From positions 1 through 64,000 of the forward strand of contig JABWCM010000003.1 of assembly GCA_013360285.1 (NCBI GenBank): a DNA stretch of 64,000 bases. The letters run 5' to 3'. Shown piece by piece: positions 1 to 64,000 of this stretch. This stretch comes from Myxococcales bacterium (lineage in GTDB: Bacteria > Myxococcota_A > UBA9042 > JABWCM01). Position 1 is the stretch's first letter. Each line of letters starts with the position of its first letter. The notes below the pieces were generated by a model that made no database searches, was not told the origin of the DNA, and saw nothing but the letters and a program-made list of their open reading frames with translations. The position numbers and the translations under genes were made by a program.

Positions 1-561
1 GCCGTCCAGGTACATGGCGATGTCGATGTTCAAAAACGTGTCCGTGCCCACGGGTCCCTGGTTTTTGATCGTTGCCGTCAGTTTTCCGTCACCCACTCCT
101 GGTGTTGCCGGGTCGAGTTTTAAGTCCAAAAACACCAGGTCGGCGCCGGTCCAGGTAAACGACTTTTCCAACGAATTGTTATTTTCGTTGTTTTCCGATA
201 CTTCGCTGGTTGTATCCACAACGAATTTGATTTTATGCACCCCCGGTGTTTTGGGATTACAACTCGTCGTGTCTTCGGTTGCACTGCTTCCTTTTCCCAG
301 GCCGGCGACAATGATTCCGCTATCGCATTTGTTGCCGTCGAGATACATGTCGATGTCAATGTTGACAAAAATCCCGGTCCCCTCGTCACCGATGTTTTTG
401 ATGGTTGCTGTTAACTTACCATCGTTGACGCCCGGCATAGACGGCGACAACACGATATCGGTCACGACCAAATCCGGTTTGGCAATCGCCGTTTGTGCCC
501 AACATCCCGCAACCACCCCCCACACCAAAATTCCCAACAGCGCATTTTTCCGTTTCATCAT
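1..561 (-). CDS. CARDB-domain secreted/lipoprotein, 3' end truncated by window edge
   Basis: Reverse-strand translation from 561 reads MMKRKNALLGILVWGVVAGCWAQTAIAKPDLVVTDIVLSPSMPGVNDGKLTATIKNIGDEGTGIFVNIDIDMYLDG..., open to the window start. Two CARDB-like units (GKLTATIKNxG...). Lipobox-like VAGC. Absent from the ORF track because it has no stop inside the window. Confidence 0.75.
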   Translation of the reverse strand, partial: MMKRKNALLGILVWGVVAGCWAQTAIAKPDLVVTDIVLSPSMPGVNDGKLTATIKNIGDEGTGIFVNIDIDMYLDGNKCDSGIIVAGLGKGSSATEDTTSCNPKTPGVHKIKFVVDTTSEVSENNENNNSLEKSFTWTGADLVFLDLKLDPATPGVGDGKLTATIKNQGPVGTDTFLNIDIAMYLDG

Positions 562-783
562 CCACTCCTGTGGCCCTCATTGTGAAAGACCACACAGGCG
601 TGGTCAAGTGCTCGTTATGTTAGTTGTAGCCTTTGGGCATGCAACAACAAAATCCGCCATTTGTACCTACCGTTCCGTTGACGAATCCGGGGTCTCGGGT
701 TAAGACGCGCCTGTTATTTTTGGGTGCTCCGAACGGGTCAGCGTGATTCTATTCGGCGTATCTTTTGGAGTTGAGGAGACCGG

Positions 784-2217
784 ATGAGTCAGCCGAACCC
801 AGCTACCCGGGCTTCCGTGCATTCGGAAGTCGGCAGAAGCAATGGATTATCCCTTATTTTCTGGCTATTGGAGCAACCTTTTTGGGTTCTTATTGCCATT
901 CCCACCACTTTTGCTGCTCTTATCTGCCTCGCATTCGGTGGGAGTTGGCTTGCATTTGTTTTGGCATGGTTGGCGATCCCGTTGTTTTTGGTCGTGTTCC
1001 CATTGATTGGACTCATTCGGGCTTCACGGACCCATGACGCCGGCTCGGCGGACTGGAGCCGATGGTTTACCTGGAAAGACCCCCAAAAGGGCACTGCTTT
1101 TCAGGGCAAAAAAATCCCGATGGAGCGCCTATACGAAGCGTATATGGCTGGTGAGTTGGATTTTAAGGGTGATGTCTACGACACGATGTTGCACCGTAAT
1201 GAATTCGCGCAATTTTGTTTTACATCCAACGACATCAAATTCTATGTCCAGGAATTTCTGCGCCAGAACCTGGGTCACAGTGTTGAGGCCGACCACGGCG
1301 ACATCGCCCACGTCTACAATCGCGGAAATGATTTTTACAATTGGTTTCTTGACGAACCCATGGTGTACACGTCTGGCATCTTCCGTAGTGAAGACGAAGC
1401 CTTGGCGGATGCCCAACGACGTAAACTCGATACCGTATGTCAGTATGTTCAAATGAAACCAGGTGACAAACACCTGGACATTGGCTGTGGTTGGGGACCC
1501 CTTATCGTCCATTCCGCCAAACAGTTCGGCACCCAGGCCACCGGAGTGACGTTGGCCAAAGAACAAGCCGAGTGGGGGTACGATCTGGCCGAAAAAGCCG
1601 GGGTCAGGGACAAAGTCAACATCATCGTCGACGACTACCGCAACATTCCGGACGAGAAGTGGGACAAAATCACCTGCCTTGAAATGGCGGAACATGTCGG
1701 CATCAAAAACTTCCAAAAGTTTTTGCTTCAGGTGCGCCACATGCTCAAAGACGACGGGATATTTTACCTTCAAATCGCTGGATTAAGGCGCCCGTGGCAA
1801 TACGAAGACCTGGTTTGGGGTCTGTTTATGGGCAAATATATTTTTCCCGGCGCCGATGCCAGTTGTCCATTGGGATTTGTGGTCAATCAGGTGGAACGGG
1901 CCGGGTTTGAGGTCCATCGTGTTGAAAACTGTGGTGTCCACTATTCGTTGACCATCAAACGTTGGTACGAAAACTGGAAAAAAAATGAAGCAGCAATCAC
2001 CGCCAAATATGGGCAACGGTGGTTCCGCATGTGGATGATGTTTCTTGCTTGGTCGACGATTATTGCTGCTCAAGGCAGTTCTACGGTGTTTATGATCACC
2101 ATGACCAAAAATATCAAAAACGACAAAGATTCAGTCGCATCTGAAGAAGCCAAAAAAGTGCCGTTTAGCCGCATGAAACGGTGGGTTGGCAAAAACCCAG
2201 TCGCCACCCAGCAATAA
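784..2217 (+). CDS. Cyclopropane-fatty-acyl-phospholipid synthase family SAM methyltransferase, resembling fungal sphingolipid C9-methyltransferase
   Basis: LDIGCGWGPL SAM motif, HVYNRGNDFYNWFLDEPMVYTSGIF, two N-terminal hydrophobic segments, GLFMGKYIFPGADAS...GVHYSLTIKRWYENW; GAGGAG upstream of ATG. Confidence 0.88.
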   Translation: MSQPNPATRASVHSEVGRSNGLSLIFWLLEQPFWVLIAIPTTFAALICLAFGGSWLAFVLAWLAIPLFLVVFPLIGLIRASRTHDAGSADWSRWFTWKDPQKGTAFQGKKIPMERLYEAYMAGELDFKGDVYDTMLHRNEFAQFCFTSNDIKFYVQEFLRQNLGHSVEADHGDIAHVYNRGNDFYNWFLDEPMVYTSGIFRSEDEALADAQRRKLDTVCQYVQMKPGDKHLDIGCGWGPLIVHSAKQFGTQATGVTLAKEQAEWGYDLAEKAGVRDKVNIIVDDYRNIPDEKWDKITCLEMAEHVGIKNFQKFLLQVRHMLKDDGIFYLQIAGLRRPWQYEDLVWGLFMGKYIFPGADASCPLGFVVNQVERAGFEVHRVENCGVHYSLTIKRWYENWKKNEAAITAKYGQRWFRMWMMFLAWSTIIAAQGSSTVFMITMTKNIKNDKDSVASEEAKKVPFSRMKRWVGKNPVATQQ

Positions 2218-2244
2218 TCTCCGATTTGTCGTCGCTGCCGTCGT

Positions 2245-2412
2245 CCTAGGTGTGTGGTGTTTTTTAGGGGAATTTTTGGCCAGCCGAATTTGAGCCGAAT
2301 CGTCCGAAAAAATCCTGAGGAATATCGGGAATATGCCGCAGGGATTTTTGCGGGCGAGGCGGCCGAAGGCGGCCAGGATAAAAATTTCATCAAAAGACAC
2401 CACACACCTAGG
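2245..2412. repeat. Dispersed palindromic intergenic repeat, copy A
   Basis: CCTAGGTGTGTGGTGTTTTTTAGGGGAATTTTTGGC ... AAAAATTTCATCAAAAGACACCACACACCTAGG; terminal inverted repeats. The perfect 24-bp palindrome CACCACACACCTAGGTGTGTGGTG lies at 2398-2421, followed by a T tract. Confidence 0.8.
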
Positions 2413-2784
2413 TGTGTGGTGTTTTTTTAGGGGTTAACCTTGTGGTTGCAGGTGTTTCGGTATGTCGAGCTGCCGCGATAACGACTCGGTTGCCTCCTGT
2501 TTTCGGAATCCCATGGGATCTTTTGATGAACGGGATTCCGAAGGAATGACAATCGGAATCAACGAATGAAGAATACTCCGATGGGCTGCGGTTAAAATAA
2601 ACGGTCTCATTGTAGTCTCCAAGTAACCTATCACAGTGTTTTGTTGGCGTGCTGTGGTACGGGGCAAGAACCCAGCAGTCGACGTCATAGCTACGGGATG
2701 GGACAACAACATCTGACCATCCAAACCACAAACTGGTGAATTCAGGGAGGCTGTGAAAAAATATGGGTGCGACCTGTGGGCGTG

Positions 2785-2910
2785 GATTTGGCTGCGGATT
2801 GGTTTTGGAAAACCCGAGTCATATCGGGAATATGGCGTAGGGATTGTTGCCGGCGAGGCGGCGAAAATCCGGCTGGCCAAAAATTCCCCTAAAAAACACC
2901 AGCCACCTAG
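2785..2910. repeat. Dispersed palindromic intergenic repeat, copy C (inverted, partly degenerate)
   Basis: Contains GAGTCATATCGGGAATATGGCGTAGGGATTGTTGCCGGCGAGGCGGC and CTGGCCAAAAATTCCCCTAAAAAACACCAGCCACCTAG, matching copies A and B. Confidence 0.7.
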
Positions 2911-2955
2911 AACGGACCGACACATCGAACTATTGATTTTCGTTAGCGAAGTTGT

Positions 2956-3107
2956 CCGGTACGGGTTTTGCCGGCGCAAAACGTCAACCGGAGTACTCCG
3001 GTACGGGTTTTTGTCGGCGCAAAACGTCAACCGGAGTACTCCGGTACGTGTTTTGCCGGCGCAAAACGTCAACCGGAGTACTCCGGTACGGGTTTTGTTG
3101 GCGAAAG
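2956..3107. repeat. About 42-bp tandem repeat array (3.6 units)
   Basis: Unit CCGGTACGGGTTTTGCCGGCGCAAAACGTCAACCGGAGTACT starts at 2956, 2998, 3041 and 3083; each junction makes the perfect palindrome CCGGAGTACTCCGG. Confidence 0.9.
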
Positions 3108-3129
3108 TTCACATCATGCCGAAGTAATG

Positions 3130-4932
3130 TCAGGGATCGTTTGTAACTCCAGCCAATTCGTTTGATTTTGCCAACTCGGCATATACCCCACCGTGATTGA
3201 CCAGTTCCGCATGTTTGCCGCGCTCGACGATCACCCCTTTTTGTAACACAAGAATTTCGTCGGCTTGCTGAATCGTGCTGAGTCGATGTGCCACAATCAA
3301 CACTGTTTTGAGAGCCAAGATACGAGCGATTGCCTGCTGAATGAGTTGCTCACTTAAGCTGTCGATATTGGCGGTGGCTTCGTCGAGCAGCATCACCGGG
3401 CTGTTGTGGGCCATCGCTCGTGCAAACGACAACAATTGGGCCTGCCCAGCGCTTAAATTAGCCCCCCGTTCGGCGATCAAGGTGTCGTATCGATTGGGTA
3501 ACGATTGAATAAAGTCGTGAGCGCCGACCAGTTTTGCCGCCTCTTCCACCTGGGCGGGAGAAATGTCCGGATTCTTCAACGAAATATTGTCGCGGACAGT
3601 ACCCGAAAACAAAAAAACATCCTGCTGGACCACGCCGACGATTCGGTGAACCCGGTCCGAAGGAATGTCTTTTAGCGGCACGCCGTCGATTTCAATCGAC
3701 CCATGATAACCGTCATAGAGGCGTAACAACAATTTGCCGATGGTGGTTTTGCCGCTGCCTGTTGATCCAACCAACGCAACCACTTTTCCCGGTTCCATTA
3801 AAAACGAAATTCCGTTGAGGACTTGGGGCCCTTTTTCATTATAGGCGAAGGACACGTTTTCAAAGCGGATCGATCCCGTAAACTCATGGGTGTTCCATTC
3901 CGGTTTGCCCATTCCGATTTCGTTGTGGGTATCCAGCAAACCAAAAATCCGCTCCAGTGCTGCAACGGCCCGCTGTAGTGTCGCCAATTTGCCGCTGAAT
4001 TCGCGAATCGGCACAAAAACACGCGTAATATATTCGATAAATGCCACCAATAATCCGACCGTCAACACGCCTGAATGTTCGGGTGCTACCGCGCGGAGGC
4101 CTCCGTACCACAACATCAAGGCTACACATAGGTTGCTGACCCCATCCATGATTGCGTATAGGCTTGCTTCGTACCAATTCGATTTGCGGAACGCGTCCAT
4201 ATATTCGTAACTTAACGTGCGAAATTCCGACAGGCTTTTGTCTTCGCGTCCAAAGAGTTGTACCACTTTGAGCCCGGCCAGGTTTTCGGCCAAATAACCA
4301 TTGACTTTGGAGAGTGATTTGCGGATGACGACGCTGTATTCCCGTAACTTACGCCGGAAAATGTTGACGACGAGGACGAGCAGTGGGCTGACGGCAAAGG
4401 TGAGCAACGTCAATTTGACGTCCAAAAGCAGCATCGCAACAACGATACCGACGATCATCAAAATATCGCCGAAGATGCTCACAACACCCATGGTTAAGGT
4501 TTCACCGAGGCTTTCAACGTCTGTCGTGGTCCGTGTCAGCAACGATCCAGACGGGTGCCTGTCAAAAAACCTCGATCCTTGGTTCATGACATGCCGATAA
4601 ATTGCCCGACGGGTATCGCCCAACGCTTTTAACCCCGCGAGTTGTAGATAATAGACCTGCGCGGCTCCAAGGAAATAAGCGGCAATGACCAGTCCGAACA
4701 GCGCCCCGGCGATTTGGGGCAAACCCGACAAATCTCCTTTGGCGATATGGTCGTCGATCGCCAACTTGAGTATCCACGGTTGGGCCAAATCGGTCAGCAC
4801 CATGAGCGGCAACAGAAAAAAAGACAATCCAATCCAGCTTTTGTACGGCTGCAAAAATGGCCAAAACCGTGCATAATACCGCAAATCGCCGATTTTGTTA
4901 CCCTTTGGTTGTGCTTCGTCGCCATCAGCCAT
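3130..4932 (-). CDS. ABC exporter half-transporter (permease-ATPase), catalytically canonical Walker B subunit of a heterodimer
   Basis: GSTGSGKTT Walker A, LSAGQ signature, LLLDEATANID Walker B, AHRLST switch loop. Start MADGDEAQPK at 4932 overlaps the upstream stop (ATGGCTGA); the longer ORF start at 5064 is unlikely. Confidence 0.9.
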   Translation of the reverse strand: MADGDEAQPKGNKIGDLRYYARFWPFLQPYKSWIGLSFFLLPLMVLTDLAQPWILKLAIDDHIAKGDLSGLPQIAGALFGLVIAAYFLGAAQVYYLQLAGLKALGDTRRAIYRHVMNQGSRFFDRHPSGSLLTRTTTDVESLGETLTMGVVSIFGDILMIVGIVVAMLLLDVKLTLLTFAVSPLLVLVVNIFRRKLREYSVVIRKSLSKVNGYLAENLAGLKVVQLFGREDKSLSEFRTLSYEYMDAFRKSNWYEASLYAIMDGVSNLCVALMLWYGGLRAVAPEHSGVLTVGLLVAFIEYITRVFVPIREFSGKLATLQRAVAALERIFGLLDTHNEIGMGKPEWNTHEFTGSIRFENVSFAYNEKGPQVLNGISFLMEPGKVVALVGSTGSGKTTIGKLLLRLYDGYHGSIEIDGVPLKDIPSDRVHRIVGVVQQDVFLFSGTVRDNISLKNPDISPAQVEEAAKLVGAHDFIQSLPNRYDTLIAERGANLSAGQAQLLSFARAMAHNSPVMLLDEATANIDSLSEQLIQQAIARILALKTVLIVAHRLSTIQQADEILVLQKGVIVERGKHAELVNHGGVYAELAKSNELAGVTNDP

Positions 4933-6763
4933 GGGCCGCCTCCTTGGTTGTCCACGAGGGAAGGAGTTCCGCCGGTTGTTCTTCTTGCTCCTGTTGTTGG
5001 TATTCCCACGTCCGAGTATACACGTCAGACGTGGCCAACAATTGGGCGTGTGTACCGGTGGCACTTAGTTTTCCATCAACAAGAACCAAGATCTTGTCGG
5101 CGTGCTGAAGGGCGCTAATTCGGTTGCTCACAATGATGGTCGTAAACTGAGCCGAACGGCGGCGAATATGGTCGATCAACAACCGTTCCGTGTGGTGATC
5201 GACGGCTGACAACACGTCGTCGAGCACCAGAACGCCAAAATCCCGATAAAATGCGCGTGCCAACGCTACCCGTTGCCGCTGCCCACCGCTAAGGGTAATC
5301 CCACGTTCGCCGACTGTTGTGTCGAGTCCTTCCGGCAACGACCGGATTTCGCCTTCGACACAGGCAAGTTGCGCAGATTCGTTGAGTTTTTCCGCGGAAA
5401 TATCTTTGGGTAAATCCCAGAACCCAATATTTTCGCGAATGGAACGGCTGAACAGATACGCATCCTGAGGGGCCACCGAAATCAGCGATCGTAATTCCTC
5501 CCGCGACCAGTCCAGGATGTCTTTTCCGTTGATCCACACCGTGTTTCGCGGCGGGGTCAACAACTTGGTCAACAGGTGGACCAACGTGGTTTTTCCCGAT
5601 CCGGTTGGGCCAAAAATACCCAGGGTTTGTGCGGCTTCGATACGGAACGAAATGTCTGACAACGCAGCGCTGTGGCGAGCTGTGTCGTTGGTTTCCGGAT
5701 ATTGAAAAGTCAGATTACGTACCTCTATCGATACCGGAGCGGGTTTGGGAATCGGGTTGGGGGGGCTGGGGACAGGGTCACTTTCGGCATCCAATATCTC
5801 ATAAACCCGCCGTAAACTAACCACTCCGCGCTGAATGGAGTTGACCACCCAACCACTGGAGTTCAACGATGTGACGGCGATATTGATGTAGGCTGCATAC
5901 GCGGCGATGTCACCCAAACTAAAGGCTCCGGAAAGTACTTTGTGGCCACCGATAAACACCAATAATACAAGGCAAATAGAGCCGGCCACCGCCACTATTG
6001 GTAAGATAAGGGCGCGGATGAGGGTCATTTTGCGGTATGTTTCGATGTAGTCATCGTTTCTTTTGTCGAACAATCCCAAAAACGTGTCTGTGGCGTGAAA
6101 GGTCTGAATGACTGTGGCACCGGTATAGGCATCCATGATGGTGTCGGATAGTGCCGACAGTTGTCCTTGGGCCTCTTTGAACAGCGTCATGAGTCTGCCG
6201 ACACCATGCCGGAGTATCCAGACACTGGCCAACAGCGGAATCGCGCATAGCAAGGTCAATTGAACGTCGAGGCGGATCATCTGGTAGATGCACAAGGTCA
6301 ACGCAACGACTACGTTGATAAGTTGTAAGGTGGCAAAGCCAATGATCGCGCGGACGGACATCATATCGTTGGTGCCGCGGCTTATCAATTCGCCGATGCG
6401 GAACCGTTGAAAAAAAGCGGGGGCCATTGCCAGCAGATGGCGGAAATAGTCATTTTTGAGCCGGAATTCGATGGTACGACCCGGATTGAAAAACATAATT
6501 CTCGACAATGTGCGGGTAACAATAACCGTGATTGCCAACAGGCCAATGAACACGACGTAATGAACCCATTCCGCGCTGGGTTGGTTTTGTCCGACGGCAT
6601 CGATGGTATCTTTGACAAATTGCGGAATGAGAACGTTGATGTAGTTGGTTGCAAACAATGCTGCGCCGCCGACCAGATAAACCGGGAGATAACGCAGAGC
6701 ATACGTGCGCAAAAAACGTTGGATGGGCCCGGGGGGTGTTGTACTCATCAAAAAATCCAGCAT
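4925..6763 (-). CDS. ABC exporter half-transporter (permease-ATPase), degenerate-NBD subunit
   Basis: GPTGSGKTT, LSGGQRQR, LVLDDVLSAVD (Asp for catalytic Glu), VSNRIS (Asn for switch His); six-TM N-terminal domain. Confidence 0.9.
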   Translation of the reverse strand: MLDFLMSTTPPGPIQRFLRTYALRYLPVYLVGGAALFATNYINVLIPQFVKDTIDAVGQNQPSAEWVHYVVFIGLLAITVIVTRTLSRIMFFNPGRTIEFRLKNDYFRHLLAMAPAFFQRFRIGELISRGTNDMMSVRAIIGFATLQLINVVVALTLCIYQMIRLDVQLTLLCAIPLLASVWILRHGVGRLMTLFKEAQGQLSALSDTIMDAYTGATVIQTFHATDTFLGLFDKRNDDYIETYRKMTLIRALILPIVAVAGSICLVLLVFIGGHKVLSGAFSLGDIAAYAAYINIAVTSLNSSGWVVNSIQRGVVSLRRVYEILDAESDPVPSPPNPIPKPAPVSIEVRNLTFQYPETNDTARHSAALSDISFRIEAAQTLGIFGPTGSGKTTLVHLLTKLLTPPRNTVWINGKDILDWSREELRSLISVAPQDAYLFSRSIRENIGFWDLPKDISAEKLNESAQLACVEGEIRSLPEGLDTTVGERGITLSGGQRQRVALARAFYRDFGVLVLDDVLSAVDHHTERLLIDHIRRRSAQFTTIIVSNRISALQHADKILVLVDGKLSATGTHAQLLATSDVYTRTWEYQQQEQEEQPAELLPSWTTKEAAHG

Positions 6764-6923
6764 TGTTCCCCACCTTGAAAGTCCGTTTCATAGTCCATTT
6801 GTGCCGGTTCTGTCGAATGATTGTGAGGCAAACTATTGGTTTTTGGGTAATCGGTTTTTGTTTTTTGGGGAGTGATGTCGGCACTATTCTGTTATGCTGC
6901 GCGAAATTGGAGGACAGATACGG

Positions 6924-8915
6924 ATGAGCAGGTTTTTATTGAAGTCGGAATTTGAACCAGCGGGAGATCAACCCAAAGCGATCGCCGAGTTGGTTCGGGG
7001 GATCAGTGCGGGCGAAAAACAGCACTGTTTGCTCGGCGTCACAGGGTCGGGCAAAACCTTTACCATGGCGCATGTCATTGCCAATACGGGTCTACCCACG
7101 TTGGTATTGGCGCCAAACAAAACGTTGGCGGCACAATTACATGCCGAATTAAAGACATTGTTTCCGGAAAACGCGGTGGAGTATTTCGTAAGTTACTATG
7201 ACTATTATCAACCGGAAGCCTACGTACCACAGACCGACACATACATCGCCAAAGATACGTTGATCAATGAAGAAATCGACCGGATGCGGCATTCGGCGAC
7301 CCGGTCTTTGTTGGAACGAAACGACGTGGTCATCGTGGCGAGTGTGAGTTGTATTTACGGTATCGGTTCGGCAGAAGCCTACTATGAAATGTTGGTGCAC
7401 CTGTCGGTGGGGCAAAGAGTGGATCGGGACAAGGTGTTGCGGAAGTTGGTGGACATTCAATACGAACGGAATGACATCGACTTCCATCGCGGAACGTTTC
7501 GGGTGCGTGGAGATGTGGTGGAGATCTTTCCCGCACATGAAGACCAGCATGCGATCCGTGTCGAGTGGTTTGGTGATGATGTCGACAGGATTGTTGAAAT
7601 CGATCCGTTGCGTGGAAGGGTCTTGCGGACGCTTGAAAAAGTCGCGATTTATCCCAACAGCCACTATGTGACTCCTCCGGAGATGTTGCGGCGGTCGATT
7701 GTATCGATCCAGGATGAATTGCGTGACCGGTTAGGTGTTTTTCGGACGAACAACCAACTGTTGGAGGCACAACGGTTGGAACAACGGACCCTGTATGACG
7801 TTGAGATGCTCGAACAGACCGGACACTGCACCGGCATTGAGAACTATTCGCGACACCTCACGGGGCGTTCGGAAGGGGAGCCCCCGCCTACGCTGATCGA
7901 TTATTTTCCCCGACCCTATCTTACCATTGTCGATGAAAGCCATGTCACGATTCCACAAATTGGGGGCATGTTTCGTGGCGACCGCGCGCGGAAACAGACG
8001 CTGGTAGAGTTTGGATTTCGCCTGCCGAGTGCGTTGGATAATCGTCCGTTAAAGTTTGACGAGTTTGAAAGCCGAATGGACCATGTTGTGTATGTTTCCG
8101 CGACGTTGGCGGATTATGAACTGGAGCAGACCAACGGAACTGTGGTGGAAATGATCGTTCGCCCCACTGGACTTTTGGACCCGGTGATTTGGGTACGTCC
8201 GGTTGGCACGCAGGTAGATGACCTGCTCGGAGAGATCCGGACCCGTGTCGAGATGGGACATCGGGTTTTGGTGACCACGTTGACCAAACGGATGGCCGAG
8301 GATTTGACCGAATATTATCGAGAGCTCGGGATAAAAGTTCGGTATTTACATGCCGATATCGATACATTGGAACGAATGGAAATCATTCGTGAATTGCGGG
8401 CCGGAAAACATGATGTCCTAGTCGGGATCAACCTACTACGTGAAGGGTTGGATATTCCCGAGGTCAGTTTGGTGGCGGTGTTGGATGCCGACAAAGAAGG
8501 GTTTTTGCGGTCCGCGCGCAGTCTGATTCAGACCATCGGTCGAGCTGCACGAAATGTGGACGGAACGGTGATTTTGTATGCCGACAAAGTGACCGATTCG
8601 ATGGCAAAAGCCATTGGCGAAACCAATCGGCGGCGGGCGGTGCAAGCCGCGTACAATGAACAGCATGGGATTGTACCGCAGACAATTAAGAAGGCATTGC
8701 CGGAATCGATGGTGGCCCAAAAAGCCGACGACAAGCCGGTAGCAGATGTGGTGCGGTGGTTTGAAACCCATCGCCCGTCGGATAAAGAACTTCAGAAAAA
8801 AATCGACACGATTCGGAAAGAAATGTTGGCTGCCGCTGGGCTTCAGGAGTTTGAGCGGGCCGCGGAACTGCGGGATCAGATGTTGGCGTTGGAACGGGCG
8901 GCAGTGGCGGTCTAA
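6924..8915 (+). CDS. uvrB: Excinuclease ABC subunit B
   Basis: [27 protein letters not shown]...[16 protein letters not shown]...[21 protein letters not shown]...[32 protein letters not shown] before ATG at 6924. Confidence 0.98.
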
Positions 8916-8936
8916 ATGTGTGGAGTGGGAAATAAA

Positions 8937-11264
8937 GTGAGTAAATGCGGCTTGTTTTGTTGGGATTCGGGCAAATTTTGGGGAGGTTATTTTGCAGCGC
9001 TGCTGGTTGTGGGTGCAGCAGGTTGCTCAGGGGAAGATGAAACGCGGTTATCCAAAGATACCGTGGGGTTTGAGGATGACGAAACAAATCAGGACACGGG
9101 ACTGGCGGAACCGCCGGACGTTTACGGGACCGATGCCGGAAAAAACACGTCGTCAAGTCGGTTTGTTTATTCCACCTCATGCCGGTTGGCCGATGATCCG
9201 GGTGGCCATAGCAATGTGACCCTGGTGCCGGCTTTTCCCAATCTCACCTTTTCCAAAGCCGTACAATTGGCGACCCCTATGGATGGTACAGGGCGGTTGT
9301 TTGTGGTTGAGCAGGGAGGGCTCATCAAAGTGTTTTCCAATGAAGTGGCTGCGACACAAGCCGATGTATTTCTGGACGTGACAGATTGGACTTCGTCCTT
9401 CGGGGAGCAGGGGTTATTGGGAATGGCGTTTCATCCTCGTTATGTTTCCAATGGTTGGTTTTATGTGAACTATACGACAAAGGGAGATGGGGATACGGTC
9501 ATCGCGCGGTTTGAGGTGTCAAAAGACGACCCAAACAAAGCGGACCCTGCCAGTCAGCAAATTGTGTTAACCATTGAGCAACCGTACGCAAACCACAATG
9601 GGGGGCAGATTTTGTTTGGTCCGGATGGATATTTGTACATCGGTATGGGAGATGGGGGTGCGGGAGGGGATCCCAAAGGGCATGGGCAAGATACAAAAAC
9701 GTTATTGGGGGCGATGTTGCGTATTGATGTAGACAATCCTCAAGGGGGCAAACCCTACGGAATTCCTGCCGATAATCCGTTTGCGAAGCTTGATGATGGA
9801 TCGAAGCCGGAAATATTCGCGTGGGGGCTTAGAAACCCGTGGCGTTTCAGTTTTGATCGTCTGACGGGGACCTTGTGGGCTGGGGATGTGGGGCAGGACA
9901 ATGTGGAAGAGGTCGATGTTATCGAGTTGGGCAAAAACTATGGCTGGAACACGATGGAGGGTACCGCGTGTTACAAACCCGCCGTTGGATGCAAAAAAGA
10001 AGGTCTGATGTTACCCGTAGCCGAATATACCCATGCCGAAGTGGGGGAATCGATCACGGGAGGATACGTGTATCGGGGCAAGGGGGTGCCTTCATTGTAT
10101 GGGTCCTATGTGTATGGAGATTTCGTCACATCACAGGTGTTGATTTGGAAGGTGGGAGAGCAATCCCCGCCGGTGGCGGGCAGTCTGAAGGCCCCGGGGA
10201 ATATCGCGGCGTTTGGTGAGGACGAAGCTGGGGAATTGTTTGTGGTGACCTATCAGAATGGGATACATCGATTTGTGGAAAACGATGTGCAGCCAAAGGC
10301 GGATGATTTTCCACAATTGCTTAGCGAAACAGGTTGTTTTGACGACCTGGTCACCATGAAGCCCGCGGCCGGGGTTCTACCCTATTCAATTCAATCTCCT
10401 CTGTGGTCGGACGGAGCCAGAAAACAGCGTTACGTGGTGTTGCCCAAGGACGGGACCATAGAGTTGGACCCAACATCTGGACGTTTGATGTATCCGGCCG
10501 GAACGATGTTTATCAAACATTTTGAGTTGGTAACTGACCAAACTTCTCCGGAAAACAGCACACGGCTGGAAACACGATTTCTGGTTCTTTTAGACCATGG
10601 CGCCAAGGGTTATACCTACCGTTGGAACCTGTTGGAAACGGATGCGGAGCTGTTGCCGGGGGCCGATGTGTTGCCGTTGACGTTAACCGACGACCAAGGT
10701 GACGTTATGCCGTATGCGTGGCAGTTTCCGAGTCGAACCCAGTGTGACGCTTGCCATACGCAGGCATCGGGATATGTGCTGGGTGCCGATGACGTCGGAC
10801 AACTCAACCGGTCGGGGGCTGGTAGCCAGCCGCAGTTGGCAACATGGGCGGGTTGGGGTTTGTTTGACCCTTCGCTTGGTGATGGGTTGGCTGATTTGCC
10901 GCGGTTTGCCGATCCTTATGATTCCTCGGAGCCGGTGGAAAATCGGGTTCGATCGTATCTGCATTCCAATTGTTCGGGATGTCATATGCCCGGAGGTGCG
11001 GTGGGGGCGGAGTTGGATTTACGCCACGATACGTCGCTGGGTTTGACTCAACTGTGTGACAAGCCACCGTTAAAAGGGGACCTGGGGATTGTGGGCGCTA
11101 AGTTACTGAAGCCGGGAAAAGCGGACGAAAGTTTGGTGTATGTGAGAATGATTCATTCCGGTGCTTATCGGATGCCACCGCTTGGAAGTTCGATGATCGA
11201 TGAACAAGCGGCACGGCTTGTGCGTCAGTGGGTCGTCGGTCAGTCGGACTGTACTTCGCAGTAG
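8937..11264 (+). CDS. PQQ-dependent sugar (glucose/sorbosone) dehydrogenase-like lipoprotein fused to a C-terminal c-type haem domain
   Basis: GGLIKVFSNE...WGLRNPWRFSFDRLTGTLWAGDVGQDNVEEVDVI (GSDH beta-propeller), then CDACH and CSGCH haem motifs; lipobox AAGC. GTG start at 8937 has GGAGTGGG upstream; an ATG at 8916 is an alternative. Confidence 0.85.
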   Translation: MSKCGLFCWDSGKFWGGYFAALLVVGAAGCSGEDETRLSKDTVGFEDDETNQDTGLAEPPDVYGTDAGKNTSSSRFVYSTSCRLADDPGGHSNVTLVPAFPNLTFSKAVQLATPMDGTGRLFVVEQGGLIKVFSNEVAATQADVFLDVTDWTSSFGEQGLLGMAFHPRYVSNGWFYVNYTTKGDGDTVIARFEVSKDDPNKADPASQQIVLTIEQPYANHNGGQILFGPDGYLYIGMGDGGAGGDPKGHGQDTKTLLGAMLRIDVDNPQGGKPYGIPADNPFAKLDDGSKPEIFAWGLRNPWRFSFDRLTGTLWAGDVGQDNVEEVDVIELGKNYGWNTMEGTACYKPAVGCKKEGLMLPVAEYTHAEVGESITGGYVYRGKGVPSLYGSYVYGDFVTSQVLIWKVGEQSPPVAGSLKAPGNIAAFGEDEAGELFVVTYQNGIHRFVENDVQPKADDFPQLLSETGCFDDLVTMKPAAGVLPYSIQSPLWSDGARKQRYVVLPKDGTIELDPTSGRLMYPAGTMFIKHFELVTDQTSPENSTRLETRFLVLLDHGAKGYTYRWNLLETDAELLPGADVLPLTLTDDQGDVMPYAWQFPSRTQCDACHTQASGYVLGADDVGQLNRSGAGSQPQLATWAGWGLFDPSLGDGLADLPRFADPYDSSEPVENRVRSYLHSNCSGCHMPGGAVGAELDLRHDTSLGLTQLCDKPPLKGDLGIVGAKLLKPGKADESLVYVRMIHSGAYRMPPLGSSMIDEQAARLVRQWVVGQSDCTSQ

Positions 11265-11345
11265 ACACGACGGTTATTTTCAGGCAAACAGCCCGGTGTG
11301 GTGGGTTTGCGACAACGAGTCAAACGGAACGGTTGGAGGAAAACA

Positions 11346-12434
11346 ATGGACCGAACTTGGCGATGGATCTGGGCAATGGCCCTGGCTTTGTTGGGATGTA
11401 CGGAGTCAGCGACCGCCGAGGTGGTCAAAGCATTTTCCGGATCGGACAAAAAAATCGAGACGGCGGATTTGGTGCCCAACCTTCCGGATGCGGAAAATGG
11501 GACAGTGAAATATACGTTTGAGGCATATTTCCCCGATAATATTAGTATTTACTGGTCGTCTCGCTTATTTAACTTTGGTCCGGGGGACGGCAAATGCGAA
11601 GCAAAAAGCCGTTTGGAGATCGGGTCGCGGAAAATGCGGCACAGCAATGATTTGGACAAAGGTGACTACAAGATCACGGCGCAGCCTTTGGAACTGGTAT
11701 TTCAGGATCATGTGCTGAGTGGCGGACCCGATGGGATTCGGATTGTGGCCACCGGCAAAGAGTATTCGTATGACCTGGTGTTCAAACCAACCGTGAAAAA
11801 CTGGCGGCCGGGAAATGGCCGGGTGGATTTCGGTGGTGCAGGATTTTTTGACACTCTCTTGATTCCGCCCAAAGGTACTGTCGAGGGTACGATCACCGTG
11901 GATGGCGAAACCAAGCAGGTCAAAGGTTCTGGTTATGGAACGATGTCGCGGTCGTCGATAGCGCCCCATGATATGGCGAAACGGTGGCTGGAATTTAGGG
12001 TAGTTCGGGGAAATACGGTCGTGTTTTTTAAGGAGTTTCTAACGCCAAACCGGTTTGGTGACAAATCCATCGGATGGTTGCTTGTGGCGCACAAAGGCAA
12101 AGTGTTGGTGGCCACGTCGGATTACACTGTGGAGTATGGTGACTTTGTCACGGACGAAAAAAGCAGCCAGAAGTATCGGGTTCCCCAAGCGTTGATTATC
12201 AAAGCGAAAAATGGAGAAAACGAATTGACCTTGGGGATTAAGGGGACAAAACAAAAAGATCGTGATGACGTGTTGGCAAATATGAACGCGATTGAGCGCG
12301 CGATCGTTTCCAAGTTCGCAAAACCCATTACCTACAATTATTCCGCGGCCTTTGAGGTGCGTTATACGGGAGCCAATCCGATTACCGATACCGGAAAGGG
12401 GGCCGTTTACGACATTTCCCACATCAATCCGTAA
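11346..12434 (+). CDS. Secreted lipocalin-like protein (CrtC/AttH/Svf1-like fold suspected)
   Basis: MDRTWRWIWAMALALLGCTESATAE signal with GGTTGGAGG upstream; VEGTITVDGETKQVKGSGYGTMSRSSIAPHDMAKRWLEFRVV resembles the lipocalin-like CrtC/Svf1 group. Confidence 0.6.
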   Translation: MDRTWRWIWAMALALLGCTESATAEVVKAFSGSDKKIETADLVPNLPDAENGTVKYTFEAYFPDNISIYWSSRLFNFGPGDGKCEAKSRLEIGSRKMRHSNDLDKGDYKITAQPLELVFQDHVLSGGPDGIRIVATGKEYSYDLVFKPTVKNWRPGNGRVDFGGAGFFDTLLIPPKGTVEGTITVDGETKQVKGSGYGTMSRSSIAPHDMAKRWLEFRVVRGNTVVFFKEFLTPNRFGDKSIGWLLVAHKGKVLVATSDYTVEYGDFVTDEKSSQKYRVPQALIIKAKNGENELTLGIKGTKQKDRDDVLANMNAIERAIVSKFAKPITYNYSAAFEVRYTGANPITDTGKGAVYDISHINP

Positions 12435-12453
12435 TTCGTTTAGGTAAATCAGC

Positions 12454-13290
12454 GTGGTCACTCCGCTATCCTGGGCCGAACCGGTCACGTTGGGTGTGGT
12501 TCTGCTTTATTTAGGCGTCCAGAAACATTATTTTACAGACCGATTTGATCACTTTATCAGATCATATGTAAGCCTTATTCCGGCTGCTTGGTTTTGCGAA
12601 AACACGGTCATTCGTGCGTATGGGTTTTATGCCTATGCGGATGGATGGAAGGTTCAAATCGACCAAACGCCGGTGATGGTCGTTATCATTTGGCCTATTG
12701 TTGTTCTATCGGCAGTCAGCTTGGCGGAGAGAATCCGGAGGATGGTGCCCATCCCAGAAACAGCTCTTGTTTTTGCGCTGGTTGTGGCCGATGCGGCACT
12801 GATGGAGGCTATTGCAACATCGACCGGGTTATGGTCGTGGACTGTCCGTGGTCCGTTTGGAGTGCCGTTGGTGGGTTTTTGGGGGTGGGGATGTTTTGCC
12901 GTGGCCTCGGTTGTGATGTTGAGGCGGACACGTGACTTGAGAGGGTGGGGCCGCCTTGTGGTCCTCTGGGCCGGCAGTTGTGTTGCTACTCACGTATTGC
13001 TGTTGGTGTCATGGTGGGGTTGTTTTCGGTGGATCGAGTGGTTTCCCGACAATACGATGTTTGCCGCTGTCGCGGTGGTGTTTGGGTTGGGGTTGGCAGC
13101 AATGGCGGCTAGAACACGCCGGCGCCTGAGTGTACCGGTTCCAGAGTTGGCGGCGCGGGCTGTTGCTGCGGTTTATTTCTTTATCTTGCTGTTTGTTTAC
13201 AACCGGGAAAACGGAGCGTTGATCCTGTTTTCGTGTGCATTTGCTCCGCCGTATCTCGCGTTGTTTACCACCTCTTCCGATCAGGGATAA
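12454..13290 (+). CDS. Polytopic membrane protein, possibly CruF/carotenoid-biosynthesis-like
   Basis: GTG start; multiple hydrophobic helices; ENTVIRAYGFYAYADGW ... GLWSWTVRGPFGVPLVGFWGWGCFA. Confidence 0.6.
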   Translation: MVTPLSWAEPVTLGVVLLYLGVQKHYFTDRFDHFIRSYVSLIPAAWFCENTVIRAYGFYAYADGWKVQIDQTPVMVVIIWPIVVLSAVSLAERIRRMVPIPETALVFALVVADAALMEAIATSTGLWSWTVRGPFGVPLVGFWGWGCFAVASVVMLRRTRDLRGWGRLVVLWAGSCVATHVLLLVSWWGCFRWIEWFPDNTMFAAVAVVFGLGLAAMAARTRRRLSVPVPELAARAVAAVYFFILLFVYNRENGALILFSCAFAPPYLALFTTSSDQG

Positions 13291-13688
13291 TTGGCCACAA
13301 CCATGATGCAGGCATCGTGCTCCGAAACAAAGGACGCGGTGTCGGCAAACCGAACGCAGGCGTCATCGAAGCTGCCGGGTTGCATCCATACGTTGGGAAC
13401 TTGTGCCGCTTCGCATTCGGCAAGGACGTTGATTGTGATCGCCGGAGGGGTGACAATGTTGACGATGTCCGGCGTTGCCGGCAACGACGTAATATTGGGA
13501 TAACAGGGTAATCCAAGCACTTCTTTTTCGGTCGGATGGACAGGCCAAATGGTATAACCATGTCGCAACAGCGTTTTGGGAATCACGTTACCGTATTTGG
13601 CAGGATTGTTGGTTGCGCCGACGACGGCGATGCGGGTGGCCGGGGTTTTTTGTTTCAGAATTTCAAACATCGGATGGTTTAACATCAT
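13281..13688 (-). CDS. CoA-binding domain protein (YccU-like)
   Basis: RIAVVGATNNPAKYGNVIPKTLLRHGYTIWPVHPTEKEVLGLPCYPNITSLP...VWMQPGSFDD. Start may be MFEIL at 13670, overlapping the upstream stop. Confidence 0.82.
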   Translation of the reverse strand: MMLNHPMFEILKQKTPATRIAVVGATNNPAKYGNVIPKTLLRHGYTIWPVHPTEKEVLGLPCYPNITSLPATPDIVNIVTPPAITINVLAECEAAQVPNVWMQPGSFDDACVRFADTASFVSEHDACIMVVANYP

Positions 13689-14781
13689 CCACTCCGTGGT
13701 TGGTTTCAGGTGGGTTCACATCGATTAGGGCGGACGTGCCGACGTTGCCGAAGATGTGAATCGGAACGCCATTGTTAAGATGTGTCAACTGTTCCATTAA
13801 GTAAATGGTGGATGGATCCAATTGTGCAGTTGTCCAACGAAAACGTGGAGGTACGGTGTTGTGTCCCTTTTCGGAATAGCCGCTTGCTGCTTCACACAGG
13901 GTAGCGACAGCCGCAAGAGACAGCAAAAAGGGCGAAAGTTGTGGGCCGACGCAGCCGTCTCCCTGGTCATATAAGATGAGGTCGTTTGCTGTTTGGTGTG
14001 CCGCTTCGACGAAGGCGTCCGGGTTGGTCACGGTTCTTTCGAAACCTACAGCTACGTTTCCGTACTCTGCTTTGGCAAAAACAATACCGCCGTGGGTCTG
14101 CGCGTGACACAAAGATGTTTCGATTTCGGGCCAGAACAATCCTGCCGACTCCAGTCGGTTTTTCACTTCGTGTATTGCCGTATCAACAACCTGTGGCACA
14201 AATCCGTTCGTACCGAAAAGAACCTTGAGTTCAACAAGAGGGCTGCGTTCCCGTTCAAAAAAGGGCTCAATAGGCGAGTCGGCTTTACGCACGGCCAACA
14301 AGACTTCGCCCGAGGGGTTATCTCCAAAAGAAAACGAATGGATAAAAAAATCGACCCGCCTGCCTAACCTGCGGACCAAAGGTAAGATAACCTCGGCAAA
14401 ATAAGTAACGGAGCGGGAAGAAACCGGGTGGGTGCATCCCCGTACGACCAGTTCGGAGTCGGTTCCGCAATGAAGCAACAATGGCAGTGTAGCCTCCAAA
14501 AATAATGCACACGGGACGTAGCCTGGTGAAATATTTCCTAAATCAACCGTGGTACGGATGCCGGTGGGCAAACGGGTTTGGCGGCCAACGTTAAGGTGGG
14601 CCAACTGCGTTACAAATTGGGCAATCGAATCGGTGAACGGGGTGTGATGGGATGGGGGAATCGTCGATTTTATCCCACGAATCAGATTCTCATAAGCTGA
14701 AACCGCAATCCAATGGCCAAGGGCTATGTCCTCGGCACTGGTCGGGTGCGGGTGATTTGTGGATGGGCTTCGTGATTGCAT
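13663..14781 (-). CDS. Divergent RNA 3'-terminal phosphate cyclase (RtcA)-like protein
   Basis: TTVDLGNISPGYVPCALFLEATLPLLLHCGTDSELVVRGCTHPVSSRSVTYFAEVILPLVRRLGRRVDFFIHSFSFGDNPSGEVLLAV resembles the RTC fold core; start chosen to avoid overlap with ileS. Confidence 0.6.
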   Translation of the reverse strand: MQSRSPSTNHPHPTSAEDIALGHWIAVSAYENLIRGIKSTIPPSHHTPFTDSIAQFVTQLAHLNVGRQTRLPTGIRTTVDLGNISPGYVPCALFLEATLPLLLHCGTDSELVVRGCTHPVSSRSVTYFAEVILPLVRRLGRRVDFFIHSFSFGDNPSGEVLLAVRKADSPIEPFFERERSPLVELKVLFGTNGFVPQVVDTAIHEVKNRLESAGLFWPEIETSLCHAQTHGGIVFAKAEYGNVAVGFERTVTNPDAFVEAAHQTANDLILYDQGDGCVGPQLSPFLLSLAAVATLCEAASGYSEKGHNTVPPRFRWTTAQLDPSTIYLMEQLTHLNNGVPIHIFGNVGTSALIDVNPPETNHGVDDVKPSDV

Positions 14782-14893
14782 AGAGCGGTCACTATAAGGC
14801 AGTTGTTGACGACTCGTTGTTTGGGCGTTCGGTTCCTCATCTTGTGTACGATGGGAGTTGCAATGTTTTGGCGGTTGGAACAAACTCCCCGCC

Positions 14894-17800
14894 ATGAAAT
14901 TTTCCAACTTTACACCACAAATTCAATTCCCCGAAGCCGAAGAAACCATGCTGGCCTACTGGCAGAAAAACGACACGTTCCGCAAAAGTGTCGAAAATCG
15001 CCCGGAGTCAAATCGTTATAGCTTTTATGACGGTCCTCCGTTTGCAACTGGGCTACCCCATTATGGCCACCTGCTCGCCGGAACCATTAAGGATGTCGTG
15101 CCGCGTTACTGGACCATGCGTGGATATCGTGTGGAGCGACGGTTCGGTTGGGATTGCCACGGGTTGCCGGTCGAATACGAAATTGAAAAAAAGATCGGCC
15201 TTGCCGGTCGGGGCGAAATCGAGTCATTTGGTGTTGCAAAATTTAACGAAGAATGTCGTTCGATTGTGCTTCGATATACAGCCGAATGGCGGCAAGTTGT
15301 CGAACGAATGGGACGGTGGGTCGATTTCTCCAACGAGTACAAAACGATGGACCTCTCGTTTATGGAGAGTGTCTGGGCGGCATTCAAGAAGCTGTGGGAC
15401 GAGGGACTCATTTATGAAGGATACCGAGTTGTTCCGTATTCATGGCGTATCGCGGCACCGCTATCTAACTTTGAGGCAAATCAAAATTACCGTGAGGTCC
15501 AAGACCCGTCGCTGACCGTAAGAGTTCGGCTGGACAACGGGTTGACGGCCCTGGTGTGGACGACGACCCCGTGGACCTTGCCGAGCAATCTCGCTTTGGC
15601 GGTTGACCCTGAAGGGGATTACGCGATTTTGCGACCGCAGGCCGATACGGAGGCTGGTTCATTCGTCATGTTGGATGCACTTGTTTCCAGTTATTGGCCA
15701 AAAGAAGAAGGAATTGAACGTATCGGTTCAATAAAAGGCAATCAACTTGTTGGAATGGGATACCAGCCGCTGTTTTCTTTTTTTGAGTCAAAAAAGGCGG
15801 AAGGTGCGTTTCGGGTATTGCCGGGCGATTTTGTGACGGCGGACACCGGTACCGGTATTGTTCATATTGCGCCGGCATATGGTGAAGACGATTTTCGGCT
15901 GTGTTTACAACATCATATCGAACTTGTTGACCCGGTGGACGATGAAGGGCGGTTCACACTGGATGTGCCACCGTACGCCGGTACGTTTGTGAAAGATGCC
16001 GACAAGACGATTATTGCCGACTTAAAACAGGCCGGTAAGGTGCACAAACACGACACGCTGGTTCACAGTTACCCTTTTTGTTATCGAAGCGATACGCCGC
16101 TCATCTACAAATCGATCAGTGCTTGGTATGTGCGTGTCGAGGCGATCAAAGACCGGCTGGTACATAACAATCAGCAGGTGTTGTGGGTGCCGGGGCATCT
16201 GCGGGACGGAAGGTTCGGCAATTGGCTCGAAAATGCGCGGGACTGGAACATCTCTCGGAACCGGTTTTGGGGTAATCCATTACCAATTTGGCGAAACGTG
16301 GAGACCGGTGAAACTATTTGTGTTGGGTCGCGAGCCGAACTGGAGGCACTGAGTGGTCAAACGGTGGCTGATCTTCACAAACATATCGTTGATGAGATCT
16401 CCATTCCATCACCGACAGGTAGAGGGGTGCTCAAAAGGGTTCCCGAGGTATTGGATTGCTGGTTCGAATCGGGTTCGATGCCCTATGGCCAAGAGCATTA
16501 CCCATTTGAAAATAAAGAAAAATTTGAAGCCGGTTTTCCGGCAGACTTTATTGCGGAGGGCCTTGATCAGACACGTGGCTGGTTTTACACGCTGATGGTG
16601 TTGTCGACCGCGTTGTTTGATAAACCCGCGTTTAAGAATGTGATTGTAAACGGTTTGGTTTTGGCCGAAGACGGCCGGAAGATGTCGAAACGACTGCAAA
16701 ATTACCCTGATCCGGTAGAACTGGTCCGCGAACATGGTGCCGATGCACTTCGGATTTATATGTTGCAGTCGGCGGCCGTTCGCGGCGAGGAATTACGATT
16801 CAGTGAAGGTGGGGTTCGGGAAATGGTTCGCCGGGTGTTGCTTCCGTGGTGGAACAGCGTGGCGTTTCTCGCTACATATGCGCAGGTGGACGGCTGGGAT
16901 CCCGAAGTAGATTGGCCCGAAACGAGGTCGCCAAACGAGTTGGATATCTGGATTCGCGCCAAGATCGAAGATCTGAAGTTGCAGGTCGAACGCGAAATGG
17001 CTGTATACGAGTTGTCGCGTGTAGTGCCGCCGTTGCTCCAATTTATCGATGATTTGACCAATTGGTACATTCGGCGATCACGGCGGCGATTTTGGAAAGA
17101 AGGAAAAGGGGAGGACAAACAGCACGCATACGCGACGCTGTATGGTGTTCTTCTTGAATTTTCGGAAATGATGGCGCCATTTCTTCCGTTTCTTGCCGAC
17201 TACACCTATCAGATCTTACGCCGTACCGCGGATACGAAAGCCGTTGATAGCGTTCATCTGCGTGATTTTCCGAGGCCAAGGGCGCTTAGCTCGGAGGAAG
17301 CCGCCATTGAAGGGCGTATTGATTTGGCGCGGGTTGTGGCGGAACTGGGTCGGGAGTTACGTGCGTCTCATCGAATCAAAACCAGGCAACCGCTTGGTCT
17401 TATTCGTATCGGGGTGCCCACTGCCGAAGAAGCGGCTTGGTTGCGGGCAAGCGAAGACATCATTTTGGACGAGTTGAACATCAAACATCTCGACGTGGTG
17501 GACGACCCGACGCGATTGGCAAAGGTGGTTGTTAAGCCGAATCTGCCAAAACTAGGACCCAAGTTGGGAAAACAACTGAAGGACCTGATGGCCGGGTTAC
17601 GTAATCTTAGCGAAGAGACTGCTAAAGTTCTTGCATTCGGAGGGTCAGCGCAGGTTGCCGGATTCGAGTTGGGTCCGGATGATGTGTTGGTTGAGTTGCA
17701 ACCGGCTGATTCCGGCTTCTTGGTCGCGGCGAGGGGGCGTTTGGTGGTGTTGATCGACCCGACTATTGACGAAGAATTGCGGCTGGAAGGGTTGGCGAGA

Positions 17801-18040
17801 GAGCTGGTCAACCGTGTGCAACGGATGCGAAAGGATCTGGATTTGCCGGTAGATGCAAGGATTTCGTTGGCGGTGGCTTCTGCAAACGAGGGGTTTCAGA
17901 AAGCGATTTTGGCCAACACGGCGTACATCGAGCAAGAAACGTTGTGTCGCCTTCAATTTGAGTTGCTGGACAACGCGGAACTGGTAAAAGATCAGGACAT
18001 TGAGGGAGAACCGGTTGTGGTGAGCATCAAGCGTAACTGA
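14894..18040 (+). CDS. ileS: Isoleucyl-tRNA synthetase, eukaryote-like type
   Basis: YSFYDGPPFATGLPHYGHLLAGTIKDVVPRYWTMRGYRVERRFGWDCHGLPVEYEIEKK; KMSKRLQNYPDP; WFESGSMPYGQEHYPF. Confidence 0.97.
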   Translation: MKFSNFTPQIQFPEAEETMLAYWQKNDTFRKSVENRPESNRYSFYDGPPFATGLPHYGHLLAGTIKDVVPRYWTMRGYRVERRFGWDCHGLPVEYEIEKKIGLAGRGEIESFGVAKFNEECRSIVLRYTAEWRQVVERMGRWVDFSNEYKTMDLSFMESVWAAFKKLWDEGLIYEGYRVVPYSWRIAAPLSNFEANQNYREVQDPSLTVRVRLDNGLTALVWTTTPWTLPSNLALAVDPEGDYAILRPQADTEAGSFVMLDALVSSYWPKEEGIERIGSIKGNQLVGMGYQPLFSFFESKKAEGAFRVLPGDFVTADTGTGIVHIAPAYGEDDFRLCLQHHIELVDPVDDEGRFTLDVPPYAGTFVKDADKTIIADLKQAGKVHKHDTLVHSYPFCYRSDTPLIYKSISAWYVRVEAIKDRLVHNNQQVLWVPGHLRDGRFGNWLENARDWNISRNRFWGNPLPIWRNVETGETICVGSRAELEALSGQTVADLHKHIVDEISIPSPTGRGVLKRVPEVLDCWFESGSMPYGQEHYPFENKEKFEAGFPADFIAEGLDQTRGWFYTLMVLSTALFDKPAFKNVIVNGLVLAEDGRKMSKRLQNYPDPVELVREHGADALRIYMLQSAAVRGEELRFSEGGVREMVRRVLLPWWNSVAFLATYAQVDGWDPEVDWPETRSPNELDIWIRAKIEDLKLQVEREMAVYELSRVVPPLLQFIDDLTNWYIRRSRRRFWKEGKGEDKQHAYATLYGVLLEFSEMMAPFLPFLADYTYQILRRTADTKAVDSVHLRDFPRPRALSSEEAAIEGRIDLARVVAELGRELRASHRIKTRQPLGLIRIGVPTAEEAAWLRASEDIILDELNIKHLDVVDDPTRLAKVVVKPNLPKLGPKLGKQLKDLMAGLRNLSEETAKVLAFGGSAQVAGFELGPDDVLVELQPADSGFLVAARGRLVVLIDPTIDEELRLEGLARELVNRVQRMRKDLDLPVDARISLAVASANEGFQKAILANTAYIEQETLCRLQFELLDNAELVKDQDIEGEPVVVSIKRN

Positions 18041-18042
18041 CC

Positions 18043-18217
18043 AGGGTGTGTGGTGTTTTTTAGGGGAATTTTTGGCAAGCAGGATTTTCGCCGGATCGTC
18101 CGAAAAAATCCTGAGTCATATTGGGAATATGGCGCAGGGATTTTTGCGGCCGAGGCGGCAAAATACGGCCAGGACAAAAATTTCATCTAAAAACACCACA
18201 CACCTAGGTGTGTGGTG
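18043..18217. repeat. Dispersed palindromic intergenic repeat, copy B
   Basis: AGGGTGTGTGGTGTTTTTTAGGGGAATTTTTGGC...TCGTCCGAAAAAATCCTGAG..TAT.GGGAATATG.CGCAGGGATTTTTGCGG..AAAAATTTCATCTAAAAACACCACACACCTAGGTGTGTGGT, near-identical to copy A. Confidence 0.85.
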
Positions 18218-18221
18218 GAGG

Positions 18222-18824
18222 TCAGAATGAAGAGCCGGGTTGTTTTAAGAATTCGATTTCTTCCGGCGTTGATTCGCGTCCCAAAATGACATTCCGGTGC
18301 GGAAACCGCCCAAAACGGTCAATCACAACCTGGTGTTTTACGGCATAATCGTAAAATAGTTCGGTCATTTTCGCCAGTTGCGGTGGTGCAACCTTTCTTA
18401 AGTGATCAAAACACTGGACACTACGGTATTGGATCAATTTGTCTTCGGTGTGTTCCAGCGGTAAATAAAAAAACAGTTTTTCCGCAGAATTCAGATCCTC
18501 GTCCATCCGGTGATCCAACCCAGTTAAAACAAGCAGGCGGGCCAGTGGATCGTGGGAAAACGCTCGCGGGGTTCCGCGGTAAATATTCCGTGGAAACTGG
18601 TCCAACAACACGACGAGCGCGAGACGGCCCTGTGGCGATTCGTCCCAACTTTTTAGTGACCCGTCAGCCGCCCGTTCCACGAGATTTTCAAACCGTTCCT
18701 TCAAAAGTGTGTCGGTGGCATCGGATTTGCCGAACCATAAGTCGATGCGGTGTTGAGGAATTTCGGTTTGTGTGACCCCTTCAAACCAGAAATCCAGCAC
18801 CATCTGTGGGTTGTCGTTGTTCAT
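18222..18824 (-). CDS. DUF924 family protein
   Basis: VLDFWFEGVTQ...RIDLWFGKSDATD...GRLALVVLLDQFPRNIYRGTPRAFSHDPLA...EKLFFYLPLEHTED; start MNNDNPQ at 18824. Confidence 0.88.
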   Translation of the reverse strand: MNNDNPQMVLDFWFEGVTQTEIPQHRIDLWFGKSDATDTLLKERFENLVERAADGSLKSWDESPQGRLALVVLLDQFPRNIYRGTPRAFSHDPLARLLVLTGLDHRMDEDLNSAEKLFFYLPLEHTEDKLIQYRSVQCFDHLRKVAPPQLAKMTELFYDYAVKHQVVIDRFGRFPHRNVILGRESTPEEIEFLKQPGSSF

Positions 18825-18962
18825 CAATACTCCTTTGTGTCCCCGAACCCGTTTTGGCCAGCGTACAAAATATTGCTGCCGTACGCCAGTCATCTGTCTG
18901 CACGCTGGACACTTTGGGTGCAAAGGGGTAGGGTTTTTGGGGTTTGAGTACGAGGGAGTCTT

Positions 18963-21599
18963 ATGAGAAGCAAGATCGGTTACGGAATGTGGTTGGGCGC
19001 TGCGATGACGGTGTGGATTGTGATGGCTGTGGGTTGTGAGGAAAGGAAACCACGGCTGAGCGCCTTTTGTGACACGGACACACCCTGTCCGTCGTCGGAA
19101 CAATGTCTGAACGGAACCTGTTTTCCGACGTGCAACAAAAACGAAGACTGCGATGGGACCACAATTTGTTATCAAGGTGTTTGTGTTCAACCGTGTGATC
19201 CGTCGTTTGTGTGTCCGGCGGAGCCGGAAACAATCTGTGTGGACGGCGCCTGTTACCCTGCCGACCCGCCGGGAATCGTGGATGGCGGTGGGCCTCAAAC
19301 CGTAAATGAACAGGAAGAGGTGATCTTAAACGCCGATAACAGTATTGCCTACGAACCTGAAACTGTTGTGTTTGAATGGAACTTTATTGCATCCAATCCC
19401 AAAGGCATTGTCGTTCAGCCCGAAATCGTTGAAACAAAAGCGGATTCGGTTATTGCACCACAAGTTCGTTTTGTTGCACCGAACGTGGTTCAGGATACGA
19501 CGTTGATGTTTGAATTGGCGATGCGGGATTCGTCGGGTCGTGAAAAGAAAGATAGTGTCGAGATTACTATACTTAACACGATTAACGAGGTTCCAGAGGT
19601 CGCGATATCGGGTGAGCCAACCGGCAATCCGTTGCCGGGCGAAACCGTCGAACTGGCCGCGGACGCCGACGATCCCAATCCGGGGACGGTGTTGACGTTT
19701 GTATGGACGGCGACCTCTGAACCCGAGGGTACCGAATTGGAAATCGTCGACACGTCGGAAACACAGGACATGAGTTCCGTGTCGTTTATTGTTCCGGAAG
19801 TTGCTGTAGATACAACCTTTTTGGTTACCGTCACCGTTTCTGACGGAACCGATTCACAAACTGCGTCCATCAGCTTCGTCGTGAAGGCATCTGGGTGTAG
19901 TGCGGAGCAGTTGGCAGCGTGTGACGATGGCAATGTTTGTACCGACGACGGTTGTGATCTCGAAACAGGATGTTTTTACAACGCGGCGGACGGCGTTCCT
20001 TGTGATGATTTGGATGCGTGCACGGTTGCGGATAGTTGTGTTGACATGGTGTGTGTGAGCGGTGGTGCACTGGATTGTGATGACCTCAACATCTGCACCA
20101 TCGATAGCTGTGATGCCACAACCGGATGTGTCAATGACCCGTCCGATGGTCTCGGATGTGATGACTCGGACCCCTGCACGGTAGCCGACCAATGTCTTGG
20201 AGGTTTGTGTTCGGGTTTGCCGTTGTGTGAAGACGGTAATCCTTGCACCGACGATATTTGTGTCGGCCCTGATCAGTGTGATTTCCCGCCGCGTATTGTG
20301 GGGTATCCGTGCGGAGAGGCAGCAATGTGCAACGTCGTGGGTCAATGTATGACGTTTATGCAAGAACAGGTAAGTTCAGGCGAATTTGGCAATTACAGCA
20401 CGGCAATGTTGTTGGACAGCAATTTTTCTGGTGGGTGGGTGACAGCCGCGGGGTATTTGCAACCTCCGGGTGATGTCCCGGGGGTGCCGACATTGTATGA
20501 ATATGGAATTATTGCGGGTTTCTACGTCGGTGATGGAGCGTGGATCGAACACATGCGTATCCATCCGCTATTGGCCATAGAGGACTACATTGCGGTTGGT
20601 CGCTATGGGGCGGTTACTGTAGCGGGTGAAGGCTGGTATGACTCCGATTCGATCGGCTGGGTTTCGTCGGATCACGACTTGTTGAGCATATCGTCCGGCT
20701 TTTTGGGGGACAGTGACTCGGAAACGACGGGAAGCTCCTTGTATCTTGCCGGAACCGGCTATGGATCCGAGGGCGTAATTGGAAAGATGGTGCTGTGCGC
20801 ATCCAACTACGACGTATGTGATTATGCCTACATAGATGGACCGGCCGCACCGATTCAAGAAACACTTCTCGGTAACCACGTAGAATTTGGCAAAGACGGG
20901 GTCACGTTCACCGTGCCGTACGCATTCGGGTTTGCCGGAGTATCGGAACAGGGGGATGCGCCGCGAATATATGGGCATGCAAAAGTCGACCAAGACATCA
21001 TGGCGTATCAAACCGGTGTCGAATTTCCAAAATGGAGTTCCGAGCCACCTTTGGGATGCGACGCGGCAAAGGCTGGTTCCCCATGTGCCGGCGTAACGGA
21101 GTGGTTTGATGTTCATAAGACAAACGAAGTGGATGTATGGGTAAGTGCAGACCACGGAAAACTGTTGCACTTTGATGGTGAATGGAAAGAGGTCCCGTTG
21201 GGAGGATTGCCGGATTGGCTTGATCCCAAAATGTTGACACTTCGATCGGTATTTGCAACAAAGGATGCGGTGTGGGTTATTGCTGATGGCCCCGGCTGTG
21301 GAACGGTCGAGTGTCCGGCCGATCCGACTTATCGGTCCGTGTTTTTGTTGCACCTCGACATGCAATCGTCAACGTGGGTTCCTGCGGTCAAGATCATGAC
21401 TCGGCAGTGTTTTGATGACGGTGTGTTGTCGTGTGACCAGCAGCTTGAACTATTTGGTGTTGAAGACATCGTGATGAACGAGTGGATGGATATGGTTTTG
21501 GCGGGCGCAGACCTCGAGAAAAACGAGGAAACGGGCACTGCGCGGGGTACGATGTCTTTTTGGCATATATATCTGGGTGATCCGCCCGCCGCTCAATAA
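18963..21599 (+). CDS. Cys-rich lipoprotein with Ig/PKD-like and CTDC-type (CDDxNxCTxDxC) repeats
   Basis: MRSKIGYGMWLGAAMTVWIVMAVGCEE lipobox; CDDGNVCTDDGCDLETGCFYN...CDDLNICTIDSCDATTGCVNDPSDG...CEDGNPCTDDICV. Confidence 0.82.
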   Translation: MRSKIGYGMWLGAAMTVWIVMAVGCEERKPRLSAFCDTDTPCPSSEQCLNGTCFPTCNKNEDCDGTTICYQGVCVQPCDPSFVCPAEPETICVDGACYPADPPGIVDGGGPQTVNEQEEVILNADNSIAYEPETVVFEWNFIASNPKGIVVQPEIVETKADSVIAPQVRFVAPNVVQDTTLMFELAMRDSSGREKKDSVEITILNTINEVPEVAISGEPTGNPLPGETVELAADADDPNPGTVLTFVWTATSEPEGTELEIVDTSETQDMSSVSFIVPEVAVDTTFLVTVTVSDGTDSQTASISFVVKASGCSAEQLAACDDGNVCTDDGCDLETGCFYNAADGVPCDDLDACTVADSCVDMVCVSGGALDCDDLNICTIDSCDATTGCVNDPSDGLGCDDSDPCTVADQCLGGLCSGLPLCEDGNPCTDDICVGPDQCDFPPRIVGYPCGEAAMCNVVGQCMTFMQEQVSSGEFGNYSTAMLLDSNFSGGWVTAAGYLQPPGDVPGVPTLYEYGIIAGFYVGDGAWIEHMRIHPLLAIEDYIAVGRYGAVTVAGEGWYDSDSIGWVSSDHDLLSISSGFLGDSDSETTGSSLYLAGTGYGSEGVIGKMVLCASNYDVCDYAYIDGPAAPIQETLLGNHVEFGKDGVTFTVPYAFGFAGVSEQGDAPRIYGHAKVDQDIMAYQTGVEFPKWSSEPPLGCDAAKAGSPCAGVTEWFDVHKTNEVDVWVSADHGKLLHFDGEWKEVPLGGLPDWLDPKMLTLRSVFATKDAVWVIADGPGCGTVECPADPTYRSVFLLHLDMQSSTWVPAVKIMTRQCFDDGVLSCDQQLELFGVEDIVMNEWMDMVLAGADLEKNEETGTARGTMSFWHIYLGDPPAAQ

Positions 21600-21617
21600 C
21601 ACATTTAGGAGACGAAT

Positions 21618-22085
21618 ATGAGCATGATCAAAGAATTTCGCGAATTTGCGATGAGGGGAAATGTGGTCGATATGGCCGTCGGTGTGATTATCGGCGGCGC
21701 CTTCGGTAAGATAGTGACCTCGGTAGTAAACGATTTGATTATGCCTCCTATTGGAAAGGCGATGGGGGGAGTGAATTTTCAGGACCTGTTTATTAATCTT
21801 GACCCAGGAAAAACGCTTCCGACCGGGGAAGCTGTGACGTCGTTGGCCCAGGCGAAAGAAGCAGGAGTTGCCGTCATTGCTTATGGGCAGTTCATCAACG
21901 TGGTTTTGGACTTTTTGATCATCGCGTTTTGTATTTTTATGCTGATCCGCGTCATGAACAAGCTGGCAAAAAAAGACGAACCTGCACCGGTGCCGGCGGC
22001 TCCAACCACCAAAGACTGCCCCAGATGTTTGTCCTCCATTCCGATCAAAGCAACCCGATGTGCACATTGCACCTCGGATGTTTGA
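21618..22085 (+). CDS. mscL: Large-conductance mechanosensitive channel with C-terminal zinc ribbon
   Basis: [44 protein letters not shown] ... [29 protein letters not shown] upstream. Confidence 0.96.
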
Positions 22086-22107
22086 TGTCCCTAAGTCGCT
22101 TGGTCGT

Positions 22108-22950
22108 TCATTCGCTGGACGTGTCTTCCGTGTGCAGAACTTGTGCGTTTTTCCCGCCATAACGTTTCAGTGCCTGCTCGTCGGGAAAATACTGCCACAG
22201 TGGGCCATTGACGGTGGACTTTAGTTCCTGTCCGGCGTAACGGTGCCATGGGTCCCTAAATAACAAATATCTTAGTGGGTCCATGACCGTCCGCAAAAAC
22301 GCCAAACTGTCGATGGTTCCCATTTCGGGATGGATCGGTGAAGTGATCAATTTGCGAAGTTCTTTGAGTGTTGATTCATCAAGTCCACTTTCGATTGGTT
22401 GGCGTATCAGGGGAAGTTCTTCAGCAGGCTCCATCATACAGCGACCAATGTTTCGCAAAAAAAACTGTGGATTTCGATGTTCCATACGGTCTTTTGCTTT
22501 TTGCATCGGCTCGGTCAGCTCTTTGTCTCCGCGCGCCCGTATTGTGTACACCATCGACTTGTGAGCTGTTTTCTTTTCGATCCGTGTAGTCAGTGTGGGT
22601 TTGGTTTCCGTCCTTGCTGTTCTCAACAGCCACGGTTCAAAGGACGCATCAACAATTTCGACCGGGTTATGTGTAGCCGCCAGACGAGCAGCAATATTGA
22701 GGGTTTTGTGATAGGATTTGTTTTGTTCGTCAGTAAGATAGCCCGATGTCCAACAGAGCAGCGACCGCCAGAATTTTTGTTTTGTGGACCGTTGAGATGC
22801 AGTATGGCGCACGTTTCGGAGTGGAAAGATCACCTCGGGGCAGCCAAACAGCGACGCGGTATTTGGAAACGTGATTGCTGCGAATGAGTCGGGTGTATCC
22901 TGATCGGGTGTGTTTGCCTGCAAACAATCGATGGTCATCTGCGTTTCCAA
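22108..22950 (-). CDS. Hypothetical protein
   Basis: Uninterrupted 280-aa ORF (TTG start at 22950, ATG alternative at 22938); no family recognised. Confidence 0.55.
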   Translation of the reverse strand: METQMTIDCLQANTPDQDTPDSFAAITFPNTASLFGCPEVIFPLRNVRHTASQRSTKQKFWRSLLCWTSGYLTDEQNKSYHKTLNIAARLAATHNPVEIVDASFEPWLLRTARTETKPTLTTRIEKKTAHKSMVYTIRARGDKELTEPMQKAKDRMEHRNPQFFLRNIGRCMMEPAEELPLIRQPIESGLDESTLKELRKLITSPIHPEMGTIDSLAFLRTVMDPLRYLLFRDPWHRYAGQELKSTVNGPLWQYFPDEQALKRYGGKNAQVLHTEDTSSE

Positions 22951-23220
22951 ATGGCAATAACGATCATGACAGTGGGCGCCAATCCTGTTTTGTATCGGTC
23001 GATGGCCCGCGAAACAATGGTTGGTTGAATTGATAGGCTAAACTGAAACTTGCCCTTCCAACTATCCTTCGGCAGCAAGGCCGATACGGTCGCACATTGG
23101 GGTCGTGTTTCCTCGTGTGTGCCCAACAGGGTGCAGGCCTACCTCGGCGCGGCAAAAGTCGGCGCGCCCAGAATTGATGGGCTTGCTGACGGTCTCGCGA
23201 GTCCTGGTGCGAAATACGGG

Positions 23221-23430
23221 CTAACTGTTGCCGATTTTGATTTGTTCAGTTGTTTCCGTTGGTGTCTGGTAATATTCCCGCGTGTACTCCCGATCCACGA
23301 CTTCACCCAGCGCTTCTTCGAGAAATTCCGTAAGGTCGAGGCACTCGGCCCCCTTGGCGCCGACCACTTCCAAAGAAACAGTACCATCCGGAGCGATCAC
23401 GATATCGATTTCACGTTTGCTTACGCCCAT
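23221..23430 (-). CDS. DUF2997-like small protein
   Basis: MGVSKREIDIVIAPDGTVSLEVVGAKGAECLDLTEFLEEALGEVVDREYTREYYQ; overlaps the stop of the DUF1257 gene. Confidence 0.8.
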   Translation of the reverse strand: MGVSKREIDIVIAPDGTVSLEVVGAKGAECLDLTEFLEEALGEVVDREYTREYYQTPTETTEQIKIGNS

Positions 23431-23822
23431 GTTCTCACCCGTATCCGTATCTGGTTTTCTTCGTTTTGTTCTTCTTCCTGCAGTGTATAACCACGTTTTT
23501 TTATCTCCGCCATCACTTTGTGATACGCGTAACGTTGTTTTACCTGCTGCATGAATTCTTTTTGAGTGACCCCTCGGGTTGTCTCCACGCCCCACCAGTC
23601 TGCGACAAACTCAACCCCTTTTGCGCCCACCTTTACGCCAATATCGTAGGTTTTGGATGCATGGATTGCGATTTTTGCCTCGGTTGTTTGCCCGAGATAA
23701 CCCTTCACTGTCACAAACTGATGCTCTTCTGCGGTGGTGTGGGCGTAACCCAAATCTTTTAGCGCCAACTGCAGGGCCACCAGGTCGTGAATCTTGGTTT
23801 CGACCGTTGTAAAGTGAGACAT
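23421..23822 (-). CDS. DUF1257 (Ycf35-like) protein
   Basis: MSHFTTVETKIHDLVALQLALKDLGY...VKVGAKGVEFVADWWGVETTRGVTQKEFMQQVKQRYAYHKVMAEIKKRGYTLQEEEQ. Confidence 0.87.
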   Translation of the reverse strand: MSHFTTVETKIHDLVALQLALKDLGYAHTTAEEHQFVTVKGYLGQTTEAKIAIHASKTYDIGVKVGAKGVEFVADWWGVETTRGVTQKEFMQQVKQRYAYHKVMAEIKKRGYTLQEEEQNEENQIRIRVRTWA

Positions 23823-23875
23823 GGCTTTTCTTCTCAGGTGGTTGTAAAAGGGTGTTAAATAAACATACTTGGATG

Positions 23876-25432
23876 TTAAATTTCCAACTGGCTGAAAGTG
23901 GATTCGTCGCGTAATGCTCCGTCGTCAAACGACGCACGCCGTGCGCGGGTCCGTGCCCACTCCCGCATCCCATCAATGCCTTCTTTCATTGTCAAAGACA
24001 ACGGAATAATTTCCTGGGCGCTGGTGATGACCCGGTCGGTATCAATGTCGGAGCCGGCCTCGAACGCGTCGTACAACGCGCTGATAATCGCTTGTTCGAT
24101 TTCCGAACCACTGAATCCCTGTGTGGCTGCAACAATTTTTTCGAGATCGTACGTGTCGGGGTTCCGTTTTTTCTTTTCCAAGTGGATTCTGATGATCTGT
24201 TTACGTTCCAACGCATTCGGCAGGTCCACAAAGAAGATTTCGTCGAAACGGCCCTTTCGTAATAGTTCCGGTGGCAGCATGGACACGTCGTTTGCCGTCG
24301 CGATTACAAATACCGGGGTGTTTTTTTCCTGTAACCATGTGATAAAGCTGGCAAAAACACGTGCTGTTGTGCCGGCGTCTGATTGACCGCTTGATTTTGT
24401 TCCGCTAAATCCCTTTTCCAACTCATCCAGCCACAGAATCGATGGCGCCACGGCTTCAGCGGTCCGAATACATCGTCGGATATTCTCTTCCGACGAACCG
24501 ACCAGACTGGAGAAGACCTTTCCCACGTCCAATCTCAACAACGGCATCTGCCACAATGACGCCATTGCCTTGGCCGTTAACGACTTTCCACAACCGGGCA
24601 CCCCGATCATCAAAATCCCCTTGGGCACAGGAAGGCCAAACTCGCGGGCTTTTTGGCTGAATGCCAACTGCCGTTTGTTCAACCATGCTTTGAGAATCTC
24701 CAAACCGCCGACATCATTAAAATCATCTCTTGTTTCGTAGAATTCCAGAATGCCGCTTTTTCGGATGATGTGCTTTTTTTCCCCCAGGATGGTTTCAATG
24801 TCCAGGTCCTTTTTGCTGACAAGGGATTTGGCGAACACGTTTCGTGCTTCGTCAGCAGTTAGGCCAAGGGCGGCTTCGATAACTCTTTCGCGCAGATCGG
24901 GATCACGCATGATAGCCATTTGATCCCGGCGAGAACCAACGCGGGACATAACATCGGTTACGATTTCGTCGATGTCGTCACGGACCGGAAGTTCAAAATC
25001 GATGATCGCCATCTCTTTTTCCAGTTCCGGCACCGGCTTCAAAACGGGTGTCAATAAAATCACATGTCGTTTGTATTCTTTGTACAAACTACGGGACAGA
25101 TCGCGTAATTTGCGCACGATTGTCGGATCCTGCAAAAACGGATGCATGTCGCGTAAAATGAAGATCGCGTCGGCTTCGTACTTATGAATGAACTCAAGCG
25201 CTCGCAGCGGGTCTTTGATGTCGTTGAACCCTTCGCCGTTGTCGTGCAGAAATCCTTCTGTTATCGACCACTTGAGAACTTGTCGTCGTGTACGCGATCC
25301 TTCCTGAACCCCGGCGATGGAGCGAATGGCATTTTCGACCCGCAATTCTTCGGGGGAGATCACATACAGCAGCGGGTATCCTGCACGAATCAGGTATTCG
25401 ATTTCCGTTCGGCTCGAAATTTTTTCGAACAT
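23876..25432 (-). CDS. AAA+ ATPase, Ycf46-like
   Basis: YLIRAGYPLLYVISPEE; GVPGCGKSLTAKAMA (Walker A); SILWLDELEKGFSG (Walker B); FFVDLPNALERKQIIRIHLEKK. Confidence 0.9.
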   Translation of the reverse strand: MFEKISSRTEIEYLIRAGYPLLYVISPEELRVENAIRSIAGVQEGSRTRRQVLKWSITEGFLHDNGEGFNDIKDPLRALEFIHKYEADAIFILRDMHPFLQDPTIVRKLRDLSRSLYKEYKRHVILLTPVLKPVPELEKEMAIIDFELPVRDDIDEIVTDVMSRVGSRRDQMAIMRDPDLRERVIEAALGLTADEARNVFAKSLVSKKDLDIETILGEKKHIIRKSGILEFYETRDDFNDVGGLEILKAWLNKRQLAFSQKAREFGLPVPKGILMIGVPGCGKSLTAKAMASLWQMPLLRLDVGKVFSSLVGSSEENIRRCIRTAEAVAPSILWLDELEKGFSGTKSSGQSDAGTTARVFASFITWLQEKNTPVFVIATANDVSMLPPELLRKGRFDEIFFVDLPNALERKQIIRIHLEKKKRNPDTYDLEKIVAATQGFSGSEIEQAIISALYDAFEAGSDIDTDRVITSAQEIIPLSLTMKEGIDGMREWARTRARRASFDDGALRDESTFSQLEI

Positions 25433-25437
25433 GCGGG

Positions 25438-27414
25438 TTAGTCCTCCAGAGCGGTAATGAGTTCGGTCACCTGTTGCTCAAGCATCGTTGTTTCCGCTTC
25501 GAGAACAGAAAAAACGGCGCCGAAAGATTCTACGGCGGCTTCGATTTTTGCGTCTTGCAAAGCCTGTTTCACCTCTGGATCGACGACTCGATCACGTAAC
25601 TTAAGCAGCGGTTGAACGGAGTTCTGTATATCGCGTACAAACATATTCAATGTGCTTAAATTAGCGTGCAAAGAATCCGTCCCCAGTCGCAAATCGTCGC
25701 ATTGACTGCGTAGTTCTGCTCTTAATTTAGTAACTTCCGCAGCATCAACCACCGGTTGTGCCGTGGCGGCTGCAAGCTGGGATCGTGCGTCGGATAACTT
25801 TTCCTGTAATTGCTCCAACTGTCGCCGCGTAGACGACAATTCATTGTTGAGCCGATGGAATGATTCGGGGGGGAACTCCTGCATCGAAGTCCGAACCTCT
25901 TCCAATTCGGCGACAATTCGATCCTTGTCGCGGGTCTCAGCGGCCAGTTCCCGCTTTGCTTCCTTGAGTTTTTGCTCGGCCGCCTTGAGAGCCTCGTTCT
26001 TTTGCAGCAGATACTCGTCATTTTCGTCAAGTTTTCGCCTGATTTCTTCGGCTCCCTTGACGGCTTCGTCACGTTCTCTACGCGTTGTCGCGATTTCGTC
26101 GGATAGGCGGTCTACTTCACGGCTTTTGCGAATAAAGTCTTCCACCACTTTGCGACGCTCTTCTTCAAGGTCCGCAAGGCCCACGCCCATTCGAATCTGT
26201 TTTATCTCTCGGTCTTTTTCTTCCAGATCGCGTCGCAGTTGAGCGACAATATTATCTTTTTCTTCATTCACTTCCCGCAGGTGATTACACATTCGTTCCA
26301 GTTTTGTCAGTTCGCCACCGTCGCGGTTAAAGTCGCTCTGCAATTGGCGGATTTCTTCCCTCGCTTCGTTGAGTTCATACTCCGTTTCTGTGATTTGGTC
26401 GTTGAGCTGGTCGATTTGTCGATCTTTCTCGGAAATGCGGCGTTTCAAATCGCGCATCAACGCGTCGCTGTCCGTAGACAATCCGCGTACCGACTTTAGC
26501 TCGTCCTCGAGCAAATCCATCTTACGCTGAAGGTCCTCGATATGGTCCTCACGTTGTACCAACTGCTCCCGCAGTTCTTCGACCCGTGTTTTTGATCGGT
26601 CGAGCTCCTCTCGTGTCTGCCGAAAGGTTTTGGTTACCGATTCCAATTGCACGCTGTATCCGGTTCCTCGTTCCTCCGACTCCTTCAGTTTGGTTTTCAA
26701 CTCTTCAAGCTGGGCTTTTGTTTCGTCAAGTTGTGCTTTGAACCCATCCCGTTCGGCTGTGACGGTCTTTAGCTGTTTCGCTTGGTCATTTTCTTTCGGT
26801 TTCTGGCCCGATGTCGCCCTTCGTTGCAATTCATCGCGTTCGGATTCGGTCTTTCGCAGGAGATCGGCCAGTTCCTGCATCTGCTGTTCCATTCCGGCAT
26901 TTGCGTTCTGCTGCGATTTGCCGCTGCGTGCATTGTCCTGTGGTTTGTTGGAGACGTCTTTTTGAGCCGGTCTTGTCGAATCCTTCCATCCGGCTTTGTC
27001 AGAAGATGCTTCGCTGGTGTTTTCTGTCGGTTTTGCGGCCGGTCGTTCCGACGTTGATGGCGCGTTGTCGGCTTCTGAGCGCACCACTTTCAGTTTTGGC
27101 GCATCCGCTTTTTCGTCGAGAAATCGCAGCAACATTTCGCCGCATTTGATTTCGTCGCCGTTGCTGACCGGAGTCGGGCTGGATATTCGTTGGTTGTTGA
27201 CCCAGGTCCCGTTGGCGCTGTTGTTGTCTTCCACCATGAACCGATTGTTGCGCCAACTGATCACGCAGTGTTTGCGTGACACAGACAGGTCTCCAAATCG
27301 GATCGTCGCCTGTTCGACACGCCCGACCAGCACTTGGTCGCCGTTTTTCGTAACGGACACTTCCTTGTCTTGGCCATCTTCGCTTCTGTAAACGATTCGC
27401 GCCACTCTGCTCAC
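25438..27414 (-). CDS. FHA domain plus long coiled-coil protein
   Basis: VGRVEQATIRFGDLSVSRKHCVISWRNNRFMVEDNNSANGTWVNNQRI (FHA: SRKH, NGTWVN), followed by about 450 aa of Glu/Lys/Arg-rich heptads. Only 5 bp from the AAA start. Confidence 0.9.
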   Translation of the reverse strand: MSRVARIVYRSEDGQDKEVSVTKNGDQVLVGRVEQATIRFGDLSVSRKHCVISWRNNRFMVEDNNSANGTWVNNQRISSPTPVSNGDEIKCGEMLLRFLDEKADAPKLKVVRSEADNAPSTSERPAAKPTENTSEASSDKAGWKDSTRPAQKDVSNKPQDNARSGKSQQNANAGMEQQMQELADLLRKTESERDELQRRATSGQKPKENDQAKQLKTVTAERDGFKAQLDETKAQLEELKTKLKESEERGTGYSVQLESVTKTFRQTREELDRSKTRVEELREQLVQREDHIEDLQRKMDLLEDELKSVRGLSTDSDALMRDLKRRISEKDRQIDQLNDQITETEYELNEAREEIRQLQSDFNRDGGELTKLERMCNHLREVNEEKDNIVAQLRRDLEEKDREIKQIRMGVGLADLEEERRKVVEDFIRKSREVDRLSDEIATTRRERDEAVKGAEEIRRKLDENDEYLLQKNEALKAAEQKLKEAKRELAAETRDKDRIVAELEEVRTSMQEFPPESFHRLNNELSSTRRQLEQLQEKLSDARSQLAAATAQPVVDAAEVTKLRAELRSQCDDLRLGTDSLHANLSTLNMFVRDIQNSVQPLLKLRDRVVDPEVKQALQDAKIEAAVESFGAVFSVLEAETTMLEQQVTELITALED

Positions 27415-27567
27415 CCACGTTGCGGCTTAGATCCTACGGTTCCGTTTGCTTCAAAAGCAACACGTTAAGGACGTCGATGGTAACAGAACCCTAATTTGCA
27501 AGTCCAGCGGCGTATGAACACCTGTCATGCTGATCTGACGTTGCCTGGACCAACAATGGTCTCCGCA

Positions 27568-28248
27568 TCACGGTTGTTGTGGTTGATCGGAATTTACCGC
27601 CCGGCATTCAGCCCGATCATTTAATTCCGACAGCGGAAAAATCTTATACTCCCGCAGTTGGGTTTCTTCGGTTGCGTCGTGTTGATCGATGGTGAGGATG
27701 ATTCGCGAGTGAGCCAGGTCCAGCGCGACACCCGCCAATTGATTTTTTCCACCGATGCCCCCGGCCTCAACCCACGGTCCACCAGATTGTCCCGCGATGG
27801 TCTTGACATATCGAGTATCCGTAGTTAACCCCAGCTCACATTGATACCCAGGGATACTAAATTGATTGTCACTCTTAAATTCTGCCACCGTTAGTCCGTG
27901 AAAACCGCGCTTTGTTAACTCCCTCAAGATCTTAGTTAACGCCGCATCTTTCCCCCTACCTTCCGTATGTGCGGACAGCGGCCAGGCTTTGTACAGTCGC
28001 CGGTCTTTTGTTCCCTTGATTTCGATCGAGTACTGCCCACGAATTTTGTTAAAACATGCCATTTTAACACCGTCGGCGGTTATTCCGAAACATCCTCGGA
28101 GCGAACCATCAGAAAGGTTCAATAAATCAATCTGATCGGTTCCAAATGTCGTACTTGGGAAAAATATGGCAAGTATGAGCAGAACAGCAATCCATGGCCG
28201 CCACCTACATAAAATCCATGTTTGGGGCGGTGTGGCAATCGGTTTCAT
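27568..28248 (-). CDS. Secreted hypothetical protein
   Basis: Signal peptide WRPWIAVLLILAIFFPSTTFGTDQ; no family recognised. Confidence 0.6.
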   Translation of the reverse strand: MKPIATPPQTWILCRWRPWIAVLLILAIFFPSTTFGTDQIDLLNLSDGSLRGCFGITADGVKMACFNKIRGQYSIEIKGTKDRRLYKAWPLSAHTEGRGKDAALTKILRELTKRGFHGLTVAEFKSDNQFSIPGYQCELGLTTDTRYVKTIAGQSGGPWVEAGGIGGKNQLAGVALDLAHSRIILTIDQHDATEETQLREYKIFPLSELNDRAECRAVNSDQPQQP

Positions 28249-28374
28249 TTTGACCTCGTAGCAAATACTTTAAGATATTGACTTAGATGGTGTTTGGGCA
28301 AAAATTGCAGTTTATTTGTTCCGACAATCGCGCACTAATTGGGGGAACTGTGTTTGTAACCAAAGGTTCATACC

Positions 28375-29040
28375 ATGTCGTCGTCGATTTTGACCGTTCA
28401 CATTTCCGGGTCGGCCGTACCCGTTGCCGCGTGCTTAAAACGATATTTTGCGATGCGCGGTTATGCTCCCGTTCCTCGGTCGAGCGATGACCCGCCGGTT
28501 GCAGAATTTGTCGTCATCGCCGCTCCGCCCGGAGGTTATGTTACCATTGTTCCCGATCCACCCGACCAGTGTGAAGATACGGTCGTCGCTTATTTAAGCC
28601 AGCAGCTTCGTTCCCGATCCTACCTTGTTTTGCTGGGCGACGCGTCGGCAATGGCGAAACGTTTTGATTCCGGCACAGAAACTGCTTCGGCCACTTTGAC
28701 CCCAAACGATTTTGTTTCGACAGGTGATCCGTCTTTGGGCGCACTCCTGAAATCCCCTAACGGCCCCCAAGCCGGCCTCGAAACTCTTGGCTTACGTTAT
28801 CTTACTTTGGGTACGGTGGATCCCAAAAGTGTGATTCGGCTCGGCTTTGCGGCGACGGGTCGCCGTGCCGCGGGTGCTCTCGTGATCGATCCGTTGTTGC
28901 AATGCCCCTTCTGTAGACATCCGATGATAGAACGGGTTGGGCCACGAGGTCGTTTTTTTGGTTGCAGCCAATTTCCATCCTGCAAAGGGATGCTTACCGA
29001 AGCTCAGGCCAACAAACAACGGAAGGTCTCAGGTTTGTGA
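28375..29040 (+). CDS. Protein with C-terminal topoisomerase-I-type C4 zinc finger
   Basis: CPFCRHPMIERVGPRGRFFGCSQFPSCKG at the C-terminus; no topoisomerase catalytic domain. Confidence 0.7.
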   Translation: MSSSILTVHISGSAVPVAACLKRYFAMRGYAPVPRSSDDPPVAEFVVIAAPPGGYVTIVPDPPDQCEDTVVAYLSQQLRSRSYLVLLGDASAMAKRFDSGTETASATLTPNDFVSTGDPSLGALLKSPNGPQAGLETLGLRYLTLGTVDPKSVIRLGFAATGRRAAGALVIDPLLQCPFCRHPMIERVGPRGRFFGCSQFPSCKGMLTEAQANKQRKVSGL

Positions 29041-29044
29041 GATT

Positions 29045-31273
29045 TCATTTGTTGAGTTTTTCGAGCGCCATGCCGCCGGGATAACCATAACTGACATCGT
29101 CGTCAAATCCGTACACGACAATTCCGAATTTCTCACCGGCAGTCGATTGAATCGTGTGGACACCGTCGGCGATAGGGAGGCGCGCAGCCGCCCACTGACT
29201 ATTGATTTGGGTCAACGAAATGGGCGTCCCGTTGTCCAGAATAATCGTTGCTCCGACCGGAGCGATTACGTTTAGGTAGTCGAGATAATACTTATTCGGT
29301 ACCAGAAATAGGTATTCATTACGGAATTGTTCTACTGGCGCCGCTAAGATAAAAGCCGGGTCTCCAATGGGTTCGCACGACTGATTCGCCACGGCACAGA
29401 TATGGCCCGCTGGACAACTGCCGGGTGCGGTATTGGTGCAGATATTCGGCATAAAACACATATTCTGAATCGGTTCGCATGCGGATCCGTTTTTGCAACC
29501 TGTTTGGCAATCGCCGTTGATTTCGAAGCTCGATGCCAGGTATTGACCCACCAGGATCGGTTTGGTTGCATCAATTTGAAAGTCCGCGGTGGATTTCAGT
29601 TCGTAATATTGGCCTTTTTTCAACGGTGGAATCGGCGTTTGCGGTGGGTTGGTAATCACCGTGGTATTGTCTTCAGACGCCAATATCCGCCAGTAATCCG
29701 GCTCCACACCCCGATTGTGGCTACGGCTTGCTACGTACGTTTTCCCCCATGCGCTGACTGGAATCATCTGTTCTTCTAGGTGATCGGCACAACACTGGGT
29801 GCCTGTGATGGCAGCCTCGTGGCCTCCGAACACACCCACAGGCTTGCTCGAAGTTACGCTGGAGCCGGTCAAATCCGCGACTGGTGAATCCGATTCGATG
29901 CTAAGCACCTCGTAGGGTTGGAGAGTCGTCTTGTAACTCTCCCCGGTCTTCAACGCCGGCACACCCACCCCTGCTTTGGTAGGCGCACTGACGGTGACCG
30001 TCACCTCCGTGTCGGAAAAGCCTGCAACTACGGTCAGATAACCGCGATAACTCACGTCGGTCTGACGCCGTGTCATGACCAGGTACTCTGTGCCCCAGGT
30101 ATTGGACGGAAACAAAACACTTGCGTCGTTGGAAAACACCCCCACGTTTTCAAGGGGATTGAATTGATATGCCACAATCGGTGCCGTTGCTGCCACCCTC
30201 CAAGCCCGTGCGGCTTTCATCGATCCATTCACGTTGTGTGGTGGCAGGTTAAAAATATGGAGCCCACCCGCTGGAACCCAAGCGGTCGCCTGCGGGGCAC
30301 CGGCATCCTCCTTACGAATGGTTACTTCCGCATCCGATGTACTCGTATTGCTCACGACGATGGCATACTGGGCATTATCTGCACCCGGTACGTCCGCAGA
30401 ACCCGAAGCATTGTCGAGATCCACCGCCCAATAGTCACATCCAACGTTGGTGTTGAATTTAATATCTCCAGAACACAGCGACTGACATTTTCCGGCGATG
30501 CACGCCTGCCCGGCGCTGCAGGTTGCAACAAATTCCCAACCAGACCCGTCACCTTTGCATTTGTATCCGTCTTTCCCCTCACATTTACCTGTTCCTGGGT
30601 AACATAACAAACATTGACCGTCGAAACATTGAGCCAGTTCGGCACAGTCTTCAATGACTTGATATTCAGAACCGTCTTCGGTGCATTGAACGGCGTCTCC
30701 GTCTTTACACGCTTTTGTTCCCGGAATACATCCGGTACATTTTCCGCTCTGACATGTTCCAGGGGAACAATCGAACAGATCAAAGCCGGTTCCGTCTGCG
30801 TTGCACGACTGCACGGCATTCGCATTGCAGGTTTCGCTGTTCGGTTCACACAGCTTGGGTTGACACAATCCGGATTTACACATTTCGCCTGATTTACAGT
30901 CGGTCGAAGACGTACATTGACCACAGGTGCCCGATGGCAAACAAATTGCCATATCGGGTGGGCAATCGCCGTCGGTACCGCATGACGTCAGCACCATATC
31001 CAACGGGTCAACGATGTCTTGTGCAGGTGTGCTGTCACCGCCATTCAGTCCGTCGGTTTGTGGATTGCCGCCGATCCAGCCGGAAGAGTCGTTTGGGTCA
31101 TCTGGCGCGCCCCCGGTATCCGGCGTACCTACCTGTGGGTTTGTCGTCCAGCCGTTATCCTCGGCACGATCCGGGGTGGAACATGACGGGATATGGCTTA
31201 GAAGGGCCATCATTCCAAACAGCATTGTCGACAGTCGAGACGCCACAAACCAGTGGCCAAATGGATACCGCAT
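29045..31273 (-). CDS. IgGFc-binding-like secreted protein with N-terminal Cys-rich repeats
   Basis: AQYAIVVSNTSTSDAEVTIRKEDAG...VPAGGLHIFNLPPHNVNGSM...APIVAYQFNPLENVGVFSNDASVLFPSNTWGTEYLVMTRR; repeats CxxGxCxGCIPGTKACKDGDAVQCTEDGSEYQVI. Confidence 0.8.
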   Translation of the reverse strand: MRYPFGHWFVASRLSTMLFGMMALLSHIPSCSTPDRAEDNGWTTNPQVGTPDTGGAPDDPNDSSGWIGGNPQTDGLNGGDSTPAQDIVDPLDMVLTSCGTDGDCPPDMAICLPSGTCGQCTSSTDCKSGEMCKSGLCQPKLCEPNSETCNANAVQSCNADGTGFDLFDCSPGTCQSGKCTGCIPGTKACKDGDAVQCTEDGSEYQVIEDCAELAQCFDGQCLLCYPGTGKCEGKDGYKCKGDGSGWEFVATCSAGQACIAGKCQSLCSGDIKFNTNVGCDYWAVDLDNASGSADVPGADNAQYAIVVSNTSTSDAEVTIRKEDAGAPQATAWVPAGGLHIFNLPPHNVNGSMKAARAWRVAATAPIVAYQFNPLENVGVFSNDASVLFPSNTWGTEYLVMTRRQTDVSYRGYLTVVAGFSDTEVTVTVSAPTKAGVGVPALKTGESYKTTLQPYEVLSIESDSPVADLTGSSVTSSKPVGVFGGHEAAITGTQCCADHLEEQMIPVSAWGKTYVASRSHNRGVEPDYWRILASEDNTTVITNPPQTPIPPLKKGQYYELKSTADFQIDATKPILVGQYLASSFEINGDCQTGCKNGSACEPIQNMCFMPNICTNTAPGSCPAGHICAVANQSCEPIGDPAFILAAPVEQFRNEYLFLVPNKYYLDYLNVIAPVGATIILDNGTPISLTQINSQWAAARLPIADGVHTIQSTAGEKFGIVVYGFDDDVSYGYPGGMALEKLNK

Positions 31274-31474
31274 TTTGTTTACCTACAACGATAGACGCGC
31301 TCGCTTAGCGCGTGGGCAGAGTGTAACAGGTTCGTGTTTTCGAATCGACGGCGTTTTTACGTCCGGTCGGCCGGGAATGTCCGGAAGGCTCCGGCGCTTG
31401 CTTCCTCAACGGCGAGGGATCTACAATGCTGCCCATTTCGAGGTCCCCTTTGGATATTCGTGAGAGAAGGAGTG

Positions 31475-32035
31475 ATGATGATGGTGGTTGAATTCTGGAA
31501 AAAAATGGTGCCGATGTTGTTGTTGTTTATGGCCGGTCTGTTCGCCGGTTGTCCCGATGAAGGCGCATCCAACAGTTGTTTGACCGGTTATTATACCGAC
31601 CCCCAGGCCATTGATCCGAACGCCTGCATTATTTGTCAGGTCGGCACGCCGGGTTATGATGCCTACGAAAAGGCAAAAAACAACCAGGTGGTAGGTGGAA
31701 ATAATGACGATGCATTCGGGTTTGACACCGTGGTTGCGGCTTTGACCTCGTCGGAGTCGGAATATGTGCAGACAACTGGTGCATTGGACAACCCCGGGGT
31801 TTCAACAGCCTGCAATCCGACTTGCGGACCGGGATTTTATTGTTGTGCGCTTGGTTCCGGACCGATGTGTGTGTCCGGCACTTGCCTCAACAGCAGCGGT
31901 GGGTGTCGTGGAAACAATACAACCGGCGGAGGCAACACTGGCGGCGGCAATCTGCTCCCTGACACCTCGTCGACCGGTGGTGACGACATCGTAGTGCCCG
32001 AAGACGATGATTCCGCCGAGCCCAGCATCGACTAA
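31475..32035 (+). CDS. Small Cys/Gly-rich lipoprotein
   Basis: AGAAGGAG then MMMVVEFWKKMVPMLLLFMAGLFAGCPDEG; lipobox FAGC; acidic C-terminus. Confidence 0.65.
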   Translation: MMMVVEFWKKMVPMLLLFMAGLFAGCPDEGASNSCLTGYYTDPQAIDPNACIICQVGTPGYDAYEKAKNNQVVGGNNDDAFGFDTVVAALTSSESEYVQTTGALDNPGVSTACNPTCGPGFYCCALGSGPMCVSGTCLNSSGGCRGNNTTGGGNTGGGNLLPDTSSTGGDDIVVPEDDDSAEPSID

Positions 32036-32151
32036 CATCCAGACCCCTCGCCGGCACGCCCGTTTTCTTATCCACTTTCGTTTAGATGGTGTTTGATACC
32101 GTGCCCGTGCGGCCCATGTCTGGGTCCGGTCACCAACAATCGAGGTGTTGG

Positions 32152-33771
32152 ATGCGTAAAAACGACGCTCAGCGCGTTTCTGTGGAAGTAACAAGCCGTG
32201 TTCTTGCTCAAAACGTTCAAATGGCCCGGCAATCTGGCGGGATGCCGCTCGAAAACCTGCTCAACGATACATTATACAACGAACGAAAACGCCTTGAACG
32301 CGAACCATCCTCATCGGTGCGAGATCATGACATTGCGTTTTGGAACGAGGTCAGCAAAACACTAGGTCGAGCCTCGGAAGAACAGGTCAAAGATCTCGCG
32401 AGACGGGTCATTGAGCGTTATGTTTTCGAGATCATGGGTGAATTTGATGAGACCTTTTATCGATTGACCACCAAGATATTGCCGATGGGGTTGGTGGCGT
32501 TGCTCAACGGGGTATCGCCCAGACGTCTACTGGGTGGCGCAAAAGCATTTCCCCGGGTTGAAGACTCGATCCGGGTCGAAGGCGAGATTACGACAATCAA
32601 AAATCTTGCCAATCGTGGCACTGTGATATTGGTGCCAACCCATTTGTCGCATACCGACAGTGTGTTGGTTGGTTGGGCGTTGTATCATCTTGGTTTACCG
32701 CCATTTTTGTACGGCGCCGGTCTCAATCTGTTCGCCAACCCCGTGATGGGCTTTTTTATGAGCAATCTAGGGGCTTATAAGGTGGATCGAAAAAAGAACA
32801 ATCTGCTCTACAAACAAGTGCTCAAAACCTATGCCACAGTTGCGCTGGAACTGGGATATCACAATTTGTTTTTTCCCGGAGGCACTCGATCACGGTCCGG
32901 TGAGGTGGAACGCCATCTTAAATTAGGTCTTGTAAGCACTGGACTGCTTGCATATATCCGTAACTTACAGGCAGGTAAGACCAACCCCAATATTTATATC
33001 GTGCCGGCAACCATCAACTATCCTCTTGTGCTCGAAGCCGAAACCTTAATCGACGATCACTTAAAGGAAGAAGGTAAAGCCCGTTATATCATCACCGACG
33101 ACGAGTTTTCTCAGCCTGAGCGGGTCTGGACCTTTTTCCGCAACACGATGCAGCTTGAGGCACGAATTCATTTGCGTGTTTGTGAGCCGTTCGATGTGTT
33201 TGGCAATCCCGTGGATTCCGATGGCAACAGCCGTGATTGGCGGGGACGGATCATCGATCCGTCGCGGTATGTCATGAAAAATGACCGGCCCCAGGTTTCG
33301 GCACAACGGGATGAACAGTTCACCCGGGAGTTGGGCGTGCAGATCGCTGCGTCATATATGCGCAACAACACACTTTTTGCCACTCATGTGCTGGCTTTTG
33401 TGGTTTTTCGCCTTCTGCGTACCGACAATCCGAGTTTGGACCTGTACCGTCTTCTGCGCACCGGCGGCAGCGCCGACAGTCTTGAACTTAATCGGGTATA
33501 TGATGCGGTCGAAATGTTTGTCGCACTTTTAGCGCAAAAAGAAGATGCCAATCAATTACGACTTACGCCGAACTTGCGGCGCCAACCAGCCGACGAGGTT
33601 GTGGCGGAAGCCTTGAAATACTTTGGTACCTATCATTTACATCACGTGTTGGAACGCCGTGGTGATCGCATTTTCCCGACTGATATGAATTTGCTATATT
33701 ACTATCAGAATCGCTTAAGTGGCTACGGGCTGGAGCAACAGCTCGATCTGGCTGTTAGGAGCGCAGCATGA
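32152..33771 (+). CDS. Glycerol-3-phosphate/1-acylglycerol-phosphate O-acyltransferase (PlsB-like)
   Basis: PTHLSHTDSVLVGWAL (HX4D type), FFPGGTRSRSGEVERHLKLGL; stop overlaps gpsA start (ATGA). Start MRKNDAQ at 32152 preferred over 32086. Confidence 0.83.
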   Translation: MRKNDAQRVSVEVTSRVLAQNVQMARQSGGMPLENLLNDTLYNERKRLEREPSSSVRDHDIAFWNEVSKTLGRASEEQVKDLARRVIERYVFEIMGEFDETFYRLTTKILPMGLVALLNGVSPRRLLGGAKAFPRVEDSIRVEGEITTIKNLANRGTVILVPTHLSHTDSVLVGWALYHLGLPPFLYGAGLNLFANPVMGFFMSNLGAYKVDRKKNNLLYKQVLKTYATVALELGYHNLFFPGGTRSRSGEVERHLKLGLVSTGLLAYIRNLQAGKTNPNIYIVPATINYPLVLEAETLIDDHLKEEGKARYIITDDEFSQPERVWTFFRNTMQLEARIHLRVCEPFDVFGNPVDSDGNSRDWRGRIIDPSRYVMKNDRPQVSAQRDEQFTRELGVQIAASYMRNNTLFATHVLAFVVFRLLRTDNPSLDLYRLLRTGGSADSLELNRVYDAVEMFVALLAQKEDANQLRLTPNLRRQPADEVVAEALKYFGTYHLHHVLERRGDRIFPTDMNLLYYYQNRLSGYGLEQQLDLAVRSAA

Positions 33772-34823
33772 CTACCGCATCGCGCACTTCTGTAGGTGTG
33801 CTTGGGGGTGGCAGTTGGGGCACTACGTTGGCCCATTTGTATGCTTTTGCCGGCAATGAGGTGTTGTTGTGGGTCAGACGCGGAGAGCAGGCAGATGAAA
33901 TCAATTCCGCGCACACCAACACGCGATACCTTCCGGGGTATTCGATACACCCGAACGTCCGTGCAACATTGGACATGGAAGAAGTTGCGAAAGCCTGCGA
34001 TGTGATTGTTGTGTCGGTACCTTCTCATTCGTTGCGGGAAACCGCCTATGAGCTGGGCAATTATGTTGGTGGAGATCAGATTCTGGTCAGCGCGACCAAA
34101 GGGCTTGAACCTGGGACTTTTGCGCGAATGACCGATATCTTACGCCAAGAAACGTGCTGCAAAAAAGTCGGTTCACTTAGTGGTCCCAACCTGGCCCGGG
34201 AAATCATGGATGGACACCCCGCCGCAACGGTGATCGCGTCCGCGTACGACGAAGTGATCGAACGAGGAGCACAAATGCTTGCGTCGTCGGTAATTCGGGT
34301 ATACGGAAACCGCGATGTCGTTGGGGTGGAACTCGCGGGTGCGTTAAAAAATATTTTGGCGATTGCATCGGGATTGGCGACGGGCCTGGGGATGGGAGAC
34401 AACGCCAAGGCATTCATGATTACCCGGGGGCTGGCCGAAGTATCGCGTTTGGCGGTGGCCGCGGGAGCCAATCCGCTGTCATTTAGTGGTCTGGCGGGTG
34501 TGGGAGATGTCATTGCCACCTGTTCAAGCCCATTGTCCAGGAATCATCAAGTGGGTAAGCGTCTTGGAGAGGGCGAGAAGCTTGCCGATATCCTAAAATC
34601 AATGGTGATGGTTGCCGAAGGTGTCAATACCACCAAGGTGGCTATGGAGTACGCCACGACACTCGGTGTAGAACTACCGATTACCGGAGGGGTATATCAG
34701 ATCCTGTTTCATGAGACTCGCCCCATGGAAGTAATCGAAAAGTTAATGGTTCGTCGGGCTACGTACGAAATTGACGGCTCGCCCATTTTGCCGGCGCGGA
34801 TACCAACCCAGCCACCTAGGTAG
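33768..34823 (+). CDS. gpsA: NAD(P)-dependent glycerol-3-phosphate dehydrogenase
   Basis: VGVLGGGSWGTTLAHLYAFAGNEVLLWVRR; VSATKGLEP; SGPNLAREI; ALKNILAIASGLATGLGMGDNAKAFMITRGLAE. Confidence 0.96.
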   Translation: MTTASRTSVGVLGGGSWGTTLAHLYAFAGNEVLLWVRRGEQADEINSAHTNTRYLPGYSIHPNVRATLDMEEVAKACDVIVVSVPSHSLRETAYELGNYVGGDQILVSATKGLEPGTFARMTDILRQETCCKKVGSLSGPNLAREIMDGHPAATVIASAYDEVIERGAQMLASSVIRVYGNRDVVGVELAGALKNILAIASGLATGLGMGDNAKAFMITRGLAEVSRLAVAAGANPLSFSGLAGVGDVIATCSSPLSRNHQVGKRLGEGEKLADILKSMVMVAEGVNTTKVAMEYATTLGVELPITGGVYQILFHETRPMEVIEKLMVRRATYEIDGSPILPARIPTQPPR

Positions 34824-34828
34824 TCGAC

Positions 34829-35776
34829 GTGAACGCGAGCGTTTCTTCACAAATCGACAATTACCCGTTTGATCGTTCGGACGACCGGGTTTTTATGCCC
34901 GACTTTTCCGGCACAATTTACACGTGGGATATCGACAAAACCTACTTACGAAGCCGCTTCAATTCCGTATTGGATTTGGCCAAAGTTGCGATTGAACTTG
35001 CCATCGACAAGTATGCGATCGACGGGACCGTTGCTCTGCTGCACGCGATTCGTCGCGGTCCTGGTCCCAAACCCAGGCAGACCCCGTTGTATTTTGTTTC
35101 GGCGAGTCCACCACAACTTCGAAAAATTCTCACGAAGAAGATGTTGCTCGACGGTGTCGAGTTTGACGGTATTACGTTAAAGGACCAGTTTGCTTACTTA
35201 ATGCGACTGAGATTTTCCCATCTCCGGTCACAGATGGGATACAAATTGGTTGCTTTGTTGACCAATCGGCGGGAGCACCCCATAGCGGCTCAGGAAATTC
35301 TGTTTGGCGACGATAGCGAATCTGATGCAATGATTTACTGGACGTATGCAAAGATTCTGCGCGGTGAACTTCGAGGGGCGGCGTTGTCGCAGGAATTGTT
35401 GCGTGCCGGGGTTGTGCCCGACGACAGCAAACTGATCGTTCAACTTTCCGAGTCGATAGAGCCGACCGATGCAGTTCGCAGGGTATTCATTCACCTGGAA
35501 ACGGGTAAAAAACCGGCGGATTTTGAGCGATTTACGCCGCTTGTGGTGCCGAGCAAAAGCCCTGTTCAAGCCGCATTGGTGTTGGCTTCTATGGGAGAAA
35601 TCGCCGAGCAGGGGGTTTTTGATGTTGCAAAAGAAATCATGCGTCGGGGTCGTACTACGTTGGAAGAGTTATGGAGTTTGGTCAACGACGCGCGCGCCCG
35701 CAAACTGGTTTTCGGTTTATGGAACGCCGCGTTGGTTGAACGCTTGTTTGCGGAAGTCGCCACACCGGGGCAATAA
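34829..35776 (+). CDS. App1/DUF2183-like HAD phosphatase (putative phosphatidate phosphatase)
   Basis: TWDIDKTYLRSRF (DxDxT), PLYFVSASPPQLRKIL, LTNRREHPIAAQEILFGDDSESDAMIY. Confidence 0.72.
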   Translation: MNASVSSQIDNYPFDRSDDRVFMPDFSGTIYTWDIDKTYLRSRFNSVLDLAKVAIELAIDKYAIDGTVALLHAIRRGPGPKPRQTPLYFVSASPPQLRKILTKKMLLDGVEFDGITLKDQFAYLMRLRFSHLRSQMGYKLVALLTNRREHPIAAQEILFGDDSESDAMIYWTYAKILRGELRGAALSQELLRAGVVPDDSKLIVQLSESIEPTDAVRRVFIHLETGKKPADFERFTPLVVPSKSPVQAALVLASMGEIAEQGVFDVAKEIMRRGRTTLEELWSLVNDARARKLVFGLWNAALVERLFAEVATPGQ

Positions 35777-35779
35777 CCT

Positions 35780-37558
35780 ATGTCGGACTGTCCTCATCGT
35801 CCCGAATGTCCGGGATGTCCTCTAATCGAATTGCCGTATGCAGAGCAACTCCGTGGCAAACATCAAACAACGATTGCAGCGTTGAATGCATATCGCAGTA
35901 CGAATCCGATGTTTGCCGACATCAAGGTACATGACCCGATACCTGCAAAAATGCGGCGCCGTTATCGTCTGCGTGTCAAATGGGTTGTGGATGGCAGCCA
36001 CATTGGCCTTTATGGGCCACAACATCATGTAGTCGATACACCCGATTGTGTCGTGGTCCCTGAAGTTGCACTTCGTATCGCCAACGTGTTTCGCGGACAA
36101 CTGCCATATCTTCCTAACGGCTCCCGGCTAGTCGCATTGGACATTCGTACCGATGGACAGGGCAACGCGGTGCCGACGTTGATTCTGGAAGGTGTTGATG
36201 GTGGTGCTTCACATCCCGATATTCGTCAGGACGGTGCTCGTCTAGCTCGAATGGTCATGAGTCAATTACCGGGTGAGGTCATCGGAGTCGCGGTTGGGGT
36301 GCGATCCGGGTCGGCGGCGACCGTGCTGGGCGAAGCCCCGATTCCTGTTTTGGGAACCACGGAGTTGAGTCAGCAGGTTGGAAGTGTCGTGGTTCAGTCA
36401 CCCGCGGGAGTGTTTACCCAAGTTCATGCCGATCAGGCAGCCCTTCTGCAAAAAAAAATCCGGGAAGTGGTATCAACACAACCGGGTATAGCCGGGGGGA
36501 GTGTGGTTGACCTATACGCGGGAACCGGGGCGCATGGCTTGGCCGTTTCCGATATTGCGGAACAAACGGTGCTGGTTGAATCTTATGAGCCGGCTGCCGA
36601 AGCGGCGTGGAGGTCAGCACAACATCTGCCTCGCCATCTTGGAGACAAAGTCGATGTGTGGGCGATGCCGGTCGAGGAAGCGTTAACCGACCTGGGTACC
36701 GACACCCCCCGACCGTGGGTCGTGATAGCCAACCCTCCTCGTTCTGGATTGTCGGCTGATACGTTGTACGGACTGATTGGGAGTCAGCCGGAACGGATCG
36801 TGATGGTCAGTTGCGATCCGGAGACGTTGGCGCGGGATATGGCGATTTTGGCGGGTTTCGGATATCGGGCCGCGGATGCTTATCCCATTGATATGATTCC
36901 GGAAACGCCCCATATTGAAACCGTTGTGGTTTTGCAGGCGGGGTCTCCCCCACGCCTTCCCATACGTTATCAAGGCGACCATTTTGTTGCGGTGGACAAA
37001 CCGCCCCTGTTGCCCACTATCCCCCATTCCGAATGGCCGTGGTCGGCACTGGAATCGGTTCGCCGGGATTTTCCGGACGTCCAACCATTGCATCGGTTGG
37101 ACGTGGGTACATCAGGGTTGGTGTTGTTCGGCGATCCATCGCGGGAAAATCCAATCCAGTCTGCTCAGAAAACCTACCTGGCTTTGGTCAAAGGCATCAC
37201 TCATAAGGGTGGGAATATCACTAGACCCGTTTGGGAAAATGGGAGGGAATGGACTGCTCATACCCGATACAAAAGGGTCGACGTTATCGCGGGCCATTCG
37301 TTGGTTGAGGTATCGTTGCTGACCGGCAGAACACACCAAATCAGAAAGCATTTCGCTATAATAGGCCATCCGGTCCTGGGCGATGATCGTTACGGAGATC
37401 CGGCGACCAATCGACATTTTGCTATGCGGTCCGGCCTGATTCGTCCGTTTTTGCACGCGGCGACTCTGCGTTGGGATGGCGGGGAAATAACCAGTCCACT
37501 ATGGCCCGATCTGCAAACGACGTTGACAAACTTGGGCATGACAAAGTTAGGGCGTTAA
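35780..37558 (+). CDS. Fusion: RlmD/TrmA-family RNA m5U methyltransferase plus RluA-family pseudouridine synthase
   Basis: CPHRPECPGCPL (Fe-S cysteines), VVDLYAGTGAHGLAV, VIANPPRSGL, MVSCDPETLARD; then QPLHRLDVGTSGLVLFG and GRTHQIRKHFAIIGHPVLGDDRYG in one ORF. Confidence 0.9.
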   Translation: MSDCPHRPECPGCPLIELPYAEQLRGKHQTTIAALNAYRSTNPMFADIKVHDPIPAKMRRRYRLRVKWVVDGSHIGLYGPQHHVVDTPDCVVVPEVALRIANVFRGQLPYLPNGSRLVALDIRTDGQGNAVPTLILEGVDGGASHPDIRQDGARLARMVMSQLPGEVIGVAVGVRSGSAATVLGEAPIPVLGTTELSQQVGSVVVQSPAGVFTQVHADQAALLQKKIREVVSTQPGIAGGSVVDLYAGTGAHGLAVSDIAEQTVLVESYEPAAEAAWRSAQHLPRHLGDKVDVWAMPVEEALTDLGTDTPRPWVVIANPPRSGLSADTLYGLIGSQPERIVMVSCDPETLARDMAILAGFGYRAADAYPIDMIPETPHIETVVVLQAGSPPRLPIRYQGDHFVAVDKPPLLPTIPHSEWPWSALESVRRDFPDVQPLHRLDVGTSGLVLFGDPSRENPIQSAQKTYLALVKGITHKGGNITRPVWENGREWTAHTRYKRVDVIAGHSLVEVSLLTGRTHQIRKHFAIIGHPVLGDDRYGDPATNRHFAMRSGLIRPFLHAATLRWDGGEITSPLWPDLQTTLTNLGMTKLGR

Positions 37559-40500
37559 TGATTGGATAACGTCATATTCAATCAACGTGGGTATCGAAAA
37601 ACCATCCACGTCGGAAGCGATTATAGCCGGAGCTGTCACCACGGTCGGAAGGTCGGAAGGGATAGTTTGAAGTAACTTAAATACGGCGGTAATCACGACC
37701 GGATCTCCTGTTAAGTTACCTCCATCGCCCAGTGTTCCCCCGTTAATGGTCGCGTTCGTTACGGCTGTAGACGGGTCTGTAAAATGAGCCATCAGCAATT
37801 TCCCGGTGCCCATCCACAAGGTGGGATCGGATGGGAACAACCCGATTGCGTGTCCCGATTGTAGTTGCGGAAACGGAACCGGGATGTTCCATGGGATACA
37901 CGGCCCGCCAGGACAAAACTCACCGTCATGGAAGGTCGTCAATTCCAACAGCGCCGGATCATATTGCAAATCCAGTTGCAACGCCGTTGTGGGATAGGGC
38001 GAAGTGGGTCCCAACACTTCGGCTAAACGGATTTTACATTCCACGGTATTTCCGACCAGTCCGGATATGCTGCAAATCACTGTGCAGGGACTTAAACCGG
38101 GGCTAGGTTCGTGTACACATCCATCGGCATCCGAATCCACGCCGGGTGCACAACTGTCGTCTGTGCACGCCCACGCATCGTCACACACCCCGTGGTTGGG
38201 GAAATAAAGGCAACCGTCCTGAGGGTCGCATTGATCATCGGTACAGGTGATGTTGTCATCGCAATCGAGTGGTGTGCCAGGTACACACCCCGATTTTGGA
38301 TCACAACTCTCCGTACCCGTACACACATCACTGTCATCACACACAATGACGGTATAAGTACACCCCAGATCAGGGTCACACGTGTCATCGGTACACGCAT
38401 CACCATCATCGGTGCACACAACCGCTTCGTAGGCGCACTCACCGCCATCACAGAAGTCGTTGGTGCACGGATTGGAATCGTCGCAATCAACATTCGTATA
38501 CATACAACCGATTTCCGCGTCGCAGGAATCTTCGGTACATGGATCGTCGTCGTCACAAATCACCGCAACATGTTCACATCCACTATCGGGATCGCAACTG
38601 TCGTTTGTGCACTTCGATTGATCATCACAGTCAACGGAAGGATTGGAACATCCATCAACAGGGTCGCATACGTCTTCAGTGCACAAATCGGCATCGCTAC
38701 AATCTAACGGGATTCCGTTCTGGCAACCCGTTGTAACAAAACAGCTTTCCAACCCGTTGCAGACATCGCCATCGTCGCATTCAACAACTTCGTTTTCACA
38801 GTCACCATTTGGGAGACACGTGTCGGTTGTACAACTGTTTCCGTCATCGCAGACGCCTGGGAAATCATTACAATCCTGTGGGTTGACGACCATGGTGCAT
38901 CCCTGCAATTCCCCATCCATAGGTTTGGCGTCCGGCGTCGAACCGACAATCGATCCTCCGAGGATAGACACGTGGGTTGGCGCAGTTACAGGAATATCGA
39001 CGTTCAAAGTGAGCACCATGGTCAAAAACGCATCATCACCCACGACTGATCCCGCATCCATATAAGCATTTGTCAGCACTGCCGTGCCGTCTGTAAGATT
39101 CGACAACCAGATCGGGCCCGAACCCGTCCACATGACGGGATCGGGGGGAAACAAGGTGACGGAATGTCCTGATGGAAACAACGCCGACGGTGGCGTATCG
39201 GTTGCAAAACACGGCTCGGTACCGCCTACTCCGACACAAACCACGTCTTGGAAGGTGGTCACCGAGACCAAAGAATCATCATAACTTACCGTAAACTGAA
39301 GCGCCGCGGGGGCGGGAGATGCCTGTGTACCGCGAGCTACCCGGAGCGTGCATTCGACTGTCTGCCCAGCGTTTCCGGCGATTTGACAGAAGGAATCGTT
39401 GGGAAGACAAGAGCAGTCGCTGCTAGGATAGTGAAAACAACCTGTGATCGGATCGCAGCCATCCGTGGTGCAATCGTCACCGTCGTCGCAGTTGATCGGG
39501 TCACCACCCTGACATACCGCGTTTTCACAAACGTCGCCGGTCGTACACACGTTGTTGTCAGTGCAAGCTTCAATATTTACGGCATATTGGCAACCAGAGT
39601 CGCTGGTGCAAAAATCGTCTGTACACGGATTGCCGTCATTGCACTCTACCACAGTGGTGCCGGCACACGTTCCCGATGAGCAAATATCACCTTCGGTACA
39701 AGCATCGTTGTCATCACATTCAATCGAGTTTGCCAAATGAACACAACCGGAAGCTTCGCTGCAGGAGTCGTCGGTACACGGGTTGTTGTCCGAGCAATCG
39801 ATTGAAGGTCCGCCGCTACATTGAGTACCCTCGCAGGTGTCCTGCGTGGTGCAGGAATTACCGTCATCACAGCTTCCCACATGAGGCGACCAAACACACG
39901 CTAAGGTGTCGGCATCACAGTTGTCAACGGTACATGGATTTCCATCATCACACACATCGAGAACTGTGGTGCAGTCGGCTACTCCCACCACCATCACTTT
40001 GTCCAGAACATAACCCGGCAACAATGAAGTGTCGCCGGCCGCGCCCAAAATGTTGGAGAACACAACAACTACGGGATCTCCCGGCGCCACATCGGAAAGC
40101 AACTCCACTTCAAAGTCCATAAACAGCGCGTCGCCCACAAGCGTACCGTTTGAGAAATAAGCTTCGGTGATAGCGGTGGTGGGTGCGGACAAATTGGTAA
40201 CGGTCACGTTGCCGCCACCGGTCCACATGGCCACGTCTCCGGGCTGCGTTGTAACCATGTGTCCTTGCGGGTAAATCGGTGCCGGAGGAACCGTCGCCGG
40301 AAAACACAACGTTCCTAAACAAAACTCATCAAGAAAACGTACGGGTTTTAACGTGGAGTCGTCGACGTACACCACAAATTGCAAAGCAGCCGGAAGTGGG
40401 GTGTTTTGTGTTGCCCGCGCTAACTTAACAGGGCAGGTGACAACCTGGCCGGCCGTACCGCTCACTTCGCACGTGATGCCCGGAATATCTGCGCAGGCAA

Positions 40501-43500
40501 AATCCGGTGCCCCCGGCTGGCACACCCCTTGGCCGCAGGTGTCGCCGAGGGTGCACGCATTTCCGTCGTCGCAAGCTTGGGTATTGGCCAAAGATAAACA
40601 CCCTATCACCGGCAGACAGATGTCGTCGGTACATACGTTGTCGTCATCACAATCTGGATTATTCCCGGCGAGACATTGGCCGGCGCCGCATTGGTCACCC
40701 ACGGTGCAGGCGTCGCCGTCTTCACAGGGGGCGGTGTTGTTTGCATACACACAACCGGCATCCACGTCGCAGTCGTCATCGGTGCAAGGGTTTCCGTCAT
40801 CACATACCGCAGTAGCGGTGTGAATACAGCCTATTTCGGGGTCGCACGCGTCCACGGTGCAGGGGTTCGCGTCGTCACAATCGACCGCGGATTGGCCGAG
40901 ACAGATACCGCCCGCACACTCGTCGCCGTCAGTGCAGGCATTGTTGTCATCACAGGCCCCGGCAATCGGAGCTGTCGTACACCCAAAAGTCGGGCTGCAG
41001 GTGTCAGCAGTACATTCGTTTGCGTCGTCACACACATCATCGGAGGGTGTATAAACACACCCCACCGCAGGTTCGCACGTATCGGCGGTACAGTCATGAC
41101 CATCATCACATTCGGCGGGAGGGCCGGAAACACATTGACCATCCTGACATTTGTCAAATGCGGTACACGCGTTGCCATCGGTGCATGCTTTGGTGTTGTG
41201 GACGTGGTCACAGCCTTCTACCGGGTCGCACGAGTCGTCGGTACACGGGTTGTCATCACTGCATGATAGCGGCGTGCCTTTGCATTTGCCGTTGACACAC
41301 GTGTCGTCGTCGGTACAAGCGCTGTTGTCGTCACAGGCGATATTGACCGGATTATATTGACATTTCTTCGTAATCGTATTGCAGATATCTTCAGTGCAAG
41401 GGCTGTTATCTTCACACATTCCGGGAAAAAATGTGCAGTCAGCCGGCGACACCACCATCGTATCATCCATCACTGTGCCGGGAAGGGGAAACTCGTTGGA
41501 CGCTTTTGCCACAATCGATTGGTACCCGATATACAACGGTGCATTGGGATGAACATCTTTTAACAATTTAACCGACAACGTCAGAAACTCGGCGTCACCC
41601 ACAACAACCCCACCGGATACGTAGGCCGTACTAACCGGGCTGGTTGGGTTCGGAGCGGTTGTAATGGTCACCGTGGCCATTCCCGACCACGCAGAAACGG
41701 GTGCCGGCGCCGATGTGACTGGGTGGCCGGTTGGATACAGTGGATTCGGGGGCACGTCGTATGGCAAACACAACGGGTTGCTGCAATCGTAATCGGTCAA
41801 CGATTGGATTTCGACAGACGTGTCGTCATAAACCAAAGTAAACGTTACCTTTGCGGGAACCGGGGCACTTTGGGTGATACGGGCCAGCTTCACGGGGCAC
41901 ACGATCACGTCACCCATGTCTCCGGCCAACACACACGCGGGTTTGGGAGATACCGTGCAACCCGGATCCGGGCCCCCCGGCACACACATACCGTCGGCGC
42001 ACACTGCATCCAACAAACAGGGTAACCCATCGTCGCATGGGGCACTGTTCGACGTATAAGTACAGCCATCAATGGGGTCGCAGCCATCGTCCGTACACGG
42101 ATTGTTGTCGTTACATGTGGTCGGTGTCGTGTCGACGCCGGAACACACTCCAGACGCACATTGGTCATTCTCCGTACAACCGTTTCCGTCATCACAACTA
42201 TCTGTATTGGGTGCAAAAACGCATCCCGTGTCGGGATCACACTCATCGTCCGTACATGGATTGTTGTCGACGCAGGTAGGTGCCGTTCCACCGGTGCAGA
42301 ACCCATTGGTGCACACTTCGCCGGCAGTGCAAGCGTTTCCGTCATCACAACTTCCCGAAATAGCTAAGTTAACACAGCCGGCTAGTGGATCGCAGAACGC
42401 ATCAATACATGGATTTCCTTCTCCGCAATCGACTGCGGCGCCCGAGCACGATCCTCCGGAACAGACGTCGTCTTTGGTGCAAATGTCGTCATCGTTGCAC
42501 GCCGCCTGATTGGCCACATAAACACAGCCTGTAGTGGGGTCACAACTGTCGTCGGTGCAAGAATTGTTGTCGTTACACACGACCGCTCCACCGCCCACGC
42601 AAGTGCCATTACTACACAGGTCGTTTTGGGTGCAGGGGTTGTTATCGTTACAGGAACCGGGCTGACCCACATTCGTACATCCGTCGCCGGGCACACAAGA
42701 ATCCTGTGTACATACGTTGTCGTCATCACAGTCCGGTGGTTCGCCTTCCACACAAAATCCAACATGCACATCCGCGTTTGGACCACGTGGTGTCCCTTTC
42801 GGAACACCGGTCAGGTTTGCCGATTTCCACGATGTGGCCTGTTGGTTGTCTAAATTGGCGTCGATTACAGCAATGGTCGTCCCGGCAACAATAGGGAAGC
42901 CAGTGCCGGCGTTATAATCAACTCGATCCAGTATCACACCTGCTTTGTTGCGCAAAATGAGAGTTCCCGCCAGGTTTGGCAATGTGATGCCGGTGTATTC
43001 GTAGTTGACCAACACCCCACCGTTGATTGCCGGATTCTTCGACCTTCCAAATACAAAATAACCACGAGGCCCCACAAACTGAGCGCCACCAGGAGCTACG
43101 ATGTGCAGCGTTCCCGCCGCATCTTCGATCGTCCATCCGTTTACATTGAGTGCAACATTCCCGGTGTTGTAAATTTCAAACCACTCGCCCACCGTTTCGG
43201 GTACACCGGTTGGGGCGATCATGATTTCGTTGATGACAACCCCAGGCATCACATCATAAGGCGTGCAGGATTCCGTTCCGGTACACACGTTGTTGTCGTC
43301 ACAACTTTGTTGCACTGTCACGGCCGACGGTTCATCGATCACCGCATCGCAATCGTCGTCAAATCCATTACAGATCTCCGGCGCACCGGGACTAACGGCC
43401 GGGTCGTGGGGAGCACAGTCGAAATAGTCATATTCTCCGTCTTGATCGATATCAGACTCACACGCATCGACACACTGGTTGGTGTTTTGGTCCAATTGGA

Positions 43501-43861
43501 AATCCAGCGCCAATTTCAGCGCAAATCGAATTGCGAGTACGCTGTCAACCACGTTGATCACCGCATCGCAGTTGTGATCCGGCAGGACGGTCGGCACCGC
43601 CGATGGGCTCAAACAGGTCGGTACGACATCTACCGCCCCGGCCAACGACCACAGGTTCATCAAAATATTACACTGCACATCGTTTACGTTGGTGACACCG
43701 TCACCATTTACGTCACCGGGCGGATTCAGGCACGCGGCCTGGACATCGCTCAAGGCCAACCCGACAATCAGATACGTGGCCAGACATGTAGCGATCCATA
43801 TTGGCCGAAAGCGGCCAACCTGGGTCGTTGTGATCGGTTTTTTCCGAAAAGACGTATTCAT
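37547..43861 (-). CDS. Giant secreted modular protein: dockerin-like, MopE-like metal-binding, lamin-tail (LTD), CTDC-type repeats and four cohesin-like modules
   Basis: Start MNTSFRKKPITT at 43861; GDVNGDGVTNVNDVQ/DHNCDAVINVVDS; DCAPHDPAVSPGAPEICNGFDDDCDAVIDE; VVINEIMIAPTGVPETVGEWFEIYNTG; many CDDxNxCTxDxCDxxxGC; four GxVVxCPVKLARxTQxxPxPAxLQF... modules. Confidence 0.88.
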   Translation of the reverse strand: MNTSFRKKPITTTQVGRFRPIWIATCLATYLIVGLALSDVQAACLNPPGDVNGDGVTNVNDVQCNILMNLWSLAGAVDVVPTCLSPSAVPTVLPDHNCDAVINVVDSVLAIRFALKLALDFQLDQNTNQCVDACESDIDQDGEYDYFDCAPHDPAVSPGAPEICNGFDDDCDAVIDEPSAVTVQQSCDDNNVCTGTESCTPYDVMPGVVINEIMIAPTGVPETVGEWFEIYNTGNVALNVNGWTIEDAAGTLHIVAPGGAQFVGPRGYFVFGRSKNPAINGGVLVNYEYTGITLPNLAGTLILRNKAGVILDRVDYNAGTGFPIVAGTTIAVIDANLDNQQATSWKSANLTGVPKGTPRGPNADVHVGFCVEGEPPDCDDDNVCTQDSCVPGDGCTNVGQPGSCNDNNPCTQNDLCSNGTCVGGGAVVCNDNNSCTDDSCDPTTGCVYVANQAACNDDDICTKDDVCSGGSCSGAAVDCGEGNPCIDAFCDPLAGCVNLAISGSCDDGNACTAGEVCTNGFCTGGTAPTCVDNNPCTDDECDPDTGCVFAPNTDSCDDGNGCTENDQCASGVCSGVDTTPTTCNDNNPCTDDGCDPIDGCTYTSNSAPCDDGLPCLLDAVCADGMCVPGGPDPGCTVSPKPACVLAGDMGDVIVCPVKLARITQSAPVPAKVTFTLVYDDTSVEIQSLTDYDCSNPLCLPYDVPPNPLYPTGHPVTSAPAPVSAWSGMATVTITTAPNPTSPVSTAYVSGGVVVGDAEFLTLSVKLLKDVHPNAPLYIGYQSIVAKASNEFPLPGTVMDDTMVVSPADCTFFPGMCEDNSPCTEDICNTITKKCQYNPVNIACDDNSACTDDDTCVNGKCKGTPLSCSDDNPCTDDSCDPVEGCDHVHNTKACTDGNACTAFDKCQDGQCVSGPPAECDDGHDCTADTCEPAVGCVYTPSDDVCDDANECTADTCSPTFGCTTAPIAGACDDNNACTDGDECAGGICLGQSAVDCDDANPCTVDACDPEIGCIHTATAVCDDGNPCTDDDCDVDAGCVYANNTAPCEDGDACTVGDQCGAGQCLAGNNPDCDDDNVCTDDICLPVIGCLSLANTQACDDGNACTLGDTCGQGVCQPGAPDFACADIPGITCEVSGTAGQVVTCPVKLARATQNTPLPAALQFVVYVDDSTLKPVRFLDEFCLGTLCFPATVPPAPIYPQGHMVTTQPGDVAMWTGGGNVTVTNLSAPTTAITEAYFSNGTLVGDALFMDFEVELLSDVAPGDPVVVVFSNILGAAGDTSLLPGYVLDKVMVVGVADCTTVLDVCDDGNPCTVDNCDADTLACVWSPHVGSCDDGNSCTTQDTCEGTQCSGGPSIDCSDNNPCTDDSCSEASGCVHLANSIECDDNDACTEGDICSSGTCAGTTVVECNDGNPCTDDFCTSDSGCQYAVNIEACTDNNVCTTGDVCENAVCQGGDPINCDDGDDCTTDGCDPITGCFHYPSSDCSCLPNDSFCQIAGNAGQTVECTLRVARGTQASPAPAALQFTVSYDDSLVSVTTFQDVVCVGVGGTEPCFATDTPPSALFPSGHSVTLFPPDPVMWTGSGPIWLSNLTDGTAVLTNAYMDAGSVVGDDAFLTMVLTLNVDIPVTAPTHVSILGGSIVGSTPDAKPMDGELQGCTMVVNPQDCNDFPGVCDDGNSCTTDTCLPNGDCENEVVECDDGDVCNGLESCFVTTGCQNGIPLDCSDADLCTEDVCDPVDGCSNPSVDCDDQSKCTNDSCDPDSGCEHVAVICDDDDPCTEDSCDAEIGCMYTNVDCDDSNPCTNDFCDGGECAYEAVVCTDDGDACTDDTCDPDLGCTYTVIVCDDSDVCTGTESCDPKSGCVPGTPLDCDDNITCTDDQCDPQDGCLYFPNHGVCDDAWACTDDSCAPGVDSDADGCVHEPSPGLSPCTVICSISGLVGNTVECKIRLAEVLGPTSPYPTTALQLDLQYDPALLELTTFHDGEFCPGGPCIPWNIPVPFPQLQSGHAIGLFPSDPTLWMGTGKLLMAHFTDPSTAVTNATINGGTLGDGGNLTGDPVVITAVFKLLQTIPSDLPTVVTAPAIIASDVDGFSIPTLIEYDVIQSLTP

Positions 43862-43937
43862 TTGGCACACTCCGCCAGTTCCGATGTGCGGTGGACGACT
43901 CCGCACGCCTCGTGGTTCGTTCGTCAAGTCGTATCGT

Positions 43938-46900
43938 TTATGGACTACAAGCCGACGGGGTCTCACAGGTCGACCAAGCACCCATGGGCAACCCCCCACC
44001 GGCTGCACACTGAACGGCGCTCACCTCGGTACAACCAGTTCCTTTACAGCAAGCGCCGGGAACGTTATCTAAGCAATAGTCGGGGCCGCCGCAGAACGTA
44101 TTTTCGCCGACAAAGGAACCGCCGGCTGCTACACAAACCCCTTCGGACAAGACCGCGCAACCAAGATCGGGATTGCAGCACGCGCCCACTGCATCGGGAG
44201 AGCTACAACTGCCACAGTCATGGGAACAACTGGAACAATTTTCGGTAACCCCACAGGCGCAATCTCCGCAAACCGATTCACACGCATCCGGACACCCATT
44301 GAGGTCCGTGTCCAATTCCAATGCCAAAGGTGCACCCAACACGGCGCCGATTGCCAACATCACATCGGCGATATCAACGCCGGTTTGGCAATTTAAGTTG
44401 GCAGCTTCCGGCCCGACGACACCAAGGCAGGAAGGTTGCGTTAACACTTTTCCTCCCAAAATCCACAATACCGTCAACGTGGAGCACTGCACGTCGGCTA
44501 CGTTTACCGCTCCGCTGTAATTGACGTCGCCAAACAGGCCGTCGCAAACGCTTAATTCGGGCAGTTCCGCGGTGGGTTCACACTGTTTTTCACACACTTC
44601 GATACTGTCGGGGTCAAGCTCAAAAACAAGCGTTAAATTAGTATCTACCATCCGGCCTACAGGGGCGTCGTCGGTACATTGGTCGAACATCGCCAACCAG
44701 CCAAGCAGATGAAACCACTGCCCGAGACCCGACGACTTCAAATTCTGGGCAACAATCGCCGGGTGAATGTTGGCCGGCGATAATTCGGCATCCGGATCCA
44801 AAAAGACGGCATCCGGGTCAAATACAAGCCGCGGTGGACCGGTTGGAACCCCATTGTGCATGGGAGTGTAAACATATGTGAACTGACCGATGGTCCCCTG
44901 CGCCGTAAGAAGTTGCCGCAACACGTTGCTGTAGTAGTTGGACCCCGGACCTTCTGCATCAAGACATCCCAACGCTACAAACAAACTGTTTTGCAACTCT
45001 ACGGGACCCGCAGCGTCCAGATCATGAGCCGCACCAAGATGGGTGTACGTACCGCTTAACTTATCCCAGATCGTTTCCGGATTGGCTTCAAACAAAGCCA
45101 GATAGTCGTACCAGGGAACGCCGTCGATACACATTTGATTCTTGAGCCACAAATCGAGTCCCATTTCGTATCCAGCGTCATGAACGCCTTGTAAACCGTT
45201 TTCCATCAACACGGTTTGTGGGTCATCTACCTTGGGATTTTGCTGATCACTTTTCATCTGTGGCCCACACCAATCCAGCAACTGCTCCACCGTGCCGGCC
45301 CCTCCATAACGTTTGATTTCACCGGGTTGATGGTTCGTGACCCCGCCTTGGTCCGGTTCACAATCGCTCTGATACTGGGCCTCGAGCCCCAACTGGAACT
45401 GAATAAAGGTTTTTGCCAATATCGGAATCGATTTCGACAAATCGACCAAATTTTTCTCCCGCCATTTCTTAAATAACTTAAAGCGGAACCCGACTTTGAC
45501 TCCCAGACCCACAAATGCGCTGACGATCAGGTCGTTGTATGCGTAACTGGCCACCGAATGCATTGGTTCCGCCACGTTACGTGTTTTCCATACCACCTGT
45601 TCTGCATATGGAACTCCATTTGCCATCACGCAGCCTCCGCCCTGGCAAATTCGGTGTGGACCACATTCACCATCGTCGGTGCAGGCTTTCAAACACCCAC
45701 CGTCAATACACAACCGCCCCTCTGGACACTCCCCGCCTTCGGTCGGATTACACGTACAGGGTGCCGATTCCGTCACTTCATTACATTTTTTCGAAGCGCA
45801 GGTCCCCGCACAATTGGTGTCGTCAAAACATCCACACGCCGACGGATATCCAAATTCCAATGGATGACAATCCGGCCCTTCCCAGCCAACCACCTTGGGG
45901 TCCGGTTTTTTTACACACTGATACGGGAAAAAGGTTCCCCCAACAATTCCGGATGCTTCGCCGTCTTCTTGCCACTGGAATGGCACGTAAGTGGATGGGT
46001 CGACTTGCCCTTGTAACGACCCCCCTGCTTCGTTTTGCCCTACGCCGCAGCCCGCAGCCCCCATCGCCGATCCGAGAACCATCGTCGGGTAGGTCATGAT
46101 GGCCTCTGGTTTTACGCCATCCCAAAATGTACCCGGTCCCTGGTAATTTAAGCCCTGGCAATGCCCATGCGCTTCACACTCCGCTTTGGAATGGAACAGC
46201 GCCGCCGCACCATTTGCCAGTTCCAAGTTCCAATCGACCCATCCGGGAACCTGGCTCGCCAGCCCATACACCGTACCGGCACCCTGAATCGTCGGCTCAA
46301 AGTGGTATACCGTACCGAAGGTCTGGGCCACAGCGAAACACAGTCCCGGTTCAAATCGTTCACATTCATCCCGAGTGGTATCTTGCAAAACAATTTGACC
46401 CTCTACTTTGCAGTACCCCCGTTGTTCACATTGCACTCCCTCACCTTCGCCACACACATAGGTGCCTTCAGATGGCAAGGGAGGCTCTTTACCGGACGTG
46501 GCGTCAATACAGTCGGGGTCGTTTTCACATTCCGTGTCGTACTGAAACAGTTTGTTGGAGCAATAAGTTGTTAAGTTATCATCCACAATGGGTTGGCAAT
46601 CATCCCCATCGGGATTGCTGTCGGCCAACGCGTCCACCAGGGCGCGATTGAGGTCCACGATGCCGCCCATTCCGGAGATGGCTACATCCAGACCCACCGA
46701 CAACGACGCGGTAATGCCGATTTCAAACCGTTTCCCAAGTTTGATCCCGACTGTCAGATCGGCCCCAACTTGGGGGGCGACATGGGCGCCGGTACCGATG
46801 TCTTCCGACACGTCCGGCGCCTGAAATTTGTGCATTTCCCGGTCAAAATCAGAAGTCGTAAGTTGAGCGGAGGCCGGCAAACCCTGATTCAATTTGTCCT

Positions 46901-49900
46901 GAATCGTGGTTCTCAGCCGATTCACATCATAAATCCACGAAACCCCGGCATCTAACTTAAGAAACGGTGTTAAGAAAACCCCGGTAAAGAGTACAATGGG
47001 AGGACTTACCTCGTATTTGATTGTTTTCATTGCTAAATCGAGGTTCAGCCCTGCACCAAAAACCGCCCAACTGCGATGATTTTCTTCCCACGAAATCCCT
47101 TCGCGTGGCCACTCGTACGTCATGCCGTCAGACGTGTATTCAACGGGAAAATAGCCGTTGGTAAAAAAGCTCGCCGCAGTAAGATTACAACTTCCGCAGG
47201 AATCGCCGCTGGGGCAACATAACGACTCCAATGCCTCTTGATCCACGAGGTTAAATGAGTCGTAATCGGCCACATCCGCAGTATTGAGGGACCAGTTGCC
47301 GACCTCATTCCAAAAGGTGCCATCGGAATTTCGACCCAAACCAAAGGGGAACTGTTTGTCCCACAACCGAAACCCGTCGATTTGTAAGTCAAGCGCAATA
47401 CCGGGAGCCAACGGAATGGTTTTGCCGTTGACCGACAACGCAAATCCACCACTTCGAAACTGCGCGCGGTGTTTTTTTGAAAGATTCGCCGACCAATATT
47501 TGGACCCACCTTCAATGGTAAAATCGCCAATCCCAAACGAAAATACTTTTGCGAACGCTCCATGCCCACCATAACCCACACACATATGTAAATCTGGCCG
47601 AACGCCCGAATATGCGCCGAGATGGTAACCCTCAGTAAACGTATCGACGTATTTCGCCATCTTTTCGATGACTTCCTGGGCATTTTTTAACGCGTTGATG
47701 ATCTTGCCGGCCTGAAGCATCCACGCCGGCGCATTCTGGTTAAGAAATTCGTTGATTTTGTCCAGAAACTTCAGCTTTTCCAAGGCAAACAACAGTGTGG
47801 TTTTGCCGTCTTTGAACAATTCGGTTGGAAACCAAATAGGAGTGGCCTGGCCGGCAATTTCTCCCGGTGGTGAACCCTCACAAAACCCGCCATCCTCGAC
47901 TACGCATTCACTGCGTTTGGTAATTCCGTAACAACCTTCGATTTCGCCCAAACTGCTGATCAACCCCGATTGCAGATTTCCCAGGAAATTGTTGAGAAGC
48001 GCTTCGTGATCCAGAGCAAAGTTCACAAGGTCTTCCGCGTTGACCACAATCAGTTGAATCCGAGCGTCAAGGGCTGCGAGTAACTCTGTTTCCACTGCCG
48101 CAAAAATCTGCTCTCCATTGCTGTATTTCTGAATCAACCACGCCTCCAACGCACCCAGGATCTGGTCCCGCCAACTTGCCAACTCAGCCGGCGTCGCACT
48201 CAGCACCAAATCACGGATCGCCGCGGCAGAATCGGTGAGTGTATCCACCGTGGTTTGTGTGGTCTGTACCACGTTTTGCACTTTGTTTTTTAAGTCCGAA
48301 ACATTGATTCCATCTAGGTCCCCCAAGTTATCCAAGATGGTTTGTAACAAACTTCCGGCAAATACATCGATAAGCGATTGATAGTCTGTGGCGGCTTCAA
48401 ACAACTCGTCCAATGCCCCTTTGATCGCGCTGATTCGGTTGTTCACTGCCGTATGCAACCCCGCTTCCAATGCTGCAATGACGTCAGGTGCATTGGCGAA
48501 TTTTTCCTGAATATGCGCCTCTACAGCCCCCATAACCTGGTCGATCCACTGATTTAAGTCGTCCTTGGTGTAAGTTTGGGCAATGGCTTTGCTCTCATCA
48601 ATCACCGCCGCAATGCCTGACTTGGTTGCGTCCAAAATGTCTTTGATCGCCGTTTTCACCGCCGACCACTTCAGGTTTTTGATTGCATCAAAAGAAGAAA
48701 ACAATGCCACCAGGTCGTCGACCTCTGCTTTCAGGGCGGTCATTCCTTTGGTTACCGAGCCACCTTCGCCCGTCAAGATGTCAAGAACCTGCTGTTTTTC
48801 CTGTTCAAAGATCGATTCGACCTCGGTCTTTGCTACGTCGGCCAGCTCTTGGAGAATCTCTTCCACGGTCTGCATCGCAGCCTCCGGTGTCTGTGGACAG
48901 CCGATCGGCAAGTCGGTGCATACATCTAAGATAAGCAGATAGATTTCTTCCCTGAACTCCGGAATCGTGGTCAATACAACGTCTTTCACTGCGTTTAATT
49001 TATCGACGAGATTGTTAACATAAAAATCACGGGTGTCCTCCAGCGCAGAAACAACCGCGTCTTGAAGGTGCGTCAAAATAAACTCCTTCCAAAACTCGGG
49101 GTCCAAGATGTCGCTGTTGGCGATGCTCTCAAGGAATGAAATCAGTTCTTCCGCTTCTTTTTTGACCTGCTTCATTCCAACGCCGTCACCCGCCCCAATC
49201 CCCAACAACATCCCCAATGCCGAAGCTTTTTCCGGACCAAACAACGACTCAAGTTCACCCTGTACAACGCCGGAAAATTCATCATATAACTTATACGGAA
49301 GCGTTTCTAAATTAACAGCATCACATCCACCGGCTAACGAATCACACGCATCGCTCAAAATCGTTTCGATATCCTGACGAAATGCGGGCAACGTTTCGAC
49401 CAAACCGTCAGCCAGGTTTTCAAGGCGTTCCACCAGCCCGTTTATGTACACATCCAACGTATCTTGAAGTGCATTCAGAACCGAGGATTTTACGCTTGTC
49501 CCGATAACGTTGAGCCAATAGGCTGCGTCTTTTTGGGGATCATTGAGGCAGTTACACAAACAATATCCATCGACGTCGGACAATCCCTGAATCTGTGCGC
49601 CTCCCGACAGTTTCTGGACCGCCTTTTCCAAAATCGATACCAATAGCGTAATGGTTTTCGTGATCTTGAAGTTGGTCGAAACCTCTTCGTAATTGGCTTT
49701 CCCGTCGATTTCGTTCCAGGAAGGTCTAGGCGAAGGCGTATTGCCGTCCGGCCCAGCCACATCGGGTTCACACCAGATCGGTGTTTGGGCAACGACCGAC
49801 GGCAAAGGCAGACCGGGCAAAACCGCCAGAACTACCCCCACGACGAGTGCCGTTTTGGCCATTGTCAAAGAACGAACTCCGCAATGGTTACTTTTGCTGC

Positions 49901-49964
49901 CGACGTCCACGAATGCTTCGCAAGAAATGCGGGTTATCGCTCCCTTGGTGTTTGAATTCCGCAT
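43938..49964 (-). CDS. Giant secreted protein: N-terminal long helical repeats, Cys-rich centre, C-terminal dockerin-like domain
   Basis: 2008-aa ORF; GGGAG upstream of MRNSNTK; about 700 aa of amphipathic helices; C-terminal GDVNYSGAVNVADVQCSTLTVLWILGG...NLNCQTGVDIADVMLAIGAVLGAPLALELDTDLNGCPDACES. Confidence 0.88.
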   Translation of the reverse strand: MRNSNTKGAITRISCEAFVDVGSKSNHCGVRSLTMAKTALVVGVVLAVLPGLPLPSVVAQTPIWCEPDVAGPDGNTPSPRPSWNEIDGKANYEEVSTNFKITKTITLLVSILEKAVQKLSGGAQIQGLSDVDGYCLCNCLNDPQKDAAYWLNVIGTSVKSSVLNALQDTLDVYINGLVERLENLADGLVETLPAFRQDIETILSDACDSLAGGCDAVNLETLPYKLYDEFSGVVQGELESLFGPEKASALGMLLGIGAGDGVGMKQVKKEAEELISFLESIANSDILDPEFWKEFILTHLQDAVVSALEDTRDFYVNNLVDKLNAVKDVVLTTIPEFREEIYLLILDVCTDLPIGCPQTPEAAMQTVEEILQELADVAKTEVESIFEQEKQQVLDILTGEGGSVTKGMTALKAEVDDLVALFSSFDAIKNLKWSAVKTAIKDILDATKSGIAAVIDESKAIAQTYTKDDLNQWIDQVMGAVEAHIQEKFANAPDVIAALEAGLHTAVNNRISAIKGALDELFEAATDYQSLIDVFAGSLLQTILDNLGDLDGINVSDLKNKVQNVVQTTQTTVDTLTDSAAAIRDLVLSATPAELASWRDQILGALEAWLIQKYSNGEQIFAAVETELLAALDARIQLIVVNAEDLVNFALDHEALLNNFLGNLQSGLISSLGEIEGCYGITKRSECVVEDGGFCEGSPPGEIAGQATPIWFPTELFKDGKTTLLFALEKLKFLDKINEFLNQNAPAWMLQAGKIINALKNAQEVIEKMAKYVDTFTEGYHLGAYSGVRPDLHMCVGYGGHGAFAKVFSFGIGDFTIEGGSKYWSANLSKKHRAQFRSGGFALSVNGKTIPLAPGIALDLQIDGFRLWDKQFPFGLGRNSDGTFWNEVGNWSLNTADVADYDSFNLVDQEALESLCCPSGDSCGSCNLTAASFFTNGYFPVEYTSDGMTYEWPREGISWEENHRSWAVFGAGLNLDLAMKTIKYEVSPPIVLFTGVFLTPFLKLDAGVSWIYDVNRLRTTIQDKLNQGLPASAQLTTSDFDREMHKFQAPDVSEDIGTGAHVAPQVGADLTVGIKLGKRFEIGITASLSVGLDVAISGMGGIVDLNRALVDALADSNPDGDDCQPIVDDNLTTYCSNKLFQYDTECENDPDCIDATSGKEPPLPSEGTYVCGEGEGVQCEQRGYCKVEGQIVLQDTTRDECERFEPGLCFAVAQTFGTVYHFEPTIQGAGTVYGLASQVPGWVDWNLELANGAAALFHSKAECEAHGHCQGLNYQGPGTFWDGVKPEAIMTYPTMVLGSAMGAAGCGVGQNEAGGSLQGQVDPSTYVPFQWQEDGEASGIVGGTFFPYQCVKKPDPKVVGWEGPDCHPLEFGYPSACGCFDDTNCAGTCASKKCNEVTESAPCTCNPTEGGECPEGRLCIDGGCLKACTDDGECGPHRICQGGGCVMANGVPYAEQVVWKTRNVAEPMHSVASYAYNDLIVSAFVGLGVKVGFRFKLFKKWREKNLVDLSKSIPILAKTFIQFQLGLEAQYQSDCEPDQGGVTNHQPGEIKRYGGAGTVEQLLDWCGPQMKSDQQNPKVDDPQTVLMENGLQGVHDAGYEMGLDLWLKNQMCIDGVPWYDYLALFEANPETIWDKLSGTYTHLGAAHDLDAAGPVELQNSLFVALGCLDAEGPGSNYYSNVLRQLLTAQGTIGQFTYVYTPMHNGVPTGPPRLVFDPDAVFLDPDAELSPANIHPAIVAQNLKSSGLGQWFHLLGWLAMFDQCTDDAPVGRMVDTNLTLVFELDPDSIEVCEKQCEPTAELPELSVCDGLFGDVNYSGAVNVADVQCSTLTVLWILGGKVLTQPSCLGVVGPEAANLNCQTGVDIADVMLAIGAVLGAPLALELDTDLNGCPDACESVCGDCACGVTENCSSCSHDCGSCSSPDAVGACCNPDLGCAVLSEGVCVAAGGSFVGENTFCGGPDYCLDNVPGACCKGTGCTEVSAVQCAAGGGLPMGAWSTCETPSACSP

Positions 49965-50183
49965 TTGATTACTCCCGGAATGTTCCTCTGGCTAATAGAT
50001 GCACGGAATGGGCGCAGAGAGCGCCATTTGGCGCGATGTCGAACCATCGGTCGTTTTGTCCGGCAAAAGCCGCCGAGGAAACGCACCGACAAACCATTTG
50101 GAGCACGCTAACGGGAATCGACCGTTGGTGCAATCATTTGATGTATCTAAGGTGCTTAGCTTCAAGCCGGGAGTGTTCCTGGT

Positions 50184-50262
50184 CGAGCCGATTTTGAGTC
50201 GGATGCTCCGGGGCCGTCCTTACGGAATTTCGGGAATATTCCGCAGGGACGGGACTGGACAA
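50184..50262. repeat. Diverged copy D of the palindromic intergenic repeat core
   Basis: GAGCCGATTTTGAGTCGGATGCTCCGG...TTACGGAATTTCGGGAATATTCCGCAGGGACGGG aligns with the core of copies A and B. Confidence 0.5.
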
Positions 50263-50653
50263 GCCTGCCAAAAGCGGCCGATCCAGGGTCAGTCCTCTAT
50301 TTCCGCTGACCCTCCGACGTGATACGTCACCTTGGAGACAAATTTGTGGCTTGACGTCGTTGTCAGCCCTTGCGTACATGGTCATTGAGACAGAGTTGTG
50401 TTTCTTCCGCTTACAGCAAACCATCGCTGCCGTCGGGAGTTCGATTCACAGCTTTTACCGATTGTTTCCACTATGTTTATGGCTGATTTTGGGAAACCAT
50501 TGTAGGATGCTGTGTGTGCGTAGTGTTGTCTTAATTTTCCGGTGTTCCGCGTTTGTGTGCAACACAACTTCCCGGTTTTTTGCCGTCTTACAAAACCGGA
50601 CAATCGCGATCCATCGGTCATTTTTCCAAATCTGATGTGCGGAGGCGTTCACC

Positions 50654-53600
50654 ATGGGGAATATTAGACGAGTTCAAGCTGCGGCATGGTTTTTGACGCT
50701 TTGCACAATCGTGTTTACCATGTCTGAACAGTTGATCGCAGCTTGCCTGACCCCACCCGGCGATACAAACGGCGACGGGGCGGCGAACGTTTTGGACGTC
50801 CAGTGTAATATTCTGATGAATCTTTGGTCGTTAAACGGGCAGATCGGACCGGTTCCCCAATGTATGGGCGCCAATCCGCAACCGACCTTGGTTCCCGACC
50901 ACAATTGCGACAACGTGATCAACATCTCCGATACGGTGTTATCCGTTACCTTCGCTCTGCTCGCGCCGCTCAACGGCGACCTCGACGGCAACATAAACCA
51001 ATGTGTCGACACCTGCGAAAGCGACCTGGATGGCGACGGTGACTTCGACTTTCTCGATTGCGCCCCTCTCAACGGAAACGTATTTAAGGGCGCCGCTGAG
51101 TTATGTAACGGCTATGACGACGATTGTGACGGCGTATCCGACGAACCTTCGGCGACAACGGTTGCCCAAAGTTGTAACGACAACGATGCCTGCTCCGGCA
51201 CCGAAACCTGCACGGCCGTACAAATCGGTACCGGCATTGCGATTACCGAATTGCAAATCAACCCCGGAGCAGGTCTGCAACCACATGGCGAGTGGATTGA
51301 AATTTTTAACGGTGGGGCTGCCCCGGTCAACGTTCGCGGGTTTAAGTTAAAAGACAATCACGGCGAACTCCATACCATCGATCCCGGCGGCGCCCTCTTT
51401 ATTCCCCCCGGGGGAACGTTGGTATTTGCCGCAAATACCGACATGGCCCAAAACGGTGGCGTACGTGCTCATTACCAATATTCGGGTTTCAATCTGGATG
51501 ATTCGGCTGACGAAGTAATCCTCTTGAACTCTCAGGGTAATGAACTCGACCGCGTCGATTATGATACCAACAATGGCTGGACGATCACGCCGGGAAGCTC
51601 GATAGCGGTAGTCGACCACTCGTCAAACAACAACCAACCCGGAATTTGGGCCACGTCGAGTGCCGGCTATGGTACCGACGGTCTCAAAGGTACGCCGTCT
51701 GGCCCCAACTATGATGTTTATCCCAGCTATTGCGCCGACGGCGAGCCGGTGGACTGTTCCTACCTGAACGATTCCTGCAACGATTCCGCCTGCGATTCCA
51801 CCGACGGCTCCTGCTCCGCCGTGCCCAAAAACGACGGAGGTGGCTGTGATGACGGCAACTCGTGTACCCAAACCGACACATGTAACGATGGCGTCTGCGT
51901 TGGAGGTAACCCGGTAAGTTGCGGAGAAGCAGCGTTATGTTACACCGATCCGGTCTGTAATCCGGATACCGGCGACTGCGAAACCAGCCCACTTACCAAC
52001 GGGACTACTTGTTCCGATAGCCTTGCGTGTACCGTCTCGGATAGTTGCACCGACGGGATGTGTATTGGTATACCAAACCACTTGGCCTGTGACGACGGGG
52101 TTTTCTGCACATTGGATCTGTGTTCACCGGGTGCTGCCGATGCCGACGCCGCCGGATGCGTCGTTGACCCGACCGGCAAGTTTGGCACCGAATGCGACGA
52201 CGACAACGTGTGTACCTATCCAGACGTTTGTGACTTTGACGGCACCTGTGCGCCGGGGTTTGGGGTCACCTGCAACGACAAAAATTCCTGCACCGATGAC
52301 TTCTGTGACCCTGTGGATGGATGTCAATATGTTCCCAATACAGCGGCGTGCAACGACGGTATCGCCTGTACTACCGGCGATGTGTGTGGTGGCGGTAGTT
52401 GTGCCGGTACGGTGAACCATTCGGTTTGCGACGACGGGGAATTCTGCACCCAAAACCTATGTATTCCTGGATCTACCGACGCGGATTCTCAAGGTTGTGT
52501 CCTCGATCCATTGGCCAATTTCGGCACTCCATGCGATGACGAAAACGAATGTACTTATCCGGATGTGTGCGACTTTGATGGAACCTGCGCACCTGGTTTT
52601 GGAGTCACCTGCAACGACAAAAACCCGTGCACCGATGATAGTTGTCACCCTACCGACGGCTGCATATTCGCACCCAATACCAACAGTTGCGATGACGGCA
52701 TTGAATGCACCCAAAACGACATCTGCACAGCCGGTGTCTGTATCGGCGAAGTTTCCCACGATGCCTGCGAAGACGGAGAGTTTTGTACACAAAACCTCTG
52801 CGACGCCGACGACCCTGGTGCGGACACGTCTGGATGTGTAACCGACCCGTTGGCGATGTTTGGCACACCCTGCGATGACGGTTCCGAATGCACCTATCCC
52901 GACGTCTGTGATTTCGACGGCACTTGCGCCCCCGGGTTTGGCGTGACCTGTAATGACAACAATCCGTGTACCGACGATAGTTGTGACCCCGAAATTGGCT
53001 GTGTTTACGCCCCGAATACCGAGCCATGTGACGATAACAATGCGTGTACGTTGGACGACCAATGCAGCGGCGGCGATTGTGTCGGCGGAGAGGCTCCGGA
53101 CTGTGACGACGACAATCCGTGTACCGATGACGGCTGTGATCCCGAATCCGGCTGTACCCACGCCGTGAACTCGGACCCCTGCGATGACAACGACGCTTGT
53201 ACTTTGGATGACCAATGTAATGGCGGTGACTGTGTCGGCGGACAGGCTCCGGACTGCGACGACGACAACCCGTGTACCGACGACGATTGTGATTCCCAGT
53301 CCGGCTGTACCAACACCGCTAATTTAGAGCCATGCGACGATAACAATGCGTGTACGTTGGACGACCAATGCAGCGGCGGCGATTGTGTTGGTGGAGAAGC
53401 CCCCGACTGCGATGACGACAATCCGTGTACCGATGACGGGTGCGACCCTACAGATGGTTGTTATGTGACCAACAACACCGAACCATGTGACGACGGTATT
53501 GATTGTACTGTTGACGATACCTGTTCCGAAGGGACGTGCATCGCAACCCCTTCCGACGAATTCTGTGATGACGGTATTTTTTGCACTCTCAACACCTGCG

Positions 53601-56600
53601 ATGTCGAACACCCCGACGCCGATGCCCAGGGGTGCGTTACCGACGGCCTCGCCATGTTTGATACTCCCTGCGACGACGGCAGCGAATGCACTTGGCCCGA
53701 CGTCTGTGATTTCGACGGCAACTGCGAACCAGGCTTTGGCGTGACCTGTAATGACAAAAACCCATGTACCGATGATTTTTGCGACGATGCAGAAGGTTGT
53801 ATGTTTGTTCCCAACACCGAAGCCTGTGATGACGGCATCGGGTGTACCATCGACGATGTCTGCACGGCCGGCGCCTGCTTGGGCACGCCGTCTGCAGAAG
53901 CCTGTGAAGACGGCATTTTCTGCACGTTGAATACCTGCGATGTCGAACATCCCGACGCCGATACCCAAGGATGTGTCACCGATGCCCTGGCGATGTTCGG
54001 AACACCCTGCGATGACGGCAGCGAATGTACTTGGCCCGACGTTTGCGACTTCGACGGCAACTGTGAACCAGGGTTTGGCGTGACGTGTAATGACAAAAAC
54101 CCATGTACTGACGACTTTTGCGATGATGCGGATGGGTGCATGTTTATCCCCAACACCGAAGCCTGTGACGACGGCATCGGGTGTACCATCGACGACGTCT
54201 GCACGGATGGCACGTGTTTCGGTACGCCGTCTGCCGACGCCTGCGAAGACGGCATCTTTTGCACCCTGAATACCTGCGATGTCGAACATCCCGACAGTGA
54301 CGACCAGGGATGTGTTACCGACGGGTTGGCGATGTTTGGTGTACCTTGCGACGATGGCAGCGAATGCACCTGGCCCGATGTCTGCGACTTCGTTGGCAAC
54401 TGCGAACCCGGATTCGGCGTGACCTGCAATGATCTCAATCCTTGTACTGACGATTATTGTGACGATGCCGAAGGATGTATTTTTGCCGACAATACCGAAG
54501 TTTGCGATGACGGTATTGGCTGCACAGTGGATGATGGTTGCCAAGCCGGCGTTTGTGTTGGCACCGCGTCGGATTCATTTTGTGAGGACGGCAACGTCTG
54601 CATATCCAACAGTTGTGATTCACAACACCCCGATGCGGATGCCGACGGCTGTGTTGCCGATCCATTCGCCGCTTTTGGTCAACTTTGCGACGACGGTGAC
54701 GGCTGCACGTTCCCCGACGTCTGCGATTTCGACGGCAATTGCACTCCTGGTTTTGGAATTGATTGTGACGACGGCGCTTCGTGTACCATCGACAGTTGTG
54801 ATTCCGAAACCGGCGAATGTGTTTATGTGATCACCGAATGTGCCGACGATGGCCTTGCCTGCACCGTGGACTATTGTGACCCGACCGATCCCAACGCTCA
54901 GGGCGACGGCTGTGTTCACGATGCGTTCCCGCTGTTTGGAACACTGTGCGATGATGGTAACGAGTGTACCTGGCCCGACGCCTGTGATTTTGACGGCACC
55001 TGTGTTCCTGGGTTTGACGTCGAATGCGACGACGGAAACCCGGATACACTGGACTCCTGTGACCCAGATACCGGCGAGTGTATCTACACACCTATCGATT
55101 GTGATGATGGTGATGTATGCACTCTGGACGAGTTCGACCCGGTTTCCATGTCATGTACATATACCGTCGTAGAATGCGACGATGGACAATTCTGCACGGC
55201 AGATAGTTGCGATGCGTCCCATCCTTTGGCGGATGCGTCCGGCTGTGTTTACGACCCGTTTGCCAACTTCGGCGTACTGTGTGACGACGGAAACGAATGT
55301 ACCTGGCCTGACGCCTGTGACCTCGATGGTACGTGTGCACCCGGTTTCGATGTCGAATGTGATGATGGGGATATTTGCACCACAGATTTTTGCGATCCAG
55401 CCAGTGGGGGATGTATCTCCCAGCCATCCACGGAACCCTGTGATGACGGCATCGCCTGTACCATTGACGACGTCTGCAGCAACGGCACCTGCCAGGGTGC
55501 ACCGTCTGACACCGTTTGCGATGACGACAACGTGTGCAGTTTGGATATTTGCGACCCCGCTTCGGGTGATGCCGATGCTTTGGGGTGTATTTATGACACG
55601 TTGTCGATGTTTGCATCACCCTGCGACGATGGCGACGTTTGTTCCGAACCCGATTTGTGTGACTTCTTCGGGGGGTGTGAGCCGGGTTTCCCGGTGGTAT
55701 GTGACGACGGCGACGTGTGTACAAACGATTATTGCGACCCCGTACTCGGCTGTATCAGTTCCGGCATTGTACTCGCGGAGAATTTTGAGACAGGAGCTGC
55801 GGGATGGACCACCGGTATCTTAAACGGCGAGGTCAGCGGCTGGACATTGACCGACGTGACCGGCGGAACGGACCCTATCGGCTTCGGCAGCATCACCTTT
55901 GGCACCCCCAACGACGGAGATTTGTTGGGTTACGAAAACAGTTATCTTCAAAGCCCCACCTTCAGCTCCACAGGCGGCGCCACGTTGACGTTTGATTCCT
56001 ACAGTTCCAATGAATTCAACAACCCTTATGACGCAGAGTCGGTGCAGATTTCTTATGATGGGGGAAACAACTGGGAAATCCTCATTCCATCAACCGATTC
56101 AACCTGGTGGGAATTCTTCCAATCCTGGGTCACATTTACCGTCGACATCCCGGCGGCCAGCGGGACCAATCAAACCGTGCTGCGATTTGTTTACGATACC
56201 GTGGACGGCTGTTGCGGTTTCACTTCGATCACCGGTTGGTATATCGACAACGTGGTCGTTGTTGGAAGCGCAGGCATCGATTGTAATGACAATGACGGGT
56301 GTACCATTGACGCCTGCGACCCCGCCAACGGGTGTTATTACACCAACGTCGACTGCGACGACGACGACGTTTGTACACAAGATGACTGTAATTCGGACTT
56401 CGGAAACTGCCTCTATTCGTTGGTGTTGTGTGACGACAACGACGGCTGCACCATTGATAGCTGCGATCCGACCCAGGGATGTGTTTATGACAGCGTCAAC
56501 TGTGACGACGGTGATGTTTGTACGTTGGACGAATGTGACCAGGATACGGGTATGTGTCTTTATTCGTCGGTTGCCTGCGACGACGGCGAATTTTGTACGC

Positions 56601-58258
56601 TGGATTATTGTGATCCCACCGACATATTTGCCGGCCCTGACGGATGTGTCCACGACGGATTGTCGATGTTTGCTCAGTCCTGTGACGACGGCAACCCATG
56701 TACCGAACCCGATTTGTGTGATTTCTTTGGTTTTTGCGAACCCGGTTTTGGGGTGATTTGTAACGACAACAACCCCTGTACCGCGGATTCCTGTGACCCC
56801 GACACCGGCGAGTGTGTATTTGCCCCCACATCGGGAAGCTGTAATGACGGCATTGCTTGTACCATCAATGATACTTGTACGGCCGGTAGTTGTGCCGGAA
56901 CACCGTCCCATGCGGCATGCGAAGACGGTGATCCCTGCACCACAAACCTATGTAGTCCGCCGACAGGATGTGTGGTATCGCCGACAACCACCTGGTATGT
57001 CGACGCGGCCAAAGCAGGCCTTCCACAAAACGGCACAAGTTGGGCCACCGCCTATGCCACCGTCCAAGCCGCTGTGGATGCTGCCCAAACCGGAGATGCG
57101 GTGTGGGTTCGCACAGGTACCTACAAACCGGCTGGTGCCACGGCCAACGTGGTTGTCATGAAAACCTGTGTCAATCTTTACGGTGGTTTTGCCGGCAATG
57201 AAACCACATTGGCCGCCCGTCCCATGTTGCCGACCACTCTTAGCGGCGATTTTGACAACAGCAACTCTGCCACGGCTGCCGACAGCCTCCACGTGGTGAC
57301 GGCAGCTTCCAATACCCGATTGGACGGCTTCGTAGTGACCCGGGGTAACGCGACATCACAAGGTGGGTGTGTTTATGGCATCAGCACCAATTATTTCACG
57401 ATCGACAACTGTACGGTTACCCAATGTGTCGCCGCTTTCAATGGTGGTGGAGCTTATCTGACAGGTTCTCCCGTCACGATTGAGGACAGTTTGTTCTCCC
57501 TCAATGTAGCCGGTCCCGGCAACAGCGCCGACGGCGGTGGTTTCTTTGTCACGTCCGGAAACTTTACTTTACAACGTTCGACTTTCGTTCAAAACGTAGC
57601 CAACCACCAAGGTGGGGCGGGATATTTATCAACATCCAACACGGTCATTCGCGATTGTGATTTTGAAGCCAACACCGTTCAACAAGGCGGCGGCCAGGTA
57701 GCGGGCGGTGGTGCGATTTGGGCCACAAACGGCACCACGGCGATTTACAACAGCGAGTTTATTTCCAACCAATGTATCGCCGGCAGCGGCGGATGGGGCG
57801 GTGCGTTGTTGTTTTTTGGCGCGACACCCACAGTGACCAATTGTACATTCGCGGAAAACACCGCTCCTTCACCGGGCCACGCAATCGGCTTGTTCAGCGG
57901 TTCTGCGCCGACCATTTCCAACAGCGTGTTGTGGTCTTCGGTTGCCGGCGCTCAGTTGGGCAACGGCGGCGGTGGCGCTCCGGTCATTCAGTTTTCCTGT
58001 TTGTCCGGAGGTTGGGCAGGTGCCGGTTCTGGAAACGCCGATTTGGCGATTCCGGCGGGCAACCCGTTTACGTTGGGCCCACAAGGTCAATATTACCTGA
58101 AACACCTCAACGTCGGCGGGGCGCCGTTTACATCCGCTTGTGTCAACCTCGGAAACAATACCCTTGCGACCAACGCCGGTATTCCGTGGCAAACCATGAC
58201 CACACGAATCGATCTGGTCAACGATGCAACGCCGGTAGACGCCGGTCGCCACTATTGA
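50654..58258 (+). CDS. Giant secreted modular protein: dockerin-like, MopE-like, LTD, about 1500 aa of CTDC-type repeats, MAM-like module, C-terminal beta-helix
   Basis: GGAGGCGTTCACC-ATG; GDTNGDGAANVLDVQCNILMNLWSLNG; ELCNGYDDDCDGVSDE; CDDNNACTLDDQCSGGDCVGG repeats; ENFETGAAGWTTG...WYIDNVVVVG; WYVDAAKAGLPQNGTSWATAYATVQAAVDAAQTGDAVWVRTGTYKP. Confidence 0.9.
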   Translation: MGNIRRVQAAAWFLTLCTIVFTMSEQLIAACLTPPGDTNGDGAANVLDVQCNILMNLWSLNGQIGPVPQCMGANPQPTLVPDHNCDNVINISDTVLSVTFALLAPLNGDLDGNINQCVDTCESDLDGDGDFDFLDCAPLNGNVFKGAAELCNGYDDDCDGVSDEPSATTVAQSCNDNDACSGTETCTAVQIGTGIAITELQINPGAGLQPHGEWIEIFNGGAAPVNVRGFKLKDNHGELHTIDPGGALFIPPGGTLVFAANTDMAQNGGVRAHYQYSGFNLDDSADEVILLNSQGNELDRVDYDTNNGWTITPGSSIAVVDHSSNNNQPGIWATSSAGYGTDGLKGTPSGPNYDVYPSYCADGEPVDCSYLNDSCNDSACDSTDGSCSAVPKNDGGGCDDGNSCTQTDTCNDGVCVGGNPVSCGEAALCYTDPVCNPDTGDCETSPLTNGTTCSDSLACTVSDSCTDGMCIGIPNHLACDDGVFCTLDLCSPGAADADAAGCVVDPTGKFGTECDDDNVCTYPDVCDFDGTCAPGFGVTCNDKNSCTDDFCDPVDGCQYVPNTAACNDGIACTTGDVCGGGSCAGTVNHSVCDDGEFCTQNLCIPGSTDADSQGCVLDPLANFGTPCDDENECTYPDVCDFDGTCAPGFGVTCNDKNPCTDDSCHPTDGCIFAPNTNSCDDGIECTQNDICTAGVCIGEVSHDACEDGEFCTQNLCDADDPGADTSGCVTDPLAMFGTPCDDGSECTYPDVCDFDGTCAPGFGVTCNDNNPCTDDSCDPEIGCVYAPNTEPCDDNNACTLDDQCSGGDCVGGEAPDCDDDNPCTDDGCDPESGCTHAVNSDPCDDNDACTLDDQCNGGDCVGGQAPDCDDDNPCTDDDCDSQSGCTNTANLEPCDDNNACTLDDQCSGGDCVGGEAPDCDDDNPCTDDGCDPTDGCYVTNNTEPCDDGIDCTVDDTCSEGTCIATPSDEFCDDGIFCTLNTCDVEHPDADAQGCVTDGLAMFDTPCDDGSECTWPDVCDFDGNCEPGFGVTCNDKNPCTDDFCDDAEGCMFVPNTEACDDGIGCTIDDVCTAGACLGTPSAEACEDGIFCTLNTCDVEHPDADTQGCVTDALAMFGTPCDDGSECTWPDVCDFDGNCEPGFGVTCNDKNPCTDDFCDDADGCMFIPNTEACDDGIGCTIDDVCTDGTCFGTPSADACEDGIFCTLNTCDVEHPDSDDQGCVTDGLAMFGVPCDDGSECTWPDVCDFVGNCEPGFGVTCNDLNPCTDDYCDDAEGCIFADNTEVCDDGIGCTVDDGCQAGVCVGTASDSFCEDGNVCISNSCDSQHPDADADGCVADPFAAFGQLCDDGDGCTFPDVCDFDGNCTPGFGIDCDDGASCTIDSCDSETGECVYVITECADDGLACTVDYCDPTDPNAQGDGCVHDAFPLFGTLCDDGNECTWPDACDFDGTCVPGFDVECDDGNPDTLDSCDPDTGECIYTPIDCDDGDVCTLDEFDPVSMSCTYTVVECDDGQFCTADSCDASHPLADASGCVYDPFANFGVLCDDGNECTWPDACDLDGTCAPGFDVECDDGDICTTDFCDPASGGCISQPSTEPCDDGIACTIDDVCSNGTCQGAPSDTVCDDDNVCSLDICDPASGDADALGCIYDTLSMFASPCDDGDVCSEPDLCDFFGGCEPGFPVVCDDGDVCTNDYCDPVLGCISSGIVLAENFETGAAGWTTGILNGEVSGWTLTDVTGGTDPIGFGSITFGTPNDGDLLGYENSYLQSPTFSSTGGATLTFDSYSSNEFNNPYDAESVQISYDGGNNWEILIPSTDSTWWEFFQSWVTFTVDIPAASGTNQTVLRFVYDTVDGCCGFTSITGWYIDNVVVVGSAGIDCNDNDGCTIDACDPANGCYYTNVDCDDDDVCTQDDCNSDFGNCLYSLVLCDDNDGCTIDSCDPTQGCVYDSVNCDDGDVCTLDECDQDTGMCLYSSVACDDGEFCTLDYCDPTDIFAGPDGCVHDGLSMFAQSCDDGNPCTEPDLCDFFGFCEPGFGVICNDNNPCTADSCDPDTGECVFAPTSGSCNDGIACTINDTCTAGSCAGTPSHAACEDGDPCTTNLCSPPTGCVVSPTTTWYVDAAKAGLPQNGTSWATAYATVQAAVDAAQTGDAVWVRTGTYKPAGATANVVVMKTCVNLYGGFAGNETTLAARPMLPTTLSGDFDNSNSATAADSLHVVTAASNTRLDGFVVTRGNATSQGGCVYGISTNYFTIDNCTVTQCVAAFNGGGAYLTGSPVTIEDSLFSLNVAGPGNSADGGGFFVTSGNFTLQRSTFVQNVANHQGGAGYLSTSNTVIRDCDFEANTVQQGGGQVAGGGAIWATNGTTAIYNSEFISNQCIAGSGGWGGALLFFGATPTVTNCTFAENTAPSPGHAIGLFSGSAPTISNSVLWSSVAGAQLGNGGGGAPVIQFSCLSGGWAGAGSGNADLAIPAGNPFTLGPQGQYYLKHLNVGGAPFTSACVNLGNNTLATNAGIPWQTMTTRIDLVNDATPVDAGRHY
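53021..53479 (+). repeat. 153-bp in-frame tandem repeat (3 units) inside the 2534-aa gene
   Basis: Units begin at 53021, 53174 and 53327; encode EPCDDNNACTLDDQCSGGDCVGGEAPDCDDDNPCTDDGCDPESGC... Confidence 0.88.
53594..54540 (+). repeat. 339-bp in-frame tandem repeat (about 3 units) inside the 2534-aa gene
   Basis: ACCTGCGATGTCGAACAxCCCGAC recurs at 53594, 53933 and 54272 (spacing 339 bp); encodes TCDVEHPDADxQGCVTDxLAMFGTPCDDGSECTWPDVCDFDGNCEPGFGVTCNDKNPCTDDFCDDA... Confidence 0.88.
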
Positions 58259-58315
58259 TCGAGTTCGGCGCCTGATGCTCCTTCCAACCCAATCTTTAGC
58301 CAACACGAGTGCTAT

Positions 58316-60019
58316 ATGCGATCCCCGTTGTTCGGACTCTTCATTTTAGCGGCTTGGTTTCTTACTTATGGTTGCAACTCCGACGATTCGTCGACCGATA
58401 TGCAATCAGGGAGCGACTCCGGCCAGAGTTCAACCGACATCGCCCATACGATGGCGGACAACTCCACAGCGGATTCAGGTACGACGACGGACGATTCCAA
58501 CCCCTCGGAAAACGACGCCGACACCCCAAAAGGTGATCTCGTCGCCACGTCGGATGTGGCCGAACTGCCTGATATGCCGGACGAACCCCAAGGCCCTCCG
58601 CCATTGGAACAACGGGGTTTTATGGCGGTGCGCGCGGCCATTCATGTACACAGCGCGTATTCTCACGACGGTTGCGATGGTGATGGGTTGCTGGAAGACG
58701 GCACGGCAAAACCGGAATGTATCGACAACATTCGCCATGGTATTTGTGTGTCTCGATTGAACTACGTTTTAATGACGGATCATCCGGCGAACATGCGGGA
58801 TTATCCATTTGAAAAGCTGGTGTTTTACGACCCCACGGCGGGTGACGAATTGGTATGGGATGACAACGAACGGGCCTGGGCGAACCGGTTGATGTGCCCC
58901 GATGGTGTCACCAAGATTGTCACAGTGGGTTTTGAGGGCACCCATACCATGGCGGTAGGCCTCAAACGCCATTTGGTGCCCAAAGAAATGCACAGCATTT
59001 CGATCAAAGATGAAACGACCCCGGAAGATCTTCAGGCGGTGGTTGCCGAAGTTCATGCCGCGGGTGGATTGCAGTTGATTGCGCATAGCGAACAAGACGA
59101 TTTGTCGGCGGAAGTATTGATCAGCCTACCGATTGACGGCATGGAAATGTACAATGTCCACGCCAATTTTAATTCGGCATTGGAAAAAAAACCCGAACGA
59201 CTGTTTTTGCTCGAACCCTATTTTGATCCGGCCCCAGGAGGACCGGATCCCGATTTGGCGGCGTTGTTGTTGTTGGATGTGTTTCCGACCCCCAGTTTGG
59301 ACAAATGGCGTACGGTGGTTGGCGCCAAGCAGACAACGGGGGTAATCGGCTCTGACGTTCACGAAAACGTCAATGTTTCCGGCTATTGTGATCCCGGCGG
59401 CAGCATCGAAGGGTTGTGTGACGCTTTGGGTGCAGATGTTCCTTATGTCTTGGCTGCCCTCAAAAAAGGTGGGCCGGTGATCATGGAGGATGGGGAACGT
59501 TTGGATAGTTACCGGCGGGTGTTTCATTGGCTGCACAATCGTCTCTTGGTCACCGAATTTGAACCCGGCGCTGACCAAGAAGCGATCGTTGCGGGTCGTA
59601 ATATCGCCGTGTTTGAGGTGTTGGGCGATCCCGCGGGTTTGGATGTTGTGGCGCAGACGACCGATGGAATATGGCATGAAATAGGGAGCCGGGTGCCGCG
59701 AAGTGGAAATCCCATTTTGTGGATCCAAGTTCCCCCAAGCCCAGTGCCTACGCCGGGTGTAGCCTGGGCGGATGCACAAATGGACGCAGCGGAGTTGACC
59801 GTAACCATTTGGCATCTGACGGAAGGAAAAGAACCGGCCAAAGTGTGGGAAAGCACCCAATGGGGGGAACAGATCCACTATGCTATGGAGGAAGTAGGCG
59901 CCTATCAAGTAGAACTGACGATGCGTCCAAAACACCTGTTGCCGTGGCTGACACCCAATGATGATCTTGCGGAATCCACCTATCGATGGGCGGAAGTCAA
60001 TCCGATCTATGTATATTGA
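58316..60019 (+). CDS. PHP-domain lipoprotein (putative metal-dependent phosphoesterase)
   Basis: Lipobox LTYGC; AAIHVHSAYSHDGCDGDG, MTDHPANM, LQLIAHSEQDD, GVIGSDVHENVN. Confidence 0.8.
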   Translation: MRSPLFGLFILAAWFLTYGCNSDDSSTDMQSGSDSGQSSTDIAHTMADNSTADSGTTTDDSNPSENDADTPKGDLVATSDVAELPDMPDEPQGPPPLEQRGFMAVRAAIHVHSAYSHDGCDGDGLLEDGTAKPECIDNIRHGICVSRLNYVLMTDHPANMRDYPFEKLVFYDPTAGDELVWDDNERAWANRLMCPDGVTKIVTVGFEGTHTMAVGLKRHLVPKEMHSISIKDETTPEDLQAVVAEVHAAGGLQLIAHSEQDDLSAEVLISLPIDGMEMYNVHANFNSALEKKPERLFLLEPYFDPAPGGPDPDLAALLLLDVFPTPSLDKWRTVVGAKQTTGVIGSDVHENVNVSGYCDPGGSIEGLCDALGADVPYVLAALKKGGPVIMEDGERLDSYRRVFHWLHNRLLVTEFEPGADQEAIVAGRNIAVFEVLGDPAGLDVVAQTTDGIWHEIGSRVPRSGNPILWIQVPPSPVPTPGVAWADAQMDAAELTVTIWHLTEGKEPAKVWESTQWGEQIHYAMEEVGAYQVELTMRPKHLLPWLTPNDDLAESTYRWAEVNPIYVY

Positions 60020-60183
60020 TTTTGGGGTAACGCGGGTACAACAGGCCGGTTTTATTTCTTTATTTTTGCGATTGATCCATCTGAGACATCTTGACATCCC
60101 CGGCGGCTAACGTTATTTCACCGCCAACATCCAACATCACGGATGTTCTGCCACACAATCCAAACCACACGGGAGAAAAACCA

Positions 60184-60855
60184 ATGTCGTTCACCGAGCA
60201 GGAATATATTGAATTCGGCATGCGCAGGCGGGCCATTCCATTGATTCGGCAATCCGAGGTCGCTTTGCAACTTTTCCTGAAAGAACCCCAAGGATTTATT
60301 GATTTGTTACCGGATCCGAAAATTGACGAGAAAATGACCCTCAGCATTGAACAAATCAACGAGGCAATGAAGGATCGTCAAATTGCCGAGGCGGACGCCA
60401 AAGGGGCGACCAGGGTCCAGGATGAACAAATGGCCAAAGGCAAAATTTGGCTTCGGAAAGCGACCAAACGTAACAAACGTGGCGTCCTTGTGGGAGTCCA
60501 GGTTCCGGAAGAAATGCAAGTTCACGGTCGGCTTCGCAGCGTCAACACCATGTTGTCGACTTTGAAATCGTTTACAGACTGGATGAAAACGAACAATTCC
60601 CAATTGGCATCAGCCGGCAAGGGTCTCGACGCGTTGATCGCCGAAGGAGTCGAAATTCATACAAAGTTATCCAATTACGACGCCAAACAGGAAGCGATGT
60701 TGATTCAAACCGTGCCTGCAGCCGTTCGTGTTTTCTGGAAAACCAAGGGTGAACTCTATATCCAGTTGAAAATCCTTCACAACGCCGCCAAAGAATTTTA
60801 CGCAGCCGACCTGGAAAAAAGCGCCCAGTACAACATGGACATTTTGTACGCTTGA
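60184..60855 (+). CDS. Hypothetical helical protein
   Basis: MSFTEQEYIEFGMRRRAIPLIRQSEVALQLFLKEPQ..., 223 aa, continuous ORF; no family recognised. Confidence 0.6.
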   Translation: MSFTEQEYIEFGMRRRAIPLIRQSEVALQLFLKEPQGFIDLLPDPKIDEKMTLSIEQINEAMKDRQIAEADAKGATRVQDEQMAKGKIWLRKATKRNKRGVLVGVQVPEEMQVHGRLRSVNTMLSTLKSFTDWMKTNNSQLASAGKGLDALIAEGVEIHTKLSNYDAKQEAMLIQTVPAAVRVFWKTKGELYIQLKILHNAAKEFYAADLEKSAQYNMDILYA

Positions 60856-60898
60856 GAATCGTACTATGGACTGGATGGACTGAATGGACTGGATGGAT

Positions 60899-60917
60899 AT
60901 GCCGGTGCGACCGGCAT
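60899..60917. other. Perfect 8-bp-stem hairpin, possible terminator stem or regulatory element
   Basis: ATGCCGGT-GCG-ACCGGCAT downstream of the 60184..60855 CDS, preceded by GGACTGGATGGACTGAATGGACTGGATGGAT; no T tract follows. Confidence 0.5.
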
Positions 60918-60940
60918 GATCGGTAACGCTTCGGCACGGA

Positions 60941-61182
60941 CCGTCGCCTGCGTGTACAGCCCGTCGCCATGCGTGTACAGCCCGTCGCCAACCACGTACA
61001 ACCCGTCGCCAACAACGTACAACCCGTCGCCAACAACGTACAACCCGTCGCCATGCGTGTACAGATCGTCGCCATGCGTGTACATATCGTCGCCATGCGT
61101 GTACAGATCGTCGCCATGCGTGTACAGATCGTCGCCATGCGTGTACAGATCGTCGCCAACAACGTACAACCCGTCGCCAAAC
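60941..61182. repeat. 21-bp tandem repeat array, about 11-12 units of two variants
   Basis: CCGTCGCCATGCGTGTACAGC / CCGTCGCCAACAACGTACAAC units; encodes (YNPSPTT)n or (YRSSPCV)n on plus and (GDDLYTH)n on minus. Confidence 0.92.
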
Positions 61183-61276
61183 GCGCAACACTATGGCTCA
61201 TTGCTGATTGGGCCTCCCTTGAATGTTGTGATGGACAATGGTATCCCAATTGGGTCCAGTTGGAGGTCGTTTGGTT

Positions 61277-62839
61277 ATGTCACGTCGAACTTATGTATGG
61301 TTTTGGTTGTTGGCCCTCTTGTTGACCGTTTCCTGCGGATCGTCTCGGGGAGGCGGTAACGGTGGGTTAAATCTTCCCGGTACCGTCAATGGTCTGGATG
61401 GGGTGGATACGACGCAGGCGGGAAATGATTCAGCAACGCCTCCGGACCTCGACAATCGATCCCCCGCCGACGTCGCCGGCGGTGGGGATGCCGGTGGGAC
61501 CGATCTTCCTGATACCGACACTCCACTTGGCGGCACCGATATCCAAAACAACGAACCGGACGAGACCAGCGGTTGTGAACCCGGTGAGACCGGTTGCGAC
61601 GGGAAAGCGGTGGTCGTTTGCCAGCCAGACGGCGAAACTTGGAAGCCGGTTGTCAATTGCCCCAGTGGTCAGACTTGTTTTGCCGGCGCCTGTTGTTCGA
61701 CCGACTGTGGCGACAAACAATGTGGGCCGGATGGGTGTGGCGGTTCTTGCGGTACCTGCCCCGTCGGTTATGTATGCCAACAAGGTCAATGTGGATGTAA
61801 GGGCGATTGCTCGGACAAAGAATGTGGTGACGACGGCTGTGGCACATTGTGTGGTACGTGTGCTGACGGTGCGGAATGTATCGACGGTATTTGCGAATGT
61901 GCGCCGGACTGTTTTGGCATTGAGTGTGGTCCAGATGGTTGTGGTGGATCGTGTGGAACTTGTTCCGCAGGAGATGTGTGCCAAGCGGGTAGTTGTGTTT
62001 GTAAGACAACGTGTGACGGCAAACAGTGTGGTTCCGACAATTGCGGCGGCTCCTGTGGATCGTGCTCTGTGGGGTTTTCCTGCAAAAACAACCAGTGTGT
62101 TGAAAACTGTTCACCCCACTGTGCCGGCAAACAATGTGGTGATGACGGGTGTGGCGGAAGCTGCGGTACCTGTATTGTCGGTTCACAGTGCAGCACATTT
62201 GGGATTTGTTTGCCGTTTTGTACACCCAATTGTACAGGGAAATCCTGTGGTGACGACGGCTGTGGTGGATCCTGCGGGAGCTGTGGGTTGAATCAGACCT
62301 GCACCAACGGAAAATGTGTCAGCGGGTGTACTCCGCAGTGTTCCGGGAAACAATGTGGGCCAAACGGTTGTGGTGGCCAATGTGGCACTTGCCTCGCTAA
62401 CCAGACTTGTCACAACGGCACGTGTGTCGATGCTGCGCCCGGTTCCTGCAACGGTGCGTGTGGCAACAAAGGTAGCGGAAATTGTTATTGTGACGCAGCA
62501 TGCCAATCCAAGGGCGACTGCTGTGCCGATGTTTGTGATTATTGTTCTTTGGAGTTTTGTGACTGTACTCCAAGCTGTACAAACAAAAAATGTGGCAGTG
62601 ATGGGTGTGGTGGAACTTGCGGAGTGTGTGCTGCGTCCGCACCGGTGTGTGTGGAAGGTGCCTGCCTCACAACAAATGCCTGTCAATCCAAATGTACAAC
62701 CGTTTGTGGAACGACCGACCCCCTTATCTGTACTTTGTTATGTAGCGACCTGTTTGGGATAGGGGGGGCAAGCGATGTTATCTGGGATTGTTTCGAGAAA
62801 AACGGTTGCTCTCAGAGTTGTATCTTGCCGTTTCCTTAA
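61277..62839 (+). CDS. Cys-rich repeat lipoprotein (CGxDGCGGxCGxC modules)
   Basis: MSRRTYVWFWLLALLLTVSCGSS lipobox; repeats CxxDCxxKxCGPDGCGGSCGTCPVGYVCQQGQC... Confidence 0.82.
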   Translation: MSRRTYVWFWLLALLLTVSCGSSRGGGNGGLNLPGTVNGLDGVDTTQAGNDSATPPDLDNRSPADVAGGGDAGGTDLPDTDTPLGGTDIQNNEPDETSGCEPGETGCDGKAVVVCQPDGETWKPVVNCPSGQTCFAGACCSTDCGDKQCGPDGCGGSCGTCPVGYVCQQGQCGCKGDCSDKECGDDGCGTLCGTCADGAECIDGICECAPDCFGIECGPDGCGGSCGTCSAGDVCQAGSCVCKTTCDGKQCGSDNCGGSCGSCSVGFSCKNNQCVENCSPHCAGKQCGDDGCGGSCGTCIVGSQCSTFGICLPFCTPNCTGKSCGDDGCGGSCGSCGLNQTCTNGKCVSGCTPQCSGKQCGPNGCGGQCGTCLANQTCHNGTCVDAAPGSCNGACGNKGSGNCYCDAACQSKGDCCADVCDYCSLEFCDCTPSCTNKKCGSDGCGGTCGVCAASAPVCVEGACLTTNACQSKCTTVCGTTDPLICTLLCSDLFGIGGASDVIWDCFEKNGCSQSCILPFP

Positions 62840-62869
62840 CCCGGATTTCTCCTGCGAATGTAAGATTGA

Positions 62870-63799
62870 ATGTCGGTTTGTTTATTTACCCACAAAACCT
62901 GTCTGCTGCACGATCCCGGGCGGTTTCATCCTGAATCCCCGTGGCGTCTCCGGGCGCTTCTGGATGCTCTCGCCGAAACTTCCCTGCCATGGGCAAAAAC
63001 AAAAGAGATTCCCAATCAGGCAACCGCGGAACAGCTCGTTTGGATCCATGAACCATCCTACGTCGATTGGGTATTGTCGTATCGGGGAAAACACGGAAAA
63101 ATAGATGCCGAAACGATTTTGTCGCCGGCGAGCGTAGACGCGGCGTTGTGGGCTGCCGGAGGAGCGGTTGCGGCTGTCGATGAAGTGTTGGAGGGACGTA
63201 CGAAGACTGCCTGGGTGTTGGGGAGGCCACCGGGTCATCATGCCGGTACACGCCGGGGGATGGGATTTTGTGTGTTTAACCACGTTGCTCTTGGGGTACG
63301 GTGGGCATTAAACCGGGGGGTCACGCGGGTGGCGATTTTGGATATCGACGTTCATCATGGCAACGGCACCCAAGAGATATTCTGGAATGATCCCAACGTT
63401 TTGTTCATTTCGAGCCATCAAAACAACCTATTTCCAGCGATAGGTGGGACAGCGGACGAAAACGGTGGTCCTGATGCACGGGGGACCAATCTCAACATGC
63501 CGATGTCGGCCGGGGCGCAAGATGATGATTTTATGCGGGTATGGACCGAACTTGCGGAGCCGGTTCTGGATCACTTTAGGCCACAATTGATGTTCGTTTC
63601 GGCGGGATTCGATGCTCACATCGATGACCCACTTGGTGGGCTTGCCGTTACCGAACAGGGTTATGCGCGGTTTAGCAAGTGGCTTCAGCAGGCAGCAGAT
63701 CGGTGGACACAGGGACGGTCGGTATGGGTATGGGAAGGAGGATACGACGGCCAGGCGTTGAAAGACTGCTTTTTGGCTTGCCTACGCACTTGGGAGTAG
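62870..63799 (+). CDS. Histone deacetylase/acetoin-utilisation family deacetylase
   Basis: GRPPGHHAGTRRGMGFCVFNHVALG, ILDIDVHHGNGTQEIFW, FVSAGFDAHIDDPLGG, WEGGYD. Confidence 0.93.
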   Translation: MSVCLFTHKTCLLHDPGRFHPESPWRLRALLDALAETSLPWAKTKEIPNQATAEQLVWIHEPSYVDWVLSYRGKHGKIDAETILSPASVDAALWAAGGAVAAVDEVLEGRTKTAWVLGRPPGHHAGTRRGMGFCVFNHVALGVRWALNRGVTRVAILDIDVHHGNGTQEIFWNDPNVLFISSHQNNLFPAIGGTADENGGPDARGTNLNMPMSAGAQDDDFMRVWTELAEPVLDHFRPQLMFVSAGFDAHIDDPLGGLAVTEQGYARFSKWLQQAADRWTQGRSVWVWEGGYDGQALKDCFLACLRTWE

Positions 63800-63800
63800 C

Positions 63801-64000
63801 ATGAACCCATCATCATATGTCGATCGGCTACGTGATGTTCCACTGATGTTTGATGTGGGTGGGGAGTTCCAAGTCGACCTGTCGTGGGTAGGTCGTGTTG
63901 TAGACCATCTCTCCCGATTACACCGGATTCCTGATGAACTTCAGACAACAGGGATTACATGCCCTCCGTCCGACGAACCTTCGTTTTCCCGGTTTGTAAC
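63801..64000 (+). CDS. Partial CDS, unknown product, runs off the window
   Basis: ATG at 63801 directly after the deacetylase stop; open to the window end: MNPSSYVDRLRDVPLMFDVGGEFQVDLSWVGRVVDHLSRLHRIPDELQTTGITCPP...; absent from the ORF track (no stop). Confidence 0.45.
   Translation, partial: MNPSSYVDRLRDVPLMFDVGGEFQVDLSWVGRVVDHLSRLHRIPDELQTTGITCPPSDEPSFSRFV

Follow-up and report, generated by a model that had tools for sequence, protein, structure and literature searches.

The window analysed here is a stretch of 64,000 nucleotides from a Myxococcales bacterium. At window coordinates 23221-27414, four co-directional genes are present, all on the minus strand, as the initial annotation had described. 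They encode, in the direction of transcription, an FHA protein with a long coiled coil, a Ycf46-like AAA ATPase, a DUF1257 (Ycf35-like) protein and a DUF2997 protein (Table 1). The two tight junctions in that description were confirmed on the sequence: the stop codon of the FHA gene and the start codon of the AAA gene are 5 bp apart, and the DUF1257 and DUF2997 genes overlap by 10 bp (ATGGGCGTAA; DUF2997 ATG at 23430). The AAA and DUF1257 genes are separated by 53 bp. It is most likely that 23430 is the true start of DUF2997 and that the listed ORF start at 23595 is too far upstream. A fifth gene lies on the same strand, ~270 bp after DUF2997. This gene and the link to contractile injection systems (CISs) described below had been missed in the initial annotation. 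The four domains were not seen naturally fused in any of the ORFs examined.

Table 1. Genes of the operon in window coordinates.
Feature	Coordinates	Strand	Description
FHA + coiled coil	25438..27414	-	658 aa; FHA residues 28-92, coiled coil ~450 aa; PF00498 8e-20
Ycf46-like AAA ATPase	23876..25432	-	518 aa; PF00004 1e-29
DUF1257 (Ycf35-like)	23421..23822	-	133 aa; PF06868 6e-25
DUF2997	23221..23430	-	69 aa; PF11211 2e-18
Fifth operon gene, novel family	22108..22950	-	start 22950 TTG or 22938 ATG

The Pfam scores of all four genes lie far over the curated cut-offs, and the assignments of the two DUF families hold (87.9 against a gathering score of 22.2 bits for DUF1257 and 66.5 against 24.1 bits for DUF2997). 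DUF1257 is a single-copy gene in the genome. Its structure is predicted with a pLDDT of 91.6 (AF2); in the structure search with this fold, even the best PDB match (E 0.05) was not significant, and one viral homolog without a name was returned. A solved structure was not found for either DUF1257 or DUF2997. In DUF2997, G16, G27 and C30 are invariant in an alignment of 41 relatives, viral ones included.

The fifth gene has no Pfam or NCBIfam match. A profile built from its relatives has matches just past the DUF genes at nearly every Myxococcota locus; because this position is kept throughout Myxococcota, the gene is considered to belong to the operon. Its family is characterized by the motif PQFxLRNxGR and one invariant W (50 sequences). 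A role as tail terminator was considered for the fifth gene and dropped, as a Pvc16_N gene is already present in that genome's CIS locus.

The FHA domain retains the pocket for phosphothreonine (GR...SxxH...NG). Among 59 domains from Myxococcota loci, numbered as in the domain alignment, G25 and N62 are conserved in 100%, H43 in 98%, R41 in 93%, R26 in 89% and S40 in 86%. Judged by this conserved pocket, the protein is a putative phosphothreonine reader. Neither a Ser/Thr kinase (ORF list and Pfam matches of the operon) nor a partner kinase/phosphatase of the type VI secretion system (T6SS) type is found among the operon genes.

The AAA protein is predicted with a pLDDT of 92.9 (AF2), and Foldseek aligns the whole chain to the tandem AAA proteins p97, Drg1/AFG2 and Rix7 (E ~1e-22, TM up to 0.64). 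The N-terminal half is thus assigned as a D1-like AAA domain (~1-226), followed by D2 (~240-505). Walker A is found in D1 of 0/87 relatives and in D2 of 87/87 in the alignment; Walker B DE, sensor-1 N381 and the Arg fingers R392/R395 of D2 are likewise kept in all 87. The protein is therefore predicted to combine a catalytically empty D1 with an intact and active D2. The similarity that places the window AAA in the Ycf46-like family covers both domains: over ~500 aa, the protein is 63-43% identical to loci from many phyla, cyanobacteria included; identity to the cyanobacterial loci is 43-47%. Second-paralog AAAs (L258-L263), which are 45% identical or less, were set aside.

Of the 47 Myxococcota loci whose contig extends 4 kb or more upstream, 43 have the gene order FHA>AAA>DUF1257>DUF2997 on one strand, so that the FHA gene is kept beside the AAA gene across these relatives; the exceptions are L251, L273, L290 and L291. 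DUF1257 is present in 43/53 genomes searched of the window's class. The AAA ortholog is present in the same 43 and in G050, where it is the last gene before the end of the contig. In nearly all genomes of the class with the AAA gene, the best FHA-coiled-coil match lies directly upstream of it. Synteny, the FHA residues and the intact D2 together bear out an FHA-coupled AAA unit in a non-photosynthetic context, the first part of the signalling-controlled remodelling proposed in the initial annotation; its second part, control by a Ser/Thr kinase, is presumed.

The statement that these families are mostly known from cyanobacteria and plastids proved wrong. The AAA/DUF cassette is also found in Planctomycetota, Omnitrophota, Chloroflexota, Bacillota, Spirochaetota, archaeal MAGs and viruses, and the AAA matches the phage family phrog_8638 over its full length (8.7e-144). 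In Bacillota, Spirochaetota, Melainabacteria and viruses, the cassette has radical SAM genes as neighbours. Planctomycetota have a radical SAM gene upstream and a PilT-like gene downstream, the latter read from the sequence and not from a profile. As AAA-DUF1257-DUF2997 is found independently of CIS in cyanobacteria, plastids, Planctomycetota and phages, it is considered to be a general remodelling cassette that was recruited here. In cyanobacteria, DUF2997 is clustered with ycf35 and fed7, with links to ferredoxin and thioredoxin (PMC4284462). No ferredoxin or radical SAM link is proposed for the window, whose operon contains no such gene.

In the AAA tree, all FHA-linked members fall into one clade with a support of 98 (41 rows; FastTree, local supports only). 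This clade also includes L008 and L013 from spirochaetes and L273 from Myxococcota. In L008, AAA and DUF2997 genes lie amid genes for Phage_sheath_1, gp19 tube, CIS_tube, baseplate V, radical SAM and FHA proteins. In L013, gp25 and further homologs accompany AAA and DUF2997.

Three Myxococcota genomes (G267, G120 and G198) carry the genes in or directly beside CIS genes. In G267, gp25, Baseplate_J (a Pfam match), Tail_P2_I with PASTA, a 552-aa family and FHA genes, one of them for a VWA-FHA protein, are followed on one strand by FHA-coiled coil>AAA>DUF1257>DUF2997. The 552-aa family is shared with L008 (blastp 2.7e-29). The gene order of G120 is as in G267. G198 has AAA>DUF1257>DUF2997 running towards sheath and tube genes that share their strand and contig.

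The operon of the window's class is separate from the CIS genes, and none are encoded beside it in the window's genome. The two-sheath CIS of the class (L319) consists of two sheath genes, tube genes, CIS_tube, a GPD hub, gp25, Baseplate_J and Tail_P2_I, with the shared family of 500-550 aa (552 aa in G267) and FHA proteins. The two-sheath CIS locus of G005 includes zinc-ribbon and other FHA proteins; the 14 kb upstream and the 15 kb downstream of this CIS contain no AAA gene. The window's genome also contains a classic extracellular CIS (eCIS) on contig C13 with its own Afp15-like AAA, which is only 26% identical to the window AAA over 160 aa.

The distribution of the operon follows that of CIS. 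Among 53 genomes of the class, CIS, scored as a sheath or CIS_tube match over the cut-off, is present in 44/45 genomes with the FHA-coiled coil and the fifth gene and in 0/8 without them (Fisher test 1e-8, shared ancestry ignored). The sole genome with the two genes and no CIS is G049, which is 67% complete. G029, which lacks the two genes, has one sheath match below the cut-off. The contigs of G027, G036 and G049 are broken, and the FHA-coiled coil was scored indirectly there: in G027 and G036 by AAA or DUF genes together with fifth-gene or FHA matches, and in G049 by the AAA and DUF1257 genes alone. G001 and G013 keep CIS, the FHA-coiled coil and the fifth gene and lack the AAA-DUF cassette, which is thus not an absolute requirement. 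Of 284 Myxococcota genomes, 66/72 with DUF1257 and 60/212 without it have CIS_tube (shared ancestry ignored), and many CIS-positive Myxococcota do not have DUF1257. Because the lineages share history, few independent losses lie behind the co-occurrence. Concordant and seemingly independent losses are seen between G014 and G036 of the same genus, in the genus of G029 and G035, and in family f8.

We consider it likely, with a probability of about two in three, that the operon encodes, in trans and detached from the structural genes, the ATPase and phospho-reader of a two-sheath CIS related to eCISs. The observations behind this reading are the gene order, the intact domains, the AAA clade, the co-occurrence and the physical linkage seen in other lineages; from them we infer the formation of a ring, the interactions between the parts, the role of phosphorylation and the biochemical step. 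The AAA protein would form a p97-like ring with an empty D1 and an active D2. The known system of this plan is Pvc15, the ATPase of the Photorhabdus eCIS: its D1 is deficient in ATPase activity, its D2 is active, and it loads effectors tagged with a signal peptide (PMC11495950). The window AAA shares this plan and is therefore proposed to be a motor of the Pvc15 type, assisted by DUF1257 and DUF2997. It may unfold and load cargo, help to assemble the CIS, or both. DUF1257 and DUF2997 would be small partners of the AAA, as adaptors or a clamp. The FHA-coiled coil may serve as a scaffold that docks the unit on a threonine-phosphorylated component of the CIS, as Fha does in type VI secretion, and the fifth gene may supply a further CIS-specific part. 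Cargo loading, assembly and sheath recycling are all compatible with the sequence, and any of them may be the step at which the module acts.

The likeness to Pvc15/Afp15 lies in the tandem AAA with a deficient D1 and an active D2, the association with CIS and a plausible role in cargo unfolding. The window AAA differs in being Ycf46-like, in its DUF1257, DUF2997 and FHA partners, and in being encoded away from the CIS. With 26% identity to the Afp15-like AAA over 160 aa, the comparison concerns how the proteins work and implies no close sequence kinship. The FHA part resembles the type VI Fha/PpkA switch, in which an FHA protein gates a contractile machine with an AAA+ ATPase, by binding or carrying phosphothreonine (PMC10433429); in contrast, the operon is without PpkA/PppA, its AAA is not ClpV, and the structural genes are eCIS-like (Pvc16_N, CIS_tube). 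eCIS clusters have been described in uncultured Myxococcota from seamount MAGs (PMC11937823), and the main text of that paper names no FHA or AAA component. In the literature searched, mostly without subscription papers, CIS and FHA were found together only in type VI or unrelated work.

Ycf46, Ycf35/DUF1257 and DUF2997 are long-unexplained families kept from plastids to phages; in the literature searched, only three papers name DUF1257 or DUF2997 (again mostly without subscription papers). A Ycf46-like clade tied to CIS offers a concrete machine for probing the job of the cassette. We put forward tentatively, at somewhat less than even odds, the joint claim of a phosphothreonine-gated CIS with a Ycf46-DUF1257-DUF2997 motor in trans, which would give the three families their first defined role and show an FHA switch put to independent use in an eCIS-type machine. 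The tie of the clade to CIS further suggests that threonine phosphorylation acts as a switch for some injection systems of predatory-type Myxococcota, and that these are completed by an operon which searches for clusters would overlook.

It is unlikely that the operon is a general stress or redox unit, in which AAA-DUF1257-DUF2997 remodels metabolic or redox proteins (a role suspected of cyanobacterial Ycf46/Ycf35), the FHA protein adds kinase control and the link to CIS is incidental co-inheritance. Such a unit would fit the radical SAM neighbours, the cyanobacterial cluster with fed7 and the invariant Cys of DUF2997. It would also fit Synechocystis, where Ycf46 (slr0374) belongs to the stress operon slr0373-slr0374-slr0376 and its loss affects the carbonic anhydrase EcaB (PMC7496141). 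However, it leaves unexplained both the linkage to CIS genes within the same AAA clade and the contrast of 44/45 with 0/8. The cyanobacterial and plastid set comprises the same three families, but no FHA gene was seen beside them, their AAA falls in a separate clade and the context is stress and CO2, not CIS.

A ClpV-like role within the CIS is also improbable. Here, instead of loading cargo, the AAA would take contracted sheaths apart for reuse, and the FHA protein would gate a cell-anchored CIS that fires repeatedly. The gating of type VI assembly by FHA proteins and the presence of several FHA proteins in these CIS loci are in favour of it. The window AAA, however, is a p97/Cdc48-type tandem and not an Hsp100 ClpV, and eCISs are usually thought to be single-use, which counts against recycling.

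Defence or mobile-element function, suggested by related cassettes with SF1 helicase genes (L062/L106/L256) and by the phage families phrog_8638, 20456 and 23133, is very improbable and was rejected as a defence system, as the PADLOC matches to the AAA are only generic (IetA, ~97 bits over the AAA domain), the SF1-helicase and phage AAAs belong to other AAA clades, and the window operon is single-copy and syntenic.

At two of the compared loci (L252 in genome G013 and L293 in genome G001), the cassette of Ycf46-like AAA, DUF1257 and DUF2997 genes is missing, yet the FHA-coiled coil gene and the fifth gene are still neighbours. The latter two therefore constitute a unit separable from the cassette. 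In the window, large Cys-rich, lipoprotein-like surface proteins are encoded on either side of the operon region.

A radical SAM protein (Fer4_12/PF13353, NrdG-like) adjoins the Ycf46-like AAA or DUF2997 at 15 loci (L008, L048, L057, L060, L062, L069, L071, L075, L077, L079, L085, L103, L117, L126, and L127), which originate from Spirochaetota, Bacillota, Melainabacteria, one archaeal MAG, and viruses. Together with the cyanobacterial ferredoxin Fed7 and the invariant Cys of DUF2997, this neighbour hints at Fe-S or redox chemistry for the cassette.

In many large phages (viral contigs, L083-L143), the Ycf46-like AAA appears to have a DnaC-like loader on one side and a DnaB-like helicase region on the other, and DUF1257 and DUF2997 are absent from these neighbourhoods, as read from sequence only. 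At L062, L106, L256, and L257, the AAA belongs to a distinct clade and is accompanied by an SF1 helicase and a pair of large uncharacterised proteins; DUF2997 and DUF1257 are also present beside this clade at L106/L107. The helicase-linked locus resembles an island of the mobile or defence type.

The genome containing the window (G000) carries several distinct contractile injection system (CIS) loci, on contigs C13, C73, C126, C271, and C422. PASTA domains are typically found in Ser/Thr kinases and cell-wall proteins. In the CIS type with two sheath genes, a PASTA domain is carried by the Tail_P2_I baseplate protein.

Features located in the window, in G000 contigs and at compared loci
Feature	Sequence	Positions
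Cys-rich surface protein	Window	18963-21599
Cys-rich surface protein	Window	29045-31273
Classic extracellular CIS with its own AAA	C13	
Two-sheath CIS	C126	
Tail_P2_I protein with PASTA domain	L319	15307-16242
Tail_P2_I protein with PASTA domain	L299	17942-19759
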